DNA from: a virus
Length of the DNA: 56,908 bases
IMG/VR virus record: IMGVR_UViG_3300022413_000013
Span: 1-56,908 of that record
Direction: 5' to 3' (one strand)
The notes under the pieces are model-generated. The model was not told where the DNA came from, searched no databases, and saw only the letters and a list, made by a program, of their open reading frames with translations. Shown one piece after another: positions 1 through 56,908 of this stretch. How positions within the stretch are numbered: the stretch's first letter is position 1; each line of letters begins with the position of its first letter. A program made the position numbers and the translations under genes.

Positions 1-126
1 ACGCAAGCGTGCAATAAGCGGTCGCCGTCGCTGATCCGGTTCCGGTTTCTACAACAAACGGCATTGTTTATTATGCGCCTTCTGTGTCCTGGCCTAGTAA
101 GACCTCGCGATCAAAATTAGGCCACG
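1..126. repeat. terminal direct repeat, left copy
   Basis: These 126 bases recur without a mismatch at 56769-56894. The copy carries the start codon region of the 56323-56832 head-tail gene and the stop of the next gene (71-580). Joining the two ends therefore restores a normal minus-strand gene order with a 6-base gap. The simplest reading is a circular assembly closed by an overlap, or a terminally redundant phage molecule. Confidence 0.95.
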
Positions 127-580
127 TTTCGTCAATGTCCGCCCGCGTCGCGTCGAGGCCGAATCGCTCGTTCAGCTCGGCAAGCTTCACGAGGCCGCGG
201 TGCGTCCACAACTCGTCGTCATAGGGATCAAGTCCGGCGAGGATGTCGCTTAAACCGTCCGTGCAAACTTCGGGCGCGTCATCCTCGCCAGAGTCGCCGC
301 CCGAGCCCCCCGAGCCCTCTAGAGCGACTTCGTTGTCGCCGGTCACCCACCCTGCCTTTTCCATCGCTGGCAACGACTTCTGATCGCACCAAGCGAGGCT
401 CCCGTCTTTGTAGATCGGGAAGAGGCAAGCCTTCGGCTCGACAACTAGCTCTTGAACTTGCTGGCCAGTGGGACTGACGGCACAGCGCCGCCACCCCTTG
501 GCCTCCATGGCGGCGAGCTGAAACAGCTCGCAATATCCGACCTTTCGGCCGTTCTCGATTGTTATCAGCTCGCCGGGCAT
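71..580 (-). CDS. head-module protein of unknown function
   Basis: This 169-aa protein starts at ATG 580, just downstream of the coat gene and before the head-tail connector gene that continues across the contig end. I do not recognise the family. It has two similar N-terminal segments (around residues 14-35 and 57-85, each with CELF/CLFP- and AME-K-GW-like elements), which suggests an internal duplication. An acidic Gly/Ser linker (about 88-102) leads to a C-terminal helical part. Its position between coat protein and connectors suggests a virion or head-completion role, which is inference from gene order only. Confidence 0.75.
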   Translation of the reverse strand: MPGELITIENGRKVGYCELFQLAAMEAKGWRRCAVSPTGQQVQELVVEPKACLFPIYKDGSLAWCDQKSLPAMEKAGWVTGDNEVALEGSGGSGGDSGEDDAPEVCTDGLSDILAGLDPYDDELWTHRGLVKLAELNERFGLDATRADIDETWPNFDREVLLGQDTEGA

Positions 581-584
581 GGTC

Positions 585-1733
585 TTAGGCCTTCAGGATT
601 TGACCGCCGAGACGGCCGTCGACCATCTTGGCGCCGACCAGCACGTCGAGGCTGATCACGTCAGACTTAAGATTGCGGTCGTAGTCCCACACGACACGGA
701 TGGAGAGGCCGCGGTCGCTGATCGTGGCCGCTTCGGCGCCGCGGGGAAGTGCCAAGGGAACCGACGCAAAGGCGAAGGCGCGGGGATGGAAGGCCGCCCC
801 GTGCATCTCCCAAGTGTCGTCGGTCTCGTACGGTGTGATAACCGTCGAGTCGGCCACGGCTTCGCGAAGCGGTTCTTTGAACGTGATCGTGCCGGCGCCG
901 GCTCCATCCATGGTCGCGTTCGCCGCCACGACAACGCCGCCATAACCGGCGATGTTGATGATATCGTTCAGCAGATAGGTTGCGGCGTTGCCGAACGACG
1001 CCACAACCATCGACGTCGCGCCTTTGGCGAGCGCACCGTTGACCGTTCCGGACTCACCCGTTGCGCCAGTCGTGTGGGTCGAGCTGTCGACGTTCTGATC
1101 CATGAACGTGTCGATACCGAGGAGCCGACCGACCGAGGCATCGCGAAGCGCCTGAGTCGAGCCTGCCTTGTCCGCCTCGACGAAGCTGTCGACGCCGAGA
1201 AGCGACTGTTCATACTCGGTCGAAGCGATCTGGACTCGCCCGCTCATCGGGATCTTGAGATCGTTCATGCCCTTGCGCACAGACGCCATGTCGGCGATTG
1301 AAGCCGGCAAGGCACCAACAGCAAGTTCTGAAGGCCCGAACACATTCGGAAGATCCTTCAGCTTAGTGAGCGCGTACGCGTCGACGGTCTCGGCAATCTG
1401 CAGAACGTTCGGCTCTAGAATCTGCTCCGAAAAGTCCTGCAGTTCGAGTGTCAAATCGGTCGACGTGAGCTTGATCGTCGCGTCGTAGTGCTTTTCGAGC
1501 ACCAGAGCGACGCCAGTCTCGGTCAAGTCCTGTGGGGTGACGCTCGAACCGTTGTACTCGCTAACGGTCGCATCGTCCCGACGGCGAATAGTGACGGTAT
1601 CGCCGACCTTTTCCTCGCCGCTGAAATTGCTGGTATAGCGACGGTCGAAAAGCTGTGTCGCCACCATGTTGGATTCGAGAAGCAACAGCGCCTCGCGGGC
1701 GATGATGCTGGGAGTCAAAAAGGTGTTGGGCAT
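585..1733 (-). CDS. major capsid protein, P22 coat (gp5) type
   Basis: This 382-aa protein builds the icosahedral shell. The N-terminus (residues about 1-20: NTFLTPSIIAREALLLLES) and the following segment on a VGDTVTIRRR core are typical of P22 gp5-like coat proteins, as is the central NDIINIAGYGGV region. It lies directly after the scaffold gene and before the connectors, the usual coat position. I chose ATG 1733; an in-frame GTG lies four codons upstream at 1745, and neither has a strong ribosome site. Assembly would depend on the scaffold encoded at 1848-2651. Confidence 0.93.
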   Translation of the reverse strand: MPNTFLTPSIIAREALLLLESNMVATQLFDRRYTSNFSGEEKVGDTVTIRRRDDATVSEYNGSSVTPQDLTETGVALVLEKHYDATIKLTSTDLTLELQDFSEQILEPNVLQIAETVDAYALTKLKDLPNVFGPSELAVGALPASIADMASVRKGMNDLKIPMSGRVQIASTEYEQSLLGVDSFVEADKAGSTQALRDASVGRLLGIDTFMDQNVDSSTHTTGATGESGTVNGALAKGATSMVVASFGNAATYLLNDIINIAGYGGVVVAANATMDGAGAGTITFKEPLREAVADSTVITPYETDDTWEMHGAAFHPRAFAFASVPLALPRGAEAATISDRGLSIRVVWDYDRNLKSDVISLDVLVGAKMVDGRLGGQILKA

Positions 1734-1820
1734 TGATCCGCTCACACGATGCGCGGGCGTGATCGGCCCGCTGGTTAGGTCTCTGCTCTCATGTCCACGC
1801 GCCTCCTGGTTTGTGGGGTT

Positions 1821-1836
1821 GCCGACTCCTGTCGGC
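1821..1836. other. stem-loop between coat and scaffold genes
   Basis: GCCGAC and GTCGGC form a perfect 6-bp stem with a 4-base loop in the 114-base gap between the scaffold stop and the coat start. No T-run follows on the minus strand. It is therefore more likely an mRNA processing or stabilising hairpin ahead of the coat gene than a terminator. It might help set the coat to scaffold ratio, but that is inference. Confidence 0.4.
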
Positions 1837-1847
1837 GGGAAACTGTG

Positions 1848-2651
1848 TTAGGCCGCGCCCTTCTTTTGTTCCGCGCGGACCTTGCGAAATTCGGCCATGT
1901 CCATTTTGCCCATTGCCTCGACCTTGCGATCGGGGTTGCTCGGCAATCCGGCATTACCGAGGCCGGCGGGCTGGGAACCAGGCCACCAAAGGCGGTATTC
2001 TGGAACTTCCCGCTTTTCCTCTAGCCACTCGGTCAAAGGCTTAGGCGTCTTGCCATCCTTGCCGTAAACGATGCCACCCTCTTTATCGCGAATGACGTGT
2101 TGACCGAGTTCGGCATCAAATTGGAACTGACGCTCTGCAAGCATCCTCGCGTGCTCGCGTGCGCCTGGGTCGCTGATCTCGGCGGCGTCGCACGCCTGGC
2201 CGATGTCCCGATCGAGGACAACGCCGTGAAGCTGAGACTGTACCGCCTGCAGCGCCTTTTCGCGTTCGGTCAACACCTCGTCTCGCGCCGAGAGCTGCTT
2301 CTCATAATCGGCTTTCATGGCGCCCGACCGCTTCTCGTACCATTCCTCGTAGTTGCCGCTGGCCAAGAGCTTGCCGACCTCGTCGTTTTCGAGACTGGCG
2401 CGCATCTTCACAAGCGCCTCGATCCCCTCGTCGCCGCCGAGCTTTGCCACCTGTTCGGCCAAAGCGTCGGCTTGCTTCTTCGCCTCGGTCTTTTCTTTCT
2501 TCAATTCCGCGTTGGTCGCCTTCAGCCCTGCAACGGCTTCCTCGACGGCTTTGGCGATTTGGTCTTTGATGTCATCGCCCCCACCGCCGCCGCCGCCATC
2601 GTCCGGCGCCCGCACAAACGGAAGGTCTTGATTCATGTTCCCTAGAAGCAT
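1848..2651 (-). CDS. scaffolding protein
   Basis: This 267-aa protein is highly charged and mostly helical. A Gly-rich segment (residues 19-25) is followed by a long coiled coil (about 28-150, many K/E/A/Q heptads) and a basic C-terminal end, the usual coat-binding feature of scaffolds. It lies immediately upstream of the coat gene, the canonical place for a scaffold. ATG 2651 is preceded by an AGGAGAGAGAG ribosome site; an in-frame ATG five codons later (2636) also has GGGAAC before it. Confidence 0.88.
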   Translation of the reverse strand: MLLGNMNQDLPFVRAPDDGGGGGGGDDIKDQIAKAVEEAVAGLKATNAELKKEKTEAKKQADALAEQVAKLGGDEGIEALVKMRASLENDEVGKLLASGNYEEWYEKRSGAMKADYEKQLSARDEVLTEREKALQAVQSQLHGVVLDRDIGQACDAAEISDPGAREHARMLAERQFQFDAELGQHVIRDKEGGIVYGKDGKTPKPLTEWLEEKREVPEYRLWWPGSQPAGLGNAGLPSNPDRKVEAMGKMDMAEFRKVRAEQKKGAA

Positions 2652-2789
2652 TGAATAACTCTCTCTCCTGAGAAGTAGCGCCTGCTACGTGTTTTGATGT
2701 ATATGGCAAAGTATTGCTTCATGCAATTCTTGGGGAATGCGAGAATTATTGTTTAACTTCAACTAATTATCTTTAATAGGAAAGGTGTC

Positions 2790-3125
2790 GTGAAGCGAAA
2801 AGCAGCAGTCGACTTAACGACCGATAGCGAGGTCTATCGACCCATAGGATTTATCAGGGTTTTTGAGATCGGAGAATTTACCGTCGTCTCGCGAATCGGC
2901 ATCGATTTCGAAAAGGCCGCCGAGGGCGCCCATCATGATAAAATTTACGCGGTCTTAACCGAAACCTATCTCTACCCCATGGGCATGATTGCGAAGACCG
3001 AGAAGGCCGGCGGGACTTTGGAGGCCGCCGTCGATGCGCTAAAAGCGCTCACACAGGACAACGCCGAAGACTTTCTCGCTTCGGTGATCGAATGGATGAA
3101 AATGACGCCTGGAATTTGGGATTAG
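2790..3125 (+). CDS. lone plus-strand gene inside the head operon, function unknown
   Basis: This 111-aa protein starts at GTG 2790 with AGGAAAGG upstream. It is the only plus-strand gene within the minus-strand head operon, and an AT-rich 110-base leader (2665-2785) precedes it, which is the pattern of a moron gene with its own promoter. The sequence looks globular, with alternating beta segments and a helical end, and has no motif I know. Its last 77 bases overlap the 3' end of the Ntn-hydrolase-like gene on the other strand. Base use is more AT-rich upstream than in the neighbours. Confidence 0.7.
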   Translation: MKRKAAVDLTTDSEVYRPIGFIRVFEIGEFTVVSRIGIDFEKAAEGAHHDKIYAVLTETYLYPMGMIAKTEKAGGTLEAAVDALKALTQDNAEDFLASVIEWMKMTPGIWD

Positions 3126-3546
3126 AGTTCAGGCTCAAGACCTTAACAGGCCCGCCGCACTCGTGATCGAGCTTTGCGGTGATCTCAACGGCCTCGATCG
3201 CACTCGCGCCGGCCATCATGGCGGCGATGGCCGTATTTTGCCCCGATCCGATCGCCGCGCCGTAGTGTGTGCGGATCTCGATCGGCACGTGCGAGGAGTC
3301 GAACTCGAACACGCGGCCGTCGGGTCGCAAAACTATCCCATGAAAGGCTTGCCAGTCTGGGCGAATTCGCGACCCTTTCATCCATCGGGCAAATTGCTGA
3401 CACGCTGAAACGCTCCCGGCCGCCCCGAAGATCCAGCCCCGATGTTCGTAAATCTTGTCGATTTCTCCATAGGAGATCTGGTAGCCGGTACAGTTGACTT
3501 CGGAGTCGGCCGCGACCACGCCGTCGCGAATGGCGATGACGGTCAT
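3049..3546 (-). CDS. Ntn-hydrolase (proteasome beta/HslV-like) protein
   Basis: This 165-aa protein starts at ATG 3546 with Met-Thr-Val-Ile-Ala-Ile followed by RDGVVAADSE. Removal of Met would expose an N-terminal Thr, as in HslV and proteasome beta subunits, where Thr1 is the nucleophile. The KIYEHRGWIFGAAGS segment matches the next conserved strand and loop of that family. Known: phage and prophage proteins of this type exist, usually without defined substrates. Inference: its place between minor head protein and scaffold makes it a candidate prohead protease. The last 25 residues or so, which overlap gene 2790-3125, look non-conserved. Confidence 0.75.
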   Translation of the reverse strand: MTVIAIRDGVVAADSEVNCTGYQISYGEIDKIYEHRGWIFGAAGSVSACQQFARWMKGSRIRPDWQAFHGIVLRPDGRVFEFDSSHVPIEIRTHYGAAIGSGQNTAIAAMMAGASAIEAVEITAKLDHECGGPVKVLSLNSNPKFQASFSSIRSPKRESLRRCPV

Positions 3547-3809
3547 TCGCGAAAGACCGAGAAAGCGCAATCGTCGTCTGGGTCATCGGCAATCAAGACT
3601 GTCATCCCGAAGACGCAAAGCGGATGACTTTCGATGTCGACCTCGCCGTTTTCGAGTCGTTGAACGAGGTCGCGATAGCGCATCACTTCCGCGGCCATGA
3701 TGGCCAGGCTTAGCTTATTCTCTTTCGTGGTCCGCAGTCGGTTCGGCGCCTGGCCGGTTTCGAGGGTGAAGCCGCGCCGAGCGGCGGTTAGATGTTTGAT
3801 GTCGAACAT
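3543..3809 (-). CDS. small head-operon protein, unknown
   Basis: This 88-aa protein starts at ATG 3809, and its end overlaps the next start by ATGA, so the two genes are probably translationally coupled. It has a basic N-terminal half and an acidic C-terminal half ending in a DDPDDDCAF stretch. I do not recognise the family. Its position in the head operon suggests a minor virion or assembly role, which cannot be shown from sequence. Confidence 0.65.
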   Translation of the reverse strand: MFDIKHLTAARRGFTLETGQAPNRLRTTKENKLSLAIMAAEVMRYRDLVQRLENGEVDIESHPLCVFGMTVLIADDPDDDCAFSVFRE

Positions 3810-3817
3810 GCGTACAA

Positions 3818-5065
3818 TCAGACCCCCGCCTTATCGAAAACCCCAGGATGCAAACCGCGTAGCTCGTCGAGCGTCAGCTCGTCGCCGTTGATGTCGATGA
3901 ACTGGTCGAGGTGTATCTCGCCTTTGCGGAACAGCTTGCCTTTGGTCTTGCCGAGAACATCATCTTGGAATCCTACCGGCTGTTTGCGCAACCATGTATC
4001 GTAGTCTTCGGACGCCGGAACCGATCCAATATTCTCCTTTTGCCACTTGGCGCGCTCGTCGGCGATCCTGGCGCGCCGCTCTTTTTCCGTGAGGTTTGAC
4101 CATTCGGCGCCGGCCTTGTCCCTGGCTTGCGCCCTGAAGTCCATCTCGCGGACTCGTCGGTTGCGCTTGTCGCGGACGAACGGCCGGTCGCCGATCAAGT
4201 CCTCGCCGATATAGGCGACGAGGACAGAGCGGCAAGAAACATGCGCGGGCGGCGACGCCAGAGGCGGTTTAAGCCGAGGTAGCGAAACCGTGGGCGGAAG
4301 TGGCCTATCGAGGCTTACCGGCCTTACGTGGCCATCCCTGCCCCGGCAAACGGGCGTTGTGCGGCCGTCGAGGGTCGCATTCCATACCAAGCCCTCGACA
4401 GCATCCCCGAAACGGTCCCAAACGCGGTTACGAACGGCGTTCGAGATGCCATTGACCCCCGTGCGAACGATCGCTTCCGCCTGGCGCCTGGTCGCCGATA
4501 GAACGCCGTCGCGGAACTGTCCGCGCCTGGTGCCGGCGACCCGCCGGACGATGTCCGGTATCGACTGGCCTTCGAGCACGCCGATTCTGATCTGTTCGAG
4601 CAAGCGGCGCTGATCAGCCTCGCGAAGGGATCCGAACCACTCGCCGAGGGTGCGGCCGTTAAAAGGTTGCGTGCTGACGATCCCCTCGACCACGCCGGGC
4701 GGAACCTTTGGAATGTCGATCGCGATCGGTATAGAACGGTCGAGAACTTTGATCTCGAACTCGCCTTCTATCTTGCCGAAATCGACCATTTCCGGACTAA
4801 CGCCCTTTTCTAGCGCCCGCAAAGCGCGCTCGCGCTCGCGCCGGATCTCGGTAAGTAACCCCTTGAGCCGCCGGACGTTCCGGCTATCTCGCGGGTCGCC
4901 GCCGGCTCTTAGAAGCTTCTTCAATTCCTCGCGCAACAGTCGAACGACGTCGCGGTCGGCCGCTTCGAGAAGTTCTAACGCCTGGTTCGCCTGTCGCTTG
5001 GCTACGCGCCGGATGTGGACTTGATGCCTTAGCGTGGCGTCGCGGATATCATCATTGGCGGGCAT
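3818..5065 (-). CDS. minor head protein, SPP1 gp7 / Mu gpF type
   Basis: This 415-aa protein has a helical N-terminal half (residues 1-150) and then a segment RRQAEAIVRTGVNGISNAVR. The signature WNATLDGRTTPVCRGRDG follows at about residues 224-241, with PPAHVSCRS about 40 residues later. That Thr-Arg-Cys...His-Cys pattern defines the gp7/gpF head morphogenesis domain, which acts in head assembly and DNA ejection. It follows the portal directly, the normal order. The C-terminal third (FRAQARDKAGAEWSNL onward) may be an extra domain. Confidence 0.88.
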   Translation of the reverse strand: MPANDDIRDATLRHQVHIRRVAKRQANQALELLEAADRDVVRLLREELKKLLRAGGDPRDSRNVRRLKGLLTEIRRERERALRALEKGVSPEMVDFGKIEGEFEIKVLDRSIPIAIDIPKVPPGVVEGIVSTQPFNGRTLGEWFGSLREADQRRLLEQIRIGVLEGQSIPDIVRRVAGTRRGQFRDGVLSATRRQAEAIVRTGVNGISNAVRNRVWDRFGDAVEGLVWNATLDGRTTPVCRGRDGHVRPVSLDRPLPPTVSLPRLKPPLASPPAHVSCRSVLVAYIGEDLIGDRPFVRDKRNRRVREMDFRAQARDKAGAEWSNLTEKERRARIADERAKWQKENIGSVPASEDYDTWLRKQPVGFQDDVLGKTKGKLFRKGEIHLDQFIDINGDELTLDELRGLHPGVFDKAGV

Positions 5066-5275
5066 TCATGCCGCCGGCTTGGAAGGGCGGCCAGGCCGAC
5101 CAGTCCGCACGCCGGACCGAGCCGACTTCGGCTTTTTCTTTTCCGGCGCCGCCGTCGATACAACGCCTGGACCGAGCGACCGCCTCAAGTTCTGCGTGAA
5201 CCGTTTGCGCGGGTCGTCAACCGTCGGCATCATGCTTGCGCGAAGCTTGTTGAAGAAATTGTTAGGTCGTTTCAT
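5066..5275 (-). CDS. small basic protein after portal, unknown
   Basis: This 69-aa protein has a strongly basic C-terminal half (PEKKKPKSARSGVRTGRPGR) that resembles an AT-hook or nucleic-acid-binding tail. The start ATG 5275 overlaps the portal stop by 14 bases, which suggests coupled translation. I do not recognise a family. A DNA-binding or head-interior role is possible but unproven. Confidence 0.65.
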   Translation of the reverse strand: MKRPNNFFNKLRASMMPTVDDPRKRFTQNLRRSLGPGVVSTAAPEKKKPKSARSGVRTGRPGRPSKPAA

Positions 5276-6758
5276 CGTCGCCTTCCTCGTCGTCCGGCTC
5301 GTCTTCGGGCTCGTCGTCGATCGGCGTTACCGGGTTGCGCTGGATTTCGTCCATCCGCTCTTCTTCGATCTCGTCGAGTTCTTCCTCGTACTCGCGGTCG
5401 GTGAGCTTTCTGAGCTTGGCGAGCCTGTGAATCGAGCGCCAAGAGAGCGGGCCTCCCTTGAGCTTGGAGTCGACCAGCTTGTCGAAGTCTTGCGGGTCCA
5501 TCGGCGGTTCCGCGAAGTCGAGGTTCGGCTTGAACTCGACTTTCTCGACCGCGTCCTCGCCGAGGCCCCTTGATCGCGCGAGACCGCGAAGCGCTTCCTC
5601 GAACTGAGCGCCGGCATTGATCACCAGTGACTTTGTGGTGACCTGCTTGACCATCTGGCGGCGCTTGACAGCCTCGCCGCTTTCCGGCCCGCCGTCGCTT
5701 TCTCGAAGCCTCCCGCCTTCCTCTTGAAAGCGCTGATACTCGTCTTCGATCGCCTGGCGCAAAAGCGGAATGCCGAGCCCGTCGATGTCCAACAGCTCGG
5801 CGCGGGCTTCGGGATTCGAGAAATGCCAAATGCTGTCGCCGCCGATCGATTCCGGCACGTCGTCGTCGTCGACGCCATAAATCACCGGCTGCGGGTCAGT
5901 CTTGACGTAAAGACTGCGATTATAGTCGGCGGTTTTCCGGTAGATATTGTAGGCGCGCTTGACCATGGGCATGATTGGAATAGGCCCATAGTCGAAGCCC
6001 TCGCCGGCCGCGTTGATGACATCGATCGGAATTTTCAGAAAGTTTCGGCCGAAATGGACCGGGATCATCCAGCCCTCGGCGTCGGTCTTCGGTAAGGGAA
6101 CGATCGTCGGCTTTGCGCTTTCCTTGTGCACCCAAAGCCGAATGCGATAGATACCGTCGACGAGACGCAGCTCGCGATAATAGGTGACATCCTTGACCGC
6201 GAACCCGTCTTCTTCGATCAGCTCCGATTGCGTTTCACGCAAAACGACGAGAGTCGGCGCGGCGCCTTCGCGCTTTGGCTTCAACAACCAATTGATCATG
6301 GCTTCGGCGGGATAGGTGCAGAAGCGCAAGACGTCGTCGCGGCCGACGTCGTGCAATAGGTGGACTCGGCCGGTCGCTGAGACTTCACGAGTCATGCGCT
6401 CCCAAAGCGTCGCCAAGGGCTCGCCGTCGGGCGTGGCGTCCTCGATCAAATATTCGAGCTGCTTTGGCAACTTTACATCGGCCGGCTTTTCATGAATTAG
6501 GCCTTGGATACCGTCGAGCGTCGGGCCGACGATTTCGGGGAACTCGGCGAAACCGAGATAGAATGAATATCGGTCGTCGCCGACTGGCTTTCCGTTTCCG
6601 TCCGTGACGCCGCGCCCGGTCCTGTCCATGCCCGGCGGCCTCGGCAAATACTGCGTGTTTTTGGCCTTGACCCGGTCTTCGCCTTCGAGCGCGTCGCGAA
6701 CGCGTTCCCAGGCCGCGAGGCGAGCCTCGAACTTGACGTGTTGAGTATTTACAGGCAT
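5262..6758 (-). CDS. portal protein, DUF4055 type
   Basis: This 498-aa protein forms the dodecameric gate for DNA entry and exit at the head vertex. The YLPRPPGMD motif near residue 38, the FPEIVGPTLDGIQGLIHEKP segment (about 73-93), GRVHLLHDVGR and the YNRSLYVKTDPQPVIYG region match DUF4055 portals, which have the usual portal length. The C-terminus is very acidic (EPEDEPDDEEGDDE). It starts one base after the terminase large subunit stop and is followed by the minor head protein. Confidence 0.93.
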   Translation of the reverse strand: MPVNTQHVKFEARLAAWERVRDALEGEDRVKAKNTQYLPRPPGMDRTGRGVTDGNGKPVGDDRYSFYLGFAEFPEIVGPTLDGIQGLIHEKPADVKLPKQLEYLIEDATPDGEPLATLWERMTREVSATGRVHLLHDVGRDDVLRFCTYPAEAMINWLLKPKREGAAPTLVVLRETQSELIEEDGFAVKDVTYYRELRLVDGIYRIRLWVHKESAKPTIVPLPKTDAEGWMIPVHFGRNFLKIPIDVINAAGEGFDYGPIPIMPMVKRAYNIYRKTADYNRSLYVKTDPQPVIYGVDDDDVPESIGGDSIWHFSNPEARAELLDIDGLGIPLLRQAIEDEYQRFQEEGGRLRESDGGPESGEAVKRRQMVKQVTTKSLVINAGAQFEEALRGLARSRGLGEDAVEKVEFKPNLDFAEPPMDPQDFDKLVDSKLKGGPLSWRSIHRLAKLRKLTDREYEEELDEIEEERMDEIQRNPVTPIDDEPEDEPDDEEGDDETT

Positions 6759-8303
6759 CTACCGCCCCCGAATAGATTTCGCCCGCGCCGTTTGCTTAAC
6801 TTTAAATAAACGATAGCGAGATTCATCATAAACGTGGTCCTCGGCGTCTTTATCGATGTCGTCCAAATCCTTATCAGATCTTGCCAAGACTGGAACTGTT
6901 CTTTTGAACTGCTCACAAATACTAAAAATAAATAAGCCTGGCTTTTCCCGTTGCTTTGGGTTTTTGTTAGCGTCGAACGGCGCCGCCTCAAAGAGCAACG
7001 TTCGCATGCGTTGCGCGCCGTTCTTCCGGCTGTCCTTCCCCTTGCTCGCGCGCAACCATGACACGCCCTCTTTGCGCATGTCGGCCGCGATCGTGTGCGA
7101 CTGGCCTTGGCCGGTACTGTCGCCGAAGATCTGGCTATCGGCCGGACCCGGAAAGATCTTCCGCTTGCCGAAATACAGCATTTCGCGCTTTTTGATCCCC
7201 TTGGCGATCTCGGTCGCCGGCAAGTTCAGCCCTTCGTTGGGCTTGTTGTTCCAGCCGTACCACTCGGCGACCCTGAAGACGTCGCCGCGTATCGTTTCCA
7301 GTTTCTTCCCGTTTTTGAGCTTGACGGTCTCGCCGTTGCTTTCCGCCCACCAGCCCACTGAAAACGGGCGAGATCCGCCCCAATCGAACGAACGATCGAT
7401 CCGCCAGTTATCCGGGATGTCGAAGGGCTCGACGACGTGGACGCTGGGTCGCCAGAGATCATCGAACATCCCGCCCGCGACGATGTCCCAAGAGCCGTCG
7501 ATCCACGCTTTCAGCATTTCCGGGTTAGCCGCCGAGGCGGCGATACGGTCGACGTAATCAGGGTCCGCCGTCAACAAGACCTTGTTTTCGCTAAGCGAAC
7601 TATGTATTGCCACCCTCGGCGGTTCGGGCTTGCCTCGATGGTCCATCGAGTCCCTGACGATAGGCCCGAGGCGCGAACCGCCAGCTATCGGCAGTCGAAA
7701 GCGAAACTTCACCCAATTGTGGCCGACGCCATAGGGGTTTGTCGTCGCCCGGATCTTCTTAGGGATTCCGACGATCGGCGAGCGGCAACACGAAAACATG
7801 CTGATGTAGCAATCTGGCGTCGGCCAGGTCGTCAGCTCTTCCCAGGCAATCCAGGGGTACGCGTGGCCGTGATATGACCAGTAGTCGCGCGGTTTAATGA
7901 ACTGTCGGAAATAGAGCTTTTCGCCGGTCGGCCACTCCCAAAACGACTTGGCGCGATTGTAGCTGGCTTTCGGAAAGCACGTCGAGAACAGCGACTCCGA
8001 CTTCCCGATGATGTCTTCGAGTTCGGGATAGGTGCGACGGAAGAGAACGCCGCGCCAGGCGCGCCCCCAGCCCTTGCCGACGTGCTGAGCGAAGTCGTTA
8101 AGAAGCGTCTCGGTCTTGCCGCCGCCGCGGTTACCCTCGAGAAGGCACTCGAAGACCGGGCAACGAAGGAACGCCTCTTGACTGCCTGCCTGTGCCGCCC
8201 AATGCGGTTGGATATCCGGCTGATCGTCCTCGACTAGGAAAGGCTTTAGGCCCGTTGGCGTCGAGCGCCATTCAAGCGCTTGTGTGCTGTGCATGCCATT
8301 CAT
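6759..8303 (-). CDS. terL: terminase large subunit
   Basis: This 514-aa ATPase-nuclease packages DNA into the prohead. Visible motifs are Walker A GNRGGGKT (57-64), Walker B WIAWEE (151-156), the coupling motif TTNPYG (187-192), and RNase-H-fold nuclease acids at DWGGS (307-311), D389/D395 and DH (489-490). The start overlaps the end of terS by 32 bases (ATG 8303; ATG 8294 is an alternative). The packaging strategy (pac or cos) cannot be read from the protein alone. Confidence 0.96.
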   Translation of the reverse strand: MNGMHSTQALEWRSTPTGLKPFLVEDDQPDIQPHWAAQAGSQEAFLRCPVFECLLEGNRGGGKTETLLNDFAQHVGKGWGRAWRGVLFRRTYPELEDIIGKSESLFSTCFPKASYNRAKSFWEWPTGEKLYFRQFIKPRDYWSYHGHAYPWIAWEELTTWPTPDCYISMFSCCRSPIVGIPKKIRATTNPYGVGHNWVKFRFRLPIAGGSRLGPIVRDSMDHRGKPEPPRVAIHSSLSENKVLLTADPDYVDRIAASAANPEMLKAWIDGSWDIVAGGMFDDLWRPSVHVVEPFDIPDNWRIDRSFDWGGSRPFSVGWWAESNGETVKLKNGKKLETIRGDVFRVAEWYGWNNKPNEGLNLPATEIAKGIKKREMLYFGKRKIFPGPADSQIFGDSTGQGQSHTIAADMRKEGVSWLRASKGKDSRKNGAQRMRTLLFEAAPFDANKNPKQREKPGLFIFSICEQFKRTVPVLARSDKDLDDIDKDAEDHVYDESRYRLFKVKQTARAKSIRGR

Positions 8304-8718
8304 CGTCGTCGGTCGCAGCGACCGGAACGGCGATCACACCGAAGCGGTGGTCGACCTCGACGGGGTTTTCTTTGAACATGTCGCCGCCGTTGCACTTCAG
8401 CCAATAGATTGAGCCTGTGCAGCTCTTGCCGAACAAGTTTTGCTCATGTGCAGCGGCGATTTTCATTCGCGCCTTTTTTATAATATGGGAATATTCCGGG
8501 TTATCCTCGTAATCCTTGAACGTCGAGTAGTCGGAAAAGTCGAGGTAAACGGACAAGCCGGTAAGAGCGGGCGGCAAGGCGTCGAGCCTCGTCTTAGTCG
8601 GCTTCAAGCTGTTGAAGTATGCGGTGACCTTCTTCTGAAGCGCTGCAGGGGTTGTGTACTTCAGCTTTCGACCCGAGTTCTTTTTCTGGTCTTTAGGTCT
8701 ATGTTTGGTCCTGGCCAA
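8272..8718 (-). CDS. terS: terminase small subunit
   Basis: This 148-aa protein recognises DNA for packaging. The segment DFSDYSTFKDYEDNPEYS and the following helices up to GKSCTGSIYWLKCN match the P22 gp3-like DNA-packaging family. The only reasonable start is TTG 8718, preceded by a weak GGATAA ribosome site. It is the first gene of the long minus-strand morphogenesis operon, downstream of the promoter proposed at 8755-8782. The basic N-terminus fits DNA binding. Confidence 0.9.
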   Translation of the reverse strand: MARTKHRPKDQKKNSGRKLKYTTPAALQKKVTAYFNSLKPTKTRLDALPPALTGLSVYLDFSDYSTFKDYEDNPEYSHIIKKARMKIAAAHEQNLFGKSCTGSIYWLKCNGGDMFKENPVEVDHRFGVIAVPVAATDDDEWHAQHTSA

Positions 8719-8728
8719 TTATTATTAT

Positions 8729-8750
8729 CCAAGTTGTTAAACTCACTTGG
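8729..8750. promoter_or_regulatory. inverted repeat at the head-operon leader, possible operator
   Basis: CCAAGT and ACTTGG are inverted repeats separated by 10 bases. They lie between the proposed -10 (8755-8760) and the terS start at 8718. Their position just downstream of the transcription start would suit an operator. No matching copies were found elsewhere in the window, so the call is weak. Confidence 0.35.
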
Positions 8751-8754
8751 AGAC

Positions 8755-8782
8755 TATATAGCTTTAGTATTCGGGTTGTCTA
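8755..8782 (-). promoter_or_regulatory. candidate sigma70-type promoter of the morphogenesis operon
   Basis: Read on the minus strand: TAGACA (8782-8777; one change from TTGACA), a 16-base spacer, then TATATA (8760-8755). It lies about 40 bases upstream of terS in an AT-rich stretch that stands out from its GC-rich surroundings, so it is a good candidate for the promoter of the head genes. Confidence 0.6.
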
Positions 8783-8927
8783 TATTTGTAGGTGGATTTC
8801 GGCGGCGCTGGACTTCCTACCAGCCTTGGCGATCGTCGGCCTATGGTGCACCAAGGCCTCAATGCCGCATTGCAACGTTGCCGGACGCCAGCTTGCGCTT
8901 GTCCGGTCGTATCGGCCCTTTCCTGCG

Positions 8928-9236
8928 TTAGTCGGGGTGTGGAATCCGCGGTCCCCGATTCATCATCCGCCGGCGCCCCGTCTTCGCTTTCACGACGCGC
9001 CCCTTGTGCAACAAGATCTCGTATTCCCAGCCGTCCCACGCGTCGATAAAGACGAAATCAGCAAGCCGCTCGTGAACGGTATCGGGCGACCCGCCGAAGA
9101 CGCTCACGTTGAGCGCCGTTTCTTGCGAAATCTCCGGCAAGGCGTCGCATTCGGCATCGGTGAACGCGCCGAATTTTGGAAGCTCGGTCAATGCGTCAGA
9201 GCGCAAAGGATGAGAAGGACGATCAGAATCAGCCAT
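8928..9236 (-). CDS. hypothetical protein
   Basis: This 102-aa protein is called from ATG 9236, which has a GGGGAAAA ribosome site upstream; the frame is also open seven codons further. The middle part (DAWDGWEYEILLHKGRVVKAKTG) looks like a small beta domain and the C-terminus is basic. I recognise no family. It stands alone between the membrane gene 9304-9597 and the terS promoter region. The 190 bases after its stop (8738-8927) hold no gene, only the promoter and operator elements noted. Confidence 0.55.
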   Translation of the reverse strand: MADSDRPSHPLRSDALTELPKFGAFTDAECDALPEISQETALNVSVFGGSPDTVHERLADFVFIDAWDGWEYEILLHKGRVVKAKTGRRRMMNRGPRIPHPD

Positions 9237-9303
9237 AGGTTTTCCCCGAAAGCCCATAATATGTCGCCCAAAAGCACGCTGACGGAATTGAAGACGCCAC
9301 GCA

Positions 9304-9597
9304 TCAATCGACCTTGTCCGGCTCGCGCTCGTCCTCGTCGTCGGCGGCCAAGACGACGCACAACGTTCGAAACTGCGCTTCTAGCGTCTTATGATGCTTT
9401 TTGAAACCTTCCAAGGCCCGGCGCATAGCGCCTATGCGAATGTAGATGAACGCCAGCAATGAGGCGATGAGATGGATCGATGACCCTGTGCTGATGTACG
9501 AGATGAACGCCACAAGGCCGGCGATCAGCGCGAGGATCGAGGCCACGTTTTCGACGCCGTGCCGGAAGTCTTGTGTTGTCCAGTGTATCTTAAGCAT
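9304..9597 (-). CDS. small two-helix membrane protein
   Basis: This 97-aa protein has two predicted membrane segments (VASILALIAGLVAFISYIS at about 16-34 and IHLIASLLAFIYIRIGAM at about 40-57), then a cytoplasmic amphipathic helix and an acidic tail (DDEDEREPDKVD). The frame stays open upstream to 9744, but that would run through the tRNA gene, so ATG 9597 is the start. Two membrane helices and a charged end would suit a class II holin, but its placement next to the tRNA and away from the lysis genes makes a superinfection-immunity or unknown membrane role equally possible. Confidence 0.65.
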   Translation of the reverse strand: MLKIHWTTQDFRHGVENVASILALIAGLVAFISYISTGSSIHLIASLLAFIYIRIGAMRRALEGFKKHHKTLEAQFRTLCVVLAADDEDEREPDKVD

Positions 9598-9617
9598 GCG
9601 CACCGCTTTTTTGAGGT

Positions 9618-9695
9618 TGGTAGCAGGGGTAGGATTTGAACCTACGACCTTCAGGTTATGAACCTGGCGAGCTAACCGGACTGCTCTACCCTGCT
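9618..9695 (-). tRNA. tRNA-Met (CAU), initiator-like, CCA encoded
   Basis: The gene folds completely. The acceptor stem AGCAGGG/CCCTGCT has 7 pairs, the D stem is GAGC/GCTC, the anticodon loop TTCATAA has CAT at 9660-9658, the T arm is GTAGG-TTCAAAT-CCTAC, and A73 is followed by an encoded CCA. Initiator features are A11:T24, the AGGTC variable loop, and G30:C40 and G31:C39 in the anticodon stem. Non-initiator features are a paired A1:T72 instead of the usual 1:72 mismatch, and A29:T41. C27:A43 is mismatched. It shares a transcript with the membrane gene 9304-9597. Initiator function is probable but unproven; tRNA-Ile2 (lysidine) looks less likely. Confidence 0.95.
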
Positions 9696-9726
9696 CTCTT
9701 AGAGGTTGCGCGACGTTGTGCGCAAC

Positions 9727-9755
9727 CATATCCGAAAAATTCACTTTTATGTCAA
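9727..9755 (-). promoter_or_regulatory. candidate promoter of the tRNA gene
   Basis: On the minus strand an exact TTGACA (9755-9750) is followed after 17 bases by GATATG (9732-9727; 3 of 6 match TATAAT). It ends 31 bases before the mature 5' end of the tRNA. It would transcribe the tRNA and the downstream membrane gene. Confidence 0.55.
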
Positions 9756-9802
9756 CCGGACGGCCCCGGCGCCGCCTGGCACCGAAGCCGCCGGCCTCGA
9801 CG

Positions 9803-10204
9803 TCAGCGCCGAGCCGATCGCGTCGGCGAGCGCGACAGCTCGCCTTTGGCGAATTTGGAAGCCAGGGTTTCCGCGCGGCGCTGAGCCACTAGGCGCCGCC
9901 GCGACGCCGCGAAGTCGAGGCGTTTCGGGCCGTCAAGCTTTCGGTGGACGATGCGACAGCTTACGAAGTAGCCGTGTTCATTCTTGCGCAAGCTGTATGC
10001 ATATGTGACGGGCGATCCATGTCCGTTTTTGCCGGCATCGACCTCGACGAATTCCAGCTCTTGGCCTTCCGCGTCTTTCGTCGAATATAGCGCGCCGCTT
10101 TCGCGCAACTGCCTTCGGCGTTCTGCGGCCGATCGGATGGCGGGATTATAGCCCGGCGACAGACGAGGCTTGCGTTCGTCGGGCTTCGAGGCAACATTGT
10201 TCAT
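9803..10204 (-). CDS. hypothetical basic protein
   Basis: This 133-aa protein starts at ATG 10204 after a clear AAGGAGA ribosome site. It is rich in Arg/Lys, with an N-terminal helix (SAAERRRQLRESG), a central segment with the look of beta strands (SPVTYAYSLRKNEHGYFVSC) and an Arg-rich helical end. No known family. A hairpin at 10244-10282 separates it from the regulator gene 10301-10576. Confidence 0.7.
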   Translation of the reverse strand: MNNVASKPDERKPRLSPGYNPAIRSAAERRRQLRESGALYSTKDAEGQELEFVEVDAGKNGHGSPVTYAYSLRKNEHGYFVSCRIVHRKLDGPKRLDFAASRRRLVAQRRAETLASKFAKGELSRSPTRSARR

Positions 10205-10243
10205 AGCTTGGGATCTCCTTGCTAGAGGCTTCCATGCTTAAGG

Positions 10244-10282
10244 ACCGCCCGGACGGGCATACCCTGCTTTAGTCCGGGCGGT
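10244..10282. terminator. strong 11-bp hairpin after the XRE regulator gene
   Basis: ACCGCCCGGAC (10244-10254) and GTCCGGGCGGT (10272-10282) are perfect inverted repeats with a 17-base loop. They lie just past the stop of the regulator gene 10301-10576 on the minus strand. No T-run follows, so it may attenuate transcription or stabilise the mRNA end rather than act as a classical intrinsic terminator. Confidence 0.55.
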
Positions 10283-10300
10283 TCGGCTGGCTAACCCAGC

Positions 10301-10576
10301 CTACCGGCTACGCCGGATCTCTTCGTTGCTACCGCCGAGCAACCGTTTCTCTTTCCTAATCACGCGAATCCATCCGCCTTGACGGTATTGAATGCCGCCT
10401 CTTTCGAGGCCCCTCTCGATGCGGCGGATTGTGGCGGGCGTCGCCTTGTCAAAGGCGTCCTGTGTCTTTGACAGCCTGGCCAGCGTGGACCTCCCGACGC
10501 CACACAGGCCCGCGGCCGTCGAAAGGTCCATTTCCAAGCCCGCCAGAGCCATTCGCAACATTTTACGGGTAAACAT
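10301..10576 (-). CDS. XRE/Cro-type HTH transcriptional regulator
   Basis: In this 91-aa DNA-binding protein, residues about 16-55 (MDLSTAAGLCGVGRSTLARL to TIRRIERGLERGGIQY) form a five-helix XRE fold, with the recognition helix around GVGRSTLARL. The C-terminal part is basic. It is transcribed from a TTGACA-17-TATTAA promoter that contains two TGATCA palindromes and overlaps a divergent promoter facing the beta-barrel operon. It probably represses itself and that operon. Confidence 0.85.
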   Translation of the reverse strand: MFTRKMLRMALAGLEMDLSTAAGLCGVGRSTLARLSKTQDAFDKATPATIRRIERGLERGGIQYRQGGWIRVIRKEKRLLGGSNEEIRRSR

Positions 10577-10582
10577 AGCGTT

Positions 10583-10631
10583 TTAATATGATCATCAGAG
10601 TCTTGTGTCAATGATCACCATGTGACTATAA
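10583..10631. promoter_or_regulatory. overlapping divergent promoters with TGATCA operators
   Basis: Minus strand: TTGACA (10611-10606), 17-base spacer, TATTAA (10588-10583), driving the XRE regulator. Plus strand: TTGTGT (10603-10608), 17-base spacer, CTATAA (10626-10631), facing the beta-barrel operon. TGATCA palindromes at 10589-10594 and 10612-10617 are 23 bases apart, about two helical turns, so a dimeric repressor could cover both promoters. Confidence 0.7.
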
Positions 10632-10762
10632 GAGGGTTGACCGAGGACTCGGTCGGCCGGCGGCAAGGCGGGCCATCACCGGATGATGCAATGGGCGCGG
10701 GTGTGTCGCGCTGTGGTGCCTTGTCGCCGGCCTGTCTGACACTATCCACGCAAGAGGGAAAC

Positions 10763-11326
10763 ATGGCAATGAACAGAGCAATGATGCAAGCGATCGTCAT
10801 CGCGATCTTGGCCAACGCGGGCCCTGCTTCCGCCGACGAGTTCTATTTTCAGCTCGATTTGAGCGTCGATCATTACGGCGATAACGAGCTAGACGGCGAC
10901 GACTTTGACATCGATACCGGCGGAGGTCTGTCCGCCCGGATTGGCAAGGCCTTCGAGCATTTCCGCGGCGAGGTCGAAATCGGCTTCAACGCCTCGACGA
11001 TCGATGTGGGCTTCGATGCCGGCGATGATGACCTCGACTATTACCAAGGCTCCTTGGTCCTCGCGGCCTACAAGGATATAGGCCCGGCTTACATCGGCGC
11101 CGGCGCCGGCCTGGTTTATCAGAGGATCGAGACGGAAGTGCTCGGCGTCGATATCTCGGACGATGAGACCAACGCGATTATTCACGGCGAGGCCGGCTTT
11201 AGCTTCCCGATCACAGGGTCCGTCTCGATCGTCCCACACTACCGCGCGACATGGCTTCCAGGCTTCGATCTCGACGACGAGGTCGTCGTGCATTCGGCGC
11301 GCGTCGGCCTTCGTGTGGGGTTTTGA
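10763..11326 (+). CDS. outer-membrane beta-barrel protein with signal peptide
   Basis: This 187-aa protein starts at ATG 10763 after AGAGGG. A signal peptide (about residues 1-24, ending AGPASA-DE) is followed by alternating polar and hydrophobic strands (FYFQLDLSVDHYG, FRGEVEIGFNAST, YQGSLVLAAYKDIGPAYIGA and so on) and a final strand ending LRVGF. A C-terminal Phe is the classic BAM recognition signal. The size fits an 8-strand OmpA/OmpW-like barrel. Known: phage barrels such as Lom alter the host surface. Inferred here: receptor masking, serum or phage resistance, or superinfection exclusion. It leads a four- or five-gene operon controlled by the divergent XRE protein. Confidence 0.88.
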   Translation: MAMNRAMMQAIVIAILANAGPASADEFYFQLDLSVDHYGDNELDGDDFDIDTGGGLSARIGKAFEHFRGEVEIGFNASTIDVGFDAGDDDLDYYQGSLVLAAYKDIGPAYIGAGAGLVYQRIETEVLGVDISDDETNAIIHGEAGFSFPITGSVSIVPHYRATWLPGFDLDDEVVVHSARVGLRVGF

Positions 11327-11329
11327 ACC

Positions 11330-11734
11330 ATGGGCATCAATGACCACACGCAAAAGATCGGCAACGCCATGCAAGCCGGCGAGCTTTTGAGGCACTATTT
11401 CAGAGTGGCTGGCGTCAACGTTGGAGGGGACTCGGCCGTCGAAATCAACCACATAGTCGACCACATCATCGACGCTGCCGTGTCCGCCGTTCGCGCCGAA
11501 GACGGCCGGCGGGAGTCGCTCGAGCGGGGTGCCGAAAAGGTGCCGCCGTTCAATCTATACGAAGTTCGCGCCGACATGGTCGGCGATGGCGGCACGATCA
11601 AAATCACCGGCCCGTCCGCTCAGATTCACGCCATGTGCGCTTTGCTGAGTGGCACGCACATCTTCGACGCCGAAAGCGGCGTGTGGCTCTTGCCGGCCGA
11701 ACCAGAGAAGGCGACAGACGATGGACAAGCCTAA
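11330..11734 (+). CDS. hypothetical protein, barrel operon
   Basis: This 134-aa protein starts four bases after the barrel stop. The N-terminal half is helical and the C-terminal half has an alpha/beta look (YEVRADMVGDGGTIKITGPS then AQIHAMCALLSGTHIFDAES). No family recognised. Tight spacing shows that it is co-transcribed with the outer-membrane gene. It overlaps the next gene by 14 bases. Confidence 0.75.
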   Translation: MGINDHTQKIGNAMQAGELLRHYFRVAGVNVGGDSAVEINHIVDHIIDAAVSAVRAEDGRRESLERGAEKVPPFNLYEVRADMVGDGGTIKITGPSAQIHAMCALLSGTHIFDAESGVWLLPAEPEKATDDGQA

Positions 11735-12323
11735 AGCGTACGTCCGCGACGACTGGGTCGTGTGGCTCGCGTTCGAGCTTAGAAAGGCCGGCTTCCCCGT
11801 CGAGACGACCGCCGACGCCGACGAGCCCGGGCTGGTCGTCGATGGCGTGACGCTTTCCCGCTCTCGCTTCATGGTCTCGCGCCACACCTTCAGGCAAGGC
11901 TATGGAGCATGGAAGCGCACCCTGAACGCCGAGTTCAAAGTCGCGCCTTATCACGGGCAACCTGTGGCCTATAAGCCGCGCCAGGATGGAACCTATAACA
12001 TCGAAGCGATCGGCAAGCGCTTGAAAATCGCCGCGACTAGCGAGATCGAGGCCGAAAAGCGCGCGGCATATTCGAGAAAGCTTCGCGACCAGGAAGCCGA
12101 AAACCGGGCGAAAATCCGCGGCCTGGTCGTGCCGCGGGTCGCGGCATGCATGGGCAAGTACGAGGAATGGATCGACGCCACCAATGAGCCGGGCGTGTTC
12201 TCGATCTCGATCAAGCGGCGAGTTGCGCAAGAAGACGTTAAGTCCGTGCTCGAAGCCTGTCGCTCGATCCATCTGCAGAGCATCCAAGGCAAGCGCCAGA
12301 AGAAGGAGGGCGCCGACACATGA
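11721..12323 (+). CDS. hypothetical protein, barrel operon
   Basis: This 200-aa protein starts at ATG 11721 within the end of the previous gene. It has an N-terminal alpha/beta part with YVRDDWVVWLAFELRKAGFP, then a basic helical middle and end (IEAEKRAAYSRKLRDQEAEN). It shares the look of phage proteins of unknown function with a helical C-terminus. No catalytic motif is evident. It overlaps the next gene by ATGA, indicating coupled translation. Confidence 0.75.
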   Translation: MDKPKAYVRDDWVVWLAFELRKAGFPVETTADADEPGLVVDGVTLSRSRFMVSRHTFRQGYGAWKRTLNAEFKVAPYHGQPVAYKPRQDGTYNIEAIGKRLKIAATSEIEAEKRAAYSRKLRDQEAENRAKIRGLVVPRVAACMGKYEEWIDATNEPGVFSISIKRRVAQEDVKSVLEACRSIHLQSIQGKRQKKEGADT

Positions 12324-12583
12324 GCTACGAGAAGGCGAAGTCGATCCTGTCCGCGGTCGACGTCTTGAACGAGATCGTCGCGACTGCAGCGATCGAAGAC
12401 ATCGCGATTGCGCTGCAAGAGATCGCCGAGAACTACAAAATCGCCGAAGACCACGAGGCCGCCCGACTCCACAGAGCCGACCACGAGATCTTGTGGTTAT
12501 CGGTCAAGCGATGCCGCCGCTTTGTCGAACTCGACGAGTATCAGCGCGTTGCCGGCGACATCATCCTAAGCGAGGAAAGCTAA
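12320..12583 (+). CDS. small helical protein, unknown
   Basis: This 87-aa, entirely helical protein is rich in Ala, Ile and Glu with a His-rich middle (EDHEAARLHRADHE). It overlaps both neighbours (ATGA before, TAATG after), so it belongs to the same translational unit. No family recognised. Confidence 0.7.
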   Translation: MSYEKAKSILSAVDVLNEIVATAAIEDIAIALQEIAENYKIAEDHEAARLHRADHEILWLSVKRCRRFVELDEYQRVAGDIILSEES

Positions 12584-12819
12584 TGCCAGCCATGGACATT
12601 CGAGTCGATCCCATCCCCGCGATCCGAGCGAATGCGATAGCGTCGAGACCTAAGACGGCGACACAGCGGGCTAGACATGACGTGACCTTGCGGTTGCTCG
12701 CCGAAATCGATCGCGTTCGCCTGTTCGAGGATGAGGTTAGGCGCCTGGCCAGAGAAGGCCATTTTTCCGAGCCTCGCTTCGACCATCTCATGGCGCTTCT
12801 GTCCAACAATCAAAGATAA
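12583..12819 (+). CDS. small basic protein, last gene of the barrel operon
   Basis: This 78-aa protein starts at ATG 12583 in a TAATG overlap. It is Arg-rich and helical with no recognised domain. It ends the operon: 180 bases further on lies a long inverted repeat that would stop transcription from both sides. The gap 12820-12995 is AT-rich (repeated TTAA and TAATAT) with no gene visible. Confidence 0.65.
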   Translation: MPAMDIRVDPIPAIRANAIASRPKTATQRARHDVTLRLLAEIDRVRLFEDEVRRLAREGHFSEPRFDHLMALLSNNQR

Positions 12820-12995
12820 CGCGGAAAAGCTAGAGGTTGGGCGCGCGACCTCATGTAAAACATTAACTTTAATATGCTAATATTCTCGTAAACGCTTGCA
12901 GAATAAGAATTAATCAAGCTGTCAACGGCGAATTCTTGTTTGCGCAGAAAGCTAAAATTTGGCAACTGTTACCTGTTCGTCCTTCACGAGCCCTG

Positions 12996-13036
12996 CATAC
13001 CAAGCGCCTAGCTTGCCAGGCTTGGCGCTTGGTATG
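12996..13036. terminator. bidirectional terminator-like hairpin
   Basis: CATACCAAGCGCC (12996-13008) and GGCGCTTGGTATG (13024-13036) are perfect 13-bp inverted repeats with a 15-base loop that can itself pair further. The element lies between two convergent operons (the plus-strand gene ends at 12819, the minus-strand gene at 13060), the expected place for a shared terminator. U-runs are absent, so efficiency is uncertain. Confidence 0.65.
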
Positions 13037-13059
13037 ACCCCTTCTCGTAGGCCCCTGCC

Positions 13060-13710
13060 CTACTCGCCGTCGCGCTTATAATAGCTGATCTCGCTCGCGA
13101 TCTTGCCGAGTTCGATCTGGTCGGCGTCCGACAGACCGGGATAAGGAGTCGCATCGTAATCCGGGTTTTCATCCCATCCAGGCGGAATTAAATACACGCC
13201 TTCGCGCGCCTCGACGTTGGCCATGTAGCGCTTTAAAAGCTCACGGTAGTCGAGTTGCCAGGCCTCGCCGTCCCATACCTTCACCTGGTCGGCCTCGGTG
13301 TCATGCCAGCGTTGACCGATCGGCCGCTTATCGAGCGCCTGGCTATCGATCGGTTCGAAAGGTTCTGCGGGGTAGGACTCCTGTAAAATAGGGTCGCCCC
13401 CCGCCGCCTTGAAGACAAGATAATCGCCTGCGTTGACGTGATCTATAATCGTCAGGCCCCAGCCTGTTGTTGGATACATCTCCAATATGCGATCGCCGGT
13501 ATCCCTGGAAACCAGAACGAATGATGGCTTACCAGCTACTGGTGTCTGTGCGGACTCTTCGACGTCGCGGTCGTAAACGCCATTTGTAATAGGCAGCTCG
13601 AATTTCTTGATGAGCTGGCCGTTGACGACAATCTCGACGGACAGGTCTCCCCATCCCTTGAGGTCAACCGGCTGCGCTTCGTCCTGGTGCGTGCGAATTT
13701 CGTCAGCCAT
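13060..13710 (-). CDS. hypothetical protein downstream of par genes
   Basis: This 216-aa protein starts at ATG 13710 (an upstream ATG at 13731 is less likely). A beta-rich N-terminal domain (LSVEIVVNGQLIKKFELP, then SFVLVSRDTGDRILEMYP) is followed by a segment ending in a helical acidic tail. The WHDTEADQVKVWDGEAW stretch resembles the phage-fibre motif where a product is described by a short beta hairpin. It is the last gene of the ParA operon. The function is unknown and a virion role cannot be excluded. Confidence 0.7.
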   Translation of the reverse strand: MADEIRTHQDEAQPVDLKGWGDLSVEIVVNGQLIKKFELPITNGVYDRDVEESAQTPVAGKPSFVLVSRDTGDRILEMYPTTGWGLTIIDHVNAGDYLVFKAAGGDPILQESYPAEPFEPIDSQALDKRPIGQRWHDTEADQVKVWDGEAWQLDYRELLKRYMANVEAREGVYLIPPGWDENPDYDATPYPGLSDADQIELGKIASEISYYKRDGE

Positions 13711-14087
13711 CGGCCAACCCTCCCTTTTCATCGATCACGAGCACCAGATCGTGCACTCGGTAGTATTGCAGCCCGCCCGCTTTGTCGGTGCGCATCAGCG
13801 GCGACAGAACGGCTTCGGAGTCACTGTGATTGATCCGAAACTCATAGGTCGACATCTTGCGATCGTCGGCCATTTCTTGCTGGCATGTGAAGCGGATCAA
13901 GGCCGCCGGGACGGACACGCCGCCGACGTCGAGGCGGATCGGCACGCCGACGAAATTGCTAGGGTCGCCGCGGGCGACGTCGTCAGACTCGACAAAAAAA
14001 ATCCCAGGTAACCGCCTTTCCCCATGTAATCGCGGCGCCGGCCGAACCGGCGAAAAACCCTCGAAACTCCAGTCGCTCGCCGCTCAT
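13703..14087 (-). pseudogene. gene split by a +1 frameshift at a T8 homopolymer
   Basis: Reading starts at ATG 14087 (overlapping the previous stop by ATGA) and runs AITWGKAVTWDFF before a quick stop. The other frame resumes at VESDDVARGDPSNF and continues without a break to a stop at 13703. The switch falls exactly in eight T residues on the minus strand (8 A at 13994-14001 on plus). Seven T would give one 127-aa, beta-rich protein. An internal start at 13945 or 13855 would give a shorter product. It could be a sequencing error, a phase-variable tract or a real mutation. Function unknown; it lies in the par operon. Confidence 0.75.
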
Positions 14088-14356
14088 TGCTGTTTGTCCC
14101 AAATGTCCAACATGATCGCCAACAGCGCCGGCTTGCTTTTGCCACTGTCACGACACGCCGTCTCGAACCTGGTCTTCAGGCTCGCCGGCAAGCTCATGTT
14201 GCACTGTACGCGGTGCTCTTTGGGCGGTTCGGCCTCACGGCTTGGCATGCCAGAGCGTGAGGCGACTTCTTCCGCCGTCGGCTTTCGGCCCTTGGGCGCC
14301 GTCCGTACGCCGGTAAGGTCGAGCCTTTCCAAGCCGATTTCGCGTCGTTCTCTCAT
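14084..14356 (-). CDS. ribbon-helix-helix partner of ParA
   Basis: This 90-aa protein follows parA with an ATGA overlap. Residues about 52-90 ([20 protein letters not shown] followed by [15 protein letters not shown]) fit a ribbon-helix-helix fold: one beta strand then two helices. The N-terminal 50 residues are basic and probably disordered. Known: ParG, Omega and similar small RHH proteins are centromere-binding partners of small ParA ATPases and repress their own operon. Inferred here: it binds the CTAGC-type repeats near 15092, 15992 and 17897, stimulates ParA and regulates par. Confidence 0.8.
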
Positions 14357-15036
14357 GCTACAGCCCTCTCTTCGCTGATGATGTCCACAACCGCTTGCGT
14401 GAAGCCCCTGGCATTCTCGACCGCGGCCTTGATGTTGGTGACGGTCTCGGCTTCGATGTCTTTCAGCATCAAGCCGAGATCCCACATCGCGCCGAATGCG
14501 TCGCGGTCGTGAAGCTCGACCGGTACGACTGCCACGAGCTTGTTCTTCCGAATGCCGGCCGCAATCCGTCGAGCTGTTCGGCTTTCGGCGACGACTCGAG
14601 TCCTCGTGAATGCCAAGGCGAAGGGGATAACGCGCCTTTGCGCCCTGCCTTCGAGCGCGATCTCTTCGACGACCTTGCAAGCCATCTCGGCGTCGAGCCG
14701 CTGCTTTTGGGTTGGCACGAGCACCAGGTCGGCCCGGCTGATCGCGAACGAGGTGCGCCTCGACCCGATGCCTTCGAGGTCGACGATCACGAAATGGCTT
14801 CGCCGAGTCGCCTCGTCGATCTCGTCGATGATCGTGCGCTCGGAGTCGTTGGTAACGACCTCGAAGTTTGATGGAATGCCGACATAGCCGCCGCCATACC
14901 AAAAAGTGATAGGCTCGTTCGGGTCCGCGTCAATGATGGTGATCGGCACTTGCTCGGCGAGCTGTTGGGCGAGAACGAGTGCTGTCGTGCTCTTGCCCGA
15001 ACCGCCCTTTCCGTTCGCTACGACGATTGTCGGCAT
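14353..15036 (-). CDS. parA: ParA-family partition ATPase
   Basis: This 227-aa protein has a deviant Walker A KGGSGKST (10-17), Walker A' IIDADPNEP (34-42) and Walker [10 protein letters not shown] (about 81-89). It is the short form without an N-terminal HTH, typical of type Ib plasmid partition, which pairs with a small RHH protein just as here. It would segregate a low-copy circular prophage. The 76-base upstream gap carries a CTAGG/TAGCC palindrome (15092-15116) that is a likely operator or centromere. Confidence 0.9.
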
Positions 15037-15091
15037 GATTGCATCTCCGGTTTTGATGAACCTGAGATGTTAACAATAATTTCCGGTTTGT

Positions 15092-15116
15092 CCTAGGCTA
15101 TAATAGGCTAGCCTAT
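15092..15116. promoter_or_regulatory. CCTAGG/TAGCC palindromic repeats upstream of parA
   Basis: CCTAGGCTA is followed by the perfect 14-bp palindrome ATAGGCTAGCCTAT at 15103-15116. It is one of three clusters of the same GCCTA/TAGGC element (also 15992-16010 and 17897-17918). CTAG is rare in most proteobacterial DNA, so such clustering is notable. It ends 56 bases before the parA start. Confidence 0.65.
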
Positions 15117-15961
15117 ATTGGACTTTGGACCTTCGGAAAGTTCTGGCCGGCAATGTGGAATTTCGCGACCGAAGCCCCCTCAATCCACATGTTCCAGCCC
15201 TTCACCAACAAGAAAAGCTTGGTACGCATGTCAAAGTTTCTCGCCGGGTCGTTAACCATTCGCAAAGAGGTCCGTCGAACGCAGAGGATCGGATCATCTT
15301 CGGCGAGACCGGCGCCGCTATTCAACTTCTGGAAATAATGCTCGACCAAGTCCTTTCCGACCTGTGCAAACGCGGCATAGCAGGCACCAGACGCCACGCC
15401 GAGCTTTAGGTCGCGGATGTCGTTGTAATTCCTCATTTGAGCAGCGCGTTGCCATAGATCATCGGGGATTGACTTGTAGAGCTTCCAAAAGTCCGGCGTC
15501 TTCATGTCCGACACTCGCTTTACGCCAGGTTTCTTCTCAAGTTCGCACAGAAAGGCATAGTTTCTGACCGCGTTCGCCACGCCGCCGAACCGCTTTATGC
15601 CGGCAATCCCCAAGACGTCGGCGAAGGTCCGTTTCTTGCCGGTATCGATCACCAGCATAAGGTCTTCATATCTGCCGACTGTAAAAACGAAAGGAAACGT
15701 CATGCCGGCCGCCATGACGGCGCGCATGCGGTGTTGACCGTCGAACATCCGGCCAATTTCGTCGACGATGATCGGCACGCCGGTTTGTCGCCACTCGCCG
15801 GCCCGCATTTCCTCGGCGTATGAGTCGACGTCCCGCTTTGACCACGATCGATTGATGCGCTGGCTTGCCACGAGGCACCGCGCCCTTTCTGGCGTTACAT
15901 CTTCGTCCCAGCGCTGGCCGACGACGTACGTCGGATTGATGACAATGGCGGGCTGATTCAC
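15113..15961 (-). CDS. ParB/Srx-fold (ParB-like nuclease domain) protein
   Basis: This 282-aa protein starts at GTG 15961 with GGAG eight bases upstream. The N-terminal 120 residues contain a ParB-like fold. EEMRAGEWRQTGVPIIVDE and the key motif DGQHRMRAVMAAG (about 74-86) correspond to the GxxRxxA CTP-binding or nuclease motif of ParB-like domains. The rest is helical. Many phages carry this family, and some members are recombination or DNA-modification related rather than true partition ParB. Its position directly upstream of parA, with CTAGC repeats on both sides, supports a role in partition or its control. Confidence 0.8.
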   Translation of the reverse strand: MNQPAIVINPTYVVGQRWDEDVTPERARCLVASQRINRSWSKRDVDSYAEEMRAGEWRQTGVPIIVDEIGRMFDGQHRMRAVMAAGMTFPFVFTVGRYEDLMLVIDTGKKRTFADVLGIAGIKRFGGVANAVRNYAFLCELEKKPGVKRVSDMKTPDFWKLYKSIPDDLWQRAAQMRNYNDIRDLKLGVASGACYAAFAQVGKDLVEHYFQKLNSGAGLAEDDPILCVRRTSLRMVNDPARNFDMRTKLFLLVKGWNMWIEGASVAKFHIAGQNFPKVQSPI

Positions 15962-15991
15962 GGCGGAAGCTCCGATTAGAGGGCGCGACTG

Positions 15992-16010
15992 CTAGCCTAG
16001 CCTAGGCTAG
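15992..16010. promoter_or_regulatory. CTAGC-type repeats upstream of the ParB-like gene
   Basis: Two CTAGC units run into the 14-bp palindrome CTAGCCTAGGCTAG (15997-16010). It lies 31 bases upstream of the ParB-like start, in the gap after the gene ending at 16020. It is the same element as at 15092-15116 and 17897-17918. Confidence 0.65.
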
Positions 16011-16019
16011 CGTTTGACG

Positions 16020-16283
16020 TCAAAAAAGCGCTGCTTGGCGCTCGTCGGGAAGATCGGGCAACTCGATGAACATCGCGCATTCTTCGTTGCCGAGACGGTC
16101 GCCCGATCGCGGGATCAGGACGTGAAGAAAGGATTCGGGCTTGTTGCATTCGTCGTAATTGTGCATGAAGTGCAACGCCCAAACGGCACAAAGCTTATCG
16201 GTCCGTTTCGGCCCATGGATGCAACGGGCGCAATAGGCCGCCTCGTACGCTTCGCCGGCATCGCCGTTTGAGAAATAACCCAT
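16020..16283 (-). CDS. small Cys-containing hypothetical protein
   Basis: This 87-aa protein is called from ATG 16283, which overlaps the previous stop. It has CARC at residues 19-22 with further Cys at about 33 and 45, an arrangement that could bind zinc or an Fe-S cluster. The conserved look of AAYCARCIHG and HNYDECNK resembles small phage proteins often found near replication genes. The function is unknown. Confidence 0.7.
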   Translation of the reverse strand: MGYFSNGDAGEAYEAAYCARCIHGPKRTDKLCAVWALHFMHNYDECNKPESFLHVLIPRSGDRLGNEECAMFIELPDLPDERQAALF

Positions 16284-16558
16284 CAAAACAAGCCCTTCAC
16301 GTCGCCGTCGTCCCAGGCCTTCAGGCCGCGGGACTCGAGCCATTGTTTGGAAATGCTGCGGGCGAAAGGAGGTAGGGCAGGGATGGCGGTTCGCGCCTTG
16401 TGAATGGCCGTCCAAAACACTTCCTCGCTGGGCATCTCGAACGCCGGATTGTATCGCTTGAAATGCGCGACGATCTTGTCTTTGTTGAGCGTCAACAAGG
16501 CTTCGTTTCGGTCGCGGTTATAAGCCTCGACCTCGGCGTCGTGCCTGGCCTGGTCCAT
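16283..16558 (-). CDS. hypothetical protein
   Basis: This 91-aa, helical protein starts at ATG 16558. The N-terminus is a charged helix (DQARHDAEVEAYNRDRNEAL) and the C-terminal half carries FARSISKQWLESRGLKAWD. It resembles small proteins that often accompany phage replication genes, but I cannot name the family. It is tightly packed with its neighbours in the minus-strand operon. Confidence 0.7.
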   Translation of the reverse strand: MDQARHDAEVEAYNRDRNEALLTLNKDKIVAHFKRYNPAFEMPSEEVFWTAIHKARTAIPALPPFARSISKQWLESRGLKAWDDGDVKGLF

Positions 16559-16561
16559 GGT

Positions 16562-16783
16562 TCACCCTTCCTCGAATTCGGCGATGTCGCTGGCCACCCT
16601 CATGAGCTGGCCTAGCTTGTCTGGATTTGGCCAGGCGACGACCGACGCCTTGATGCCGCTCCGCGTCGAAAGCCACCATTCCGGGTCGCTATCGATTTGC
16701 ACGGCGTAGACGCCGCCGGTCGGCATGTGGCGAAGAACACGTGACCCGGAAGGATCATCGGCGAACTCGAAGTCGCCGCTCAT
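16562..16783 (-). CDS. small hypothetical protein
   Basis: This 73-aa protein starts at ATG 16783, overlapping the MazG-like gene stop by ATGA. It looks like a small beta domain (TGGVYAVQIDSDPEWWLSTR) with a C-terminal helix. Family not recognised. Confidence 0.65.
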   Translation of the reverse strand: MSGDFEFADDPSGSRVLRHMPTGGVYAVQIDSDPEWWLSTRSGIKASVVAWPNPDKLGQLMRVASDIAEFEEG

Positions 16784-17097
16784 GATTGCGGGTCCTCGCG
16801 TTCGGCGTCGGCGCATATTTCCGCCATGAAACGCATAGCCATTGCCGCAACCTGCATCGCCTCTGTCCTCATCGCCGCCAGATCCCGATTTTCACGTTTC
16901 CTTTTGATTTCTTCCCAAAGCTCGTCGACTTCCTCTTGCAACACCGCGAAGCCTTCGTGTGCGCTATTGAACGGCTTGCGCTTCGAGTGCTGCGTTAGGA
17001 ATTCCGCAAAGGACTCTAAGCAAGCGTCGGCAACCGCCGGCCCGTAACGACCTAAAACCTTTCCGAATTCATGCTCTGCAGGATCATCGTTAGGCAT
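16780..17097 (-). CDS. MazG-like NTP pyrophosphohydrolase domain protein
   Basis: This 105-aa protein starts at ATG 17097. Residues 47-92 contain SAHEGFAVLQEEVDELWEEI then EAMQVAAMAMRF, an all-alpha arrangement with the EExxE metal motif (EEVDELWEE) and a second helix as in MazG/dUTPase-like proteins. Known: such phage proteins hydrolyse non-canonical or signalling nucleotides. Inferred: nucleotide-pool control. The second metal-binding helix is less canonical (E-x-x-Q), so activity is not certain. Confidence 0.7.
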   Translation of the reverse strand: MPNDDPAEHEFGKVLGRYGPAVADACLESFAEFLTQHSKRKPFNSAHEGFAVLQEEVDELWEEIKRKRENRDLAAMRTEAMQVAAMAMRFMAEICADAEREDPQS

Positions 17098-17674
17098 CAA
17101 CAACCGCCCCCCACCTGATTAGGGTTTCCCAAGCCTCGTCGGCCGACGTGCAAACGGCATGCCTCACGCCATGGTGAAGGCACCAAAGCCGATGAGTTTT
17201 CTGATTTGGACTGAGCAACCGCACCGGGTCGACGGCGCCGTCGTCGATCTTGAGCTCGATCACGCCGCCGCCCCATGACGCGCCCATGAAAAACCAGTCT
17301 GCGACGCCTGGAAACATGCCGATATATTTGGCCAAAGCGCCGGCCCCTTTGCTGCGCTTGCCTTCGTTGGCGACATGATGCGCAATGCAACGCGAGCGGC
17401 ATTCTAGCTCGGCTAGCGCGATCCGGTCGGCAAGCTCGGCGCTGATCGCGTCTTCGGGTCCGACGTCGCCGGCGAACGCGAAGCGCGCCAAGATCGTATC
17501 GAGCCATGGCCGGCGGCCGTCACTCGGTAGGGTAGGGGATGCTTTACGCCGTGTCCGCTTTTCGGGCTTTTCTTGTATGCTCTTGCGCTTGATCTCGACA
17601 TCGAGCGCGGGCGTCAATATGCCGGCTTGGCGCGCTTCTTCGATGGTCATTCGGTTTGACGGGTTAAGCGTCAT
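17090..17674 (-). CDS. VRR-NUC domain nuclease
   Basis: In this 194-aa protein the C-terminal 85 residues form a PD-(D/E)xK virus-type replication-repair nuclease. PGVADWFFMG supplies the Asp, VIELKIDDG gives the E-x-K, and LSPNQKTHRLWCLHHGVRHA followed by SADEAWETLIRWG completes the fold. The N-terminal 90 residues are basic and partly disordered. VRR-NUC proteins occur beside phage replication genes and may act as structure-specific or Holliday-junction nucleases. It overlaps the MazG-like gene by 8 bases. Confidence 0.85.
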   Translation of the reverse strand: MTLNPSNRMTIEEARQAGILTPALDVEIKRKSIQEKPEKRTRRKASPTLPSDGRRPWLDTILARFAFAGDVGPEDAISAELADRIALAELECRSRCIAHHVANEGKRSKGAGALAKYIGMFPGVADWFFMGASWGGGVIELKIDDGAVDPVRLLSPNQKTHRLWCLHHGVRHAVCTSADEAWETLIRWGAVVDA

Positions 17675-17895
17675 GCCGGCACGGCCTCGCGAGCTTCGCG
17701 GCGCCGCCTGGCTTCCGCCTTAGCGTCGGTCAATTCCATCCAAAACTCGAAGGTTCCGAGCGACGGGCAAAGAGGCCGCCCGCTCGCTTCGCGCCAGGTT
17801 CCGCCGTCGAAATAGCCCTCGACGATCGGCCCGTCTTCGAAAAAGATGCCGACGCTTCGCGAATTCGCCGGCACGTGTGGTAGGTATTTCTTCAT
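17671..17895 (-). CDS. small hypothetical protein
   Basis: This 74-aa protein starts at ATG 17895, with CTAGC repeats starting two bases upstream where a ribosome site would be expected, so its translation may be controlled by them. A small beta domain (SVGIFFEDGPIVEGYFDGGT) is followed by an Arg-rich helix. It overlaps the VRR-NUC gene by ATGA. Family unknown. Confidence 0.65.
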   Translation of the reverse strand: MKKYLPHVPANSRSVGIFFEDGPIVEGYFDGGTWREASGRPLCPSLGTFEFWMELTDAKAEARRRREAREAVPA

Positions 17896-17896
17896 A

Positions 17897-17918
17897 CTAG
17901 CCTAGCCTAGCCTAGCCT
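17897..17918. repeat. tandem CTAGC repeats
   Basis: Four perfect tandem CTAGC units plus a partial fifth (CTA) occupy 17897-17919. It is the longest of the three GCCTA/TAGGC clusters and the only one in purely direct orientation. It lies at the junction between the sulfotransferase-like gene stop and the start of gene 17671-17895. Confidence 0.75.
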
Positions 17919-18507
17919 AAAACAACGGGTGATCAAGTTTCGAGGCCTCTTGCACATAGCCGCTATGATCGGGCGATCGGTCCCAGATGGTGCGCGCCAT
18001 TCGATCGACCTTGTCGCCGTCGAGTTCGAGCAAACCGCCGATTTTCTCGGCGACGTACGCGGGATTTCTGACGAGCATTTCGAACGTTGTGTGCACGTGC
18101 TTTGGATAGATCCTCACGGCATCGAGAAAGCGCCGCTCTTCCTTGCGAATATGAGCTTGAAGCGCCCTTGCGTTCGTCGTCACATGCTGGCCGCACGTCT
18201 TCAACAACGTGAGCTGCGATCGCGCTTGCTGCCGATGGTCTCTGGTCAAGATGATCACGCGAAAATCTCGCGTGGTCGGCAGGCTGGCGCGGTGCGGATC
18301 GAGAAGCTTGAACGCGGTTTGCGGGTCCATCTGGTCGATCCACGCATGATCGTCCGGCAACTTCAACATGTCGCCGCTTTCGAACGACCAGCCTACCTTG
18401 TCGTAGTCGCAATGGACCTTAATCCCGGCGGCGTAAAGCATCTTCATAACAGCCGTTGTCCCGCAACGACCAAGACCACAAACAACGATTAGATAATCTT
18501 CGATCAT
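17917..18507 (-). CDS. sulfotransferase-like P-loop protein
   Basis: This 196-aa protein starts at ATG 18507. The N-terminal strand and loop IVVCGLGRCGTTAVM (about 7-21) match the PAPS 5'-phosphosulfate loop of sulfotransferases (G-x-x-R-S/C-G-T-T). IILTRDHRQQARSQL (about 99-113) resembles the 3'-phosphate motif with Arg and Ser. A nucleotide kinase-like P-loop is less likely because the loop lacks GKS/GKT. Substrate unknown; known candidates for this fold are sugars, lipids and small molecules. It is unusual in a replication operon. Confidence 0.7.
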   Translation of the reverse strand: MIEDYLIVVCGLGRCGTTAVMKMLYAAGIKVHCDYDKVGWSFESGDMLKLPDDHAWIDQMDPQTAFKLLDPHRASLPTTRDFRVIILTRDHRQQARSQLTLLKTCGQHVTTNARALQAHIRKEERRFLDAVRIYPKHVHTTFEMLVRNPAYVAEKIGGLLELDGDKVDRMARTIWDRSPDHSGYVQEASKLDHPLF

Positions 18508-18629
18508 GCTATGTCCCTCAAAAGCAACCCGCCCATTTTGCAATGCGCTTTGACTTGATCGGTGGTCCCGACGATCGCCCCGCACCCTTCGCAAACGTAG
18601 ATATTTTTCTTGCCCTTGAATCCGGTCAA
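18504..18629 (-). CDS. 41-aa zinc-finger-like small protein
   Basis: Translation begins at TTG 18629, sharing TTGA with the stop of the previous gene, and the stop shares ATGA with the start of the sulfotransferase gene. It is therefore bracketed by coupling overlaps on both sides. The protein has a Lys-rich start then YVCEGCGAIVGTTDQVKAHC, a Cys-x2-Cys...His-Cys arrangement that could bind one zinc ion. Confidence 0.6.
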   Translation of the reverse strand: MTGFKGKKNIYVCEGCGAIVGTTDQVKAHCKMGGLLLRDIA

Positions 18630-18943
18630 TGCACCGTCCTCGAGTCCAGGTGTGTAAAATCGCCCCCCGCTAAACGATTATTATCGACGCTATGGCGGTT
18701 TTTCTGCTCGTCAGCGGCCGATGTCGAGCGCCCGGCTGGGTGTGTACCTGATTTCAGATTTTGGCCGCTGGCGCCCCCTTTGCCGAAACTTTCTTTTGCG
18801 ATGGCGGCTATCACCATCAAAACCAAGACCAGAATCGGAATTCCGTACCAGAATTGGCCTTGCTGCAAGCCGTAGCCAGCAAGCGCTGACAGTCCTAGCA
18901 GGATCAGCAGCACGACGGCGCCGCGCCTCTGTTGGCGTGTCAT
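18626..18943 (-). CDS. small membrane protein
   Basis: This 105-aa protein is called from ATG 18943, which overlaps the previous stop (ATGA). It has two hydrophobic segments near the N-terminus (AVVLLILLGLSALAGYGL and YGIPILVLVLMVIAAIA) joined by a short QQGQFW turn, then a hydrophilic C-terminal half. It belongs to the replication operon. Membrane tethering of a replication component is possible but unproven. Confidence 0.65.
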   Translation of the reverse strand: MTRQQRRGAVVLLILLGLSALAGYGLQQGQFWYGIPILVLVLMVIAAIAKESFGKGGASGQNLKSGTHPAGRSTSAADEQKNRHSVDNNRLAGGDFTHLDSRTVH

Positions 18944-19494
18944 GGCCAAGTCCCTTCGTTGGGCGGCACACGCCGCAAACATTCGACCGCGTCCCACACC
19001 GGACCGTCGGGCAAGCCGATGTCGCGGCGCTTGCCGAGGGCCAGGTCGAGCGCTTGAAACAGGATTTTCTGGCGATCCGCGGCGCCGGTTCGGCGAACGT
19101 GCGTGGTCATCACGCCGCGATACTGTTCGGTGATCCGCCTTGCCCATTCGAGAACGCTAGTCGCCCTGATGCGCTCCCAAGGGTCGTCGTAGCCGAGCGC
19201 CAGCGGCGCCGACTTGCTCGGCAAGGCGTCGACAGCTTGCGACCAGGCCGGCCACCATTCGCAAGTCTCGCCGAGCTTTTCGAGAGCGTCGACGACGAGG
19301 GCGGGCGACCAGTCGAGCAAATCATCCGTCCACAGCTCGAAGATGGCGTCGCGGTCCTTCTCCTGATCCTTCGTATGTTTCGTCCGGCTCCACAACTTCA
19401 GGATCGCGAGCATCACGAGCTGCTCGCCTCTGTCGGCGGCTGTAGACTCGTCGGATCGAATCGGCGGCGCTTCCGCCGACATCAAAATTGCCAT
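18940..19494 (-). CDS. candidate helicase loader or replication accessory protein
   Basis: This 184-aa helical protein lies directly after the initiator gene, as lambda P follows O. The WSPALVVDALEKLGETCEWW segment, with repeated Trp and conserved helix pairs (AWSQAVDALP, DDPWERIRATSVLEWARR), resembles replication accessory proteins that count or load helicase. I see no Walker motif, so it would be a P-like loader rather than a DnaC ATPase. The start could be ATG 19494 or 19482. Either way it overlaps the end of the initiator gene by 160-173 bases, which is unusually long. Confidence 0.6.
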   Translation of the reverse strand: MAILMSAEAPPIRSDESTAADRGEQLVMLAILKLWSRTKHTKDQEKDRDAIFELWTDDLLDWSPALVVDALEKLGETCEWWPAWSQAVDALPSKSAPLALGYDDPWERIRATSVLEWARRITEQYRGVMTTHVRRTGAADRQKILFQALDLALGKRRDIGLPDGPVWDAVECLRRVPPNEGTWP

Positions 19495-20338
19495 CGTTCG
19501 GTTTCCTTTCGCTCGGCGCGTGCAGCTCGTCGTTCCAACAGCCTTTGTGCAGCCACGTCGCCGGGTGTTTGATCGAGACGTCGGATAGCCGGCACCAGGC
19601 CATGTAGCGCTCGACGCCGGCGCAAAGCTCGGCGTGCGTCGCCTTGCCGGCTTTGATCACCTGGCGGTAACGGCGCTCCCCTTCGGCCTTGGCGATCTTG
19701 GTTCCGGGGATCGACCATCGCGCCCAGAAATCATCAAAATCGTATTTCTTGGGCTGGCGATTGATCGGGCCAGATGGCGGTTTTCGACCATCTGGCCATA
19801 AGTTTGATTGAGGTTCGGAATCTCTAGAATCTGACTCTGATTCAGTAAGAGACTCAGACTCCCTAAGAGTCTTCCCTTTTTTAAGAGTCTTAGAGTCTTC
19901 TTTATATATGTGTGGGTTAAGTGTGGGTTGGGTCTGGGTTAAGTCTGGGTTAGAGTCTGGGTTAGAGTGTGGGTTAACGCCATCCGTAGAAGCCTGATAA
20001 GTGTCGTAATTACATATAGTTACGATGGTAAAGTGTGGGTTAGAGTGTGTGTTGATGAGTGAGTTAGATTTTAGCACTTTTAGCAAAGTCTTAGCTTTTT
20101 GGTGGGTTAGGTCGCTATCTTTTGCGATCCCGCGGACCGTTATGAGACATTGCCCCCTGGCGAGCTGAATCGGCTCTCTTGAGCGCGGGCTCGCGGCCGT
20201 CGTTGCTTTCCATACGGCCTTGCGCACGAGATATTGAAAGAGGCCTTGCAGCGCAAATTGCTTGTGCAAAATTGGGTTGTCGTCGATCGCGCGCCAGTTA
20301 AGGACAAAGCCGCCGGGTTTGGGGTGCCGATCAGCCAT
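19322..20338 (-). CDS. replication initiator, lambda-O / DnaT-like
   Basis: This 338-aa protein is called from ATG 20338 (frame open to 20590; 20377 also possible; no strong ribosome site). The N-terminal 120 residues (FVLNWRAIDDNPILHKQFAL, then LARGQCLITVRGIAKDSDLT and FTIVTICNYDTYQ) form the winged-helix domain of phage initiators. A low-complexity Asn/Pro/Ser/Glu linker, encoded by iteron-like repeats, follows. The C-terminal YDFDDFWARWSIPGTKIAKA domain resembles DnaT/DnaD-type helicase contacts. Predicted role: bind the internal origin and recruit helicase. Confidence 0.85.
   Translation of the reverse strand: MADRHPKPGGFVLNWRAIDDNPILHKQFALQGLFQYLVRKAVWKATTAASPRSREPIQLARGQCLITVRGIAKDSDLTHQKAKTLLKVLKSNSLINTHSNPHFTIVTICNYDTYQASTDGVNPHSNPDSNPDLTQTQPTLNPHIYKEDSKTLKKGKTLRESESLTESESDSRDSEPQSNLWPDGRKPPSGPINRQPKKYDFDDFWARWSIPGTKIAKAEGERRYRQVIKAGKATHAELCAGVERYMAWCRLSDVSIKHPATWLHKGCWNDELHAPSERKPNDGNFDVGGSAADSIRRVYSRRQRRAARDARDPEVVEPDETYEGSGEGPRRHLRAVDG
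19911..20108. other. ori: candidate replication origin: iterons inside the initiator gene
   Basis: T(G/C)TGGGTT units start at 19911, 19922, 19933, 19944, 19956 and 19968 (11-12-base, helically phased spacing), then at 20034, 20046 (one mismatch) and 20101 (one mismatch). An AT-rich block with repeated TAAGAGTCTT (19864-19873, 19882-19891) and TTTATATATG borders them. Lambda's origin lies inside gene O in the same manner. Confidence 0.8.
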
Positions 20339-20540
20339 GCGCAACGCCGATCGGCCCGGCGACGAGCGCCAGGCCATAGCAAAAAAGGTTCCGTCGGATT
20401 GCGCAAAAAAGCATTTTCTGCTTTTGTCTTTCCTACGAAGAGAGATTTTGAACCCCGTCGGCGAGCCAGGCCGCGGGGTTCTTTCTTTGGGAATCACCCC
20501 TAAGAACCCCATACCGGAGTCAAGTCGATTTGAAACCGCG

Positions 20541-20894
20541 CTACGCGGTCGCGTGCCTGAGTGCTTCGGCGTCTCCTGCCTGTGATCCAACGGGGAACAT
20601 TTCGACCTGCTCGTCGAGCTGCAAAATCTCGCGAGCCGCGTCGAATGTGCTGAGATAGAAGGCGCGTTGCTTGGCGTTTTTGGTGCGCTTCAGGCGCCGA
20701 ACCTCGTCAATCGCTTCGGTGTTGAGGCCCTTCGCTTGCGCCCTCTTCCGATGCTTTTCCAATAGCCCGACATGGCCTTTGTAGACATCCTGCGACGCTT
20801 GCGCCTCGCGTTCGAGCTTGGATTGTTCTTCGATGTAAGTGGTAATCAGATCCGGGTCGGTGTTCTCTTCGGAGACGATCAGCGGTCGCGACAT
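20541..20894 (-). CDS. coiled-coil protein upstream of the initiator, unknown
   Basis: This 117-aa protein is called from ATG 20894, preceded by AGAGGGG; the frame is open upstream to 21098 but that part runs through the terminator. It is largely helical with charged repeats (EEQSKLEREAQASQDVYKGH, LLEKHRKRAQAKGLN), indicating a coiled coil. First gene of the replication operon. Family unknown. Confidence 0.75.
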   Translation of the reverse strand: MSRPLIVSEENTDPDLITTYIEEQSKLEREAQASQDVYKGHVGLLEKHRKRAQAKGLNTEAIDEVRRLKRTKNAKQRAFYLSTFDAAREILQLDEQVEMFPVGSQAGDAEALRHATA

Positions 20895-21037
20895 GTCAAA
20901 CCCCTCTGTGTCGAGAAGTCCCGCGCGAATCCCTGCAGCCCCTGTTTTCTCCCGGTCTTTTACATTGCCAGCGACCGACCCCGAAAGGCATCTACCGTAT
21001 AAACGGCGAGATGGTCCGAGATCAAGCGATCTAACAC

Positions 21038-21062
21038 AAAAAAGCGCGACAATATGGTCGCG
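21038..21062 (-). terminator. intrinsic terminator after the YdaS-like repressor gene
   Basis: On the minus strand, CGCGAC and GTCGCG form a 6-bp GC stem with loop CATATT, followed by C and six T (plus-strand A-run 21038-21043). It lies 33-57 bases past the repressor stop at 21095 and before the replication gene start at 20894. It could be the site of an antitermination or attenuation switch for the replication operon. Confidence 0.75.
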
Positions 21063-21094
21063 TGTTAGGGCGCGAACATCTGGTCGAGCGTCGT

Positions 21095-21352
21095 TCATAC
21101 GCTTTCAAGGCATAGCGGCCGTTGCGCGCCCTCGCCGGGCTCGTCGCCCTCTTCGAATAGCAGCGATGGCGGGATATTCATCCCGCGTTCAATCGCCATT
21201 CGGATCACCTGAAGCTTGCGAGTTGCGGGCATGCCGTCACGACGCCAGTTCGAGATTGCCTGACTCGAGACGCCGAGAGCTTTGCAAGCCTGCGCGCGAG
21301 ACCCAAAAAGCAGGATCGTATCTTTGATAGGATCGTGTGCTGTTTTCATCAT
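21095..21352 (-). CDS. YdaS/Cro-like repressor
   Basis: This 85-aa HTH protein has residues 10-48 (IKDTILLFGSRAQACKALGV then SSQAISNWRRDGMPATRK) matching the Cro/YdaS family, in which SSQAISNWRR is the recognition helix. The C-terminus (GMNIPPSLLFEEGDEP) resembles YdaS-like arms. It faces the plus-strand early operon across a 164-base control region with two promoters. It probably switches between the early lytic operon and its own transcript. No CI-like repressor with a peptidase domain was found. Confidence 0.88.
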   Translation of the reverse strand: MMKTAHDPIKDTILLFGSRAQACKALGVSSQAISNWRRDGMPATRKLQVIRMAIERGMNIPPSLLFEEGDEPGEGAQRPLCLESV

Positions 21353-21359
21353 GCTCGAT

Positions 21360-21387
21360 CAAGTACAGCCATTCTTTACCCCGTCAA
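21360..21387 (-). promoter_or_regulatory. candidate promoter of the YdaS-like repressor
   Basis: On the minus strand TTGACG (21387-21382), a 16-base spacer, then TACTTG (21365-21360). The -10 is weak, while the -35 differs from consensus at one base. It would start transcription only a few bases from ATG 21352, so the repressor mRNA would be nearly leaderless. Confidence 0.4.
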
Positions 21388-21448
21388 GATATTTTTGAAA
21401 TTGCGGCCTTGATCCACGTTCTCGTACAGAAAGGCTTTACTTTTAGGA

Positions 21449-21477
21449 TTGACGCATACAGCAACCCTGTCTAATTT
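21449..21477 (+). promoter_or_regulatory. candidate early plus-strand promoter
   Basis: TTGACG (21449-21454), 17-base spacer, TAATTT (21472-21477). It lies 40 bases before the first early gene at 21517 and probably drives the nuclease-annealase operon. It faces the repressor promoter, a typical lysogeny switch layout. Confidence 0.65.
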
Positions 21478-21516
21478 CGCCCAAGTGTGGAATTTATCTT
21501 TTTTTAGGGCAACCCA

Positions 21517-21840
21517 ATGAACACAGAAAAGATCTGCGACGCGGCGGCCGACGTGCCGGTCGCGTTCAAACGATGGCTCCCGGTTCAAGGGAAGTACGTT
21601 GACGACGCGATTTTGCGGCCTGCAGAGCAAGCGAAACTGGCCGCGGAATGCAACGAAACGCTGAAGGGCTTTTTCTTCGTCACGGCGTTGGCTGGGACTG
21701 GCGGAATCGATCTTCGCTACGTGATCGACGACGAGATCGTCGTTCAATTCACTTGTGAGAATAACGATCGCGTGCCTCAAGAGGTCGACCGCGTGATCGA
21801 GCACGCGCACAAGTTCGCATTGGAGCGGGCAAATGGGTGA
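21517..21840 (+). CDS. hypothetical protein, first early gene
   Basis: This 107-aa protein starts at ATG 21517; no clear ribosome site is visible (TTTTTTTAGGGCAACCCA precedes it). An alpha/beta protein with LKGFFFVTALAGTGGIDLRY and DDEIVVQFTCENNDRV. No family recognised. First gene of the plus-strand early operon; such positions often hold host-takeover proteins, but this is inference. It overlaps the next gene by 8 bases. Confidence 0.75.
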   Translation: MNTEKICDAAADVPVAFKRWLPVQGKYVDDAILRPAEQAKLAAECNETLKGFFFVTALAGTGGIDLRYVIDDEIVVQFTCENNDRVPQEVDRVIEHAHKFALERANG

Positions 21841-22249
21841 AATCGCCGAGGCTATGCTCGATGGAACGTTTTGCATGCATTGCGGCGAGACGTTGCTTCA
21901 CGGCCCCGAAGACGTCGCGAACGGCTTTCCGACGTCCTGTGGGTGCGATGGCGGCGACCACGCACTCGGCATCGAGAGCGACGCCGACGATCTCGACGGC
22001 CGCACGTGTGACATCTGCGGAAAGCTGTTCTCGACTGAAGATGGGGTTCTCGATCACATGAACGCCAAACATAAGGGCTGGGATACCGACGGCGACATTA
22101 AAATGCTCGTCGAGATCATCTATGAACTTTATCCGCTCGCCGAAGAACGGGTCGGGCAAAAAGGCTACTGCGGGACCGAGCCGGACTTTCTCCAAATCCA
22201 ATCCCGGCTTATGCACGTCATGAGCATGAACTCGCACCTCTTCGTATGA
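21833..22249 (+). CDS. C2H2-type zinc-finger protein
   Basis: In this 138-aa protein, TCDICGKLFSTEDGVLDHMN followed by AKH (about 58-80) is a classic C2H2 finger (C-x2-C-x12-H-x3-H). An N-terminal CMHCGETLL and CGCDGGDH cluster can bind another zinc. The C-terminal half is helical. Phage zinc-finger proteins of this size are usually nucleic-acid binding. It precedes the exonuclease gene with ATGA overlap. Confidence 0.8.
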   Translation: MGEIAEAMLDGTFCMHCGETLLHGPEDVANGFPTSCGCDGGDHALGIESDADDLDGRTCDICGKLFSTEDGVLDHMNAKHKGWDTDGDIKMLVEIIYELYPLAEERVGQKGYCGTEPDFLQIQSRLMHVMSMNSHLFV

Positions 22250-23289
22250 GCATGCAAGCCGCGCTCGATTTGCCGCCGGCGGGACTGTCAACCGATGAGC
22301 CCGCTTCGCCGCCTGAAATCCAGGCTTCGTCAACCCCAAACCCCGGAACGTCAACCGACGAGCTGCCTTTCGGCCTCGTGCCTTACGCCGAGGGCGAGTT
22401 CGACAAGATGCACGCCGCCGGCTCGATGCTATGTTCGGCGTCGGGCGTGCCGGCGCTTTTCAACACCATACCCCAGCGATACGGCAAGCTCGCTTATGCG
22501 CGTCATGTGAGCGGCGTCGAAGCTTTGCCCGACATCGGCGACGAGCTGCCGATTCGGCTTGGCCACATCCTCGAACCTTTCATCGCGACTCTTCTGAGCG
22601 AAATGCTCGACGTCGAGCTTCACAAGATCGACGCGTACTCGATGCATGAATTTTTGCCTCTGTTCGCGACGCCCGACTATTGGTGCGTGATCGATGGCGA
22701 GCTGTACATCATCGAAATCAAGAGCGTCGGCTCGAAGGTTTTCTATCGGGACTGGCGCGAGGCTGTGCCGCTACACGTCAGCTTGCAGCACCAATGCCAG
22801 TTCGCGACCACAGGCGCGGCGAGAGGCATCGTTGCCGTTTTCGATCGCAACTATTGCCAGCTCGAAACCTATGACACGACGCCGGTTCCCGAGGCGATCG
22901 AGCGCATCGAGTTCGGCGTCGACGGCTTCATGGCCAACCTGGGAAACGGCATCTTTCCGCCGCCCGACGAGGATTGCGAAGCCGACTTCGAGATCTTCCG
23001 GCGCCTGTGTTACCAGCACGAAGAAGAAAAGAAAGTGCTGATCCATGGCGAGCAGGCGCTCTTGCGGGCTAGCCAGTTCCAACAGGCAGTCGACGACAAG
23101 GCCGCCGCCGAGAAGGTCATCGCCGCTCAAAAGCGCTGGTTTCAAGGCAGAATGAAAACCGCCGAGATCTGCACTCTCGACGACGGCGGTTTCTTCCAAT
23201 GGCGCACCAACAAGACCAAAGGCAAAGACCAGCAACGGCCTAGCCGGGTTTTCAAATACAAAGAGATGAGGAGTTCGAACGATGGCTGA
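22246..23289 (+). CDS. lambda-Exo/YqaJ-type recombination exonuclease
   Basis: This 347-aa protein has catalytic features of the PD-(D/E)xK YqaJ family: GHILEP (about 106-111), ATPD (D144), IIEIKS (E157, K159) and LQHQCQF (about 180-186). It resects double-stranded ends 5' to 3' to give ssDNA for annealing. The N-terminal 45 residues are Pro/Thr-rich and probably disordered. It is followed, with an 8-base overlap, by the Bet-type annealase, forming a Red-like pair. Confidence 0.9.
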   Translation: MSMQAALDLPPAGLSTDEPASPPEIQASSTPNPGTSTDELPFGLVPYAEGEFDKMHAAGSMLCSASGVPALFNTIPQRYGKLAYARHVSGVEALPDIGDELPIRLGHILEPFIATLLSEMLDVELHKIDAYSMHEFLPLFATPDYWCVIDGELYIIEIKSVGSKVFYRDWREAVPLHVSLQHQCQFATTGAARGIVAVFDRNYCQLETYDTTPVPEAIERIEFGVDGFMANLGNGIFPPPDEDCEADFEIFRRLCYQHEEEKKVLIHGEQALLRASQFQQAVDDKAAAEKVIAAQKRWFQGRMKTAEICTLDDGGFFQWRTNKTKGKDQQRPSRVFKYKEMRSSNDG

Positions 23290-24397
23290 AGCAGCCGAAC
23301 AGACGAAAGAACAGGCAAGGGCGGCGCTCGCGATCGTCCCCCTACAGACACAGCTTCCCGACGCCGCCGCAAAGCGAGGCATTACGGCTGAAGCCTGGCA
23401 CGTACTAAAAACTGTTCTCTACAAGGGCGCTTCCGACGAGATGGTTTGCACGGTCATCGACTATTGCAAGGCGCGCAAGCTCGACGTGATGAAAAAGCCG
23501 TTCCACATCGTTCTCGTTTGGGACGCCGACGCGAAGAAAATGGTTGAAGGTGTTTGGCCGGCGATCGCCGAGACTCGCATCACGGCCATGCGGACTAAAG
23601 AGTATGGCGGTATTTCGGACGTTCGGCACGGACAGACGAAAGAAAGGTCTTGGGGAAATACGAAGGTAGCCTTTCCAGAATGGGCGCAATACAGCGTTTT
23701 CCGCTTCGTCCGCGGCGAGTTCCGCGAGTTCTCCGGCCCGCGGGTCTATTGGCTCGAAGAGTACGCCGAGAAGAATGGCGGCGCCCCTAATCGCATGTGG
23801 GCAAGACGGCCGTTCGGCCAGCTCAACAAGTGCGCCGAAGCTGCAGCGTTGCGCGCGGCCTTCCCCGAAGAAACCGACAACATGCCGACCGCCGACGAGA
23901 TGGAAGGCAAGACCATCAACGGCAACTTGATGGAGGACATTACGCCGAAGAAGGACGGCAACGCCGCGGCGAACGAGTTCGCGAAGATCGGACAAGGCGC
24001 CGACCCCTTGGCGACGACGGTGATCGATGGCGACGGCGTGGTCGTCGAGGAAGGCGAGGCTGTCGAGGAAGTCCGCCAAGAGGCGACCCAAGAGTCGAAC
24101 GCGGGCGACCAGGCCAAGGCCAACAACAACATGATTGTTAAGGTCTATGCGTCGGCCGACGAGCCCGAACGCGAGTTGAAGTCGCTTTCGAATGCCGTCT
24201 ACGTAATCCGCAAGCTCATTAAGGACGCCAAGACGCCGGCGCTCGCAAAGACCATCTTCGATCGAAATGTCGACGTCCTCGCCAGAGTGCCGAAAGAGAC
24301 GGGCGACACGGTCGAAGCCGAGCTTAGAAAGAGGATGGAGAACGGGAAAACGGCGAAAGCCGGCAACGGCGAGGGCGCACAAGGCGCGCTGGTCTAG
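23282..24397 (+). CDS. Bet/RecT-family single-strand annealing protein
   Basis: This 371-aa protein has the Bet core: GITAEAWHVLKTVLYKGASD (residues about 33-52), VIDYCKARKLDVMKKPFHIV, GVWPAIAETRITAMRTKEYG, WARRPFGQLNKCAEAAALRA and AFPEETDN. It pairs complementary strands exposed by the exonuclease. After residue 210 comes an acidic, low-complexity linker and a C-terminal helical domain (about 285-371), longer than lambda Bet (about 261 aa). It probably interacts with host SSB or the nuclease. Confidence 0.92.
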   Translation: MAEAAEQTKEQARAALAIVPLQTQLPDAAAKRGITAEAWHVLKTVLYKGASDEMVCTVIDYCKARKLDVMKKPFHIVLVWDADAKKMVEGVWPAIAETRITAMRTKEYGGISDVRHGQTKERSWGNTKVAFPEWAQYSVFRFVRGEFREFSGPRVYWLEEYAEKNGGAPNRMWARRPFGQLNKCAEAAALRAAFPEETDNMPTADEMEGKTINGNLMEDITPKKDGNAAANEFAKIGQGADPLATTVIDGDGVVVEEGEAVEEVRQEATQESNAGDQAKANNNMIVKVYASADEPERELKSLSNAVYVIRKLIKDAKTPALAKTIFDRNVDVLARVPKETGDTVEAELRKRMENGKTAKAGNGEGAQGALV

Positions 24398-24437
24398 GCT
24401 AAGGCGAGTTTCGCGGCTGACATCAGCGTGTGACAAG

Positions 24438-24483
24438 GCCCGGCCCGTCGGAGCATCTTAGCCGCGAGACCGACGGACCGGGC
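24438..24483. terminator. 14-bp hairpin after the Exo-Bet pair
   Basis: GCCCGGCCCGTCGG (24438-24451) and CCGACGGACCGGGC (24470-24483) pair with one mismatch around an 18-base loop. It lies 41 bases after the bet stop. There is no T-run. Candidate transcript end, attenuator or RNA-protein binding site, separating the recombination genes from the next genes. Confidence 0.6.
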
Positions 24484-24506
24484 GCCCCTGAAACGAGGTT
24501 GATTCC

Positions 24507-24980
24507 ATGGACAGTGTCGACAGCAATTCCAGTAATAGCTGGATTGCCCGTGCTGCGGCACTGTCCACCGAGTCAATTAGACTGCCACGGGTAGCTTGCC
24601 TATGTGCCGCCTGTTTCGTCTTCGGGGTTGCAGTGATGTACTTTCGACCAGGCCCGCCGACTCCGGGCGTGGTTGAAGCGGAGATCCCGGCGCGGAGTGT
24701 GGGAACGCTCGAACAATGCCGGGCTGATCTGGACGAAGCCGAACACATCATTGACCTGTCGCATGGTGCGGCGGGCGTCGTGGTTGGCGAATTAGCAAAA
24801 TGTCTAGGAAGGACAATAGGTCATGATAATAGCGTTCACGTCGAGAAAAGGCGGCGTCGGCAAATCGACGATGGCGCGGACCCTGGCGATAGCGATGAAA
24901 CAGGTCGGATTGAACCCGCTTCTCGCCGATCTCGACCCGCAACAGTCGACGTCCGACCGTTGGGCAAAGCGACGCCTTGA
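24507..24980 (+). CDS. putative membrane-anchored protein, weak
   Basis: This 157-aa reading frame starts at ATG 24507 after ACGAGG. One membrane segment (VACLCAACFVFGVAVMYF, about 29-46) is followed by a Pro-rich linker and a periplasm-type helical region with two Cys (LEQCRADLDEAEHIIDLSHG to LAKCLGR). The last 158 bases overlap the ParA-like gene in another frame and encode an Arg-rich non-natural tail, so the natural protein may depend on the first 105 residues. If not real, 24484-24822 would hold no gene. Confidence 0.45.
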   Translation: MDSVDSNSSNSWIARAAALSTESIRLPRVACLCAACFVFGVAVMYFRPGPPTPGVVEAEIPARSVGTLEQCRADLDEAEHIIDLSHGAAGVVVGELAKCLGRTIGHDNSVHVEKRRRRQIDDGADPGDSDETGRIEPASRRSRPATVDVRPLGKATP

Positions 24981-25845
24981 CCTGGTCGACGAGGCGGTTC
25001 ACGTCGACACGCATCGGTTTAGGCAGGCGAGGCAACTTCGCGAATGCCATGAGACATGGGACCACGTGATCGTTGATTGTCGGCCTTATGACAATGTCCT
25101 GATTCGTGATCTGGCCGGCGAGGCCGACGTCATCTTTCTGCCGAGCGGACCCGCCGACGACGACGTCGAGCCTACCCTCGATCTGCACAAGATCTTGCGC
25201 AATGAGCACACGACACAGGCGCGTGTTGCCGCTGTTCTGAACAACGTCGGGTCCCTGCCTGAGTGTTGGCGAGCCCGCACCGTGTTCGAGCTTGGCAAGT
25301 GCGAGCTGGTGCCGGCGGCGATGCCTGGACGGATCAGCTATCGGTCATGTTTGAACGCTGGTCGGACGCTGCAGGAAAACACGCGCGGCAACCTTCATGC
25401 GCGCTGCAACAAAGTGCTCGAAGGGATGTTCGAAATCATCGGGCAAGCAGCGCAAGGCGAGTATCGCCCGCTGACATGGTGGCCAGAGGAAGAAGCGACC
25501 ATCGAGGACGAGGCCGACGAGGGCGCCAAGATCGAAATCAATGTGCCGCCCGCGCTCGCGGCGACCGCCAGGTCGACAGAAGCGGTTGAAGTGGCGCCGG
25601 CGGAAGAGACGCCGGAACCGCCGGCACCAAAGCGCAAGAGGACGACCAGGCACGCAAAGGCAGAGACCGAGGCGACGCCGACCGAGAAAAAGGTCGAGCC
25701 GCCTAAGCCGCGGCGCCAGCGGGCGACCAAAGGGGCCAAGCCAGCGGCGGCAAAGGCGCCGGCGAAGCGGAAACCGGCGGCCAAGAAGACGGCGGCAAAG
25801 CCCGTTCGGCGAGCGACAAAGCCTGAAACCGCAAGCGCCGCTTAG
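24823..25845 (+). CDS. ParA-like ATPase with a histone-H1-like C-terminal tail
   Basis: This 340-aa protein has deviant Walker A KGGVGKST (9-16), A' LLADLDPQQS (33-42) and Walker B HVIVDC (81-86) in the first 210 residues. Residues about 260-340 form a Lys/Arg/Ala/Pro-rich tail (PKPRRQRATKGAK, AKRKPAAKKTAAKPVRRATK) like bacterial H1/AlgP proteins. An acidic spacer (220-240) joins them. Known: ParA proteins bind nucleoid DNA; a fused basic tail would strengthen this. No RHH or ParB partner follows. It is distinct from the parA at 14353. Confidence 0.85.
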   Translation: MIIAFTSRKGGVGKSTMARTLAIAMKQVGLNPLLADLDPQQSTSDRWAKRRLDLVDEAVHVDTHRFRQARQLRECHETWDHVIVDCRPYDNVLIRDLAGEADVIFLPSGPADDDVEPTLDLHKILRNEHTTQARVAAVLNNVGSLPECWRARTVFELGKCELVPAAMPGRISYRSCLNAGRTLQENTRGNLHARCNKVLEGMFEIIGQAAQGEYRPLTWWPEEEATIEDEADEGAKIEINVPPALAATARSTEAVEVAPAEETPEPPAPKRKRTTRHAKAETEATPTEKKVEPPKPRRQRATKGAKPAAAKAPAKRKPAAKKTAAKPVRRATKPETASAA

Positions 25846-25850
25846 GGTCG

Positions 25851-26102
25851 ATGTTGGGCTTTGCGGTCAATCCCGGCGCCGACGCCGTGTATTTTGTGGC
25901 CATCTTCGACCATCCTAAAGACGCGCCGCAACACGTCGTCGCGCGCTGGAACGCATCGATTGCGGGTGGCGTTGTGGCCGCCCGGATCGCCGGATATTAC
26001 GAAACCATTGACCAGGCGAGAGCGGATGTTCCAGCGGGCGCTGTGCGCTTTATGCCGATGATCGGCGATCCGCCGAACCTGGTCGAGTCTTGGATGCTTT
26101 GA
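25851..26102 (+). CDS. small hypothetical protein
   Basis: This 83-aa alpha/beta protein starts five bases after the ParA-like stop. It contains VYFVAIFDHPKDAPQHVVAR and an IDQARADVPAGAVRF segment. No known family. Co-transcribed with the ParA-like gene. Confidence 0.7.
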   Translation: MLGFAVNPGADAVYFVAIFDHPKDAPQHVVARWNASIAGGVVAARIAGYYETIDQARADVPAGAVRFMPMIGDPPNLVESWML

Positions 26103-26123
26103 CCTAGAAAGGATACCAATCAA

Positions 26124-26612
26124 ATGAGAGCAGCGCTTTTGAACGAGTTCGGCGTGTCGATCCTGAAGGAACGGCGAAAGATGGCGTACGAGGGCAAGCT
26201 CGACCCTAACAGCAGGCTAGCCAAAGACTTCGACTTGTTACTCGCCTTTGCCGAGCATGTGATAGCAACGCTTAAGCTCGATGTCTCGACGCCTGGCGCG
26301 GCGTTCGATGTCGAGGCGCCCGACGTAAGTTGCGAGGGCGAAGAACAGGTTATGATGGACGCCAGGCTAGGCGACGAGGCCTTGATCTACTTCGGCTATT
26401 ACACGCAGCCTCGGCGATATCGCATGGTCGCGGTTGGCGACGACGGTGCGCCTTGTGAGGCATGCAACGGCAAAGGTTGCGTTGATTGGGGCGGCGCGGA
26501 TTGTCTTTCTACGGAATTCAAGCCGTTGCTCGCGAACGATGTCGATAGGGTAACCAAGGCCCGTGAAATTCCAGCCACGGCGGCCATGGAAGCCGAGGCC
26601 GCCGAGAAATGA
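26124..26612 (+). CDS. protein with a DnaJ-type zinc motif
   Basis: This 162-aa protein starts at ATG 26124 after AGAAAGGA. A helical N-terminal half and a beta-rich middle lead to CEACNGKGCVDWGGADC (about 110-126), a cysteine cluster like the DnaJ CxxCxGxG repeat. The C-terminus is Ala/Glu-rich. It overlaps the next zinc protein by ATGA. Likely protein or nucleic-acid binding; the exact role is unknown. Confidence 0.75.
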   Translation: MRAALLNEFGVSILKERRKMAYEGKLDPNSRLAKDFDLLLAFAEHVIATLKLDVSTPGAAFDVEAPDVSCEGEEQVMMDARLGDEALIYFGYYTQPRRYRMVAVGDDGAPCEACNGKGCVDWGGADCLSTEFKPLLANDVDRVTKAREIPATAAMEAEAAEK

Positions 26613-26893
26613 TGAAGGCCGGCCTGTTCTGCTTTCACTGCGACCGCGAGGGCGAAACCGTCGAGTGCTTCATATGCGGCAAGCCAACTTGCGTCGATTG
26701 CCGGTCGGACAGGCCGGCAACCCGAGCTGGCAAAGGCTTGATGTGCACGCGGTGCGCAAACAACCAACACGATTTCCTGGAGGTGCAACAGGAAATCTAC
26801 AAACGCCATGGGCGAAGCCGGCGCGAGAAGTCGCGCTTGCATCGACAGCAGCATTTCCGGCCTGGCGCCTATGCCCGCATGAAAGGGAAGTGA
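26609..26893 (+). CDS. small zinc-binding protein (B-box/ribbon-like)
   Basis: In this 94-aa protein the first 55 residues carry eight metal-ligand Cys: CFHC, CFICGKPTCVDC and CTRC, spaced as in B-box or FYVE-like zinc folds. The second half is basic and helical (KRHGRSRREKSRLHRQQH), suitable for nucleic-acid contact. It overlaps its neighbours (ATGA, TGATG). Confidence 0.75.
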   Translation: MMKAGLFCFHCDREGETVECFICGKPTCVDCRSDRPATRAGKGLMCTRCANNQHDFLEVQQEIYKRHGRSRREKSRLHRQQHFRPGAYARMKGK

Positions 26894-27177
26894 TGACATC
26901 CGGTCTCGAATCGAAAGGGATTACCTTTCGCGAGGATGGCGGCGTAACGATCGACGCCGCCAACGTGATCAAATGGTTATCGATGCTCGAACAAATTCAC
27001 GCGGCCGTCGTCGACGAGGTGCCCGCGAGTGACAAGCTTCGAGCTGCAGCGCAAGAGGTTGTCACCGCTCGGTACGATACCAGCGACATCGACAACGGCC
27101 GGCTTTACCAGGCAATCGACTACCTAGGTGCAACGCTAATGCGGGACGCCGTCCTAGAGGAGAAAAAGAAGCGATGA
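26893..27177 (+). CDS. small hypothetical protein
   Basis: This 94-aa protein starts at ATG 26893 in a TGATG context. It has a beta hairpin start (GITFREDGGVTIDA), then helices and a KKR end. No recognised family. It sits between two zinc proteins in the same transcription unit. Confidence 0.7.
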   Translation: MTSGLESKGITFREDGGVTIDAANVIKWLSMLEQIHAAVVDEVPASDKLRAAAQEVVTARYDTSDIDNGRLYQAIDYLGATLMRDAVLEEKKKR

Positions 27178-27368
27178 GCGGAAGCGACAACCAACCGCGC
27201 AACCTTCGGCAATGCCCGTTTTGCGGCGAACAAAAAGCTTTTGAAGTCGAGGAAGACGGAAGCCGACACTTTTCCTCTTTCTCGGTTCGCTGTTTAGCCT
27301 GTTATGCGACCGGCCCGAGAGCTTTAAGCGCCGAGCTTGCTGCAACATCATGGGATGCACGACGATGA
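27174..27368 (+). CDS. Lar-like restriction alleviation zinc ribbon
   Basis: This 64-aa protein has the family pattern: CPFCGEQKAF (13-22), then RCLACYATGPRA (about 43-54) and a final SWDARR, equal to the C-P-F-C-G ... C-x-x-C-x-A-x-G-P ... W-N-x-R of Lar/RalR-type proteins. Known: Rac Lar modulates type I restriction; most phage homologues are untested. Inferred: an anti-restriction or zinc-ribbon regulator. It begins in ATGA overlap with the previous gene. The 63-base gap that follows holds only a 15-codon frame. Confidence 0.8.
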   Translation: MSGSDNQPRNLRQCPFCGEQKAFEVEEDGSRHFSSFSVRCLACYATGPRALSAELAATSWDARR

Positions 27369-27431
27369 CCGCCGAGGATTTCGAGCCTCTTAAGAACCAA
27401 TCGATCGCGTAGTCGTCGAGGTGCAACGCTA

Positions 27432-27626
27432 ATGCGGATTCCAGAACAGTCGACAGAGGAGCCCGTTCGCATCGACGTCGACGCCTTCGAGTTCGAGACC
27501 GACGAAGCGCTCTTGTTCAAGATCGACACAGAAGAGCTTTGGGTGCCGCGCGAGGTCGTGGTTGAGTTTGGCGACGATTTCGTCGACGTCGACTGGTGGT
27601 GGGCAAACGAGAAAGGGCTCGATTGA
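27432..27626 (+). CDS. small acidic hypothetical protein
   Basis: This 64-aa protein is strongly acidic (EFETDEALLFKIDTEELWVP) with a C-terminal DVDWWWANEKG. It resembles small beta proteins of the kind found in phage anti-restriction clusters, and the high acidity suggests a DNA-mimic-like surface, but this is speculation. It overlaps the next start (TGATG). Confidence 0.65.
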   Translation: MRIPEQSTEEPVRIDVDAFEFETDEALLFKIDTEELWVPREVVVEFGDDFVDVDWWWANEKGLD

Positions 27627-27931
27627 TGACAGAAGAAGAGAGAAAAGACGCCGCCTATAGGCGCTACGGCAAAGCTATGCACGCCGTGCAATCGGGCGTC
27701 GCCTTCATGATCGAGAACGGCGACGGTAAGGAAGTCGAGCCCAAACACCTACGCGTTGGCGTGGCTTCGGCGCTAAATGCCAACGGCGCCATAGTGAAAT
27801 TGCTCATGCGAAAAGGGCTGATATCCGAAGCCGAATACGCCGAAATGCTCGCCGAGTATGCCGAAAAAGATCAAGCGAGTTACGAGCGCGCCGCTGCGGC
27901 GTTGACGGGCGCGAAGGTCAAGTTCGAATGA
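27626..27931 (+). CDS. small helical protein
   Basis: This 101-aa protein is called from ATG 27626, overlapping the previous stop. It is helical throughout with Glu/Ala-rich segments (LISEAEYAEMLAEYAEKDQA). The GVASALNANGAIVKLLMRKG segment resembles small phage proteins present near recombination genes. Function unknown. Confidence 0.7.
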   Translation: MTEEERKDAAYRRYGKAMHAVQSGVAFMIENGDGKEVEPKHLRVGVASALNANGAIVKLLMRKGLISEAEYAEMLAEYAEKDQASYERAAAALTGAKVKFE

Positions 27932-28341
27932 CCGAGCACGACGGCGACGCGCCTTGGTTGGTCCGCAATGTCAAATGGACCGACAAGGAATGGAACCAAA
28001 GAGCGCTCAATCAAAACTGTTTGATGCGCGGGAAGTGCGGCGATTTCGTCTCGATACGGCCCTGTGATGAGGCTCTAGGTGACAAGACGTTTCTCGGCGT
28101 CATGCTCGGCGACCTGGCGACCAGCGTTTCCGCCGAATATGACCCCGGATCGAAAACCCTCGAGATCGGGTTTAGCCTGTTCAATCCCGCCATGTTCGTG
28201 CCCGATTTGAACCGCGTCCTTCTAGGTCGCGAAAGTTGGTGGACGCTGATCGAATCGCCCGAAGATCTACGCAAGATCAGCGACGCCGACATCGACAACG
28301 TTTGGTATGTGCGGGCGCTCAAGGCGATGACGCCGCCATGA
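27928..28341 (+). CDS. hypothetical protein
   Basis: This 137-aa protein starts at ATG 27928 (ATGA overlap). It contains a NQNCLMRGKCGDFVSIRP segment with two Cys and a beta-rich middle (GVMLGDLATSVSAEYDPGS). No recognised domain. Part of the dense small-gene operon. Confidence 0.7.
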   Translation: MTEHDGDAPWLVRNVKWTDKEWNQRALNQNCLMRGKCGDFVSIRPCDEALGDKTFLGVMLGDLATSVSAEYDPGSKTLEIGFSLFNPAMFVPDLNRVLLGRESWWTLIESPEDLRKISDADIDNVWYVRALKAMTPP

Positions 28342-28592
28342 AGCTCCAAGGCTTGCGCTTCGACTTCGATTACCAGCTCGTGAACGACGACGACGAGCCC
28401 CTTTGCTCGATGTGTTACGACCCGATCGACGACGACCAAGTGCCGTTGCTGATCTGGCTTAAAGACGCGCGTTGGATGGCGACCGTTTGCGACAACTGTT
28501 TGGAGGATGTTTTTAAGCTCACTCCGTTCATTAATACGGCCGACGTCGGCGTCAACGAATTTCAAAAGACTCACGTCGAGGTCGGCGAATGA
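28338..28592 (+). CDS. small zinc-ribbon protein
   Basis: This 84-aa protein is called from ATG 28338 in ATGA overlap. CSMCYDPIDDDQ and CDNCLEDVF, 27 residues apart, give a four-Cys zinc ribbon. The rest is alpha/beta. Probably a nucleic-acid or protein binding accessory factor. Confidence 0.7.
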   Translation: MKLQGLRFDFDYQLVNDDDEPLCSMCYDPIDDDQVPLLIWLKDARWMATVCDNCLEDVFKLTPFINTADVGVNEFQKTHVEVGE

Positions 28593-28660
28593 GCATCGAG
28601 CCGTGGGTGTGGGTGGCTTTGATCATTTTTGTGATCATCATCATATGGCCAAGCGGATAA
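28589..28660 (+). CDS. 23-aa single-helix membrane peptide
   Basis: The frame opens at ATG 28589 in ATGA overlap with the zinc protein and closes at TAA 28658-28660, overlapping the integrase start by 16 bases. After MSIEPW comes a purely hydrophobic run VWVALIIFVIIIIW, long enough to cross a membrane. It could act as a toxin-like or regulatory membrane peptide, or simply be the ribosome-coupling leader for the integrase. Confidence 0.5.
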   Translation: MSIEPWVWVALIIFVIIIIWPSG

Positions 28661-29706
28661 TGAACAAGCGCGAGACACAGATAGGCGACTATTGGCTAAG
28701 CCGGCGGCCTGGCCGGCCGACGTTCTTTCGCACGTGGTTCGATCCCGAGACGCGGCAAACGCGCCGTGCGTCGCTCGGAACGGCCGACAAGGCGGAAGCG
28801 CAATTGATCATGGCGAAGTGGGTTGCAGCTCACGGCACCATGCGCGAATTGCCGCTCGACCAGGTCAAGCTCGTGGACATCCTCGAAAGGTACTGGCAAG
28901 CCGTCGGCCGGCATCTCGTCAGCTCGCGGGCGCAAGCCGTATCGTATCGCTATTGGAAAGACTTCTACGGCGACGCCTCGATCGCCGACCTCACGATCGA
29001 CCGGCAAGAGGCCTTCGTCGCATCCCTGAAAGGTCGGGAATTATCTTCGAGCTATATCAAAAAGGTCGTCGGCTTTGGCCGCTGGGCTTTAAACCGAGCG
29101 CGCGAGCGTCACGAGATCGCCGAGCCGCCGCGGATCATCAAGATTCGAGAAGCGAGGCCGGCAATGCGCCGACTCGAGCCGGACGAGGTCGCCCGATTGA
29201 TTGAAGCTTCGCGACGCCGGCCGCACGTTTACATGTTTGTAATGCTAGCGCTCAACACACTATCGCGACCTGGCGCGCTTCTCGAACTCCACCTCGAACA
29301 GTGCGATTTCGAGCGCGGTTTGATCTATCTCAATCAAGCCGGCCGATCGCAGACGAAGAAGCGCCGGCCGGTCGTGCCGATGACCGAGACGTTGCGGCGA
29401 ATCCTCGAACTCGCGCCGTCCGGCCGCCTGGTGCAATTCGCCGATCGTCCGGTAAAGCAAATCAACAGAGCGTTCGCCGGCGCCGTCAAGCGCGCCGAGC
29501 TGCCGCGCGACGTCGTCCCGATGACCATGCGGCGGACCATGGCGCGCGAGCTTCGACGCCGCGGCGTCGGCTCTTGGGATGTCGCCGGCCTTATGGGCCA
29601 TCGCCTCGACGAGCGGACGACCGAGATTTATGCGGAGTATGATGCCGGCTATCAAAAACAGGCCGTCGAGGCGATCGACGCCTTTATGAATGAGGTCGCG
29701 AAATGA
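28645..29706 (+). CDS. int: tyrosine-family site-specific integrase
   Basis: This 353-aa protein is called from ATG 28645 (frame open to 28507 without good start). It has an N-terminal arm-type and core-binding part (about 1-165) and a catalytic part: R208 (LSRPGALLEL), K238-K239 (QTKKRR), M293-xx-R296 where most members have H-xx-R (PMTMRRT), H319 (LMGH) and Tyr329 (EIYAEY). Known: HxxR His is often replaceable. It probably inserts the phage into the host chromosome; the hairpins at 30086-30127 are a possible attP area. Next gene overlaps by ATGA. Confidence 0.9.
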   Translation: MAKRIMNKRETQIGDYWLSRRPGRPTFFRTWFDPETRQTRRASLGTADKAEAQLIMAKWVAAHGTMRELPLDQVKLVDILERYWQAVGRHLVSSRAQAVSYRYWKDFYGDASIADLTIDRQEAFVASLKGRELSSSYIKKVVGFGRWALNRARERHEIAEPPRIIKIREARPAMRRLEPDEVARLIEASRRRPHVYMFVMLALNTLSRPGALLELHLEQCDFERGLIYLNQAGRSQTKKRRPVVPMTETLRRILELAPSGRLVQFADRPVKQINRAFAGAVKRAELPRDVVPMTMRRTMARELRRRGVGSWDVAGLMGHRLDERTTEIYAEYDAGYQKQAVEAIDAFMNEVAK

Positions 29707-30002
29707 GGAAGTTCGAATTCGACTGGACCATTCCCGACTATGACGACGGCGACCTGCAACAACAGTGGCGACACGATTGCTCGGTCGCCAAGGCTGTCGA
29801 GGACGTCTTGAAGCTAATCAGCCAAAGCCCGCCGTCGGCCATGTCAGCTATTTCGATCGTCGTCGCATCCTACTTGCACACGAACCTCGCCGATGATCAG
29901 AGGGCGCGAGTAGCTCTCAACGAATTCGCACACATGGTTTTGACCGCCCGCTCGAACCTTCAAAAGTGCGAGCTTCGAGACGGGAAAAAATCCCTAAATT
30001 AA
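29703..30002 (+). CDS. small helical protein after integrase
   Basis: This 99-aa protein starts in ATGA overlap with the integrase stop. It opens with a charged stretch (FEFDWTIPDYDDGDLQQQW) and then helices. Coupled to the integrase, it might be an excisionase-like or recombination accessory factor, but no HTH or other known motif is visible, so the function is open. The following 155 bases hold the two inverted repeats and no gene. Confidence 0.65.
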   Translation: MRKFEFDWTIPDYDDGDLQQQWRHDCSVAKAVEDVLKLISQSPPSAMSAISIVVASYLHTNLADDQRARVALNEFAHMVLTARSNLQKCELRDGKKSLN

Positions 30003-30006
30003 CGGT

Positions 30007-30023
30007 TTGCGTGCCGCTTGCGT
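30007..30023. repeat. 17-bp direct repeat, copy 1
   Basis: TTGCGTGCCGCTTGCGT occurs here and again at 30838-30854. The two copies bracket a two-gene cassette (30158-30553, 30550-30837), both encoding proteins with a C-terminal ANPRP motif. It could mark a duplication or an inserted cassette. Confidence 0.6.
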
Positions 30024-30085
30024 GGCATTGGCGAAAAAAAGATGTGAAAGGGAGTGGTTTAAAGTGCAGAAAAATAATAATTATT

Positions 30086-30127
30086 CTCGTTCATTGAACG
30101 AGGCGCCGGTTAGCTTCATAAGCTAAC
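30086..30127. promoter_or_regulatory. two adjacent inverted repeats near the integrase, candidate attP or operator
   Basis: CTCGTTC-ATT-GAACGAG (30086-30102) and GTTAGCTT-CAT-AAGCTAAC (30109-30127) are perfect hairpins with 7- and 8-bp arms and 3-base loops, seven bases apart, next to AT-rich ATAATAATTATT. They lie 380 bases past the integrase stop. Integrase or regulator binding is possible; attP cannot be confirmed without the host junctions. Confidence 0.5.
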
Positions 30128-30157
30128 GTTTGTTAAATTCTATCAAAGGAAACAATC

Positions 30158-30553
30158 ATGCTAGTCGATATCGAGGCGGTTGAACGGCGTTTGAATGGCG
30201 CGCTTGGTGGCGATCCCGTCGAGTACGCGAATTTCGATGAACACGCGCTGGCCGACGTCCGCGCCCTTTTAGACGCCGTCAAAATTATCGCCGACCACGA
30301 CATACAGCTACACGCGACGATCAAAGACCAAGCCGACACGATCGCTCGATTGATCCGCAAGATAATCGAACTCGAAGAACAAAAAATCCGCGCCGACCGC
30401 ATCGAGGACGCCGCGCGAGCCTGGCAACAGCAAATCGAGCGCGCCGGACTGCTTTACGGTTCGAACGGCGCCTGGCCAGAGGAAGCCTTGCTCGAAGTCC
30501 TCAACGCCAACCCAAGGCCGGAAGCCCCCCAGCCGACAGAAACGGATGCATGA
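30158..30553 (+). CDS. coiled-coil hypothetical protein
   Basis: This 131-aa protein starts at ATG 30158 after AAAGGAAA. A long heptad-rich helix covers about residues 45-100 (HATIKDQADTIARLIRKIIE, EEQKIRADRIEDAARAWQQQ), then a Pro-rich end with ANPRPEAPQP. It could oligomerise. Family unknown. It overlaps the next gene by ATGA. Confidence 0.7.
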   Translation: MLVDIEAVERRLNGALGGDPVEYANFDEHALADVRALLDAVKIIADHDIQLHATIKDQADTIARLIRKIIELEEQKIRADRIEDAARAWQQQIERAGLLYGSNGAWPEEALLEVLNANPRPEAPQPTETDA

Positions 30554-30837
30554 AGCCCATGGAAAACCCCGCCGATAAGATCGTCGAAGAACTCCATTTC
30601 TCTTTTCTCGGAGTTCCCGACGACAAGCTCGAATATATCCGTTCGATCATGCACACGAAGCAAGGCGCCTTCGACGGCGAAATTGTTCGATGGCTCGTCG
30701 CCGAGGTCGACCGTGGGCGCAAGGTCGAAGACGACGTCATCGCCGTCCGCGACACGCCGCCAGGCCGAACGAGGACCGCCGCATTTATCGAAATGCTCGC
30801 CACACTCGAAGCCAACCCGAGACCAGGAAAATCATAA
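30550..30837 (+). CDS. small hypothetical protein
   Basis: This 95-aa helical protein starts in ATGA overlap. Contains DKIVEELHFSFLGVPDDKLE and ends LEANPRPGKS, sharing the ANPRP tail with the preceding gene. The second copy of the 17-bp repeat begins at its end. Family unknown. Confidence 0.7.
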   Translation: MKPMENPADKIVEELHFSFLGVPDDKLEYIRSIMHTKQGAFDGEIVRWLVAEVDRGRKVEDDVIAVRDTPPGRTRTAAFIEMLATLEANPRPGKS

Positions 30838-30854
30838 TTGCGTGCCGCTTGCGT
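30838..30854. repeat. 17-bp direct repeat, copy 2
   Basis: Identical to 30007-30023 (TTGCGTGCCGCTTGCGT). Starts inside the stop region of gene 30550-30837 and ends 17 bases before the 24-aa frame at 30872. Confidence 0.6.
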
Positions 30855-30871
30855 AGCCATGAGGAATCCCG

Positions 30872-30946
30872 ATGAATTACGAGCCTAAGACAGAAAACGA
30901 TTTGCGACAGATCGCCGTCGACACGGTCGAGGACGCCGCGCCATGA
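30872..30946 (+). CDS. 24-aa small protein upstream of gene 30943
   Basis: ATG 30872 follows GAGGAATCCCG (a good ribosome site). The 24-residue frame (MNYEPKTENDLRQIAVD onward) is acidic and ends in ATGA overlap with the next start. It may be a leader peptide that couples translation of gene 30943-31515. Confidence 0.5.
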   Translation: MNYEPKTENDLRQIAVDTVEDAAP

Positions 30947-31515
30947 ACTGGTCTTCACCATACGCGCGGATATGCAGCGCCGCCGTTCAAGAATGGCCTC
31001 TTCAGCACCGGGCGCTCAATACTGTTTTGAAAGGCGACGTCAAAGGCGTCGTGATCGAGATCGTCGACGTAAGCATAGACTTCCATTTCCATTACAAGGG
31101 CGTGCCGGTCAAAGACCTGGCGAGCTTTTGCGCTTGGGTCGAGCCCGAAGAAGAAGCGCAACCGTTCGTCAATCATTGGGGCATCGACAGCAACAGCGAA
31201 GCCGAAATCGTGTGCCGCTGCAAACTGACGAAAGAGCAAGTCGTTCTAGGCCGCAACTCTGGCCAATGTTTCATGACAAGGCTCTTCGCCATCGACAGAG
31301 ATGCAACCGAGTCCTGGCGCGTCTATTCCGGCACCGAGCCCGCCGACCTCGTGAACGGCGTTATCTGGTCGACCCGCATGGATAAAGAAAGAGCGCTGCA
31401 AAACATCCAAGACGCGAAGCGGGTTTTCTACTCGAACACGTCGAGGTTCGATGAGGGCTGGCGTGAAACCCTAAGCGGTTTGCTGATCACAGCTAAAGGA
31501 GAGGAGTCACCATGA
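30943..31515 (+). CDS. hypothetical protein
   Basis: This 190-aa protein is alpha/beta with VKGVVIEIVDVSIDFHFHYK and FCAWVEPEEEAQPF segments, a central CRCKLTKEQVVLGRNSG stretch and a helical end. No recognised family; size and context suit an early-region accessory function. Starts in the ATGA overlap and ends overlapping the next gene. Confidence 0.7.
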   Translation: MNWSSPYARICSAAVQEWPLQHRALNTVLKGDVKGVVIEIVDVSIDFHFHYKGVPVKDLASFCAWVEPEEEAQPFVNHWGIDSNSEAEIVCRCKLTKEQVVLGRNSGQCFMTRLFAIDRDATESWRVYSGTEPADLVNGVIWSTRMDKERALQNIQDAKRVFYSNTSRFDEGWRETLSGLLITAKGEESP

Positions 31516-31721
31516 CGAACCCGCTAACCGAGGAACAGCGCCACTATCTTCGCCTCGTCGGCCGAAGCATGAAAGGCCAGCCATGGGCGCCTGTGAGCAA
31601 AACGCTTTGGCCTTGGTTGGTAAGGATGCAAGCGGCCTTGCCAGAGCTGATCGAGATCGACGCCGAAAACCAGCGCATTAGGCCGACAGACAAAGGCCAA
31701 ACTTTGATCGATTATCTATGA
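31512..31721 (+). CDS. small hypothetical protein
   Basis: This 69-aa protein starts at ATG 31512 after GGAGAGGAG. Helical, with a Trp-rich middle (SKTLWPWLVRMQAALPELIE) and an ending RPTDKGQTLIDYL that resembles a winged-helix tail. A small wHTH is possible but weakly supported. It overlaps the next gene by ATGA. Confidence 0.65.
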   Translation: MTNPLTEEQRHYLRLVGRSMKGQPWAPVSKTLWPWLVRMQAALPELIEIDAENQRIRPTDKGQTLIDYL

Positions 31722-32011
31722 AGCGCTCGGAAGCCCTAGAAGGCATAAGGCGCGACCTCGCCTGTATCCGCGCTTTAATCAAAGATTACGGCGAACATTC
31801 TGAATCACCTTCCCTCGCTATCGCCGAATGGCTGCTACGCGACCTTGATCGCCTATGGCCGGTCGTCGACGCCGCGGTCGCGCTCGACGACGCCGTCGCC
31901 GAGTTCGGCGCGACTCTCGAGTACGTTTCAGAGCACTTCCAAAATCTGTCGGACGCGATCGACCGAAGCAAGATCCGCGAGGACGGCGAGCCACCAACCA
32001 AGGAGGAATAG
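31718..32011 (+). CDS. small helical protein
   Basis: This 97-aa, fully helical acidic protein (LDRLWPVVDAAVALDDAVAE) has repeated Leu/Ala. Family unknown. It starts in ATGA overlap with the previous gene, and its stop is followed by the next start (TTG 32013) one base later. Confidence 0.65.
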   Translation: MKRSEALEGIRRDLACIRALIKDYGEHSESPSLAIAEWLLRDLDRLWPVVDAAVALDDAVAEFGATLEYVSEHFQNLSDAIDRSKIREDGEPPTKEE

Positions 32012-32012
32012 A

Positions 32013-32249
32013 TTGACCGACGAACGCGCGAAAATCTTCAAGCAAGTCGCCGCGACTGCCAAGAAGATCGGCGAATTGATCGCTGGTGCCATGGAAGGGA
32101 CCGGCTACGGCTTCACCTTGATTATATTCGAGAAGGACAGGCAAGCCGGAGCATTGACCTATATGTCGAACGCCGAGCGCGAAAGCATGGTCGCCGCCAT
32201 GAAAGAGCTGATCAAGATGGAAGCCGACCGAGAAGCCACCATGCAATGA
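32013..32249 (+). CDS. small conserved phage-type protein with TTG start
   Basis: This 78-aa protein starts at TTG 32013 with a full AAGGAGG ribosome site six bases upstream, which fixes this start. The middle GYGFTLIIFEKDRQAGALTY MSNAERESM pattern resembles a small phage family of unknown function (FxLxxF...G...YxSNAxREDM). It overlaps the following zinc-ribbon gene. Confidence 0.7.
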   Translation: MTDERAKIFKQVAATAKKIGELIAGAMEGTGYGFTLIIFEKDRQAGALTYMSNAERESMVAAMKELIKMEADREATMQ

Positions 32250-32527
32250 AAGGCAAAGCCGTCCGCCTCGACGACGACTTTTGCCCGAATTGCGCCGCCA
32301 AGCTTTCCGCGGCGTCGGTCGCATTCGGCCCAAAAGCCAAGCCGAAAGAAGGCGACCCGACGTTGTGCGTCTATTGCCTCGAATTCGCGATCTTCGGTCC
32401 TGGCTTGAAGCTCAGAAAGACAACCGAAATCGAGCTTCGGCTTACGCTCGATCTGGAACAATATGAACATTTCGCCGCCACGCGCGAGGGCTTGCGCGCG
32501 GCGAAAGCGCGGTACGGGATGAATTGA
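32246..32527 (+). CDS. small zinc-ribbon protein
   Basis: This 93-aa protein has CPNC (13-16) and CVYC (about 41-44), a four-Cys zinc ribbon with a basic loop (GPKAKPKEGD). The C-terminal half is a charged helical region. Likely nucleic-acid or RNA-polymerase contact. Starts in ATGA overlap. Confidence 0.7.
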   Translation: MKGKAVRLDDDFCPNCAAKLSAASVAFGPKAKPKEGDPTLCVYCLEFAIFGPGLKLRKTTEIELRLTLDLEQYEHFAATREGLRAAKARYGMN

Positions 32528-32528
32528 C

Positions 32529-32795
32529 ATGACCGAGCTTAGGCAAGTAAAGCGCCAGCGCATGGATTTGTACATTAATCAACGTCGGACAAGCGTTCGC
32601 ATCGAAAAAGTCTTCTCGGACTATCTCAAAGAGCGGGCGGCAGATATGCAAATATCAAAATCGAGGCTTGTCTCGCGAATAGTGTCGCAATACGAAAACA
32701 ACGCGAACAGATCGGCGGCCGTGCGCACTTATTGTTTTGAAGACCTTCAGGCGCGATTGGAAAAAGCGGAAGCGAAAGCCAATGCCAAGACTTAA
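32529..32795 (+). CDS. ribbon-helix-helix DNA-binding protein 1
   Basis: This 88-aa protein has residues about 20-52 (RTSVRIEKVFSDYLKERAAD then MQISKSRLVSRIVSQYENN) forming an RHH fold (strand, helix, helix), of the RHH_4 type, ending NRSAAVRTYCFEDLQARL. A second RHH protein of the same layout follows (32782-33036), overlapping by 14 bases. Probable DNA-binding homo- or heterodimer regulators. Confidence 0.8.
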   Translation: MTELRQVKRQRMDLYINQRRTSVRIEKVFSDYLKERAADMQISKSRLVSRIVSQYENNANRSAAVRTYCFEDLQARLEKAEAKANAKT

Positions 32796-33036
32796 GCGCG
32801 TCGAAGTGAGGATCAACGGCCATCGAACCGCGATCCAATTGGAAACGCCATTTTGGCGCTATCTCGACGAGATCGTCGCCGCCAGGGGAACCACGCGAAC
32901 CAAGCTCGTCAACGAAGTCCTCGCCGCCGACCCGGACAAAACGAATATGTGCTCGACGCTTCGGACGTTCGCGCTCGCGCACGCCGAACGCCGGGCGAAT
33001 GGCTGGCGCCTCGACCAGGAGATTGCAGCATCATGA
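32782..33036 (+). CDS. ribbon-helix-helix DNA-binding protein 2
   Basis: This 84-aa protein is called from ATG 32782. HRTAIQLETPFWRYLDEIVA then TTRTKLVNEVLAADPDKTN and STLRTFALAH fit RHH_4, with the conserved LE-x-FW pattern. It is a paralogue of the previous gene by design though sequence identity looks low. It may heterodimerise with it or control the operon, perhaps via the GTCAC/GTGAC operators at 34043-34093. Confidence 0.8.
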   Translation: MPRLKRVEVRINGHRTAIQLETPFWRYLDEIVAARGTTRTKLVNEVLAADPDKTNMCSTLRTFALAHAERRANGWRLDQEIAAS

Positions 33037-33494
33037 AAGCGATCACACTCAATCAACCATGGGCGTCGCTCATCGCGGAAGGCTTCCAATCATACGAGGT
33101 TCGGCGATGGTGCCCACCGCGTTACAAGATCCTGCAACGGATCGGAATCCACGCCGGCGGCAAGCACGTCGAAACCGACCAGATCGTCGACTTGATGAAC
33201 CGGCTTTCCGGCGACTTCCCCGGCCGGTCGATCACGTCGAAGGATGCGATCCCGTTTCTTGAAAGCTGCCTGGAAGACACAAGGCGTTTGCCGAGATCCG
33301 CGGTTATCTGCACAGCGTTCTTAGGCCGCCCGCGGCTGGCTAAAGGCCTGTGCGAAGGCAGCTCGCCGATATCGCCGAGGCTGTGGGCATGGCCGCTAAG
33401 CGACGCGCAAACGTTGCGCGTGCCGGCGCGGATCGCCGGGCAACCGGACCTTTGGGAATGGGACCAAAGCCACGAACCGGACCAATTGCTATGA
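33033..33494 (+). CDS. ASCH-domain protein
   Basis: This 153-aa protein is called from ATG 33033. Its N-terminus KAITLNQPWASLIAEG and the later RLWAWPLSDAQTLRVPARIA ... GQPDLWEW match ASCH-type (PUA-like) proteins. Known: such domains bind RNA or modified nucleosides, and some hydrolyse N4-acetylcytidine. Inferred: an RNA-related accessory role. It overlaps both neighbours. Confidence 0.8.
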   Translation: MKAITLNQPWASLIAEGFQSYEVRRWCPPRYKILQRIGIHAGGKHVETDQIVDLMNRLSGDFPGRSITSKDAIPFLESCLEDTRRLPRSAVICTAFLGRPRLAKGLCEGSSPISPRLWAWPLSDAQTLRVPARIAGQPDLWEWDQSHEPDQLL

Positions 33495-33802
33495 GTGACG
33501 CGCGCCTCCCGATCTCTCTCCTCGTGTTGTTTGGCGTTGGGCTGATTTCATTCGGCGCGGGCGTCGAGTACGGGCGAAAGCCTGGCGCCGCGCCAGGCGC
33601 CATCGAAATCGCTTCGCCTCGAGTCGACGAATGTCATCGAGACCTTGCCGAGCTTCGCCAGATACAGGAAAGCGGCACGTTACTTTGTCGTGCTGACGCC
33701 GAAATTGCGCCGATCGTCGCGATAGCTATGATCGAGGACATGATTAGCCGGTCGTCGTCCCTTCGCGACTCACTTGAGAGAGACCTATGCATGACATTCT
33801 GA
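33491..33802 (+). CDS. small membrane-anchored protein
   Basis: This 103-aa protein is called from ATG 33491 in ATGA overlap. One N-terminal membrane segment (LPISLLVLFGVGLISFGAGV, about 6-25) is followed by a Pro-rich linker and a helical domain with three Cys. It could be a single-pass periplasmic-domain protein (i-spanin or inhibitor type), but the lysis genes are 7 kb away. Confidence 0.65.
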   Translation: MSDARLPISLLVLFGVGLISFGAGVEYGRKPGAAPGAIEIASPRVDECHRDLAELRQIQESGTLLCRADAEIAPIVAIAMIEDMISRSSSLRDSLERDLCMTF

Positions 33803-34023
33803 TGATTGCGCTCGTGTGCTACGCCAGCGCTGGCGAGTGCGGACCGTTTCAGGCCGCAGCATTGATTGACGGCCCAAAATACTACGACGCCGCCATATGC
33901 CGCGACCATGCGGCCAGGTTCGTGCACGACGTCGAAGTGCGCCGGCATGCCTTTAGGCTGATCAAAACACAGCGTGGACAGCTCGAAATCATCTGCGTTA
34001 AGGCGGCGCTTCCGGTCGGATAA
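33787..34023 (+). CDS. small Cys-rich exported-looking protein
   Basis: This 78-aa protein has a hydrophobic start (MHDILMIALVCYASAGECG) that could be a signal peptide, then three more Cys and a basic C-terminus. It overlaps the previous gene by 16 bases. Function unknown. The gap after it, 34024-34121, carries the GTCAC/GTGAC operators and no gene. Confidence 0.6.
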   Translation: MHDILMIALVCYASAGECGPFQAAALIDGPKYYDAAICRDHAARFVHDVEVRRHAFRLIKTQRGQLEIICVKAALPVG

Positions 34024-34042
34024 CAAGCGACCGCTGTACTTC

Positions 34043-34093
34043 GTCACGGTTATGTGACTTTTTTTCCTTGCTCAATTGTCACGCTTATGTGAC
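34043..34093. promoter_or_regulatory. two 16-bp GTCAC-N6-GTGAC operators
   Basis: GTCACGGTTATGTGAC (34043-34058) and GTCACGCTTATGTGAC (34078-34093) are near-identical palindromes whose starts are 35 bases apart, separated by a T-rich stretch. They lie 29 bases or more upstream of gene 34122 and form a probable autoregulated promoter-operator. A related half-site TCAC-N3-GTGA is at 10615-10625. Confidence 0.75.
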
Positions 34094-34121
34094 AAAAGAA
34101 TTCTAGCAAGGAGAACGACCG

Positions 34122-34379
34122 ATGAACCTCAATCAACTCAAAACCGCACCGATCTCGCACAAGTCCCGTCACGAGCTTAAGGCGCACCTCGAAGCCATCT
34201 TCGCGAACATCAACGCGATCGTGACCGCGGACAATCCCGTCATGACGACAGCAGGCACGGCACAAGGCCGCCCGCGCTACGTGATCCGCATTCGCGGCGA
34301 GGGCGCGTCTCGCGTGCGCCCTCAAGACCTCGACGAGGTCATGAAGCGTTTCGACGTCCGTTCATTCATTTCGATGTGA
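34122..34379 (+). CDS. small hypothetical protein under the paired operators
   Basis: This 85-aa protein starts at ATG 34122 after AGCAAGGAG. Helical N-terminal half (LNQLKTAPISHKSRHELKAH) then a beta strand YVIRIRGEGASRVRPQDLDE. No family recognised. It is first in a new operon controlled by the GTCAC/GTGAC pair, so it may be strongly regulated. Confidence 0.7.
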   Translation: MNLNQLKTAPISHKSRHELKAHLEAIFANINAIVTADNPVMTTAGTAQGRPRYVIRIRGEGASRVRPQDLDEVMKRFDVRSFISM

Positions 34380-34391
34380 GGGAGTCCCGAG

Positions 34392-34745
34392 ATGACATCG
34401 AACAAAGTCCTTTTTATGCCCGACGGGTCAGAGATCGAGGTGCCGACCCGCTGGGCAATCTGCGGATTGTGCGAAGGCCACGGCCTATCGAGCGCGCACC
34501 TTGGATCATTTACCGCGAGCGAATTTCAATCGGCCTGCGACTGCGACCCGAACTTCGCAGAGGACTACCGAAGCGGCGCCTATGATCGGCGATGCGAAAA
34601 TTGCGGCGGATCGGGCAAGGTCGTGGTCGTCGATCTCGACAAGCTCACCAGTGAGCACCGCAAACAGTACAAAGAACAGTGCGAAGCCGATGCGGAATTT
34701 CGCGCCGAACAAGACGCCGAAAGGCGCATGCTAGGAGGTTATTAG
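34392..34745 (+). CDS. DnaJ-type zinc protein of phage
   Basis: This 117-aa protein has CGLCEGHG (24-31) and CENCGGSGKV (about 72-81), the CxxCxGxG zinc pairs of DnaJ central domain, separated by a FTASEFQSACDCDPNFAEDY segment with YRSGAYDRRC. The pattern is a common phage family of unknown role, possibly a chaperone-like or nucleic-acid binding factor. C-terminus is charged and helical. Confidence 0.8.
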   Translation: MTSNKVLFMPDGSEIEVPTRWAICGLCEGHGLSSAHLGSFTASEFQSACDCDPNFAEDYRSGAYDRRCENCGGSGKVVVVDLDKLTSEHRKQYKEQCEADAEFRAEQDAERRMLGGY

Positions 34746-34747
34746 CC

Positions 34748-35077
34748 ATGGCAAAAGCTTCCGCCCTCTCCTATGTGAGCGCCGCCGAGGCCGCAAACGC
34801 CGCCGACGGCATCTTCGCAGTTATGCAGCTCGACCGAGCGCGCCGCCATGAATTTTGGGCGCAAATGCCCGACGGCGAGTGGGAATTCTTGCGGGCAAGC
34901 AGCCGCTCGTATCGGTTCGCTCACATCTACCGCGAAGCCATCAACGGCAACCTAGCGCCGCAAAAGCTCGGCGCTTATGTGCAACTCACTAACAGCCCGA
35001 ATCCGACCGGCCACGAGCGCTTTCTCTTCCGTGAGACGATTAAGATTCGCGGCGAGAACGGAGAGTCGAGCCGATGA
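34748..35077 (+). CDS. small hypothetical protein
   Basis: This 109-aa protein is called from ATG 34748, two bases after the previous stop. Has an alpha/beta layout with RRHEFWAQMPDGEWEFLRAS and a C-terminal RFLFRETIKIRGENGESSR. No recognised family. Confidence 0.65.
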   Translation: MAKASALSYVSAAEAANAADGIFAVMQLDRARRHEFWAQMPDGEWEFLRASSRSYRFAHIYREAINGNLAPQKLGAYVQLTNSPNPTGHERFLFRETIKIRGENGESSR

Positions 35078-35229
35078 CCGTTCTTTATGTCTTGATCCTT
35101 TCGATTGAGCCCGACGACGGTCGAGGTCTGGTCGAACTGTCCGAGCTTGCTCCTGAGTGCTTTCGAGCGTTAGGGCCAAGCGATTCGTTTTGGCTCGTCC
35201 CCGGCACGATTAGCCCGGCCGACGATTGA
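35074..35229 (+). CDS. 51-aa small protein
   Basis: Starts at ATG 35074 in ATGA overlap with the previous gene, stops at TGA 35227-35229, sharing TGATG with the next start. Hydrophobic N-terminus (VLYVLILSIE) then acidic and globular. Bracketed by coupling overlaps on both sides, so it is likely translated. Function unknown. Confidence 0.6.
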   Translation: MTVLYVLILSIEPDDGRGLVELSELAPECFRALGPSDSFWLVPGTISPADD

Positions 35230-35450
35230 TGGCGAAAGACAACCCACGAGGCGAGGCCCGCAAAAAAGCGGGCTTCGCCACCCAGCAAGAGCTTGCCGAT
35301 TGGCTCGAATGTAGTCGCAGCAAGATCGGCAACTTTGAAGCCCTCGGCTCGGCGCATCGACCGCCGCCGCCCTGGTACGACAAAGTGATCGACGTTCTGA
35401 TCGAAAACCGCGCCCTCAAGGCCGCCAAGAAGCGAAAGCGCAAGAAATGA
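35229..35450 (+). CDS. small helix-turn-helix-like protein
   Basis: This 73-aa protein is called from ATG 35229 (a TTG one codon earlier is also open). Residues about 15-35 (GFATQQELADWLECSRSKIG) look like an XRE HTH, followed by a NFEALGSAHRPPPPWYDK segment and a basic end (KAAKKRKRKK). Probably binds DNA; may regulate the operon. Confidence 0.65.
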   Translation: MAKDNPRGEARKKAGFATQQELADWLECSRSKIGNFEALGSAHRPPPPWYDKVIDVLIENRALKAAKKRKRKK

Positions 35451-35710
35451 TCGAGATCACCACGCTTGAACTGTTCATAATCGCCTATCATCACGCCCTC
35501 GGCGAGCCAGAACCGCCTTGGAGCGATCTTGACGACCCGCAGCACCGTAAACATGTGGACGCCGCCTTATACGCCGTTAAAATGCTTCCGCCGCGTTTCT
35601 TTTTTTCCGTGCCGGGTCATGGCGATTGCTTCGAGGTTTTGGACGACGTGAAATCCAGCCTATCGGAAGAACAGCGGTTCGCCGATAGGGAACGAGGCAA
35701 CGGAGAGTAG
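35447..35710 (+). CDS. small hypothetical protein
   Basis: This 87-aa protein starts at ATG 35447 (ATGA overlap). Helical start (ITTLELFIIAYHHALGEPEP) and a beta-rich middle. No known family. Co-transcribed with the HTH-like gene. Confidence 0.65.
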   Translation: MIEITTLELFIIAYHHALGEPEPPWSDLDDPQHRKHVDAALYAVKMLPPRFFFSVPGHGDCFEVLDDVKSSLSEEQRFADRERGNGE

Positions 35711-35713
35711 CCG

Positions 35714-36007
35714 ATGTATACCTTTGAACTGCCACATGGCATTGCGCCCACAAGCACCGCGCCTAAGAAAATCACCAAAATCGACGAGACCGCCGCCCAA
35801 CTCGCCGCTGCCGATCTCGCCTCACGTCTCGGCGAGCTGGTGCCGAGCTATGTCGATGTGAACGACGTCGACGCCGCATGCGAGGAAGCAATCAACTGCT
35901 ATGAATGCTTCCGAACGACACAACTTCCCGCGTTGGCCATCTTGAGTTATGCGCTTGCGGGCGCCGTTGTCGGCGGCCTGGTCGTTTACCTCGCATCCGG
36001 GGTTTGA
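35714..36007 (+). CDS. C-terminally anchored small membrane protein
   Basis: This 97-aa protein has one membrane segment near the end (LAILSYALAGAVVGGLVVYL, about 73-94) and an N-terminal soluble part with three Cys. Tail-anchored layout is unusual in a phage early region. Starts three bases after the previous stop with GGAGAG upstream. Confidence 0.65.
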   Translation: MYTFELPHGIAPTSTAPKKITKIDETAAQLAAADLASRLGELVPSYVDVNDVDAACEEAINCYECFRTTQLPALAILSYALAGAVVGGLVVYLASGV

Positions 36008-36012
36008 CCGCC

Positions 36013-36234
36013 ATGGACAAGCTAGACGAGGCGACCAGGCGCCAGGCCGTCGAGACCGCCAGGCTGTTGAAACAACTCGGCGGAAAGTTCGCGGCGGCCG
36101 CGCCAGAGGTTGCGGGAATTATGGACAAAGCCGCCGGCGACGTGCTTAGAGCTTCCAAGGGAAGCTCGAGCCGATCAAAACCGCGAAAGCTGACGCTGGT
36201 CGAGCGCTCGATCGCACAAAGAGGCGCCGCGTAA
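36013..36234 (+). CDS. small basic helical protein
   Basis: This 73-aa protein is called from ATG 36013. Helical N-terminal half then Ser/Arg/Lys-rich tail (SSSRSKPRKLTLVERS). Possible DNA-binding, family unknown. Its stop overlaps the next start (TAATG). Confidence 0.65.
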   Translation: MDKLDEATRRQAVETARLLKQLGGKFAAAAPEVAGIMDKAAGDVLRASKGSSSRSKPRKLTLVERSIAQRGAA

Positions 36235-36485
36235 TGTTCTATGGATCGGATGAACACCTAAAACACATCCGATCCACCGCGACCGCCATAACCAAGCAAG
36301 CCCTGCCCCACCTAGCATCGCCTTCGGTAGGGCATTTCGTCAAAGGCATTATCGAGGACCATCTCTTGCAACACGACTCCGTTACCATCAAAGAGCGGTC
36401 ACTCTGGTTTTACGCCGGGCTGATGTGCGTCGGCGCCGCGCTTCCTATCCTTTGCATGATCTGCGCTCAACTCTTCCTGCGTTAG
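36234..36485 (+). CDS. small membrane protein at operon end
   Basis: This 83-aa protein has one C-terminal membrane segment (FYAGLMCVGAALPILCMICAQ, about 59-80). Last plus-strand gene of the early region; its stop overlaps the convergent minus-strand structural gene by four bases. Function unknown. Confidence 0.65.
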   Translation: MFYGSDEHLKHIRSTATAITKQALPHLASPSVGHFVKGIIEDHLLQHDSVTIKERSLWFYAGLMCVGAALPILCMICAQLFLR

Positions 36486-36856
36486 AACAGGGTCGGCGAA
36501 AGCCTAATTTGCCCTGTCTTCACGGTATCGGTGTCTCCAGCCGCGTCGGTTATCCTGACCTCGTAATAGTAATCCCCGGCGACGAGCGCGCCGGAGTCCG
36601 CCGCGTCGATCGTAACTGTGATGATGCCCCCGTTCGCATCGGTAACGATGACCCCCGATCCGAGCGTCTTCTCGAACTTGGTCGCGGCGTTCGGCGATCC
36701 CGGCGGAAGATCCTTCACCCGGAATGTTGCGAACGTCGCGCCGTTTAGGTCTTTGACGCTTCCCGACCCGTCGGTAATTGTGATCGCATACCGACGAGTC
36801 GAGCCAAGAACCCAAACGTCGCTTGACGTGAAGCCGAGGTTGGTTGCAACAGTCAT
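36482..36856 (-). CDS. putative virion protein, Ig-like/BppU-type beta domain
   Basis: This 124-aa protein is called from ATG 36856. It is almost entirely beta: GSTRRYAITITDGSGSVKDL, then a FRVKDLPPGS turn and SGALVAGDYYYEVRITDAAG. That tandem strand pattern resembles BppU-type or Ig-like fibre adhesin domains. It is the last gene of the minus-strand structural block 36482-40056 and could form a baseplate or fibre appendage. Partner unknown. Confidence 0.7.
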   Translation of the reverse strand: MTVATNLGFTSSDVWVLGSTRRYAITITDGSGSVKDLNGATFATFRVKDLPPGSPNAATKFEKTLGSGVIVTDANGGIITVTIDAADSGALVAGDYYYEVRITDAAGDTDTVKTGQIRLSPTLF

Positions 36857-37281
36857 TACGACTGCGGAAGCGTGAAGGTCCAAGAAGTCAACTGTACTTC
36901 CTGGCCAGACGTGATCGAAGTATTATCGATTTCGAAGTCGCCGCCGCCGCCGGTGGCTGTAACCGTGCCTGTCCATAAGACGACGGAATTGCTATCGACC
37001 ACAGCGCCATAGCCCGCCGTTCCAGTCGCCGCCGCCGCCGCATCGGTTTTAGGCATACTCAAGGCCGTAGCCACTGCCCCCGAACCCGCCGCCGCCGCGG
37101 CGCCGAACGCCGGATCGGACATGGTGAACTCGGCGAGGAGCGTGCCGGAAACCGCCGCGTTTAGCGCCGGCTGCGCGCCGGTATAAATGCGGACAAGGCC
37201 CGCCCCGGCGCCATCTTCGAGCTTGTCGACCATGGCATTAGCGCCCGCTTCAACGGTCGCGTCATAGATTCGCAAAGTCAT
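36856..37281 (-). CDS. putative virion protein, beta-rich, Ala/Gly-rich
   Basis: This 141-aa protein starts at ATG 37281. DATVEAGANAMVDKLEDGAG, then RIYTGAQPALNAAVSGTLLA and a TGTVTATGGGGDFEIDNTSI end match a widespread phage structural protein type seen near fibres and decoration genes. Probably a small appendage protein. It overlaps the next structural gene's start by one base. Confidence 0.7.
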   Translation of the reverse strand: MTLRIYDATVEAGANAMVDKLEDGAGAGLVRIYTGAQPALNAAVSGTLLAEFTMSDPAFGAAAAAGSGAVATALSMPKTDAAAAATGTAGYGAVVDSNSVVLWTGTVTATGGGGDFEIDNTSITSGQEVQLTSWTFTLPQS

Positions 37282-39191
37282 TAGAACGAACTCCCGTTCA
37301 GGTTTTGGTCGCTAAGAGTGCAACCGGGTATGCCTTGATCGGCCGTGAAATCGCCCCCCAATCCGATGGTTGGCAGTGTCCCGACGATCAAGACGGACGA
37401 CTGAGTCGCAAGGAAAGCCGCATGAGCGGCCGTCGCTTTGGCGATCAGCTTCGCGTTCGCTTGCTGGGTTGGAAGGAATGCAGACTGAGCAGCATTCGAC
37501 TTCAGGATGGCCTTCAGGGGCGCGCTCTGTGTCGCCAGGAAGGCGGCATGGTCGGCGACGATGCCAGGCGCCACGACGGTAAGGGCGGCGCTCTGCGTGG
37601 CAAGGAAGGCGCTTTGCGCCGATGTGACCTTCGCGACCAGCTTCAACGCGGCCGACTGAGTGGCCAGTAAAGCGGTTTGTGCGGTCGTCGCTTTGACGAT
37701 CGCTTTCGCCGTCGCCGCCTGTGTCGCCAGGAACGCGTCTTGCGCGGCGGTAATCGTCCGCGTGGTCGACGCCGAAAGCGCGGCGCTTTGCGTGGCCAGG
37801 AAAGCGTCTTGCGCTGCGGTAATGTCGATCAGATTGGCAAGAGCCGCCGATTGCGTAGCCAAAAAGGCGGTCTGATCGGCGGTCGCTTTGATGATGGTGG
37901 CAAAGGTTGCCGCTTGCGTAGCAAGGAAGGCGTCTTGCGCGGCCGTGATCGCGGCGATATTGCCAAGCGTGGCGGCCTGGGTGGCTAAAAAGCCGTCCTG
38001 TGCCGCCGTAGCTTTGACAATAAGCTTGACCGGGGCCGCCTGCGTTCCGAGGAAAGCGTCTTGAGCGACGGCGATATCATTGCGAACCGTCAGCGCCGCA
38101 GCCTGCGTGGGTAAAAACGCGTCCTGGTCGGCGGTAATGGTGCGCTCGCGAACGAGCGTTGCCGATTGCGTTGCTAGGAAAGCATCCTGATCAGCGGTAA
38201 TAGAGCGATCCGGTCCAGCCGCCACGAATTCGTACGCGCCGATCGACGGCGTCGCCGGCCGCGTTGTCCCGGCAATATCAATCGTCGCATCAACGCGGCT
38301 GTCCGGCTTCGACCCGCTCCGATCCGTGCCCGCTTGATAGAGCGCGGAACTAGCATCTTTGATCGTGTAATCAAATGTTGCTGGGGCTGTCCAGGCATCA
38401 GTTATTACGATACTATTGACGGCATTAGTTCCGAACACACCTCCAGAAGTATCATCCGCCGCGTTATGTGATCCGTTATTAGTGTGAGTTCCGCTATCTT
38501 GAACGTATTCAGTCGCGCTGTTTCCTGAATCGGCGCAAACGCAATTATAAATATTGGTGGTTACGGTTAAACCCGTGTCTTTTGGTATGCGGAAATTGCC
38601 GCGATTCTCGTCTTGAGATGCCTGAGCTGACGTTACAAATTCAGCATTACATGTGCCGTTAGCGCCATCCCAATGTATATTTGCGCGAGCATAGTTAAAA
38701 ATAACAGTGTTATAAACTGTCAGCGATGGCGATCCTGTCGCTACCGTAAAAAATCCGTCTTTGTCTCGGTCCGTGTCGCCTCTATAATTGCCGTCAAGAA
38801 TACAGCGCTCGACTAATAGGTCAGTAATACCGCTATTAATGCGGAATGATTCATTTGATATGCCCGTACCGATGCCAACACGAAGCTTTTCAAAGCGAAC
38901 GAAGTTTTCAGAGCAAGTAAAAGTGTGATTGTTTCCGCTTGCCTGTACTTTCGCCCCAGTAGTTGTATCTCCACCATGATAAGCGGCGTCTATTGCCGTA
39001 ATCCAAAGGTAATTTGCAATTGTTGGTGTGCCGGTGCTGCCACCTGCTGTTATAGTTTCGGTATATGTAGCATTATTCTGAATTTCGACTTTGAAAAAAC
39101 CCGTCGAGACGTCTGACGCGTCAATCGCGGCCTGCACCGTCGTATAATCAGCACCGCCGCCAGAATTGACTGTAACAGTGGTGTCAGCCAT
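37281..39191 (-). CDS. beta-helix protein with about 13 tandem 21-residue repeats, probable fibre/spike
   Basis: In this 636-aa protein residues about 1-320 look like a right-handed beta-helix (YTTVQAAIDASDVSTG, then SENFVRFEKLRVG and SPSLTVYNTVIFNY), as in spike and tailspike depolymerases. Residues about 327-602 are 13 tandem repeats of about 21 residues with consensus I-T-A-A-Q-D-A-F-L-A-T-Q-A-A-T-L. The repeat Q-x-x-FLATQ-A pattern may form a repetitive stalk. The nucleotide repeat lies at about 37385-38210. Enzymatic activity is not proven. Confidence 0.85.
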   Translation of the reverse strand: MADTTVTVNSGGGADYTTVQAAIDASDVSTGFFKVEIQNNATYTETITAGGSTGTPTIANYLWITAIDAAYHGGDTTTGAKVQASGNNHTFTCSENFVRFEKLRVGIGTGISNESFRINSGITDLLVERCILDGNYRGDTDRDKDGFFTVATGSPSLTVYNTVIFNYARANIHWDGANGTCNAEFVTSAQASQDENRGNFRIPKDTGLTVTTNIYNCVCADSGNSATEYVQDSGTHTNNGSHNAADDTSGGVFGTNAVNSIVITDAWTAPATFDYTIKDASSALYQAGTDRSGSKPDSRVDATIDIAGTTRPATPSIGAYEFVAAGPDRSITADQDAFLATQSATLVRERTITADQDAFLPTQAAALTVRNDIAVAQDAFLGTQAAPVKLIVKATAAQDGFLATQAATLGNIAAITAAQDAFLATQAATFATIIKATADQTAFLATQSAALANLIDITAAQDAFLATQSAALSASTTRTITAAQDAFLATQAATAKAIVKATTAQTALLATQSAALKLVAKVTSAQSAFLATQSAALTVVAPGIVADHAAFLATQSAPLKAILKSNAAQSAFLPTQQANAKLIAKATAAHAAFLATQSSVLIVGTLPTIGLGGDFTADQGIPGCTLSDQNLNGSSF

Positions 39192-40056
39192 CGAGTCGAT
39201 CTTCGATATTGGCTAAAAGCTGAGCCGGCGTCACCTCCATATAGCCGCCAGCGGCGATGACTTGATCGACCGAGGAGTCGGTGAATTTGTAACGTCGTGT
39301 CGCTAGGCGAATTTCTAATGCTTCGGCGACGTCATCGCGGATCGCGGCAAACATACCATCGCCAATAAGAGGCCCGCGAGGCGTCGGATCATGTGCGGGA
39401 TCACCGCGCCATACGCAATAATCGATGGTATTTTGCGCGTTGTTCTGCCGGCGAATTTCCGCCAGTTCGCCGACGAAATTAGCGACTGCAGCATCTTGAT
39501 TCGCGAACACGTCGCCATAATCCAGACGAATTTCATGCTCGCCGGTCGTTTCATTGTAGGATCGTTCGGTGAACACCAGGCCCGTTAGATCACGCCCCCA
39601 AAAGCGCCGCGACGTTGCAAGGCCAAAAATGGTAAAATCGCCCGCCGCGCTGTTTGGCGTGAACGCCATATTGCTGACGTTCCAGTTGCTCAAAAATGTC
39701 TCGGCTTGCGCTTGCGTGATGCCGCCATGCCCGTCTGATGTGCGGACATTGGTTGCCGATACCGTGCCGCGCCATTGGTCGGTGGAGACGTCGAGGGATT
39801 GCCGGGAAAAGCTGGGCTCGTTCTGCCATGGCTGCAAATAGGGTAGAGCCTGCGCTTCGGTGACATCGGAGCGCACAACTATGAAGTCGGGCGGCACCTG
39901 CTTTCCCGAGAGATGCCTAGACGGCACTTCCGCGCCAGCGAAGGCATAGCCCGTCACCGCCCCCTTTCGGTTGGAAACGGTCATGGACTCGTCTTCGGTC
40001 AGAGTGCCGTCACCGACCGGCTTGTTGACGCCTCGGATGATGAAATCGATTGCCAT
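39184..40056 (-). CDS. putative structural protein, unknown
   Basis: This 290-aa protein starts at ATG 40056. Contains IIRGVNKPVGDGTLTEDESM and a C-terminal region with SSVDQVIAAGGYMEVTPAQL. Mixed alpha/beta without a known domain. It overlaps the beta-helix gene by 8 bases. As the upstream partner of the spike gene it may form its connection to the virion, but this is inference only. Confidence 0.7.
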   Translation of the reverse strand: MAIDFIIRGVNKPVGDGTLTEDESMTVSNRKGAVTGYAFAGAEVPSRHLSGKQVPPDFIVVRSDVTEAQALPYLQPWQNEPSFSRQSLDVSTDQWRGTVSATNVRTSDGHGGITQAQAETFLSNWNVSNMAFTPNSAAGDFTIFGLATSRRFWGRDLTGLVFTERSYNETTGEHEIRLDYGDVFANQDAAVANFVGELAEIRRQNNAQNTIDYCVWRGDPAHDPTPRGPLIGDGMFAAIRDDVAEALEIRLATRRYKFTDSSVDQVIAAGGYMEVTPAQLLANIEDRLDG

Positions 40057-40060
40057 GGCG

Positions 40061-40306
40061 TCAAAGCCCCGCGCCGGCGGACAACTCGCCGAGGTCGCCC
40101 TCGTCGGCCGCGAGCGCCTTACGCCTGTCCAACTCGCGAGTGATGTCCGTTTGAAGCGCCTCGCTTTCCATCGTCATGACCGCCCGTAGCTTTCGCTTCA
40201 TGTCGAGCGGCACCAGGTCGAGCGCGCCCTCGGCTTGCGCCTCGTGATAGACTTCGAGCGCGGCGATTGCGGCGTTGACGACGCTTGCGGCGAGCATTGG
40301 ATTCAC
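40061..40306 (-). CDS. small helical protein
   Basis: This 81-aa protein starts at ATG 40306. Short hydrophobic helix at the start (MLAASVVNAAIAALEVYHEA) and then charged helices. It follows the lipoprotein gene with ATGA overlap. It could be a spanin-associated or fibre-associated protein; not recognised. Confidence 0.65.
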   Translation of the reverse strand: MNPMLAASVVNAAIAALEVYHEAQAEGALDLVPLDMKRKLRAVMTMESEALQTDITRELDRRKALAADEGDLGELSAGAGL

Positions 40307-40590
40307 GGCAAGCGCCCCAGCATTGCGCGCAACTCGGCGGTTAGATCGGAGATCTCAAGCGTGCAAAGTGCCGTGCCGTCGATGTCGATTTCGGCGAGGC
40401 GGACAAGATCAGGCGTCGGCAGTTCCCTCAAGCGAGCGCGTAGGTCGCGCTCGACTTCGAGGAATTCGGCGCACTGGTCGACGAGGTTGGCATCGCTCGC
40501 GACCTTAAGGCCCTGGCGGACCTGTTCGGGCGCGCAAGATGTCAGCATCGCGAGGGCGGCGAACACTGCGAAGGCGTTAAGCCGGATCAT
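40303..40590 (-). CDS. lipoprotein, candidate o-spanin
   Basis: This 95-aa protein is called from ATG 40590. Signal peptide with lipobox LTSC (MIRLNAFAVFAALAMLTSCA, Cys19), then a charged helical domain. Outer-membrane lipoproteins of this size following a holin-like gene are the o-spanin type (Rz1-like), and the coiled-coil membrane protein at 42830-43207 could be the partner. The usual Pro-rich Rz1 composition is absent, so the call is moderate. Confidence 0.7.
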   Translation of the reverse strand: MIRLNAFAVFAALAMLTSCAPEQVRQGLKVASDANLVDQCAEFLEVERDLRARLRELPTPDLVRLAEIDIDGTALCTLEISDLTAELRAMLGRLP

Positions 40591-40741
40591 TCGGAACCGC
40601 CCAAACCAGAATTGAAACGATGAAAGCGGTAATAGGCGCGACCAGCTCAATAGAGTCGGGCGGAAAGATGACTCCGAACTCTTCCAGAGAAATAATTAAA
40701 ACGCCGACTAAAGAAGCGACCAGTTTTCTATAACGTCTCAT
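40577..40741 (-). CDS. 54-aa membrane protein, candidate holin
   Basis: ATG 40741 follows a strong GAGGAGGG ribosome site. The frame ends at 40577, overlapping the lipoprotein start by 14 bases. Two hydrophobic segments (LVASLVGVLIISLEEFGV and LVAPITAFIVSILVWAVP) joined by a short PPDSIE turn suggest a hairpin in the membrane, a layout found in small holins. It lies beside the endolysin and lipoprotein genes, which supports a lysis role. Confidence 0.6.
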   Translation of the reverse strand: MRRYRKLVASLVGVLIISLEEFGVIFPPDSIELVAPITAFIVSILVWAVPNDPA

Positions 40742-40831
40742 GCATTGACCCTCCTCAAATTGGTTATATGTTCGAGAAAGAGCGAAGTAAACGAGAGCAC
40801 TTTTGCTTAATTTTTATTCAAGGGGAAACGG

Positions 40832-40957
40832 TTGTGCGACCCGCTTTGGAGTTTATTCTTTATCGCCGCCGGTTTCGTCTTGGCGCTCTTGATGGTGCTT
40901 GCGCTGCGATATATCGAGCGGCCGACTAGGTGCCCGAATTGCGGCACCTTCACTTAA
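40832..40957 (+). CDS. 41-aa membrane protein with CPNC end
   Basis: TTG 40832 follows AAGGGGAAA. One membrane helix (LFFIAAGFVLALLMVLAL) then a RYIERPTRCPNCGTF tail with CxxC. It overlaps the peptidase start (40930) by 28 bases, so the two genes are probably coupled. Could be a pinholin-like or anti-holin peptide; no direct evidence. Confidence 0.5.
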   Translation: MCDPLWSLFFIAAGFVLALLMVLALRYIERPTRCPNCGTFT

Positions 40958-41400
40958 AAGCGGATCACTACAGCGCGCTTGAACGCGACCCGGCTTGGCG
41001 CTGGCCGCACTTCACGCCGTACGAAATGCGTTGCCAAGGAACCGAGAAAGTCAAAGTCGGCTTCGTGTTCATGGATCGCTTGCAGGCCATACGAAAAGCC
41101 TATGGCCGGCCGCTCAGTGTCTTTTCGGGCTATCGGTCGCCCGAATGGAATTTGGCTGTCACCAAACGGAAATCACGGACGGGCGCCCATACGCACGGAC
41201 GCGCCGTCGATCTATGGCCGGCCGGCGGCGTCGAAGACGTGCCGCTGATCCTTAATCTCGCATGGACGCACGGTATGACAAGATGCGGGTTGATGCTCAG
41301 TCGCCCCGAACAGCGCTTTCACCTCGACGACATGACCGCCTCGGAAGGCTTCGCAGTGCGTGAAGACAGCCGCGGCCTGTTCTGTTGGACCTACCCCTAA
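40930..41400 (+). CDS. M15-type peptidase, endolysin
   Basis: This 156-aa protein starts at GTG 40930. HFTPYEMRCQG, then LSVFSGYRSPEWN, GAHTHGRAVDLWP and a final RFHLDDM match the M15A D-Ala-D-Ala carboxypeptidase/endolysin family, with zinc ligands expected at His and Asp of HTHGRAVD and His of the FHLDD segment. It would cut peptidoglycan peptides at lysis. No signal peptide is visible, so it should depend on a holin for release. Confidence 0.85.
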   Translation: MPELRHLHLKADHYSALERDPAWRWPHFTPYEMRCQGTEKVKVGFVFMDRLQAIRKAYGRPLSVFSGYRSPEWNLAVTKRKSRTGAHTHGRAVDLWPAGGVEDVPLILNLAWTHGMTRCGLMLSRPEQRFHLDDMTASEGFAVREDSRGLFCWTYP

Positions 41401-41417
41401 CCCTTGAAAGGCCCCCC

Positions 41418-42335
41418 ATGCCTGAGACCGTCGCACAAGCAACCCGCCGCCTTGCGGACTCAATCACCAGCCTAGTCGACGATGTCGTCGACGAACGTCT
41501 AGGCGACACGCCGAACCCCGATCCGAAACCGTCTGGTCCGTTCACGATTTTCGAAGACATCCGATATCGCAACGGCCCGAACCTTCGATCTGAATTCGGA
41601 ATGCTGCCGATCAAGCTTCACTACGAGGCTGCATTTTTCGACGATAAGAAACGCCAAGGCGCATACGAGAACGGCGCCGGCGCCTATCCTTTGCCGAGCT
41701 TGTCGCGTGTCGCCAGCGTCGCCGCCAGGTCGCCGCAAATCAGTTGCGTGGACATCGAACGGTATTGGAACAGCCCACAGAACAACGGCGACGAGGAAAT
41801 CGACGACCGCGCCATCGACGCCTATGAGGCCGTGCTCGAAGCCTACGACGACGCGCTGCCACGAGGCCACAAATTCGGCTTGTATAGCACGATGCCGATT
41901 CGCTCTTATTGGCCGATCATTAACGGGAACTCGTGGACTCACGACGACGCCCTATGGAAGCGCAGCAACGCCAAGCTGAAGCCGCTCGGCGAGCTGGTCG
42001 ACATGACCTTTCCCTCGATTTACACATTTTACACGGATAGCGCAGAAGATCAGCGCCGCTGGGTAAAATACGCCGCCGCGCAAATCACCGAAGCCAAGCG
42101 GATCGCGCCCGGCAAGCCCTGCTATCCGTTCCTATGGCCGACGTTTCATAGCGGAAGCGACGAGCACAAAGGAAAGCCGATTCCCCGGCACTATTTCCGC
42201 CTGCAGCTCGAAACGTGCCGCAAGCACGCCGACGGCGTCGTGATCTGGACGCTTGCCAAGACGAAGAACATCGACTTTCGCGATATCCCGGATTGGTGGA
42301 ACGCGGCCGAAGACTTCGCGCGGGCGACCCGATGA
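41418..42335 (+). CDS. putative TIM-barrel glycosidase (GH56-like?)
   Basis: This 305-aa protein is called from ATG 41418 with GAAAGG upstream (TTG 41385 gives a longer frame). After a flexible 45-residue start come strand-like segments in the order of a TIM barrel: QISCVDIERYWNSP, HKFGLYSTMPIRSYW, VDMTFPSIYTFYTD, KPCYPFLWPTFHSGS and ADGVVIWTLAKTKNIDFRD. The D-x-E pattern (VDIER) and W at strand ends resemble hyaluronidase-type GH56 or other GH barrels. Could be a second lytic or capsule-degrading enzyme. Family assignment is uncertain. Confidence 0.6.
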   Translation: MPETVAQATRRLADSITSLVDDVVDERLGDTPNPDPKPSGPFTIFEDIRYRNGPNLRSEFGMLPIKLHYEAAFFDDKKRQGAYENGAGAYPLPSLSRVASVAARSPQISCVDIERYWNSPQNNGDEEIDDRAIDAYEAVLEAYDDALPRGHKFGLYSTMPIRSYWPIINGNSWTHDDALWKRSNAKLKPLGELVDMTFPSIYTFYTDSAEDQRRWVKYAAAQITEAKRIAPGKPCYPFLWPTFHSGSDEHKGKPIPRHYFRLQLETCRKHADGVVIWTLAKTKNIDFRDIPDWWNAAEDFARATR

Positions 42336-42466
42336 AGACACTCACGCGCCGAAAGCTCTTCTTATACGGAATGCTGGCCGCGTTCGCCCTCGCATTGATC
42401 GCCGTCGGCTTTGCCACGTCGTTCATGCTCTGGGACTTCGCGCATACCATGGCGCACACGCGCTAG
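42332..42466 (+). CDS. 44-aa membrane peptide
   Basis: Starts at ATG 42332 in ATGA overlap with the glycosidase-like gene. Basic start (MKTLTRRKLF) then a long hydrophobic segment (LYGMLAAFALALIAVGFATSF) and a short tail. A single-helix membrane protein in the lysis block; holin-like or export-related. Its stop overlaps the convergent nuclease gene by four bases. Confidence 0.6.
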   Translation: MKTLTRRKLFLYGMLAAFALALIAVGFATSFMLWDFAHTMAHTR

Positions 42467-42825
42467 TATTCGCGGAACTCTGCATAGCCGGCCTCGACCA
42501 TCAACGCATTCAGGTCGACGCCGTCTTTGTAGAGCGTGCCGAGCCATCGCCCGAACTTGCCGGTTTTGTCTCGGTGCGACTTGATCACAATGCTAGAGCC
42601 GGCCGGAAGCCTCGACCGTAGCCAGTTGCGCGCGGCTATCCCGTCGTGACGTTCGGCGCCGCGGACTTCCGGCGCGTTGATACCGTACAGCCTCACTTTG
42701 TGGCCATGCCGCGAGATGCCGAAACCGAGATCGACGGTCAACGTAACCGTGTCGCCGTCATAGACACTTTCGACGGTCGCATCGTACACATAGCGGTGCG
42801 CGCCCTCGTTTAACTCGCGCAGCAT
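42463..42825 (-). CDS. staphylococcal-nuclease-like (SNase) protein
   Basis: This 120-aa protein starts at ATG 42825. VESVYDGDTVTLTVDLGFGI, then VRLYGINAPEVRG, SHRDKTGKFGRWLGTLYKDG and LNALMVEAGYA are typical SNase-fold signatures, with the catalytic Arg of VRL, Glu of APE and Arg of GRWLG all present. No signal peptide. Known: such phage nucleases are used for host DNA breakdown or remain uncharacterised. It lies near the lysis genes. Confidence 0.88.
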   Translation of the reverse strand: MLRELNEGAHRYVYDATVESVYDGDTVTLTVDLGFGISRHGHKVRLYGINAPEVRGAERHDGIAARNWLRSRLPAGSSIVIKSHRDKTGKFGRWLGTLYKDGVDLNALMVEAGYAEFREY

Positions 42826-42829
42826 CTCG

Positions 42830-43207
42830 CTACTCGCCGGCCTCGATGCTATCGATTTTCCTCTCGATCGCCCTCACCTCGCCTTTTTTGACCCTGATTA
42901 GCGAATCAAGGTGACGACTGTCGCCCCCCATTAACCGCTCGGCTTCAAGGCCTTGAATTTCCTCGATCAAGAAAGATTGCTTTTGGCGAAGAACGATCAC
43001 GGTCAAACTGTTGTGCTTTTGTTCGAGGCCCGCGATCCGCTCGAAAGCTGGCTTTACCTCTTGCACGACATAGGAGGTTGTCGCCGGCACAGGCCACCCT
43101 AGCGTGATCCACGCGGCGCTTGCGGTTGCGGCCATGACAATCATTCCGACTCCTGATTTTGCCCAAAAGAGCAAACGCTCTTGGGTAATTGGGTGTTCTT
43201 CATCCAT
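42830..43207 (-). CDS. membrane protein with coiled coil, candidate i-spanin
   Basis: This 125-aa protein starts at ATG 43207. One membrane segment (MIVMAATASAAWITLGWP, about 22-39) is followed by a long charged helix (EQKHNSLTVIVLRQKQSFLI to KKGEVRAIERKIDSIEAGE). An N-in membrane anchor with a periplasmic coiled coil is the i-spanin (Rz) layout and could pair with the lipoprotein at 40303. Alternatively a tail or fibre anchor. Confidence 0.6.
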   Translation of the reverse strand: MDEEHPITQERLLFWAKSGVGMIVMAATASAAWITLGWPVPATTSYVVQEVKPAFERIAGLEQKHNSLTVIVLRQKQSFLIEEIQGLEAERLMGGDSRHLDSLIRVKKGEVRAIERKIDSIEAGE

Positions 43208-43306
43208 TTGCGCCCTATCCAGCAGAATCCCGCCGCGACTTGCGGGAATCTTAGTCGAATTGGCAGTAATAAGAAAGCATAGCTAACTATTAATTATTAT
43301 TAGGAC

Positions 43307-43336
43307 TTGGTAACTATTATTCAACGACAATGATAT
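43307..43336 (+). promoter_or_regulatory. candidate promoter of the tail tube operon
   Basis: TTGGTA (43307-43312), 18-base spacer, TGATAT (43331-43336), in an AT-rich 196-base gap (43208-43403) that has no gene. Transcription would begin about 60 bases before the tail tube start at 43404. It would give the plus-strand tail genes independent control. Confidence 0.5.
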
Positions 43337-43403
43337 ACTTAACAACACTACATGATTTCGTTAGTCTCCGCGAAGTATTCTTTCATGCAGCGGAGCGGCC
43401 AAC

Positions 43404-45005
43404 ATGGCAACCGAAGTTAGCTCTATCTCTGGATCAGCGGCACAGCTAGCCCTGGCCGAAGAGACCACGATCGGCGTGTTGCCCGGCTCGCCGGTATGGT
43501 TCAACCTCGTCGTCAACTCTTACGGCGATTTCGGCTCGAACCTCAATCTCGAGTCTCGGCGCGTCATTAGCCAGCGTCGGCGCCGGAAGCGCGGCGACAT
43601 CGTGTCCGAGGATGCGTCCGCCGGCTTCGTGACCGATTTCACGCCGACCGTCACAACCAAATTGATGCCGGCCGTTATGCTCGCCAATTGGAACGAGCAT
43701 CCGAAGAAAGGCACCGTTTTTGATACGGGCATAACGGTCGCCGGCACGCCAGCGGACTATGACATCGGCACTGACGCGGCCGTTGCGGGCTGGGAAGTCG
43801 GGCATTTGCTCTATGCGGAGAACTTCAGTACAGCCGCCAACAACGGCCTAAAGCAGGTTACTGGCGTCACAGGAAATACGATTGAGGTATCAGGACTCAC
43901 CGCTGAAGCCTCGCCGCCTGATACCGCCGTAATCCGAGCCGTTGGGATTCAGTTTGGGAGCGCCGAACTTGACGTTGTTAAGTCCGGTAGCGCCTATCCG
44001 CAGCTCAATATTGCGTCGGGAACGCTCGATTTTACCAACTTTCCGCAACTCGTGCCGGGGAGCCGGGTCTATATCGACAAGGCAAACGGCGCGTCCTCTA
44101 ACCGCTTCGTGAACGCCGAGAACAACGGGCATATGCGCGTGTTGTCCGTGACGGCGACCGACCTCACGCTAGACCGGGTCGACGGCGGGTCCGACGGCGA
44201 AACCGACATGACGTCGGAAACCGGCACCGGCCTTTCAATCCGGTTGTTCTTCGCCGATCGCATCGCCGACGAGGCGTTAAACAACACGCGGTACAACCGG
44301 ATCAGCCACACGGCAGAGCGCCAGCTCGGCGAGCCGAACCCGGTCGCCAACCCCGGCGACATCCAAACCGAGGACGTCCTCGGCGCCGTCACGGATACCT
44401 GTGTTATCAGTGTCCAGAACAGGTCAAAGAGCGTCGTTGAGTATTCGCTTCTCGGCATTTCCGCCGCCGAGCATACCGGCCAGGCCGGCGACCTTCGGCT
44501 AACGGAAGGAGTCACCCCGCTAGAGATCGAAGAAAGCGAGTTCATGAACAACAGCTCGCATGTCGTTCGCTCTGTCCTTTCGACCTATCCGGCCGCAACC
44601 TCCGGCAATGCCGCCCCGTCGGTCTTGGTCAACTTCGTGACCGAATACGAGATCGCACTGTCGAACCAGGCAAGCATTCTGCCCGCCGTCGGCCGAACTT
44701 CCGGCTTCGACATCAACACGCTTGATTTTGTCGCCGACGTGACACTAACGAACTGGTTCACCGACATTGCGACGAAGAAGTCGATTCGCGCGAACGATCG
44801 CATTCAGTTCGAAATTGCTTGGCAACGGCCTTTCAATAACCGGACCGTAGGAGTCCTTATGGACTTCCCGTCATGCGCCCTCGGCGACGGTATCGTTTCG
44901 GTCGATATCGATAACGCTATGCAGCAACCGTTGCGCCTCGAAGCGGCCGATAGCGTCGAGCACGATCAAACCGTCTCCTATAATGTTTTTTGGTTTATCC
45001 CGTAA
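43404..45005 (+). CDS. major tail tube protein
   Basis: This 533-aa protein starts at ATG 43404 after GGAGCGG. The N-terminal segment QLALAEETTIGVLPGSPVWF and region SRRVISQRRRRKRGDIVSED, followed by DFTPTVTTKLMPAVMLANW, are typical of siphophage tail tube proteins (TTP), which pile up in rings around the tape measure. Its 533 aa is about twice the usual length, so it probably carries an extra domain in the middle (about 150-320, beta-rich). It is followed by the chaperone gene in a TAATG overlap. Confidence 0.85.
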   Translation: MATEVSSISGSAAQLALAEETTIGVLPGSPVWFNLVVNSYGDFGSNLNLESRRVISQRRRRKRGDIVSEDASAGFVTDFTPTVTTKLMPAVMLANWNEHPKKGTVFDTGITVAGTPADYDIGTDAAVAGWEVGHLLYAENFSTAANNGLKQVTGVTGNTIEVSGLTAEASPPDTAVIRAVGIQFGSAELDVVKSGSAYPQLNIASGTLDFTNFPQLVPGSRVYIDKANGASSNRFVNAENNGHMRVLSVTATDLTLDRVDGGSDGETDMTSETGTGLSIRLFFADRIADEALNNTRYNRISHTAERQLGEPNPVANPGDIQTEDVLGAVTDTCVISVQNRSKSVVEYSLLGISAAEHTGQAGDLRLTEGVTPLEIEESEFMNNSSHVVRSVLSTYPAATSGNAAPSVLVNFVTEYEIALSNQASILPAVGRTSGFDINTLDFVADVTLTNWFTDIATKKSIRANDRIQFEIAWQRPFNNRTVGVLMDFPSCALGDGIVSVDIDNAMQQPLRLEAADSVEHDQTVSYNVFWFIP

Positions 45006-45490
45006 TGCCAGACATTGGCGCAATTCTCGAAGACTTCAACTTTGCCGACACGATCGAGCACAAGGCCGGCAAGCTCTCGGTAACACTTGCCGAGGCGCAT
45101 GCCGGCCGCAATCGAGCGTTTGGCCGCGCCATGCTTCGATTGTTGAAAGAAAAAAATATCGAAACCAGCGAAGATTTTACCGACGAGCTGGAGATCGATA
45201 TCTTTTGCGAGTGCTTGTTGAAAAGGTGGGATGCTGAGAGAGACGGGGAGCCTATCCCGCTTTCCGAGGCGGCCGATGTCTTCAAGGGCTCAAAGGCGGG
45301 TCTGGCCTTATTCAAGGAACTTGGCAGCGTATGCGCTAAGCCCGAAATGTTCCGGCAAGGCGGTTCGAAAAAAAAGAGGCCGTCAGCTACTACGCGGAAG
45401 CCCTCCAGATCGGCGACAAAGCCCGCGACGTCGCGAAGCAAGCGCAAGCCCGCCGCCAAGCCCCGCCGGCCCGCGTCCAAGCCTTCCTAG
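45005..45490 (+). CDS. tail assembly chaperone, G form (0 frame)
   Basis: This 161-aa protein starts at ATG 45005 in TAATG overlap with the tube gene. Residues 1-120 are helical (IGAILEDFNFADTIEHKAGK, ETSEDFTDELEIDIFCECLL) as in lambda G-like chaperones. After the slippery site the 0 frame ends in a Lys/Arg/Pro-rich tail. It binds the tape measure during tail assembly. The longer form is listed separately. Confidence 0.8.
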   Translation: MPDIGAILEDFNFADTIEHKAGKLSVTLAEAHAGRNRAFGRAMLRLLKEKNIETSEDFTDELEIDIFCECLLKRWDAERDGEPIPLSEAADVFKGSKAGLALFKELGSVCAKPEMFRQGGSKKKRPSATTRKPSRSATKPATSRSKRKPAAKPRRPASKPS

Positions 45491-45771
45491 ACGCGTGGCG
45501 GCCATGGATGGCGCCGCTTCTCCATGCCTACCAACGGCTAGAGACCTGTCGGAATGCTCACGGCGTCATCCCCTGGACCGCGATCGACGCTTATGCTCGT
45601 CGCTTCGGTATCGAGGACTTCGACCTTTTGGAAGATACGATATACGGTTTCGAGCGCGCAAAGGCGGCCATGACGCCGGCCGCGTCACCAGAGAAGAAGG
45701 CGGCAAATGACACTGGCAACAGAGTTTCAGAGCGCCGAACGTCCGGTCGTTCTCGTCGAGCTGGAGTTTGA
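45005..45771 (+). CDS. tail assembly chaperone fusion, GT form (-1 frameshift)
   Basis: The 0 frame is read to codon AAG ending at 45376, then the ribosome slips one base back and continues as EAVSYYAEALQIGDKARDVA and onward to a stop at 45771, about 255 aa. The T part has natural composition (FLDAWRPWMAPLLHAYQRLE, IEDFDLLEDTIYGFERAKAA), unlike the basic 0-frame tail. Its ratio to the G form controls tail assembly in lambda. The tape measure partner is on the other strand. Confidence 0.85.
45370..45376 (+). promoter_or_regulatory. -1 programmed frameshift slippery heptamer
   Basis: A AAA AAG (45370-45376) inside eight A followed by G, with 0-frame codons AAA AAG. It is the same heptamer as in E. 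coli dnaX. The -1 frame restores a continuous helical coding region. Nearby stimulatory structures were not tested. Confidence 0.85.
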
Positions 45772-46243
45772 CAGCGCCCCGATTTTCTTTTGGACTCGGC
45801 CGTTTACCGGCCAGTTCAACGGCAACACGTACAGGCCGCTTGAAGGGCTAACCGGCTCGCTTTCGATCAGACAGAGCTTGGACCGCCCGTCGCTCGATGC
45901 CGGCGCTCAGATCGTCGGGACGGCCGACGAGATCAAGGCCGCGGCGGTACAAGAGGAATTCCAACTTAGGCCGGCGAGGATCAAGCTAGCGGCCGTCGAC
46001 GCCGCCGGCGCGATCGTGGAGTCCGAAGAACTGCTGTCGGGCAAGATGCAAGACATTTCCGCCGTTAGCGACCCGGAGTCGGGCGTCAGCCTTTCAGTCG
46101 TGATCGAAAGCATTTTCGCCGAGATTTCGATCGCTCGCGATCTGCGCTTGTCGGCGGCTGATCAAGCGGCGTTTGATCCGAACGACTCGTTCTTCGACTT
46201 CGTCGAGACCGCCAAGGTTAACGAGCCTCCCTTCGGCGGGTAG
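45707..46243 (+). CDS. tail-tip-associated protein (FDSAPxxFWTRPF type)
   Basis: This 178-aa protein starts at ATG 45707, in the overlap with the end of the GT frame. VVLVELEFDSAPIFFWTRPF (about 14-33), GNTYRPLEGL, the SLSIRQSLDRPS segment and ESEELLSGKMQDISAVSD pattern are those of a phage tail protein family with a distal-tail-like beta fold, normally found beside the tape measure. Here it ends the plus-strand tail operon. Its stop overlaps the convergent gene 46218-46460. Confidence 0.7.
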   Translation: MTLATEFQSAERPVVLVELEFDSAPIFFWTRPFTGQFNGNTYRPLEGLTGSLSIRQSLDRPSLDAGAQIVGTADEIKAAAVQEEFQLRPARIKLAAVDAAGAIVESEELLSGKMQDISAVSDPESGVSLSVVIESIFAEISIARDLRLSAADQAAFDPNDSFFDFVETAKVNEPPFGG

Positions 46244-46460
46244 ACTGCCACGTCACAACGCTGCTCTTGCCGCCGCGCTTGGTCGAGATCCGAAAGCCTT
46301 CCGCCTCGCTTTCAATGCCGAGCGTGCCGTCGACGATCGACCCGTCGTTGCGCTTGATCTGATATCGGCCGCCCGCTACGGCGACGAGCTGAATAGGCTT
46401 TGTGCTCCAAGGCTTGCCGGCTTTCATGATGAAACCCCATTTTCCGACCGGCGGCATCAT
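46218..46460 (-). CDS. small protein after tail fibre, possible chaperone
   Basis: This 80-aa protein is called from ATG 46460, overlapping the fibre stop (ATGA). Beta-rich with basic patches (WSTKPIQLVAVAGGRYQIKR, then IVDGTLGIESEAEGFR). Small proteins after receptor-binding genes are often fibre chaperones, but this is inference. Its end overlaps the plus-strand tail gene by 26 bases. Confidence 0.6.
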   Translation of the reverse strand: MMPPVGKWGFIMKAGKPWSTKPIQLVAVAGGRYQIKRNDGSIVDGTLGIESEAEGFRISTKRGGKSSVVTWQSTRRREAR

Positions 46461-47269
46461 GGCACCCACCTTTGCAAATACTCGTCGTCGATGGAGTTCT
46501 GAGCAGTATCGGTAATCCAAAGGGCAAAAATTGGACCTTGGAACGGTGAGTTATCGTTTAGGCGCGCCGGATCGTAGATGTTGCCGACGACAAAATCGCC
46601 AGCGGCGTCGGTTGCCTTGGTTGAGCTTGTTGCCGTTGTTACAGTCCCGGTATCAACGAAGGTAGCGCCGTTCCAAAGTCGAAAGCTACCCGATCCGGAA
46701 CTATTGCCACCGTCGTAAGTAATCGAGCCGAGGACGAGATCGCCGGGACTATAGAACCCGCTGGCTTGTATCTGCCATTTGCTTTGATTTGTCATGAAGT
46801 GACGAAAGTCAATCGTTCCATCTGAAAGTATCGTAAGGCGCCATCCTTGGTTTAGGCCGAACGAAAATCGCTTCGAGCAAATTGTGTTACTTAGGCCGAA
46901 CGTAAAGTCGGTTGCTCTATCCAAACGCGCGGCAAAGGAAATCGTTTGCGCCCCCGAACCGAAGAACAAATCGTCCAGAACGGCCGCGCCCGATGTCAGC
47001 TTTCTATCAATCGGGTCCGGTTCCGTTGTTTCCTCGAAAGACAGGCCGTCGAATCCGTTCTGTGTGTTGCTTTCAAGCTCCGGTCCTGGCTCTGCGCCGA
47101 CTTGGGCAAGAACAATCGCGTTTGAGCTTTGGTCTGTCCAGTCGTCGACCTCGCCAGCCGTGTCGTTCACGTTGGTTTCGGACTCCCAGAATGCGACGAG
47201 GTTCGTGTAATCGAGCGGCGTGCCGCCTGCAGCGGCGGCGACCGACCCTTGAAGACCTGGAAAGCTCAT
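46457..47269 (-). CDS. LamG-like (concanavalin-fold) tail fibre or receptor-binding protein
   Basis: This 270-aa protein is called from ATG 47269. A jelly-roll pattern of LamG/concanavalin-like domains is visible: NLVAFWESETNVNDTAGEVD, then SFAARLDRATDFTFGL, GWRLTILSDGTIDFRHFMTN and GPIFALWITD, ending YLQRWVP. Such domains bind sugars on host surfaces, so this is a good candidate for receptor recognition. Last in the tail fibre series. Confidence 0.75.
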   Translation of the reverse strand: MSFPGLQGSVAAAAGGTPLDYTNLVAFWESETNVNDTAGEVDDWTDQSSNAIVLAQVGAEPGPELESNTQNGFDGLSFEETTEPDPIDRKLTSGAAVLDDLFFGSGAQTISFAARLDRATDFTFGLSNTICSKRFSFGLNQGWRLTILSDGTIDFRHFMTNQSKWQIQASGFYSPGDLVLGSITYDGGNSSGSGSFRLWNGATFVDTGTVTTATSSTKATDAAGDFVVGNIYDPARLNDNSPFQGPIFALWITDTAQNSIDDEYLQRWVP

Positions 47270-47283
47270 GTCTTCAGCGCTCC

Positions 47284-48195
47284 TTATGTGTTCTCGCCGT
47301 AGATGAAGACGCGAGTCGCCGTCACGTATTCGACCGTGCAAACTTTCTGTTGGCCTAGCGTTAGGCCTGCCGTCGCAATGGTGACGCCGCCGCCCGCCGC
47401 GAAGGTGATGTCGGCCGTACCGTCGTTCATGACTGGATAGACTTCGCCCGCCGTGCCGCTGTTGAGCGTCCAGGTCGACGACGAGGCCCCCGTGAAGCGG
47501 TTGCGCTCGCCCCTGGTGACATCGGCCGGCACGGCGACCGCCGCGGCCGTGTGGCCGTCTTCGGTGAAGGTGGCTTTCTCAACCTCGATAATACTGGCGA
47601 GGTTCGTGCCGCCCTGTTGAACGGTCGTCGCGTTCATGGTGCCGGTTACCGAGACCGTCGAGCCGATTGTCATCCTCGCGACTTCCGACCCGGCTTGGAT
47701 CACGCGAATAACAAGCTGGCCGTCTTCCGAGCCGTTGGTGTCGTCGGTCACCTCGGCATCGAGCGAAACGTAAATCGTATCGTTGGCGCCGTCGTCGTGG
47801 CCGCCGAGGTCGACGCTCGCCGCGATTCCCGTCGTCCGGTCACTCTTGATCGTGAACGACCCCGCCGCCGAGGCTTTGTCGATTGTCTGATTTTCGGTGA
47901 AAGAGGCCGTGTTTGCGAGCCCGACGACTGCGGCGAGTTCCGAGAAGAACTTTACGTCGCTGGTATCGATCTCGGCTATTTTGATCCAAGCACTATCCGC
48001 GGCGTTTCGCATGTTGAGTTCTGGCGGCGTAGCGCTGGTATCGATCCACCACATGTACTGAAACGTTGTGGCCGGCGCGGTCGTGCCTGATAGCTTGGTC
48101 AAAATTCCTGCGTTGTAGTCGTTGTGAGCGGTCCTATACGCCGTCCCTGATAGGCCCGACGCTTGGCTGAAATCTGAGTCTGTTGGTTGTGACAT
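47284..48195 (-). CDS. tail fibre protein
   Basis: This 303-aa protein is called from ATG 48195, which has a TAAGGAGT ribosome site (GTG 48204 also possible). N-terminal QASGLSGTAYRTAHNDYNAG and MWWIDTSATPPELNMRNAAD are typical of phage collar or fibre proteins, and the rest is beta-rich with Ser/Thr/Gly (TGTMNATTVQQGGTN, then SSSTWTLNSGTAGEVYPV). Attached to the tail tip. It follows the tip protein by 12 bases. Confidence 0.75.
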   Translation of the reverse strand: MSQPTDSDFSQASGLSGTAYRTAHNDYNAGILTKLSGTTAPATTFQYMWWIDTSATPPELNMRNAADSAWIKIAEIDTSDVKFFSELAAVVGLANTASFTENQTIDKASAAGSFTIKSDRTTGIAASVDLGGHDDGANDTIYVSLDAEVTDDTNGSEDGQLVIRVIQAGSEVARMTIGSTVSVTGTMNATTVQQGGTNLASIIEVEKATFTEDGHTAAAVAVPADVTRGERNRFTGASSSTWTLNSGTAGEVYPVMNDGTADITFAAGGGVTIATAGLTLGQQKVCTVEYVTATRVFIYGENT

Positions 48196-48207
48196 CGTCG
48201 GCACTCC

Positions 48208-51207
48208 TTAGACGTCGACAGGCAATTCGCGAACGATCACGCGTGCCTGAGAAATTCGAATGTTCACGTTTTGCGAGAAACTGCGGGCTTGGACTCGGAA
48301 CTCGACGCCACGGTGATTGAGCTGATCGGTGTCGATCCGCTGCCATGGACCCCAAGTCGGCGAGCCCGTCGGGTCGTCCCTGGTGCTTCGGTATTCGTGC
48401 CAGGCGTCGGCGACGCCGGGTTGCGACGCGTTTGCGCCGACGGCGTCAATGTCCTCGATCTCGTCGAAGTCCTCGACCGCGTCGAGACTCGTGCTTTCAT
48501 CGACGATCGTGGTTTCGAGTACCGTTTCGACGATCATGCGGGTTACAGCATTGAGCGCTATGCCCGAGCTGTAGAAATAGACGCCTTCCGGCTTCACGCC
48601 GCCGGTTCCGCCGACGTCGTCAATATTGGTGATCGCGTCAACGTCGGTGATGTCGTCCCAATTGTCCGCCGCGGCCAGTTCAAGCCATTGGTTGACCGTG
48701 TCCTCGAACAGCGTGTTTGCGCCGTTGGTCGACGGAAAGGACGGGTCTTCCTGTATGGTAACCTGGTCTTCTGTGCTGTTGTTCGCGTCAAATGTGCCCG
48801 ACGTGATGAATTGACCAAAGGGAACCGGGCGCCGTGTGTCCGCCGAGAACTCGGCGAAGCCCGACGCGTTGCCCGACTGATCGATAAAGCGGATGTAGTA
48901 GGTTCCACGCTTGAACGAGAGCGCGGCGAGCGTCGAATTGCCGTCTTGGGTAGCCAAGAGGATCGAATCGGCGCCTAGGCTTCCCGCCTCGTCGCTGTGG
49001 TGCCGTATCTCGACCTGACCGCCGAACCTGACATCGAGATCAGTCGATTGATCCCAGGTTAGGAAGAAACCGACCGAGCCCAGCGCTTGCCCGGTAAAGT
49101 TCGTCGGATCGCTCGGCGGCGCCGAGAGCGCCAGGATTTCCTGTTGGACGTCGGCCGGCTCGCTTTCCAGGCCAAGCGTATTGACCGCGATCACGCGAAA
49201 GTCGTAGGTGCCGGCCGCGATATCATCAATTCTCGTCGTGAGATCGGCCGTCGGCGGCCGTTGCGTGTAGTCGGTATCGGTCGAGAGCTTGAACGAAACC
49301 TTGTACGTCGAGATGAAGCCGGTAGACGGCGCCGACCAAGTCAACGTTGCCCTGGCTTTCACGCCGGCGCCGTTGTTGGTGATGAACAGGCTCTCGGCGA
49401 TCGACGGCAGGCCAGGCGTTCCGACCTCGAACGGCGAATCGAGCCCTGGCACCTTGGCCGACTCGACGAGGTCGGCGTCGGACGACGTCAAGTCGAAGGT
49501 CGTCGCTTCCAATTGCCGGGCGACGATGTCGACCACCATGGACGCACTGTCTTCGCCGGCATCGACCGCGATTGTTTGATCGCGAACCTCGAACGTCGTG
49601 TTCGCGTCGAGCCCTAACTCGGCGTGCGTGAGGCTAAACACCGTGCCAGGCTTCAGCCGGTAGAGGCTAAGGCTTCCCGAGAACGAAAGGACGCGCTCTT
49701 GCCTGGCGCGCCTGAGTGCGACCGCTGCAAGGCGTTGTGCTGCGGTCGCCTTGCCGACGAGCGGTAGCTCGAACCTTTCCGGCTTCGATATCCCGTTGTC
49801 GGCCACCTGAAAGACGCCGCCGCCGTCCCTGGTCGGATAGTCCTTCGGCTCGAACAGATTGAGCAGCGAGGTATACGTTCCAGTGTACGAGGTCGCGCGC
49901 TCGGACGACGGCAGCCGGTTAGACAGCGCTATGCTTCCGTCCCTCACCTCGCCATCTGTCACGGCCTCGACGCTACCGGGAAAGACTTGCCGGGTTACGT
50001 GGATCTTGCCGTCGTCGAGGTAGAGTGATGCGCCGCAACTCTCCAGCATTCGCAAGATCACTTCGAGCGGCGGATCGGTCGACTGATAAGTAAAGCCCGA
50101 CATAAAACGAACTTCTTTAACTTTTTTTATGTCGAGATCAGTTGTCCTCGTGCCTTGAGCGATGAAATTACCGTCGAGCGCATCTTCGAGCGTCGCGGCC
50201 AGCGCAATCGCCGGAACCTGAAAATCCCCGAAGCGATGGCGAAGCGGCACAACGTGATAGTCAACGCCGGGCGAATAACCCGACGGTATGGATTGCCCAG
50301 CACTCGCGACGACGTTGACGACGTCGCCATATTGAAACGGCGCGACCGGCTGGTCGAACTCCAGCAAATGGTTCGCCGAGGCCTTGTTCGTGTCAGTCGA
50401 AAGGAAAGCGGTTTTCGTCTCGCCCTGGACGTCGACGAGCATTTCCGCCCATGTGGCCATGGTGCTAAAATTGGCTGCGTTAACGTCGCTGGGATCGAGT
50501 CCGGCGCCGCCGATGTTTCGAGCCTTAACCAACATATCGTAGAGCTGAACATAGGGATTGAATGTCCAACGCTGCGGACCGCCGCGCGGATCGATCGGCT
50601 TGCGCAAGCGTGCAATCACCCTCATTTCAGGGTCGCCGTTGACGAAACGCCCTTCGATGAAGGTCCATCGGCTATAGGCGTAGGCTAGGCCGGTTCCGAC
50701 GAAGTCGTTTTCGGCCGACGTCCTCGACGTCAGTTCGGGGATGGCTGTTTGACCAGGCGTGCCAGTCTTCAGGAAGATCTGGCTTCCGTTATTCTTGTAG
50801 CGCCCGGATGTGATGTTTCCGTTGACGTCGATCTGACCCGGAAAGCCGAATGAAGGCTCTGTAAAATCGCCGGGAAAGACGATCGCTTGCGACCCACTGG
50901 TCGTCGTGTTCTCGAACACATAGGCTAGAACGCCGTCGATCTCGTCGGCTGCAATCACGTCGACGACATGCAAGCGGCCGTCGCTCGTGATCTCGCGGAA
51001 AACGCGGACTGTGTCGACTTGCGCCAGGCCGTAGCCATAGACTCGAGGCGCCGAGGTGCCGACTTCCTCGACCGATTGCGCGGCGAGGACTTTTCTAAGT
51101 CCCCTGATGAGGCGATCGGCGCGCTTGCTGGTGACCGCGGACGTTAAGCCCGAGCCTTGACTCGCTTGGCGCTGCTTGGTTGCGCTCGCCGACGAGAAAA
51201 ACGTCAT
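48208..51207 (-). CDS. tail tip / host-specificity (J-like) protein with FnIII domains
   Basis: This 999-aa protein is the large tail tip component that contacts the host. N-terminal 500 residues (RVYGYGLAQVDTVRVFREIT, then RWTFIEGRFVNGDPEMRVIA and GDVVNVVASAGQSIPSGYSP) are J-like. FnIII-like repeats at about 640-830 (TWSAPSTGFISTYKVSFKL, AGTYDFRVIAVNTLGLESEP, GTYYIRFIDQSGNAS). The C-terminal end is acidic (AVEDFDEIEDIDAVGAN). The overlap with the next upstream gene is one base. Confidence 0.85.
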   Translation of the reverse strand: MTFFSSASATKQRQASQGSGLTSAVTSKRADRLIRGLRKVLAAQSVEEVGTSAPRVYGYGLAQVDTVRVFREITSDGRLHVVDVIAADEIDGVLAYVFENTTTSGSQAIVFPGDFTEPSFGFPGQIDVNGNITSGRYKNNGSQIFLKTGTPGQTAIPELTSRTSAENDFVGTGLAYAYSRWTFIEGRFVNGDPEMRVIARLRKPIDPRGGPQRWTFNPYVQLYDMLVKARNIGGAGLDPSDVNAANFSTMATWAEMLVDVQGETKTAFLSTDTNKASANHLLEFDQPVAPFQYGDVVNVVASAGQSIPSGYSPGVDYHVVPLRHRFGDFQVPAIALAATLEDALDGNFIAQGTRTTDLDIKKVKEVRFMSGFTYQSTDPPLEVILRMLESCGASLYLDDGKIHVTRQVFPGSVEAVTDGEVRDGSIALSNRLPSSERATSYTGTYTSLLNLFEPKDYPTRDGGGVFQVADNGISKPERFELPLVGKATAAQRLAAVALRRARQERVLSFSGSLSLYRLKPGTVFSLTHAELGLDANTTFEVRDQTIAVDAGEDSASMVVDIVARQLEATTFDLTSSDADLVESAKVPGLDSPFEVGTPGLPSIAESLFITNNGAGVKARATLTWSAPSTGFISTYKVSFKLSTDTDYTQRPPTADLTTRIDDIAAGTYDFRVIAVNTLGLESEPADVQQEILALSAPPSDPTNFTGQALGSVGFFLTWDQSTDLDVRFGGQVEIRHHSDEAGSLGADSILLATQDGNSTLAALSFKRGTYYIRFIDQSGNASGFAEFSADTRRPVPFGQFITSGTFDANNSTEDQVTIQEDPSFPSTNGANTLFEDTVNQWLELAAADNWDDITDVDAITNIDDVGGTGGVKPEGVYFYSSGIALNAVTRMIVETVLETTIVDESTSLDAVEDFDEIEDIDAVGANASQPGVADAWHEYRSTRDDPTGSPTWGPWQRIDTDQLNHRGVEFRVQARSFSQNVNIRISQARVIVRELPVDV

Positions 51208-51833
51208 TAGATCGCCTCGCGGAACGTAAAATCGAATGTGTGCAAGACGGGGCGTTCAATCTCGAACGAAACTTGATCGATCATGCGGAAAAGGCAGAGC
51301 GGAAACGTATAGGCGACGAGGTCGGAGTCGACCGTGCCTTCGCGAACGCGCGGCCAAACGTCGATCGTGGCGTTTCCGCTGCCGTCCGTGTCGACGGCCT
51401 GCAAGACTTTGTGCCAGTGCGGGCGATTGGCCGGCCCTACCTGGATAATGTCGCCCGGCAAGAGCCAATCCGTGATCGAGGCCGGCCCGGACTTTACTAG
51501 CAACTCTTCGTTGCCGGCCTGGCCGCTGCCGTTCACGGCTGGCGACGACGGGTTGTCCTTTGCGGCGCCGAGCGGTTCGTCGTAGCCGGGGAAGGATAGA
51601 ACGAGCGTGCCTTTCGCGCCTCGAAGCTTTGACACAAACGCCGATACATCTTGCGCCAGGCTTCGCGGAAGCCGGCTGTAGCCAATGCTCGCGCCCCAAT
51701 GGTCGCCCTCGTATTCCTGCACAACGCCTTGCGATGTGAAGCCCGAAAATTGAGCAACGTTCGCCGTGTTCTCGCGGACTGTGATCCGCGCCAGGTCGCT
51801 AATGGGAACGTCAACCGGATAGGTGATCGCCAT
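51207..51833 (-). CDS. distal tail protein (Dit-like)
   Basis: This 208-aa protein is called from ATG 51833, overlapping the tape measure stop (TTGATGG). NVAQFSGFTSQGVVQEYEGD, then WGASIGYSRLPRSLAQDVSA, LRGAKGTLVLSFPGYDEPLG and a final YTFPLCLFRMIDQVSFE match distal tail proteins of marine and alphaproteobacterial phages. It links the tail tube with the tip protein. Located between the tape measure and the tip gene, the canonical order. Confidence 0.75.
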   Translation of the reverse strand: MAITYPVDVPISDLARITVRENTANVAQFSGFTSQGVVQEYEGDHWGASIGYSRLPRSLAQDVSAFVSKLRGAKGTLVLSFPGYDEPLGAAKDNPSSPAVNGSGQAGNEELLVKSGPASITDWLLPGDIIQVGPANRPHWHKVLQAVDTDGSGNATIDVWPRVREGTVDSDLVAYTFPLCLFRMIDQVSFEIERPVLHTFDFTFREAI

Positions 51834-54800
51834 CAACCAATCTCCGCAAGAATATCAAGCGCAGCATTGGTCGCCCGCGATGGAACCGAGGCGTCGAGCG
51901 CCGTAATCCGCCTTTTCATGCGCTCGGTTTCGGCGCGGTCCACGCCCTCGATGATGAAGACCTTGACCTCTTTGCGGCCCAAGCCGACGGCGTTGACACT
52001 CAGTCCGGCCGGCCCCTCGGCGAGCGGCAACAGCCCCTCTTTGCCGGCTTCGCCCGCGAGGCCTAGTTCGCTGGTCGGCGTGACGTTCGCGAGATTGCCC
52101 AGAATCGTCGGCTCTGGGAGGACTGTTCCGCGCCGGAACCTACCACCCGCCAGCCCATCGCCTAGAAGCGACGTCGGCCCGTCGATCACGGCGCCTTCGG
52201 CGAAGCCGAACGCCTTGCCGATTTTCTTGCCGACACTCTTGATTCCACCGCCGACCGACTTGGCAATGCCGCCGATGGCGCTGCCTACGCCGCCGACCGA
52301 GCTGGTGATGCCTCCGAGAATCCCGCCGACCTGACTTGCCGCTGACGACGCCGCGGAGATGATAGAGCCGAAGGCCGAAGACGCCGCGCCAGCTAGTGCG
52401 CCGAAGACGGATGCGCCGACGCTGGCTATAGAATTCAAGGCCCCTGTGACAACCCCGCCCATGGCAGAGGCGGCGCTAGAAATGGCGCTGAAGGCGCCGG
52501 ACGCGACGCTGGCGATCGAACTGAAGACGGACGACGCGACACTCGCTAGCGTGTTGAAGATGCCCGTGAGAGCGCTGCCCATCGCCGACGCAGCACTGGT
52601 AATTGCGCTAAAAGCCGAGCTGGCGGCGCTGGTGATCGTGCTAAATGCCGAGGTTGCAACGCTTGTGATCGTGCTGAAGATCGAAGAGGCCACGCTAGCC
52701 AGCGTGTTGAAAATGCCGGTGATCACGCTACCCATGGCGCTAGCGGCGCTAGAAAGAGCGCTAAAAGCCGCGCTTCCGACCGACTCTATCAAGTCCCATG
52801 TGAACGTTGCGACATCGCCTAGCGTGCCGAACACATCGACTCCGGCGAGTTCGAGCAACCCAAGAGCGCCGACAACGCCGGCAATGCTTGCCGTAACCGG
52901 GTTGCTTAGTATGCCTGCCAATCCGAGGCTCGACGTCCCTATGCTTCCCATAGCGCCGGTACCAGCCGCGCCCGTTGCGCCGAACTGCGGAATGAGACCG
53001 CCGAGGCTTCCGAAAAGCGTTCCAGCCCCGCCGGTACCGCCGCCGAAACCGAGAATCCTTATCACGCTATCGATGGCGCCGAAAATACCGCCGCCGCCAG
53101 TGCCGCCGCCGAATGCGTTGATAGCGATATCTGCAAAATCGAAGATCGCGCCGCCAGCTTGCTCTGTCGCGTCGCCCCACCCAAGGCCAAAAAAGTCGAG
53201 GGTCGCGCCGACGATGTCGCTAATCGTGTCGAAGTTTCTGTCTACGAGGCCGACAAAGTCCTCGACGATCGGGCCGACCTTTTTCCCGAAGACGTCCTCG
53301 AACCCGATGCCGATGAAGTCGAGCACGTCCCTCGTGAGGTCCGACACTGACTCGACGTCGATTTCGCGAATCGTTTGATTGACGCCTTCGAAAGTGACTT
53401 CGAATTGATTGCCTAGGGCAGGCAGATCGCCCGCTAGGCTGTTAACCGCGAAACCGAGCCCGCTGATCGACCCTTCAAGGTTGCCGGCCGCTCCCGAGCT
53501 ATCGCCCATGATGCCGGACAGGTCGCCGGCGCTGTCGGAAAGGTCTTCAATGCTGCGTGTGGCGTCCGACGCGCTGTCGTCGAGCGCTTCAATCTCTTCG
53601 GCCGCTTCTTCGGCCTTCTCGCCGAGCCCGACGAACGATTTGACCGAATCGGGAAGAATGCTTAGCAAGCCGTCGAGCGCATCCTTGGCTTTGTCGATCG
53701 CGCCCGTGAACGTGTCCTCTATCGCGTCGCCGATTCTGGTGAAAACGGCGGTAATCCCGCCGGCCTCGCGGACCAAGTCCCTAAATCGCTCGACGAGGGC
53801 AAGAACGCTCTTGCCCAGCTTGATAAAGAAATCGTCGATCGGCTTGACGGCCTTGTCGATATCGATGAAGCCGCCGCTTAGGCGCTTAATGGCGTCCGAC
53901 GCCTGCCCGCCGATGAAATTGAAGAACCCGGCAAAAACCCCGTTGGACTCGTTGATGCTGTCGGTTAGCTCATTCAGCGAGTCCGCGGCCGCATCGAAGA
54001 TGCCTCGGAGGGCGTCCGTTGCGCCAGCGTCGCCGATCGCCTGAATCAGGCCAGAGAAGGCCGACGTCGAGCCGGCGATCGACGCCGTCAACGAATCGTT
54101 GAGAGTGTCCGAGATTCGCTTTGTGGTCCCGTCAGCGTTTTCAAGCGCTGTTCGAAGCTTGTCGACCGAGCCGACATTTTTGGTAAGCACGGAAGCCGCC
54201 GCCGCCGCTTCCCGGCCGAAGATCTTGGATGTTTCCGCAACCCCGATTTGCGCTTCGTTCAACGCTTTAAAAGCGCCAACAATGCCGACCTTTTCGGGGT
54301 TGACATCTTCGAGTTTCAACCCGAGCGACTGGATAGCGTCGCGGGCATTTTTCGAAGGATCGACCAGCGACAGAATAATCGCGCGTAGCGCTGTGCCGGC
54401 TTGCTCGCCTTGAATGCTGTTGTCGCCCAGCACGGCGACCGCTGCCGAAACCTCTTCGAGCGAAGAGCCTGCGGCGTTCGCGACCGGCGCGACCTGGCGA
54501 AGCGAAACCGCCAATTGCTCGAAGTTGATGTTCCCGCTGACCAAGGCTTTAGACATGATGTCGGCGGCCTCGCCCGCTGCTTTCGATGACTCTCCAAACG
54601 CCGAGATGGTATTCGTTAAAACGTCGGCCGCGCGAGATAGAGGTACACTCGAAGCCGCTGCAAGCCGTAAGCTCACTGGCAACAAGTCGAGAATTTCGTT
54701 CGTTTTCAGTCCGGCTTGGCCTAGGAAAACGATGGCGTCGGCGGCCTCTTTCGAGCTAAAGCGAGATGTGCGGCCAAGCTCTAGCGCCGCCGTTTTGAGC

Positions 54801-55144
54801 GACGCAAACTGGCCTTCGGTCGCCTGCGTGACAGCACGCGCCCGCTGCATTGATTGATCGAAGCCCTTAAGCTCATCGATCACTTGACCGAACGAAAAAC
54901 CAGCGACCAGGCCGACAAGATTGGCTTTCAGGAACCCGGCGCCAGCACCAGCGGTGCGCATGCCCGTGTTGAGCTTGCCGGTTTCCTTTGTGGTGTTGGC
55001 AATGCCTTTCGTGTTCGAAAAGGACTTGTCGAGCGAAGCGCCGGTTTTCCTCCCTTCAGCCTCAACTTGATCCAAGCCCCTGCGAATTTGCAGAACGCCC
55101 TTCTCGAACTGGCTAACGTCGAATTCTTGAACGAGGGTAGGCAT
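51833..55144 (-). CDS. tail tape measure protein
   Basis: This 1103-aa protein sets tail length. The N-terminal TP901-type segment (LKGFDQSMQRARAVTQATEG, LGRTSRFSSKEAADAIVFLG, ADVLTNTISAFGESSKAAGE) lies at about 80-330. A middle Asp/Ser-rich part and a Gly-rich region follow. The last 250 residues carry tandem 11-residue-type Ala/Ser/Ile repeats (FNTLASVASSIFSTITSVAT). Ends GLAGEAGKEGLLPLAEGPAG as in many TMPs. At 0.15 nm per residue, a tail of roughly 165 nm would be expected (inference). Confidence 0.95.
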   Translation of the reverse strand: MPTLVQEFDVSQFEKGVLQIRRGLDQVEAEGRKTGASLDKSFSNTKGIANTTKETGKLNTGMRTAGAGAGFLKANLVGLVAGFSFGQVIDELKGFDQSMQRARAVTQATEGQFASLKTAALELGRTSRFSSKEAADAIVFLGQAGLKTNEILDLLPVSLRLAAASSVPLSRAADVLTNTISAFGESSKAAGEAADIMSKALVSGNINFEQLAVSLRQVAPVANAAGSSLEEVSAAVAVLGDNSIQGEQAGTALRAIILSLVDPSKNARDAIQSLGLKLEDVNPEKVGIVGAFKALNEAQIGVAETSKIFGREAAAAASVLTKNVGSVDKLRTALENADGTTKRISDTLNDSLTASIAGSTSAFSGLIQAIGDAGATDALRGIFDAAADSLNELTDSINESNGVFAGFFNFIGGQASDAIKRLSGGFIDIDKAVKPIDDFFIKLGKSVLALVERFRDLVREAGGITAVFTRIGDAIEDTFTGAIDKAKDALDGLLSILPDSVKSFVGLGEKAEEAAEEIEALDDSASDATRSIEDLSDSAGDLSGIMGDSSGAAGNLEGSISGLGFAVNSLAGDLPALGNQFEVTFEGVNQTIREIDVESVSDLTRDVLDFIGIGFEDVFGKKVGPIVEDFVGLVDRNFDTISDIVGATLDFFGLGWGDATEQAGGAIFDFADIAINAFGGGTGGGGIFGAIDSVIRILGFGGGTGGAGTLFGSLGGLIPQFGATGAAGTGAMGSIGTSSLGLAGILSNPVTASIAGVVGALGLLELAGVDVFGTLGDVATFTWDLIESVGSAAFSALSSAASAMGSVITGIFNTLASVASSIFSTITSVATSAFSTITSAASSAFSAITSAASAMGSALTGIFNTLASVASSVFSSIASVASGAFSAISSAASAMGGVVTGALNSIASVGASVFGALAGAASSAFGSIISAASSAASQVGGILGGITSSVGGVGSAIGGIAKSVGGGIKSVGKKIGKAFGFAEGAVIDGPTSLLGDGLAGGRFRRGTVLPEPTILGNLANVTPTSELGLAGEAGKEGLLPLAEGPAGLSVNAVGLGRKEVKVFIIEGVDRAETERMKRRITALDASVPSRATNAALDILAEIG

Positions 55145-55506
55145 TAGCCGAATCTCCCCGCAACCGAGGCGACCGCCGGGTCAAGTATCCCTTGCGGCGC
55201 TTGCGGCGAGCTGCCCTCATCGAGAAAAACGATGTACTCGACAGAGTTGTGAATGAAGACATTGCCTTTCCCGACGGTCCAGGCATTGCCGCGAGACGTG
55301 TTCGGCCGGCCGGTCGACGTCGATGGCGTCGGCCTAAAGCTGCCGAAAGACATAATCCAGCCGCCACGAGCGCGACCTGTGTCTACAGGCGTTCGCGAGA
55401 CGATCGCTTGATCGGCGCCGACGATGAACCGGCGGAACTCTCCCTCGATCCCGCGCTCGGTTTCCCTTATCGCAATCTCTTTGCCGACCATCTTAATAGG
55501 CATCAT
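55144..55506 (-). CDS. neck/head-tail protein, HK97 gp10-like
   Basis: This 120-aa protein starts at ATG 55506. IVSRTPVDTGRARGGWIMSF and the FIHNSVEYIVFLDEGSSPQA pattern (tail-end YxxxLExG-S-like) match HK97 gp10-family tail completion proteins. It lies between the connectors and the tape measure. Overlap with the next gene is one base (TAG/ATG). Confidence 0.85.
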   Translation of the reverse strand: MMPIKMVGKEIAIRETERGIEGEFRRFIVGADQAIVSRTPVDTGRARGGWIMSFGSFRPTPSTSTGRPNTSRGNAWTVGKGNVFIHNSVEYIVFLDEGSSPQAPQGILDPAVASVAGRFG

Positions 55507-55937
55507 TGATATCTCGGCAGGTCAAAAAGGAAGATCAGCGACAAGCGCTTATGCTCGAAGCCCGTTGGCGTGTGGGGGAAGTCGCGAATCAAGATCTCGA
55601 CGTCGTCGACGCCTGAAGGAAAGGTCATCGAGCGAAGCGCGTTGTGTGCGTCGTCGGCGAGCGCATCGACGTCGAACATAGTCCCGAGGTCGTCGCCATC
55701 GAACGGCGCATAACAATCGACCGTCATTAGGCTTGAAACTTCGTCCCGGATCGAAACCGCTCGATTCCGGCCCCCTTGGTTGGTCACCATGACCTTGACC
55801 CAGAGCGACTGAGGCTCGCTAAAGGCTTTCGGCGGGAAGTGGGTTTGCGTCGCGTGCGACCAGGTCGGCCGAAGAACGTCCCAGCGATCGACGAAGGCGC
55901 CGAGCACGCCGGTTCGGATTGCCGCGAATGTGGCCAT
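55503..55937 (-). CDS. tail terminator-like protein
   Basis: This 144-aa protein starts at ATG 55937. TWSHATQTHFPPKAFSEPQS, then WVKVMVTNQGGRNRAVSIRD and a final GFEHKRLSLIFLFDLPRYQ fit the alpha/beta pattern of tail terminators that end the tail tube. It overlaps the gp10-like gene by ATGA. Positional support: fourth in the connector series. Confidence 0.75.
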   Translation of the reverse strand: MATFAAIRTGVLGAFVDRWDVLRPTWSHATQTHFPPKAFSEPQSLWVKVMVTNQGGRNRAVSIRDEVSSLMTVDCYAPFDGDDLGTMFDVDALADDAHNALRSMTFPSGVDDVEILIRDFPHTPTGFEHKRLSLIFLFDLPRYQ

Positions 55938-55940
55938 GGC

Positions 55941-56318
55941 TTAGGCCCTCATCGCTACGAAATAGGCTAATGCCGTGTCGCCAGGCTTCAGAGAGCGCGT
56001 CGAAACGATTTCATACGTCTGAGTGCCGTCGACGAGCTTGTCGCCTTCCTCTGGCTCTACAGCGCCGTCTATGATGATCAGCGTATCGCTCGACTTGACT
56101 CTCGTGTCTTCTCGAAAGGCGTCGGCAAGCGTCGCGCTGGCGGTCTGATCCGCAACCGCCTTGATCGACGTCGAGGTGCTGTCAACCGCCGTGCCGCCCT
56201 GCCATGGCTTGCCGGCCGTCGTCGACGTCGAGCCCTTTTTCGTGAGTGTGACCGAGCGCCCGAATTTCTCGATCAGCCGAGTCGCGGTGGCGGCCAGGCT
56301 GCTATAATCAAACGCCAT
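55941..56318 (-). CDS. head-tail connector (head closure) protein
   Basis: This 125-aa protein starts at ATG 56318. AATATRLIEKFGRSVTLTKK, KAVADQTASATLADAFREDT and DKLVDGTQTYEIVSTRSLKP GDT-type ending are features of head-closure/stopper proteins (HK97 gp7-like, SPP1 gp16-type). It sits between the adaptor and terminator genes. Confidence 0.75.
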   Translation of the reverse strand: MAFDYSSLAATATRLIEKFGRSVTLTKKGSTSTTAGKPWQGGTAVDSTSTSIKAVADQTASATLADAFREDTRVKSSDTLIIIDGAVEPEEGDKLVDGTQTYEIVSTRSLKPGDTALAYFVAMRA

Positions 56319-56322
56319 GGCA

Positions 56323-56832
56323 TTACGCCCTCATCAACCGCGAGCCTCGGATAACAAGCTCTTTGATCCGCCGATCGGCTTCCGGGTATTTGCGAAAAGT
56401 TTGCTGGACTCCGCTTTGGCCGTACTCGGTTTCTTCGACGAGCGGTCCGACGCGCTCGACCTTGCGCACGACATGGCCGCCCCTGTCGTCGAAGGTCGGA
56501 TCGGGCGCCAAGCGGGCGCCTAGCGAGCGATACGCATAGAAAGCGCACGCCTCTTGAACTTCGATAGGGACGTTGTCGGCGATCCGGCCGTCGCTGTAGT
56601 AGGCTTCGGAGCGCGGCCAATCGAGCGCCTGCGTCGTCAGCTTGCGATAGCCGACGAAAGTAAAACGCGTATCGAGATAGCGCGTCGCGCGCTGTATAGC
56701 GTTTTGCTGAACAGTATCGTTATAAAGAACGATGCCAAGGCCTTCGACTTCCATTAGCTCTTGAAAGAACGCAAGCGTGCAATAAGCGGTCGCCGTCGCT
56801 GATCCGGTTCCGGTTTCTACAACAAACGGCAT
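56323..56832 (-). CDS. head-tail adaptor protein (DnaT-like/gp6 type)
   Basis: This 169-aa protein starts at ATG 56832. GSATATAYCTLAFFQELMEV, NAIQRATRYLDTRFTFVGYR and ALDWPRSEAYYSDGR, then IPIEVQEACAFYAYRSLGAR match the phage adaptor family sometimes labelled putative DnaT-like. It binds the portal from below. Its first 21 codons lie in the right-hand terminal repeat, so the gene is intact across the circular junction. Confidence 0.88.
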   Translation of the reverse strand: MPFVVETGTGSATATAYCTLAFFQELMEVEGLGIVLYNDTVQQNAIQRATRYLDTRFTFVGYRKLTTQALDWPRSEAYYSDGRIADNVPIEVQEACAFYAYRSLGARLAPDPTFDDRGGHVVRKVERVGPLVEETEYGQSGVQQTFRKYPEADRRIKELVIRGSRLMRA

Positions 56833-56894
56833 TGTTTATTATGCGCCTTCTGTGTCCTGGCCTAGTAAGACCTCGCGATCAAAATTAGGCCACG
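56769..56894. repeat. terminal direct repeat, right copy
   Basis: Identical to bases 1-126. Removing one copy gives a circle of about 56.8 kb. The last 14 bases (56895-56908) lie outside the repeat and do not match the continuation of the left copy. Confidence 0.95.
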
Positions 56895-56908
56895 ACACAG
56901 AAGGCGCA
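56842..56908. other. 14-bp inverted repeat at the contig end (foldback)
   Basis: TGCGCCTTCTGTGT at 56842-56855 is the reverse complement of the final 14 bases (ACACAGAAGGCGCA, 56895-56908). The left copy of the region (74-87) is not followed by such an end. The most likely cause is an amplification or sequencing foldback; a natural hairpin end is less likely. Confidence 0.7.

Follow-up and report, generated by a model that had tools for sequence, protein, structure and literature searches.

A phage-borne outer-membrane beta-barrel gene opposite a small XRE-type regulator in a probable temperate siphovirus

Introduction

Phage cargo of the sort described here is commonly termed a moron. Lambda Lom, of the Ail/Lom family, is a temperate-phage protein that forms a small barrel in the outer membrane; in the lambda cI/OR switch a helix-turn-helix (HTH) regulator, made from a leaderless mRNA, acts at operator copies ~23 bp apart between divergent promoters. 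Expression of the Lom orthologue of phage 24B is independent of phage regulatory pathways (PMC3342100).

The locus analysed here lies in a 56,908-bp IMG/VR virus record (IMGVR_UViG_3300022413_000013; G000), the whole of which we call the window. Like Lom, its predicted product is a small outer-membrane barrel from a temperate phage; unlike Lom, it has no Ail/Lom match, and its gene would lead an operon opposite its own XRE gene. It resembles bacterial barrels of family PF13505 in matching the family above the cut-off and in having a distant bacterial relative, and differs from them in being phage-borne, in its very acidic loops and in its position beside an XRE gene. The unit shares with phage morons its apparently optional nature, a regulator of its own, boundary hairpins and a strand opposite to that of its neighbours, and departs from them in its non-foreign composition. 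With lambda cI/OR it has in common divergent promoters, an HTH regulator, operator copies spaced about as in lambda and, by prediction, a leaderless regulator mRNA. Unlike lambda, it offers two short candidate sites and a single-domain protein, and it stands apart from the main repressor region of its phage.

Results

The phage and the layout of the unit

The window is very probably the genome of a temperate siphovirus, given an integrase, a siphophage-like terminase, tail genes, a RecE/RecT pair and a YdaS/DicC-type regulator; the integrase in particular makes lysogeny likely. Judged solely from the family of the XRE regulator, the host is probably an alphaproteobacterium. The phage also encodes a tRNA-Met (CAT) at 9618-9695, between the terminase side and the barrel unit, and two ParA-like partition proteins (phrog_164; 14353-15036 and 24823-25845) alongside its integrase.

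The unit spans 10244-13036, and its tightly packed genes lie on the strand opposite to their neighbours (Table 1). The window holds just three perfect inverted repeats whose arms reach 11 bp and whose loops do not exceed 30 nt; two of these, overlooked in the original prediction, bound the unit. The left repeat is a candidate boundary or terminator and the right one a candidate bidirectional terminator; termination at either would have to proceed without a T run, which both lack. No direct repeats were found at the unit ends. Sequence evidence supports well the grouping of these genes as an independent, divergently controlled barrel unit.

Table 1. Features of the barrel unit and of its phage context
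Feature	Position	Strand	Evidence or remark
Terminase large subunit	6759-8303		Closest to siphophages of Roseobacter, Rhodobacter and Pseudomonas
Perfect inverted repeat, 11-bp arms, 17-nt loop	10244-10282		Behind XRE gene; fold z -2.7; without T run
Small XRE-type HTH regulator, 91 aa (P0005)	10301-10576	-	Small-XRE profile; HTH_3 below cut-off
Predicted XRE promoter TTGACA-17-TATTAA	10583-10611	-	10/12
Candidate operator copy 1, ATGATCATCA	10588-10597	+	Repeat search; contains TGATCA palindrome
Weak candidate rightward promoter GTGTCA-16-TATAAG	10605-10632	+	9/12; no better than chance
Candidate operator copy 2, ATGATCACCA	10611-10620	+	Repeat search; 23 bp from copy 1
Perfect dyad GACCGAGGACTCGGTC	10639-10654		Near predicted rightward start
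Outer-membrane beta-barrel protein, 187 aa	10763-11326	+	PF13505 match; coding bias
Gene B, 134 aa	11330-11734	+	Relative in phage G758, 51% over 46 aa
Gene C, 200 aa	11721-12323	+	Full-length relative in phage G758, 24-25% (24% over 194 residues)
Gene D, 87 aa	12320-12583	+	ATGA overlap with C
Gene E, 78 aa	12583-12819	+	TAATG overlap with D; weak coding bias
Perfect inverted repeat, 13-bp arms	12996-13036		Between convergent operons; fold z -5.3 and -3.8; without T run
YdaS/DicC-type regulator (main repressor region)	21 kb		YdaS/DicC-type matches
Integrase	28507-29706		Phage record

The barrel protein

The original prediction of an exported barrel ending in LRVGF agrees with a Pfam scan, in which residues 12-181 match PF13505 (profile positions 3-169 of 175) at 38.7 bits (cut-off 28.7); codon bias likewise supports the gene as coding. 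We take the N-terminus to be a signal peptide ending in ASA, ahead of DEF, and the C-terminal VGLRVGF presumably serves as a signal for the BAM machinery. A topology drawn by hand gives eight putative strands joined by short turns, with a net charge of -4 to -7 on each of the four outer loops, and the mature protein has a pI of 4.05. A single-sequence AlphaFold model (pLDDT 31) was too poor for use.

The Ail/Lom family is absent from the Pfam matches of the barrel up to E 1. Single-protein scans, which detect close relatives only, returned no relatives in phages, plasmids, viral contigs or genome contigs. Two weak matches emerged among 369 genomes of one class; one of them (L064, 1474-1986) is a distant bacterial relative at 30% identity and is itself a PF13505 barrel. 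A match in L038 was rejected, as stop codons interrupt its reading frame.

The XRE regulator and the control region

The divergent XRE gene of the original prediction is borne out by a family profile, although HTH_3 itself scores below its cut-off on the protein (14.5 bits). A genome search led to a small regulator (L039), whose relatives are annotated as plasmid-borne alphaproteobacterial ‘transcriptional regulators’, and a home-made profile (A1) was built from nine regulators of this type. Among all open reading frames of the window, this profile picks P0005 alone over threshold (E 3.5e-6), and hhalign places it with the family at 92%. The match covers both the HTH and the G-I-x-Y/F segment after it (alignment A2), as in small alphaproteobacterial XRE proteins, and begins at residue 1, which supports the ATG at 10576 as the start. 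Single-protein scans of viral contigs and plasmids gave no relatives. Two other matches were set aside: one in the PDB to engineered TPR proteins, a repeat artefact, and one near the terminase in L020, which is a different, larger protein and perhaps a terminase small subunit.

Between the two gene starts lie TGATCA palindromes at 10589 and 10612. TGATCA is over-represented throughout the window (22 sites against 10.6 expected), while the pair ATGATCAYCA spaced 23 bp apart is unique in it, with 0.01 expected when three mismatches are allowed, for a pattern chosen post hoc. The leftward promoter is the only TTGACA in the window with a -10 element of at least 4/6. This -10 element ends six bases before the XRE ATG, and a leaderless XRE mRNA is predicted for that reason. 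One copy of the repeat sits directly against the leftward -10, and the second falls next to the leftward -35 and within the spacer of the rightward candidate. Given this geometry, a role for the XRE protein as a repressor working through the TGATCA sites is plausible. Of the two palindromes and the overlapping sigma70-type promoters originally proposed, the sites and the leftward promoter stand, whereas the rightward promoter is chance-like.

The dyad near the predicted rightward start is a candidate second operator or leader hairpin. The rightward leader holds a long stem, yet it folds no better than shuffled sequences (z -0.97), and it matches no Rfam family for a riboswitch or other known RNA. 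The proposed independence from the switch at 21 kb holds: the regulator there is of the YdaS/DicC type, and its region lacks any TGATCA.

Genes downstream of the barrel

Four open reading frames follow the barrel gene, rather than the three originally counted. Codon bias supports B, C and D as coding and is weak for E. Informative family matches were found for none of them in Pfam, PHROGs, NCBIfam or PADLOC; gene C has a weak PHROG match to a ‘head maturation protease’ (E 0.0006), and its AlphaFold model was too poor for use. Single-protein scans gave no relatives of gene C in viral contigs, phages or plasmids, and none of gene B in viral contigs or phages.

Relatives of both genes were reached in phage G758 (L067) by way of the right-hand neighbour gene (13060-13731). 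The tail module of this phage is related to that of the window, with the genes that match best reaching roughly 50-65%. In G758 the relatives of B and C stand side by side in reversed order, also convergent on the neighbour gene, and no barrel match was detected. Since these relatives adjoin without a detectable barrel, B and C are probably separable from it, as general phage accessory genes rather than dedicated partners, and the unit may be composite. Beside the unit, window positions 13078-13323 and L067 positions 10001-10246 are 95% identical over 246 bp; the tail genes common to both phages have diverged much further, which points to recent exchange at this place.

Tests of cargo status

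Ten phage records whose terminases are related, and which may be fragments, contain no PF13505 gene, and the barrel would therefore be optional cargo; G758, also possibly a fragment, likewise gave no barrel match. A scan of related phages for similar cargo on the opposite strand ahead of the terminase gave a DNA ligase and DUFs, and no barrel. No phage relative was found that both lacks 10244-13036 and is closer than those compared. The GC content of the unit is 0.596, against a median of 0.583, and its codon bias is phage-like; its composition is thus not unlike that of the rest of the phage. As for a promoter and terminator of its own, the unit has a good leftward and a weak rightward promoter, and strong hairpins that lack T runs. 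Its composition is not foreign and no insertion between genes adjacent in a relative came to light, which leaves its status as a moron incomplete.

PADLOC gave a single weak match to a defence model (E 0.031), short of a defence assignment, and no family in PADLOC, PHROGs or NCBIfam supports lysogenic conversion, receptor masking or defence; as roles for the unit, these three are guesses.

Discussion

We lean, at somewhat better than even confidence, toward a moron-like, XRE-controlled, envelope-modifying and self-contained operon in a temperate siphovirus. The small XRE protein, probably translated from a leaderless mRNA, would bind both ATGATCAYCA sites in the stretch that separates the divergent starts, limiting its own promoter and repressing the rightward one. 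The rightward transcript, presumably a single operon message, would yield a strongly acidic barrel of eight strands, destined for export and insertion into the host outer membrane, together with four small cytoplasmic phage proteins. We infer any function beyond outer-membrane insertion; the likely use would be an altered surface of the lysogen or of the newly infected cell, as in Lom-like lysogenic conversion or superinfection exclusion. Counted in favour of the operon are the PF13505 match, the putative strand topology with its acidic loops, the XRE profile, the unique repeat pair and its placement, the hairpins, the opposite strand and tight packing of the genes, the integrase and the lack of a PF13505 gene in the ten records with related terminases; counted against it are the chance-like rightward promoter, hairpins without T runs, the commonness of TGATCA, phage-typical GC and codon usage, the relatives of B and C found without a detectable barrel, and the uninformative AlphaFold model of the barrel.

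These genes could instead be ordinary early lytic accessory genes that the XRE protein merely silences in the lysogen, the barrel acting early in infection, for example to exclude rival phages. The operator copy within the rightward promoter spacer fits such silencing, and in the related phage the relatives of B and C, which converge on the same neighbour gene, lie next to a run of small hypothetical genes; a simple early operon would, however, not be expected to have its own boundaries and regulator, and we regard this explanation as a real possibility but a doubtful one. Quite unlikely, in our view, is that the XRE gene serves to regulate something else, for example by opening a leftward message that heads for g133, tRNA-Met and the terminase genes, and that the barrel operon has a separate, unregulated promoter. 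The XRE promoter is indeed far better than the rightward one, and the XRE and packaging genes share a strand, but the XRE gene is followed at once by a perfect 11-bp hairpin, and the repeats sit between the two starts.

A bolder form of the preferred self-contained operon, which we hold to be unlikely, is a second XRE switch that toggles the host outer membrane through an acidic, non-Lom barrel, uncoupled from the lysis-lysogeny decision, for superinfection exclusion or surface conversion. As read from its sequence, the unit would be phage-borne outer-membrane cargo of a fairly ordinary kind, and by family it is not Lom. With one regulator, two candidate operators and one membrane product, it is a compact and testable unit, and would add to the few phage-encoded surface proteins a barrel of the outer membrane that is not Lom and comes with a regulator of its own.

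Follow-up and report, generated by a model that had tools for sequence, protein, structure and literature searches.

A plasmid-type partition cassette in a temperate phage, with TA-centred pentamers at half-turn spacing before parA and two further genes

The window analysed here, a stretch of 56,908 nucleotides, belongs to a temperate phage with a plasmid-type Ib partition cassette close to three short repeat arrays (Table 1). The parA gene is directly downstream of array A, and rhh then follows. In ParA the Walker motif KGGSGKST is intact and lies as early as residues 10-17, so that an HTH domain cannot fit ahead of it. Type Ib ParA proteins have 192-308 aa and no N-terminal DNA-binding domain (PMC3235114), and the window ParA, with its 227 aa, agrees on both counts. 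The type Ib ParB was taken to be a protein of 46-131 aa with an RHH fold, encoded directly downstream of parA; the rhh product has 90 aa and a predicted RHH fold, and its gene overlaps parA by an ATGA. Type Ib operons are also preceded by repeats in direct and inverted order; the window has these as array A, and its relatives have them likewise. Cassettes of this type occur on hundreds of plasmids, mostly proteobacterial. The phage also carries replication genes. It has an integrase as well, and its prophage may therefore be something other than a plasmid.

Table 1. Arrays and genes of the window discussed in the text.
Feature	Position	Strand	Description
Array A	15092-15116		Five pentamers, CCTAG GCTAT AATAG GCTAG CCTAT; TA every 5 bp
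Array B	15991-16010		Four pentamers, GCTAG CCTAG CCTAG GCTAG
Array C	17896-17920		Five pentamers, ACTAG CCTAG CCTAG CCTAG CCTAA
rhh	14084-14356	-	90-aa ribbon-helix-helix (RHH) protein; candidate centromere-binding protein and repressor
parA	14353-15036	-	227-aa Walker ATPase; PHROG ParA-like, 1.1e-23; Pfam VirC1, 3.2e-14
ParB-like gene	15113-15961	-	ParB-like/DGQHR protein; phrog_5931, 1e-47; flanked by arrays A and B
Second gene downstream of array C	17090-17674	-	phrog_824, 2.3e-22
First gene downstream of array C	17671-17895	-	No assigned function
RHH-like gene	32737-33036		Other candidate DNA-binding protein, by sequence
HTH-like gene	10301-10576		Other candidate DNA-binding protein, by sequence
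HTH-like gene	35226-35450		Other candidate DNA-binding protein, by sequence

The RHH fold was predicted by AF2 with a core pLDDT of 95-98, and the top structural matches of the model in Foldseek were CopG (TMt 0.84), ParG and Arc, with E-values that are weak, as for any 40-residue fold. The Pfam family RHH_10 scored 18.6 bits, short of its cut-off of 27 bits. Against the sequences of solved structures, a single-sequence phmmer search with the protein gave nothing useful, and a profile of the family matched ParG, Arc and CopG weakly. Since tblastn of the protein against plasmids gave no match, relatives were reached through parA. The N-terminal tail contains an invariant Arg40, a candidate arginine finger, and the strand carries the pair Q51-x-N53, a Gln-x-Asn pair as in Arc. 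At the strand position of Arg13 in Arc the window protein carries Ser, which calls for caution with the Arc analogy.

Arrays A, B and C obey a common rule: they consist of NNTAN pentamers with a TA step exactly every 5 bp. CCTAG is present in all three, and GCTAG is common to A and B. Array A includes the 14-bp palindrome ATAGGCTAGCCTAT (15103-15116) and array B the 14-bp palindrome CTAGCCTAGGCTAG (15997-16010); array C is a perfect 5-bp tandem of direct repeats (TRF: 4.6 copies, 100% matches). The first-pass annotation had placed three clusters by parA, the ParB-like gene and gene 17671-17895, and this is borne out by the sequence. Array A lies about 56 bp upstream of the parA start codon (15036), array B about 30 bp upstream of the GTG start of the ParB-like gene (15961), and array C about 1 bp upstream of gene 17671-17895, touching its ATG. 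Arrays B and C are thus directly upstream of two non-par genes, at 0.9 kb and 2.8 kb from the par locus, and all three arrays are at most 3 kb from the par genes. Array A takes in the TAG stop codon at the end of the ParB-like gene, and array C that of the gene preceding it. A TTGACG hexamer occurs just upstream of array B on the - strand, and the search for a sigma-70 promoter at the three arrays found no clear consensus match. Searches of PHROGs, Pfam and phage records gave nothing for gene 17671-17895; the product of the gene following it is presumably a VRR-NUC-like nuclease, judging by its sequence.

Chains of four TA steps in this register (TA-N3-TA-N3-TA-N3-TA, hereafter TAx4) occur only in A, B and C, with 0.03 expected per genome. 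Chains of at least three number three in the 56.9 kb, namely the same arrays with 5, 4 and 5 units, and the simulated mean is 1.0 per genome. Hexamers of the CTAGGC family reach a maximum of 7 per 20 bp, compared with 1-2 in 60 Markov simulations. The initial view that no equally strong cluster lies elsewhere therefore holds, the TA chains of at least three being confined to A, B and C. The accompanying argument from the rarity of CTAG does not: CTAG was observed 89 times against 103 expected from 3-mers, and is not markedly rare here. The genome-wide count of single CTAGC likewise gave no enrichment (72 observed, 61 expected). Because CTAG is roughly ordinary in this genome, the rarity argument carries no weight, and we rejected it as evidence for special sites. 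By a 6-mer repeat score array A does not stand out in the window, because it is only 25 bp long. Close phage relatives were sought through the ParB-like, ParA, major head and recombinase proteins, and none was found except one 4.9-kb contig. The literal repeat TAGCCTAGCCTAGCCTA is found at 18 loci in public viral contigs, none of which has the par region of the window in common; two of the 18 have a weak terminase match to the window and the others none.

A gene for a small RHH-like protein comes after parA in 37 related loci. By repetitiveness, the 200 bp upstream of parA rank within the top 5% of stretches at 29 of 38 loci, and within the top 1% at 21. The ParA clade that holds the window is well supported (bootstrap/SH-aLRT 100/98), with TA arrays in 5-bp register in seven of its nine rows; the window ParA forms a long branch (1.27) in the tree. 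One further locus, L135, has TA runs of 6 and 12; a broken parA frame kept it out of the tree. All loci taken together, the chains upstream of parA contain 88 TA units, versus 1.5 expected. In scans of whole records every TAx4 match is upstream of parA in five plasmids, and in two AT-rich Bartonella plasmids most of the TAx4 among the matches listed are there; one Bartonella plasmid has an additional TA array right after rhh. We defined a clade of 5-bp TA-register centromeres by membership of the ParA clade together with TA runs of at least 4 at 5-bp spacing upstream. The window belongs to it, with the clade support given above and a run of 5 at -79 relative to parA, although its region upstream of parA is not TA-enriched overall (0.78). 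RHH proteins with an Arc-like Q-x-N strand go with TA-rich arrays (median TA observed/expected 1.36 vs 0.94; p = 2e-4 after de-duplication). Meanwhile, the correlation of motif with RHH sequence similarity in a Mantel test was positive and weak overall (3/500, rho 0.12). The arrays of the sister plasmids sit at the par locus, so that B and C of the window have no counterpart there.

Since the sister plasmids carry the same arrays at parA and lack a ParB-like gene, the RHH protein is the likely binder of the TA arrays, and the three clusters are most likely landing sites of this small DNA-binding protein. The clusters had been read beforehand as a possible centromere and operators, and the clade plasmids support that reading: their arrays of this kind stand immediately before parA and hardly anywhere else. 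From the sequence comparisons we infer the following scheme, in all its steps from binding and repression through ATPase activation to partition, and likewise the control exerted at B and C; we consider its core probable: a type Ib cassette in which A is par operator and centromere, and B and C are further RHH sites, probably repressing. The RHH protein would recognise TA-centred pentamers every half helical turn (5 bp), and its dimers would sit side by side on array A and repress parA-rhh. Its N-terminal tail, with Arg40, would stimulate the ATPase of ParA, and this activation would pull replicated genomes apart. Additional binding at B and C, in front of the ParB-like gene and an early operon starting with gene 17671-17895, would most likely repress transcription, and A, B and C together may serve as a split centromere. 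Such sites at other phage genes may tie DNA inheritance to gene control. Tentatively, and with rather less confidence, one could go further and suppose that the centromere-binding protein of the whole clade reads a half-turn TA code, so that RHH dimers would load on both faces of the helix, and that the phage centromere was split into three operator-sized pieces at early-gene promoters, where RHH would couple segregation to expression and replication.

The arrays of the window are short, with 4-5 pentamers where L135 has as many as 12 in succession, and are nearer to an operator than to a long centromere, a caution for the partition reading. The sites might accordingly be seen as those of a pure repressor system, in which the partition role was lost or never there and the cassette was co-opted as an autoregulated repressor of early genes. 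Their operator size, their position at gene starts and the integrase would suit this, and par-like proteins by themselves are no proof of a plasmid prophage (PMC8026635); however, the intact Walker motif of ParA and the retained invariant tail arginine are what is expected of a working ParA-RHH pair, and we regard a loss of partition as unlikely. It is quite improbable that the cassette includes A alone, with B and C as operators of a different regulator of the phage that reads a similar pentamer (the second RHH-like protein, for instance, or a lysogeny repressor). The sister arrays are indeed confined to the par locus and the phage has other candidate DNA-binding proteins (Table 1), but in-register TA chains occur in the genome only as A, B and C, which have pentamers in common and are all found no more than 3 kb from the par genes; a second regulator would need to have converged on identical sequence and spacing. 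The first-pass annotation had named the RHH or the ParB-like protein as binder; the predicted RHH fold and the arrays of the clade speak for the former half of this suggestion, and the latter half is disfavoured. The ParB-like gene sits between A and B, and the annotations of its homologues name HTH DNA-binding or ParB-like nuclease-domain proteins, yet none of seven sister plasmids with the same arrays holds a homologue, the arrays being present there at parA-rhh loci, and no TA chains lie beside four homologues in other phages. That the arrays are its parS or operator sites is thus very unlikely, and the gene is better proposed as a target of the binder. Chance or compositional repeats, which the ordinary CTAG and CTAGC counts might suggest, are already refuted by the rarity of TAx4, found at three places that all directly precede gene starts, by the clade-wide upstream excess and by the whole-record plasmid scans.

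The preferred reading, an RHH protein acting from three sites, describes a kind of system already known; what would be new is the half-turn register, the split sites and the phage setting. Type Ib centromeres have been characterised in a handful of plasmids, and their sequences seem unrelated. Our literature search, which covered few of the subscription journals, found nothing on point for 5-bp or pentamer RHH centromeres. The present clade offers a simple testable rule, a TA step every 5 bp that would be read by a Gln-x-Asn strand, and this rule lets par sites be located from sequence alone in plasmids and phages. The phage also has this code in front of other genes, which opens a possible link between segregation and gene control to experiment through one small protein and three sites of 25 bp.

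Among the closest known systems are the type Ib par loci on plasmids of alphaproteobacteria (Sagittula, Labrenzia, Frigidibacter, Bartonella; pTAR class), whose ParA proteins are 46-49% identical to that of the window. As in the window, the partner of ParA, named a "stability/partitioning determinant", is an RHH protein with an overlapping or adjacent gene, and in the sister group the 5-bp TA register lies upstream of parA. Unlike those of the window, their arrays are longer and confined to the par locus, and their pentamers have other flanks (mostly GGTAC/GATAC, but GGTAG/CCTAA/CCTAT in Sagittula). In pSM19035, a precedent for the scheme above, the RHH ParB binds repeats that overlap the promoters of parA, parB and copS (PMC9499535). 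This system (ParA delta, RHH ParB omega, WATCACW) resembles the window in its RHH binder and in short units that are not palindromes and run in both orientations, and may also resemble it in arrays at promoters of par genes and of a further gene; B and C lie directly upstream of two further genes, where the search showed no consensus promoter. However, its unit is 7 bp, against the tighter 5 bp of the window, and each site has 7-10 units where the window has 4-5; delta and omega are transcribed separately, whereas parA and rhh overlap, and pSM19035 is a Gram-positive plasmid and the window a phage. In ParF-ParG of TP228, the upstream repeats are both centromere (parH) and operator (OF), and a tail arginine is the finger (PMC5389482, PMC5016525). 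This system shares with the window a ParA, an RHH centromere-binding protein and upstream repeats, but its repeats are separated by AT-rich spacers and belong to a single par locus. Arc of P22 contacts the T and A of its TAGA box by Gln9 and Asn11, and its 21-bp operator is bound by a dimer of dimers (PMC12645479). It has the RHH fold and the Gln-x-Asn strand in common with the window protein, and its operator is about the size of one array; in contrast, the Arc system has no ParA, the window protein has Ser for Arg13, and its arrays repeat every 5 bp. In phage N15, the centromere sites IR1-IR4 are located at phage promoters. Like the window, N15 is a temperate phage with a partition system (Sop) and separate sites, four in number (PMC7205306); unlike it, N15 uses an HTH-type ParB (SopB) of type Ia and long inverted repeats, and is a linear plasmid.

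The three CTAGC/TAGGC clusters described in the first-pass annotation (arrays A, B and C in the table) are present as reported and share a rule that it had not recognized, namely a TA step every 5 bp. In a search of the whole genome, chains of at least three TA steps in 5-bp register were found at A, B and C only, confirming that no equally strong cluster lies elsewhere; simulated three-step chains arise by chance at a mean of one per genome, and four in-register steps are expected 0.03 times. The supposed rarity of CTAG does not hold here (89 observed vs. 103 expected), and single CTAGC pentamers occur at chance level, the signal being clustering rather than the frequency of either motif. As annotated, a start codon is found directly downstream of each array, at about 56 bp from A and about 30 bp from B, while C adjoins the ATG. 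Searches for promoters at A, B and C located no clear sigma-70 promoter. Array B is adjoined by a 12-bp perfect palindrome, TTTGACGTCAAA, which includes a -35-like hexamer (TTGACG), and the stop codon of a sulfotransferase-like gene of the phage early region falls inside array C.

Coordinates of the arrays and of other features in the 56,908-bp virus record
Feature	Position	Strand	Sequence or remark
Array A	15092-15116		CCTAG GCTAT AATAG GCTAG CCTAT
Array B	15991-16010		GCTAG CCTAG CCTAG GCTAG
Array C	17896-17920		ACTAG CCTAG CCTAG CCTAG CCTAA
ParA	14353-15036	-	ATGA overlap with the 90-aa gene
90-aa RHH protein	14084-14356	-	overlaps parA by ATGA
ParB-like protein	15113-15961	-	in the small-gene run
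Palindrome	16013-16024
Sulfotransferase-like gene	17917-18507		Pfam Sulfotransfer_3, 2.5e-6
DnaD-like replication gene	19322-20590
Tandem repeat	19913-19976		2.8 copies of 22 bp
Second ParA-like gene	24823-25845	opposite	phrog_164, 3.6e-27
Small RHH-like candidate	32737-33036		no PHROG match

The genome, a single virus record, encodes a portal protein, a terminase and a major head protein, together with a tyrosine integrase, RecE/RecT-like recombination proteins and a DnaD-like replication protein. About 125 bp are repeated at its ends (1-140 and 56769-56908), and some 15 stray bp follow at the extreme end, which points to a genome that is circular or permuted and to an artefact of assembly. 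A 22-bp/11-bp tandem repeat (TGGGTTAGAGTC-like) within the DnaD-like gene may represent iterons, i.e., a candidate origin that, like the one in lambda O, lies within the gene for the initiator. The ParA, 90-aa and ParB-like genes belong to a series of small minus-strand genes at 14.0-18.5 kb. A second ParA-like gene carries a long Lys/Ala/Pro-rich tail, and no in-register TA array was found upstream of it. Searches for close relatives of the phage with the ParB-like, ParA, major head and recombinase proteins returned only one 4.9-kb contig.

The ParA shows 43% identity to that of Aurantimonas phage AmM-1 and 46-49% to those of alphaproteobacterial plasmids, and has relatives in 341 plasmid records at E < 1e-15. 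In 37 related loci, drawn from viral contigs, genomes and phage records, a small protein gene follows parA. The ParA tree groups the phage with relatives that mostly bear TA arrays, sister to the rest (bootstrap/SH-aLRT 100/98); however, because the branch is long, its exact position inside this clade is less certain than the support value suggests.

Short-repeat arrays lie 5' of parA in these relatives, their sequence varying by lineage, and in 29 of 38 loci the stretch upstream of parA is within the most repetitive 5% of the locus. The arrays of the nearest relatives have 5- and 10-bp periods and show the TA register when read in pentamers, with TA runs of 6 and 12 in Frigidibacter (L135), 9 and 10 in Bartonella (L138, L145), 6 and 4 in Labrenzia (L137), and 4 to 6 in Sagittula (L136, L143, L144). 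Chains 5' of parA in the first set of loci hold 88 TA units in total, where 1.5 would be expected. All four-step TA matches in five whole plasmids of the group lie upstream of parA, as do most of those listed for two AT-rich Bartonella plasmids, one of which has a second TA array just 3' of the RHH gene. Two members of the ParA group, L023 and L148, are without TA chains; immediately 5' of parA, L023 carries an AT run that keeps the 5-bp register. A TA run of 5 occurs outside the group, in L103. In other lineages the runs are spaced by roughly a full turn (10-12 bp) or the period is 17 bp; the latter, in contrast to the 5-, 10-, 11- and 12-bp periods elsewhere, is that of ACCGGAT elements upstream of parA in one ParA-RHH lineage (L028, L030, L037, L038, L041 and L104). 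In addition, a Gluconobacter contig (L105:48-682) carries 90-bp tandem repeats 5' of parA-rhh that look like an iterated centromere, each repeat containing GCTACC/GATAGC elements spaced by about 7 bp.

The predicted structure of the 90-aa protein has an extended stretch followed by two confident helices (pLDDT 95-98), and structural comparison ranks the RHH proteins CopG, ParG and Arc highest. A further small RHH-like candidate, judged by sequence, is encoded elsewhere in the genome. Only the initial Met and tail Arg40 are invariant in an alignment of 24 of the small proteins encoded after parA, the 90-aa protein included. In TP228 ParG a tail arginine is the finger stimulating the ATPase (PMC5389482), so Arg40 is a candidate for the same function. 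The strand reads V-Q-C-N-M-S, and in our own reading of both sequences its Gln and Asn would correspond to Gln9 and Asn11 of Arc, the residues through which that repressor touches the T and A of its TAGA box (PMC12645479). Arrays are TA-enriched where the RHH protein has a Q-x-N strand (median observed/expected 1.36, 18 loci) and not where it lacks one (0.94, 36 loci; p = 2e-4 with near-copies removed, in a test chosen with Arc in mind and with kinship incompletely corrected). A whole-profile Mantel test was weak (rho 0.12, 3/500 permutations).

The first-pass annotation had proposed the RHH or the ParB-like protein as binder. The factor common to array-bearing loci is the RHH protein, and most likely RHH dimers bind the pentamer arrays, one dimer per pentamer (on alternating faces) or per two pentamers. 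At array A they would repress parA-rhh, and the array would also be the centromere on which they present ParA-stimulating tails; B and C would be further RHH sites, B in front of the ParB-like gene and C in front of the operon that begins at 17895. The partition role is suggested by the cassette itself. A purely regulatory use of the arrays is possible, because the phage also encodes an integrase and par genes alone are no proof of a plasmid prophage (PMC8026635). The ParB-like protein is disfavoured as binder, since no homologue exists in the seven sister plasmids, searched whole, and four loci at which other phages encode homologues of it contain no TA chains.

The RHH-bound arrangement proposed here resembles that of pSM19035, in which omega-bound repeats overlap the copS, delta and omega promoters, and at least four contiguous repeats are required for activation of the ParA ATPase (PMC9499535). 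In length each array comes close to a single 21-bp Arc operator, to which a dimer of dimers binds (PMC12645479). The cassette has those defining features of type Ib partition systems that sequence and predicted structure can show, i.e., the ParA size, no N-terminal HTH domain, a small RHH gene directly downstream and upstream repeats, and ParA-Ib and RHH pairs are already known in phages (pVv01, D6). Sites that are likewise dispersed to other genes occur in pSM19035; a second precedent is N15, which has four separate sites and an unrelated ParB (PMC7205306). The half-turn TA register is not described in the literature searched, most subscription journals lying outside its coverage. Therefore, we regard the cassette and its arrays as a variant of a known system.
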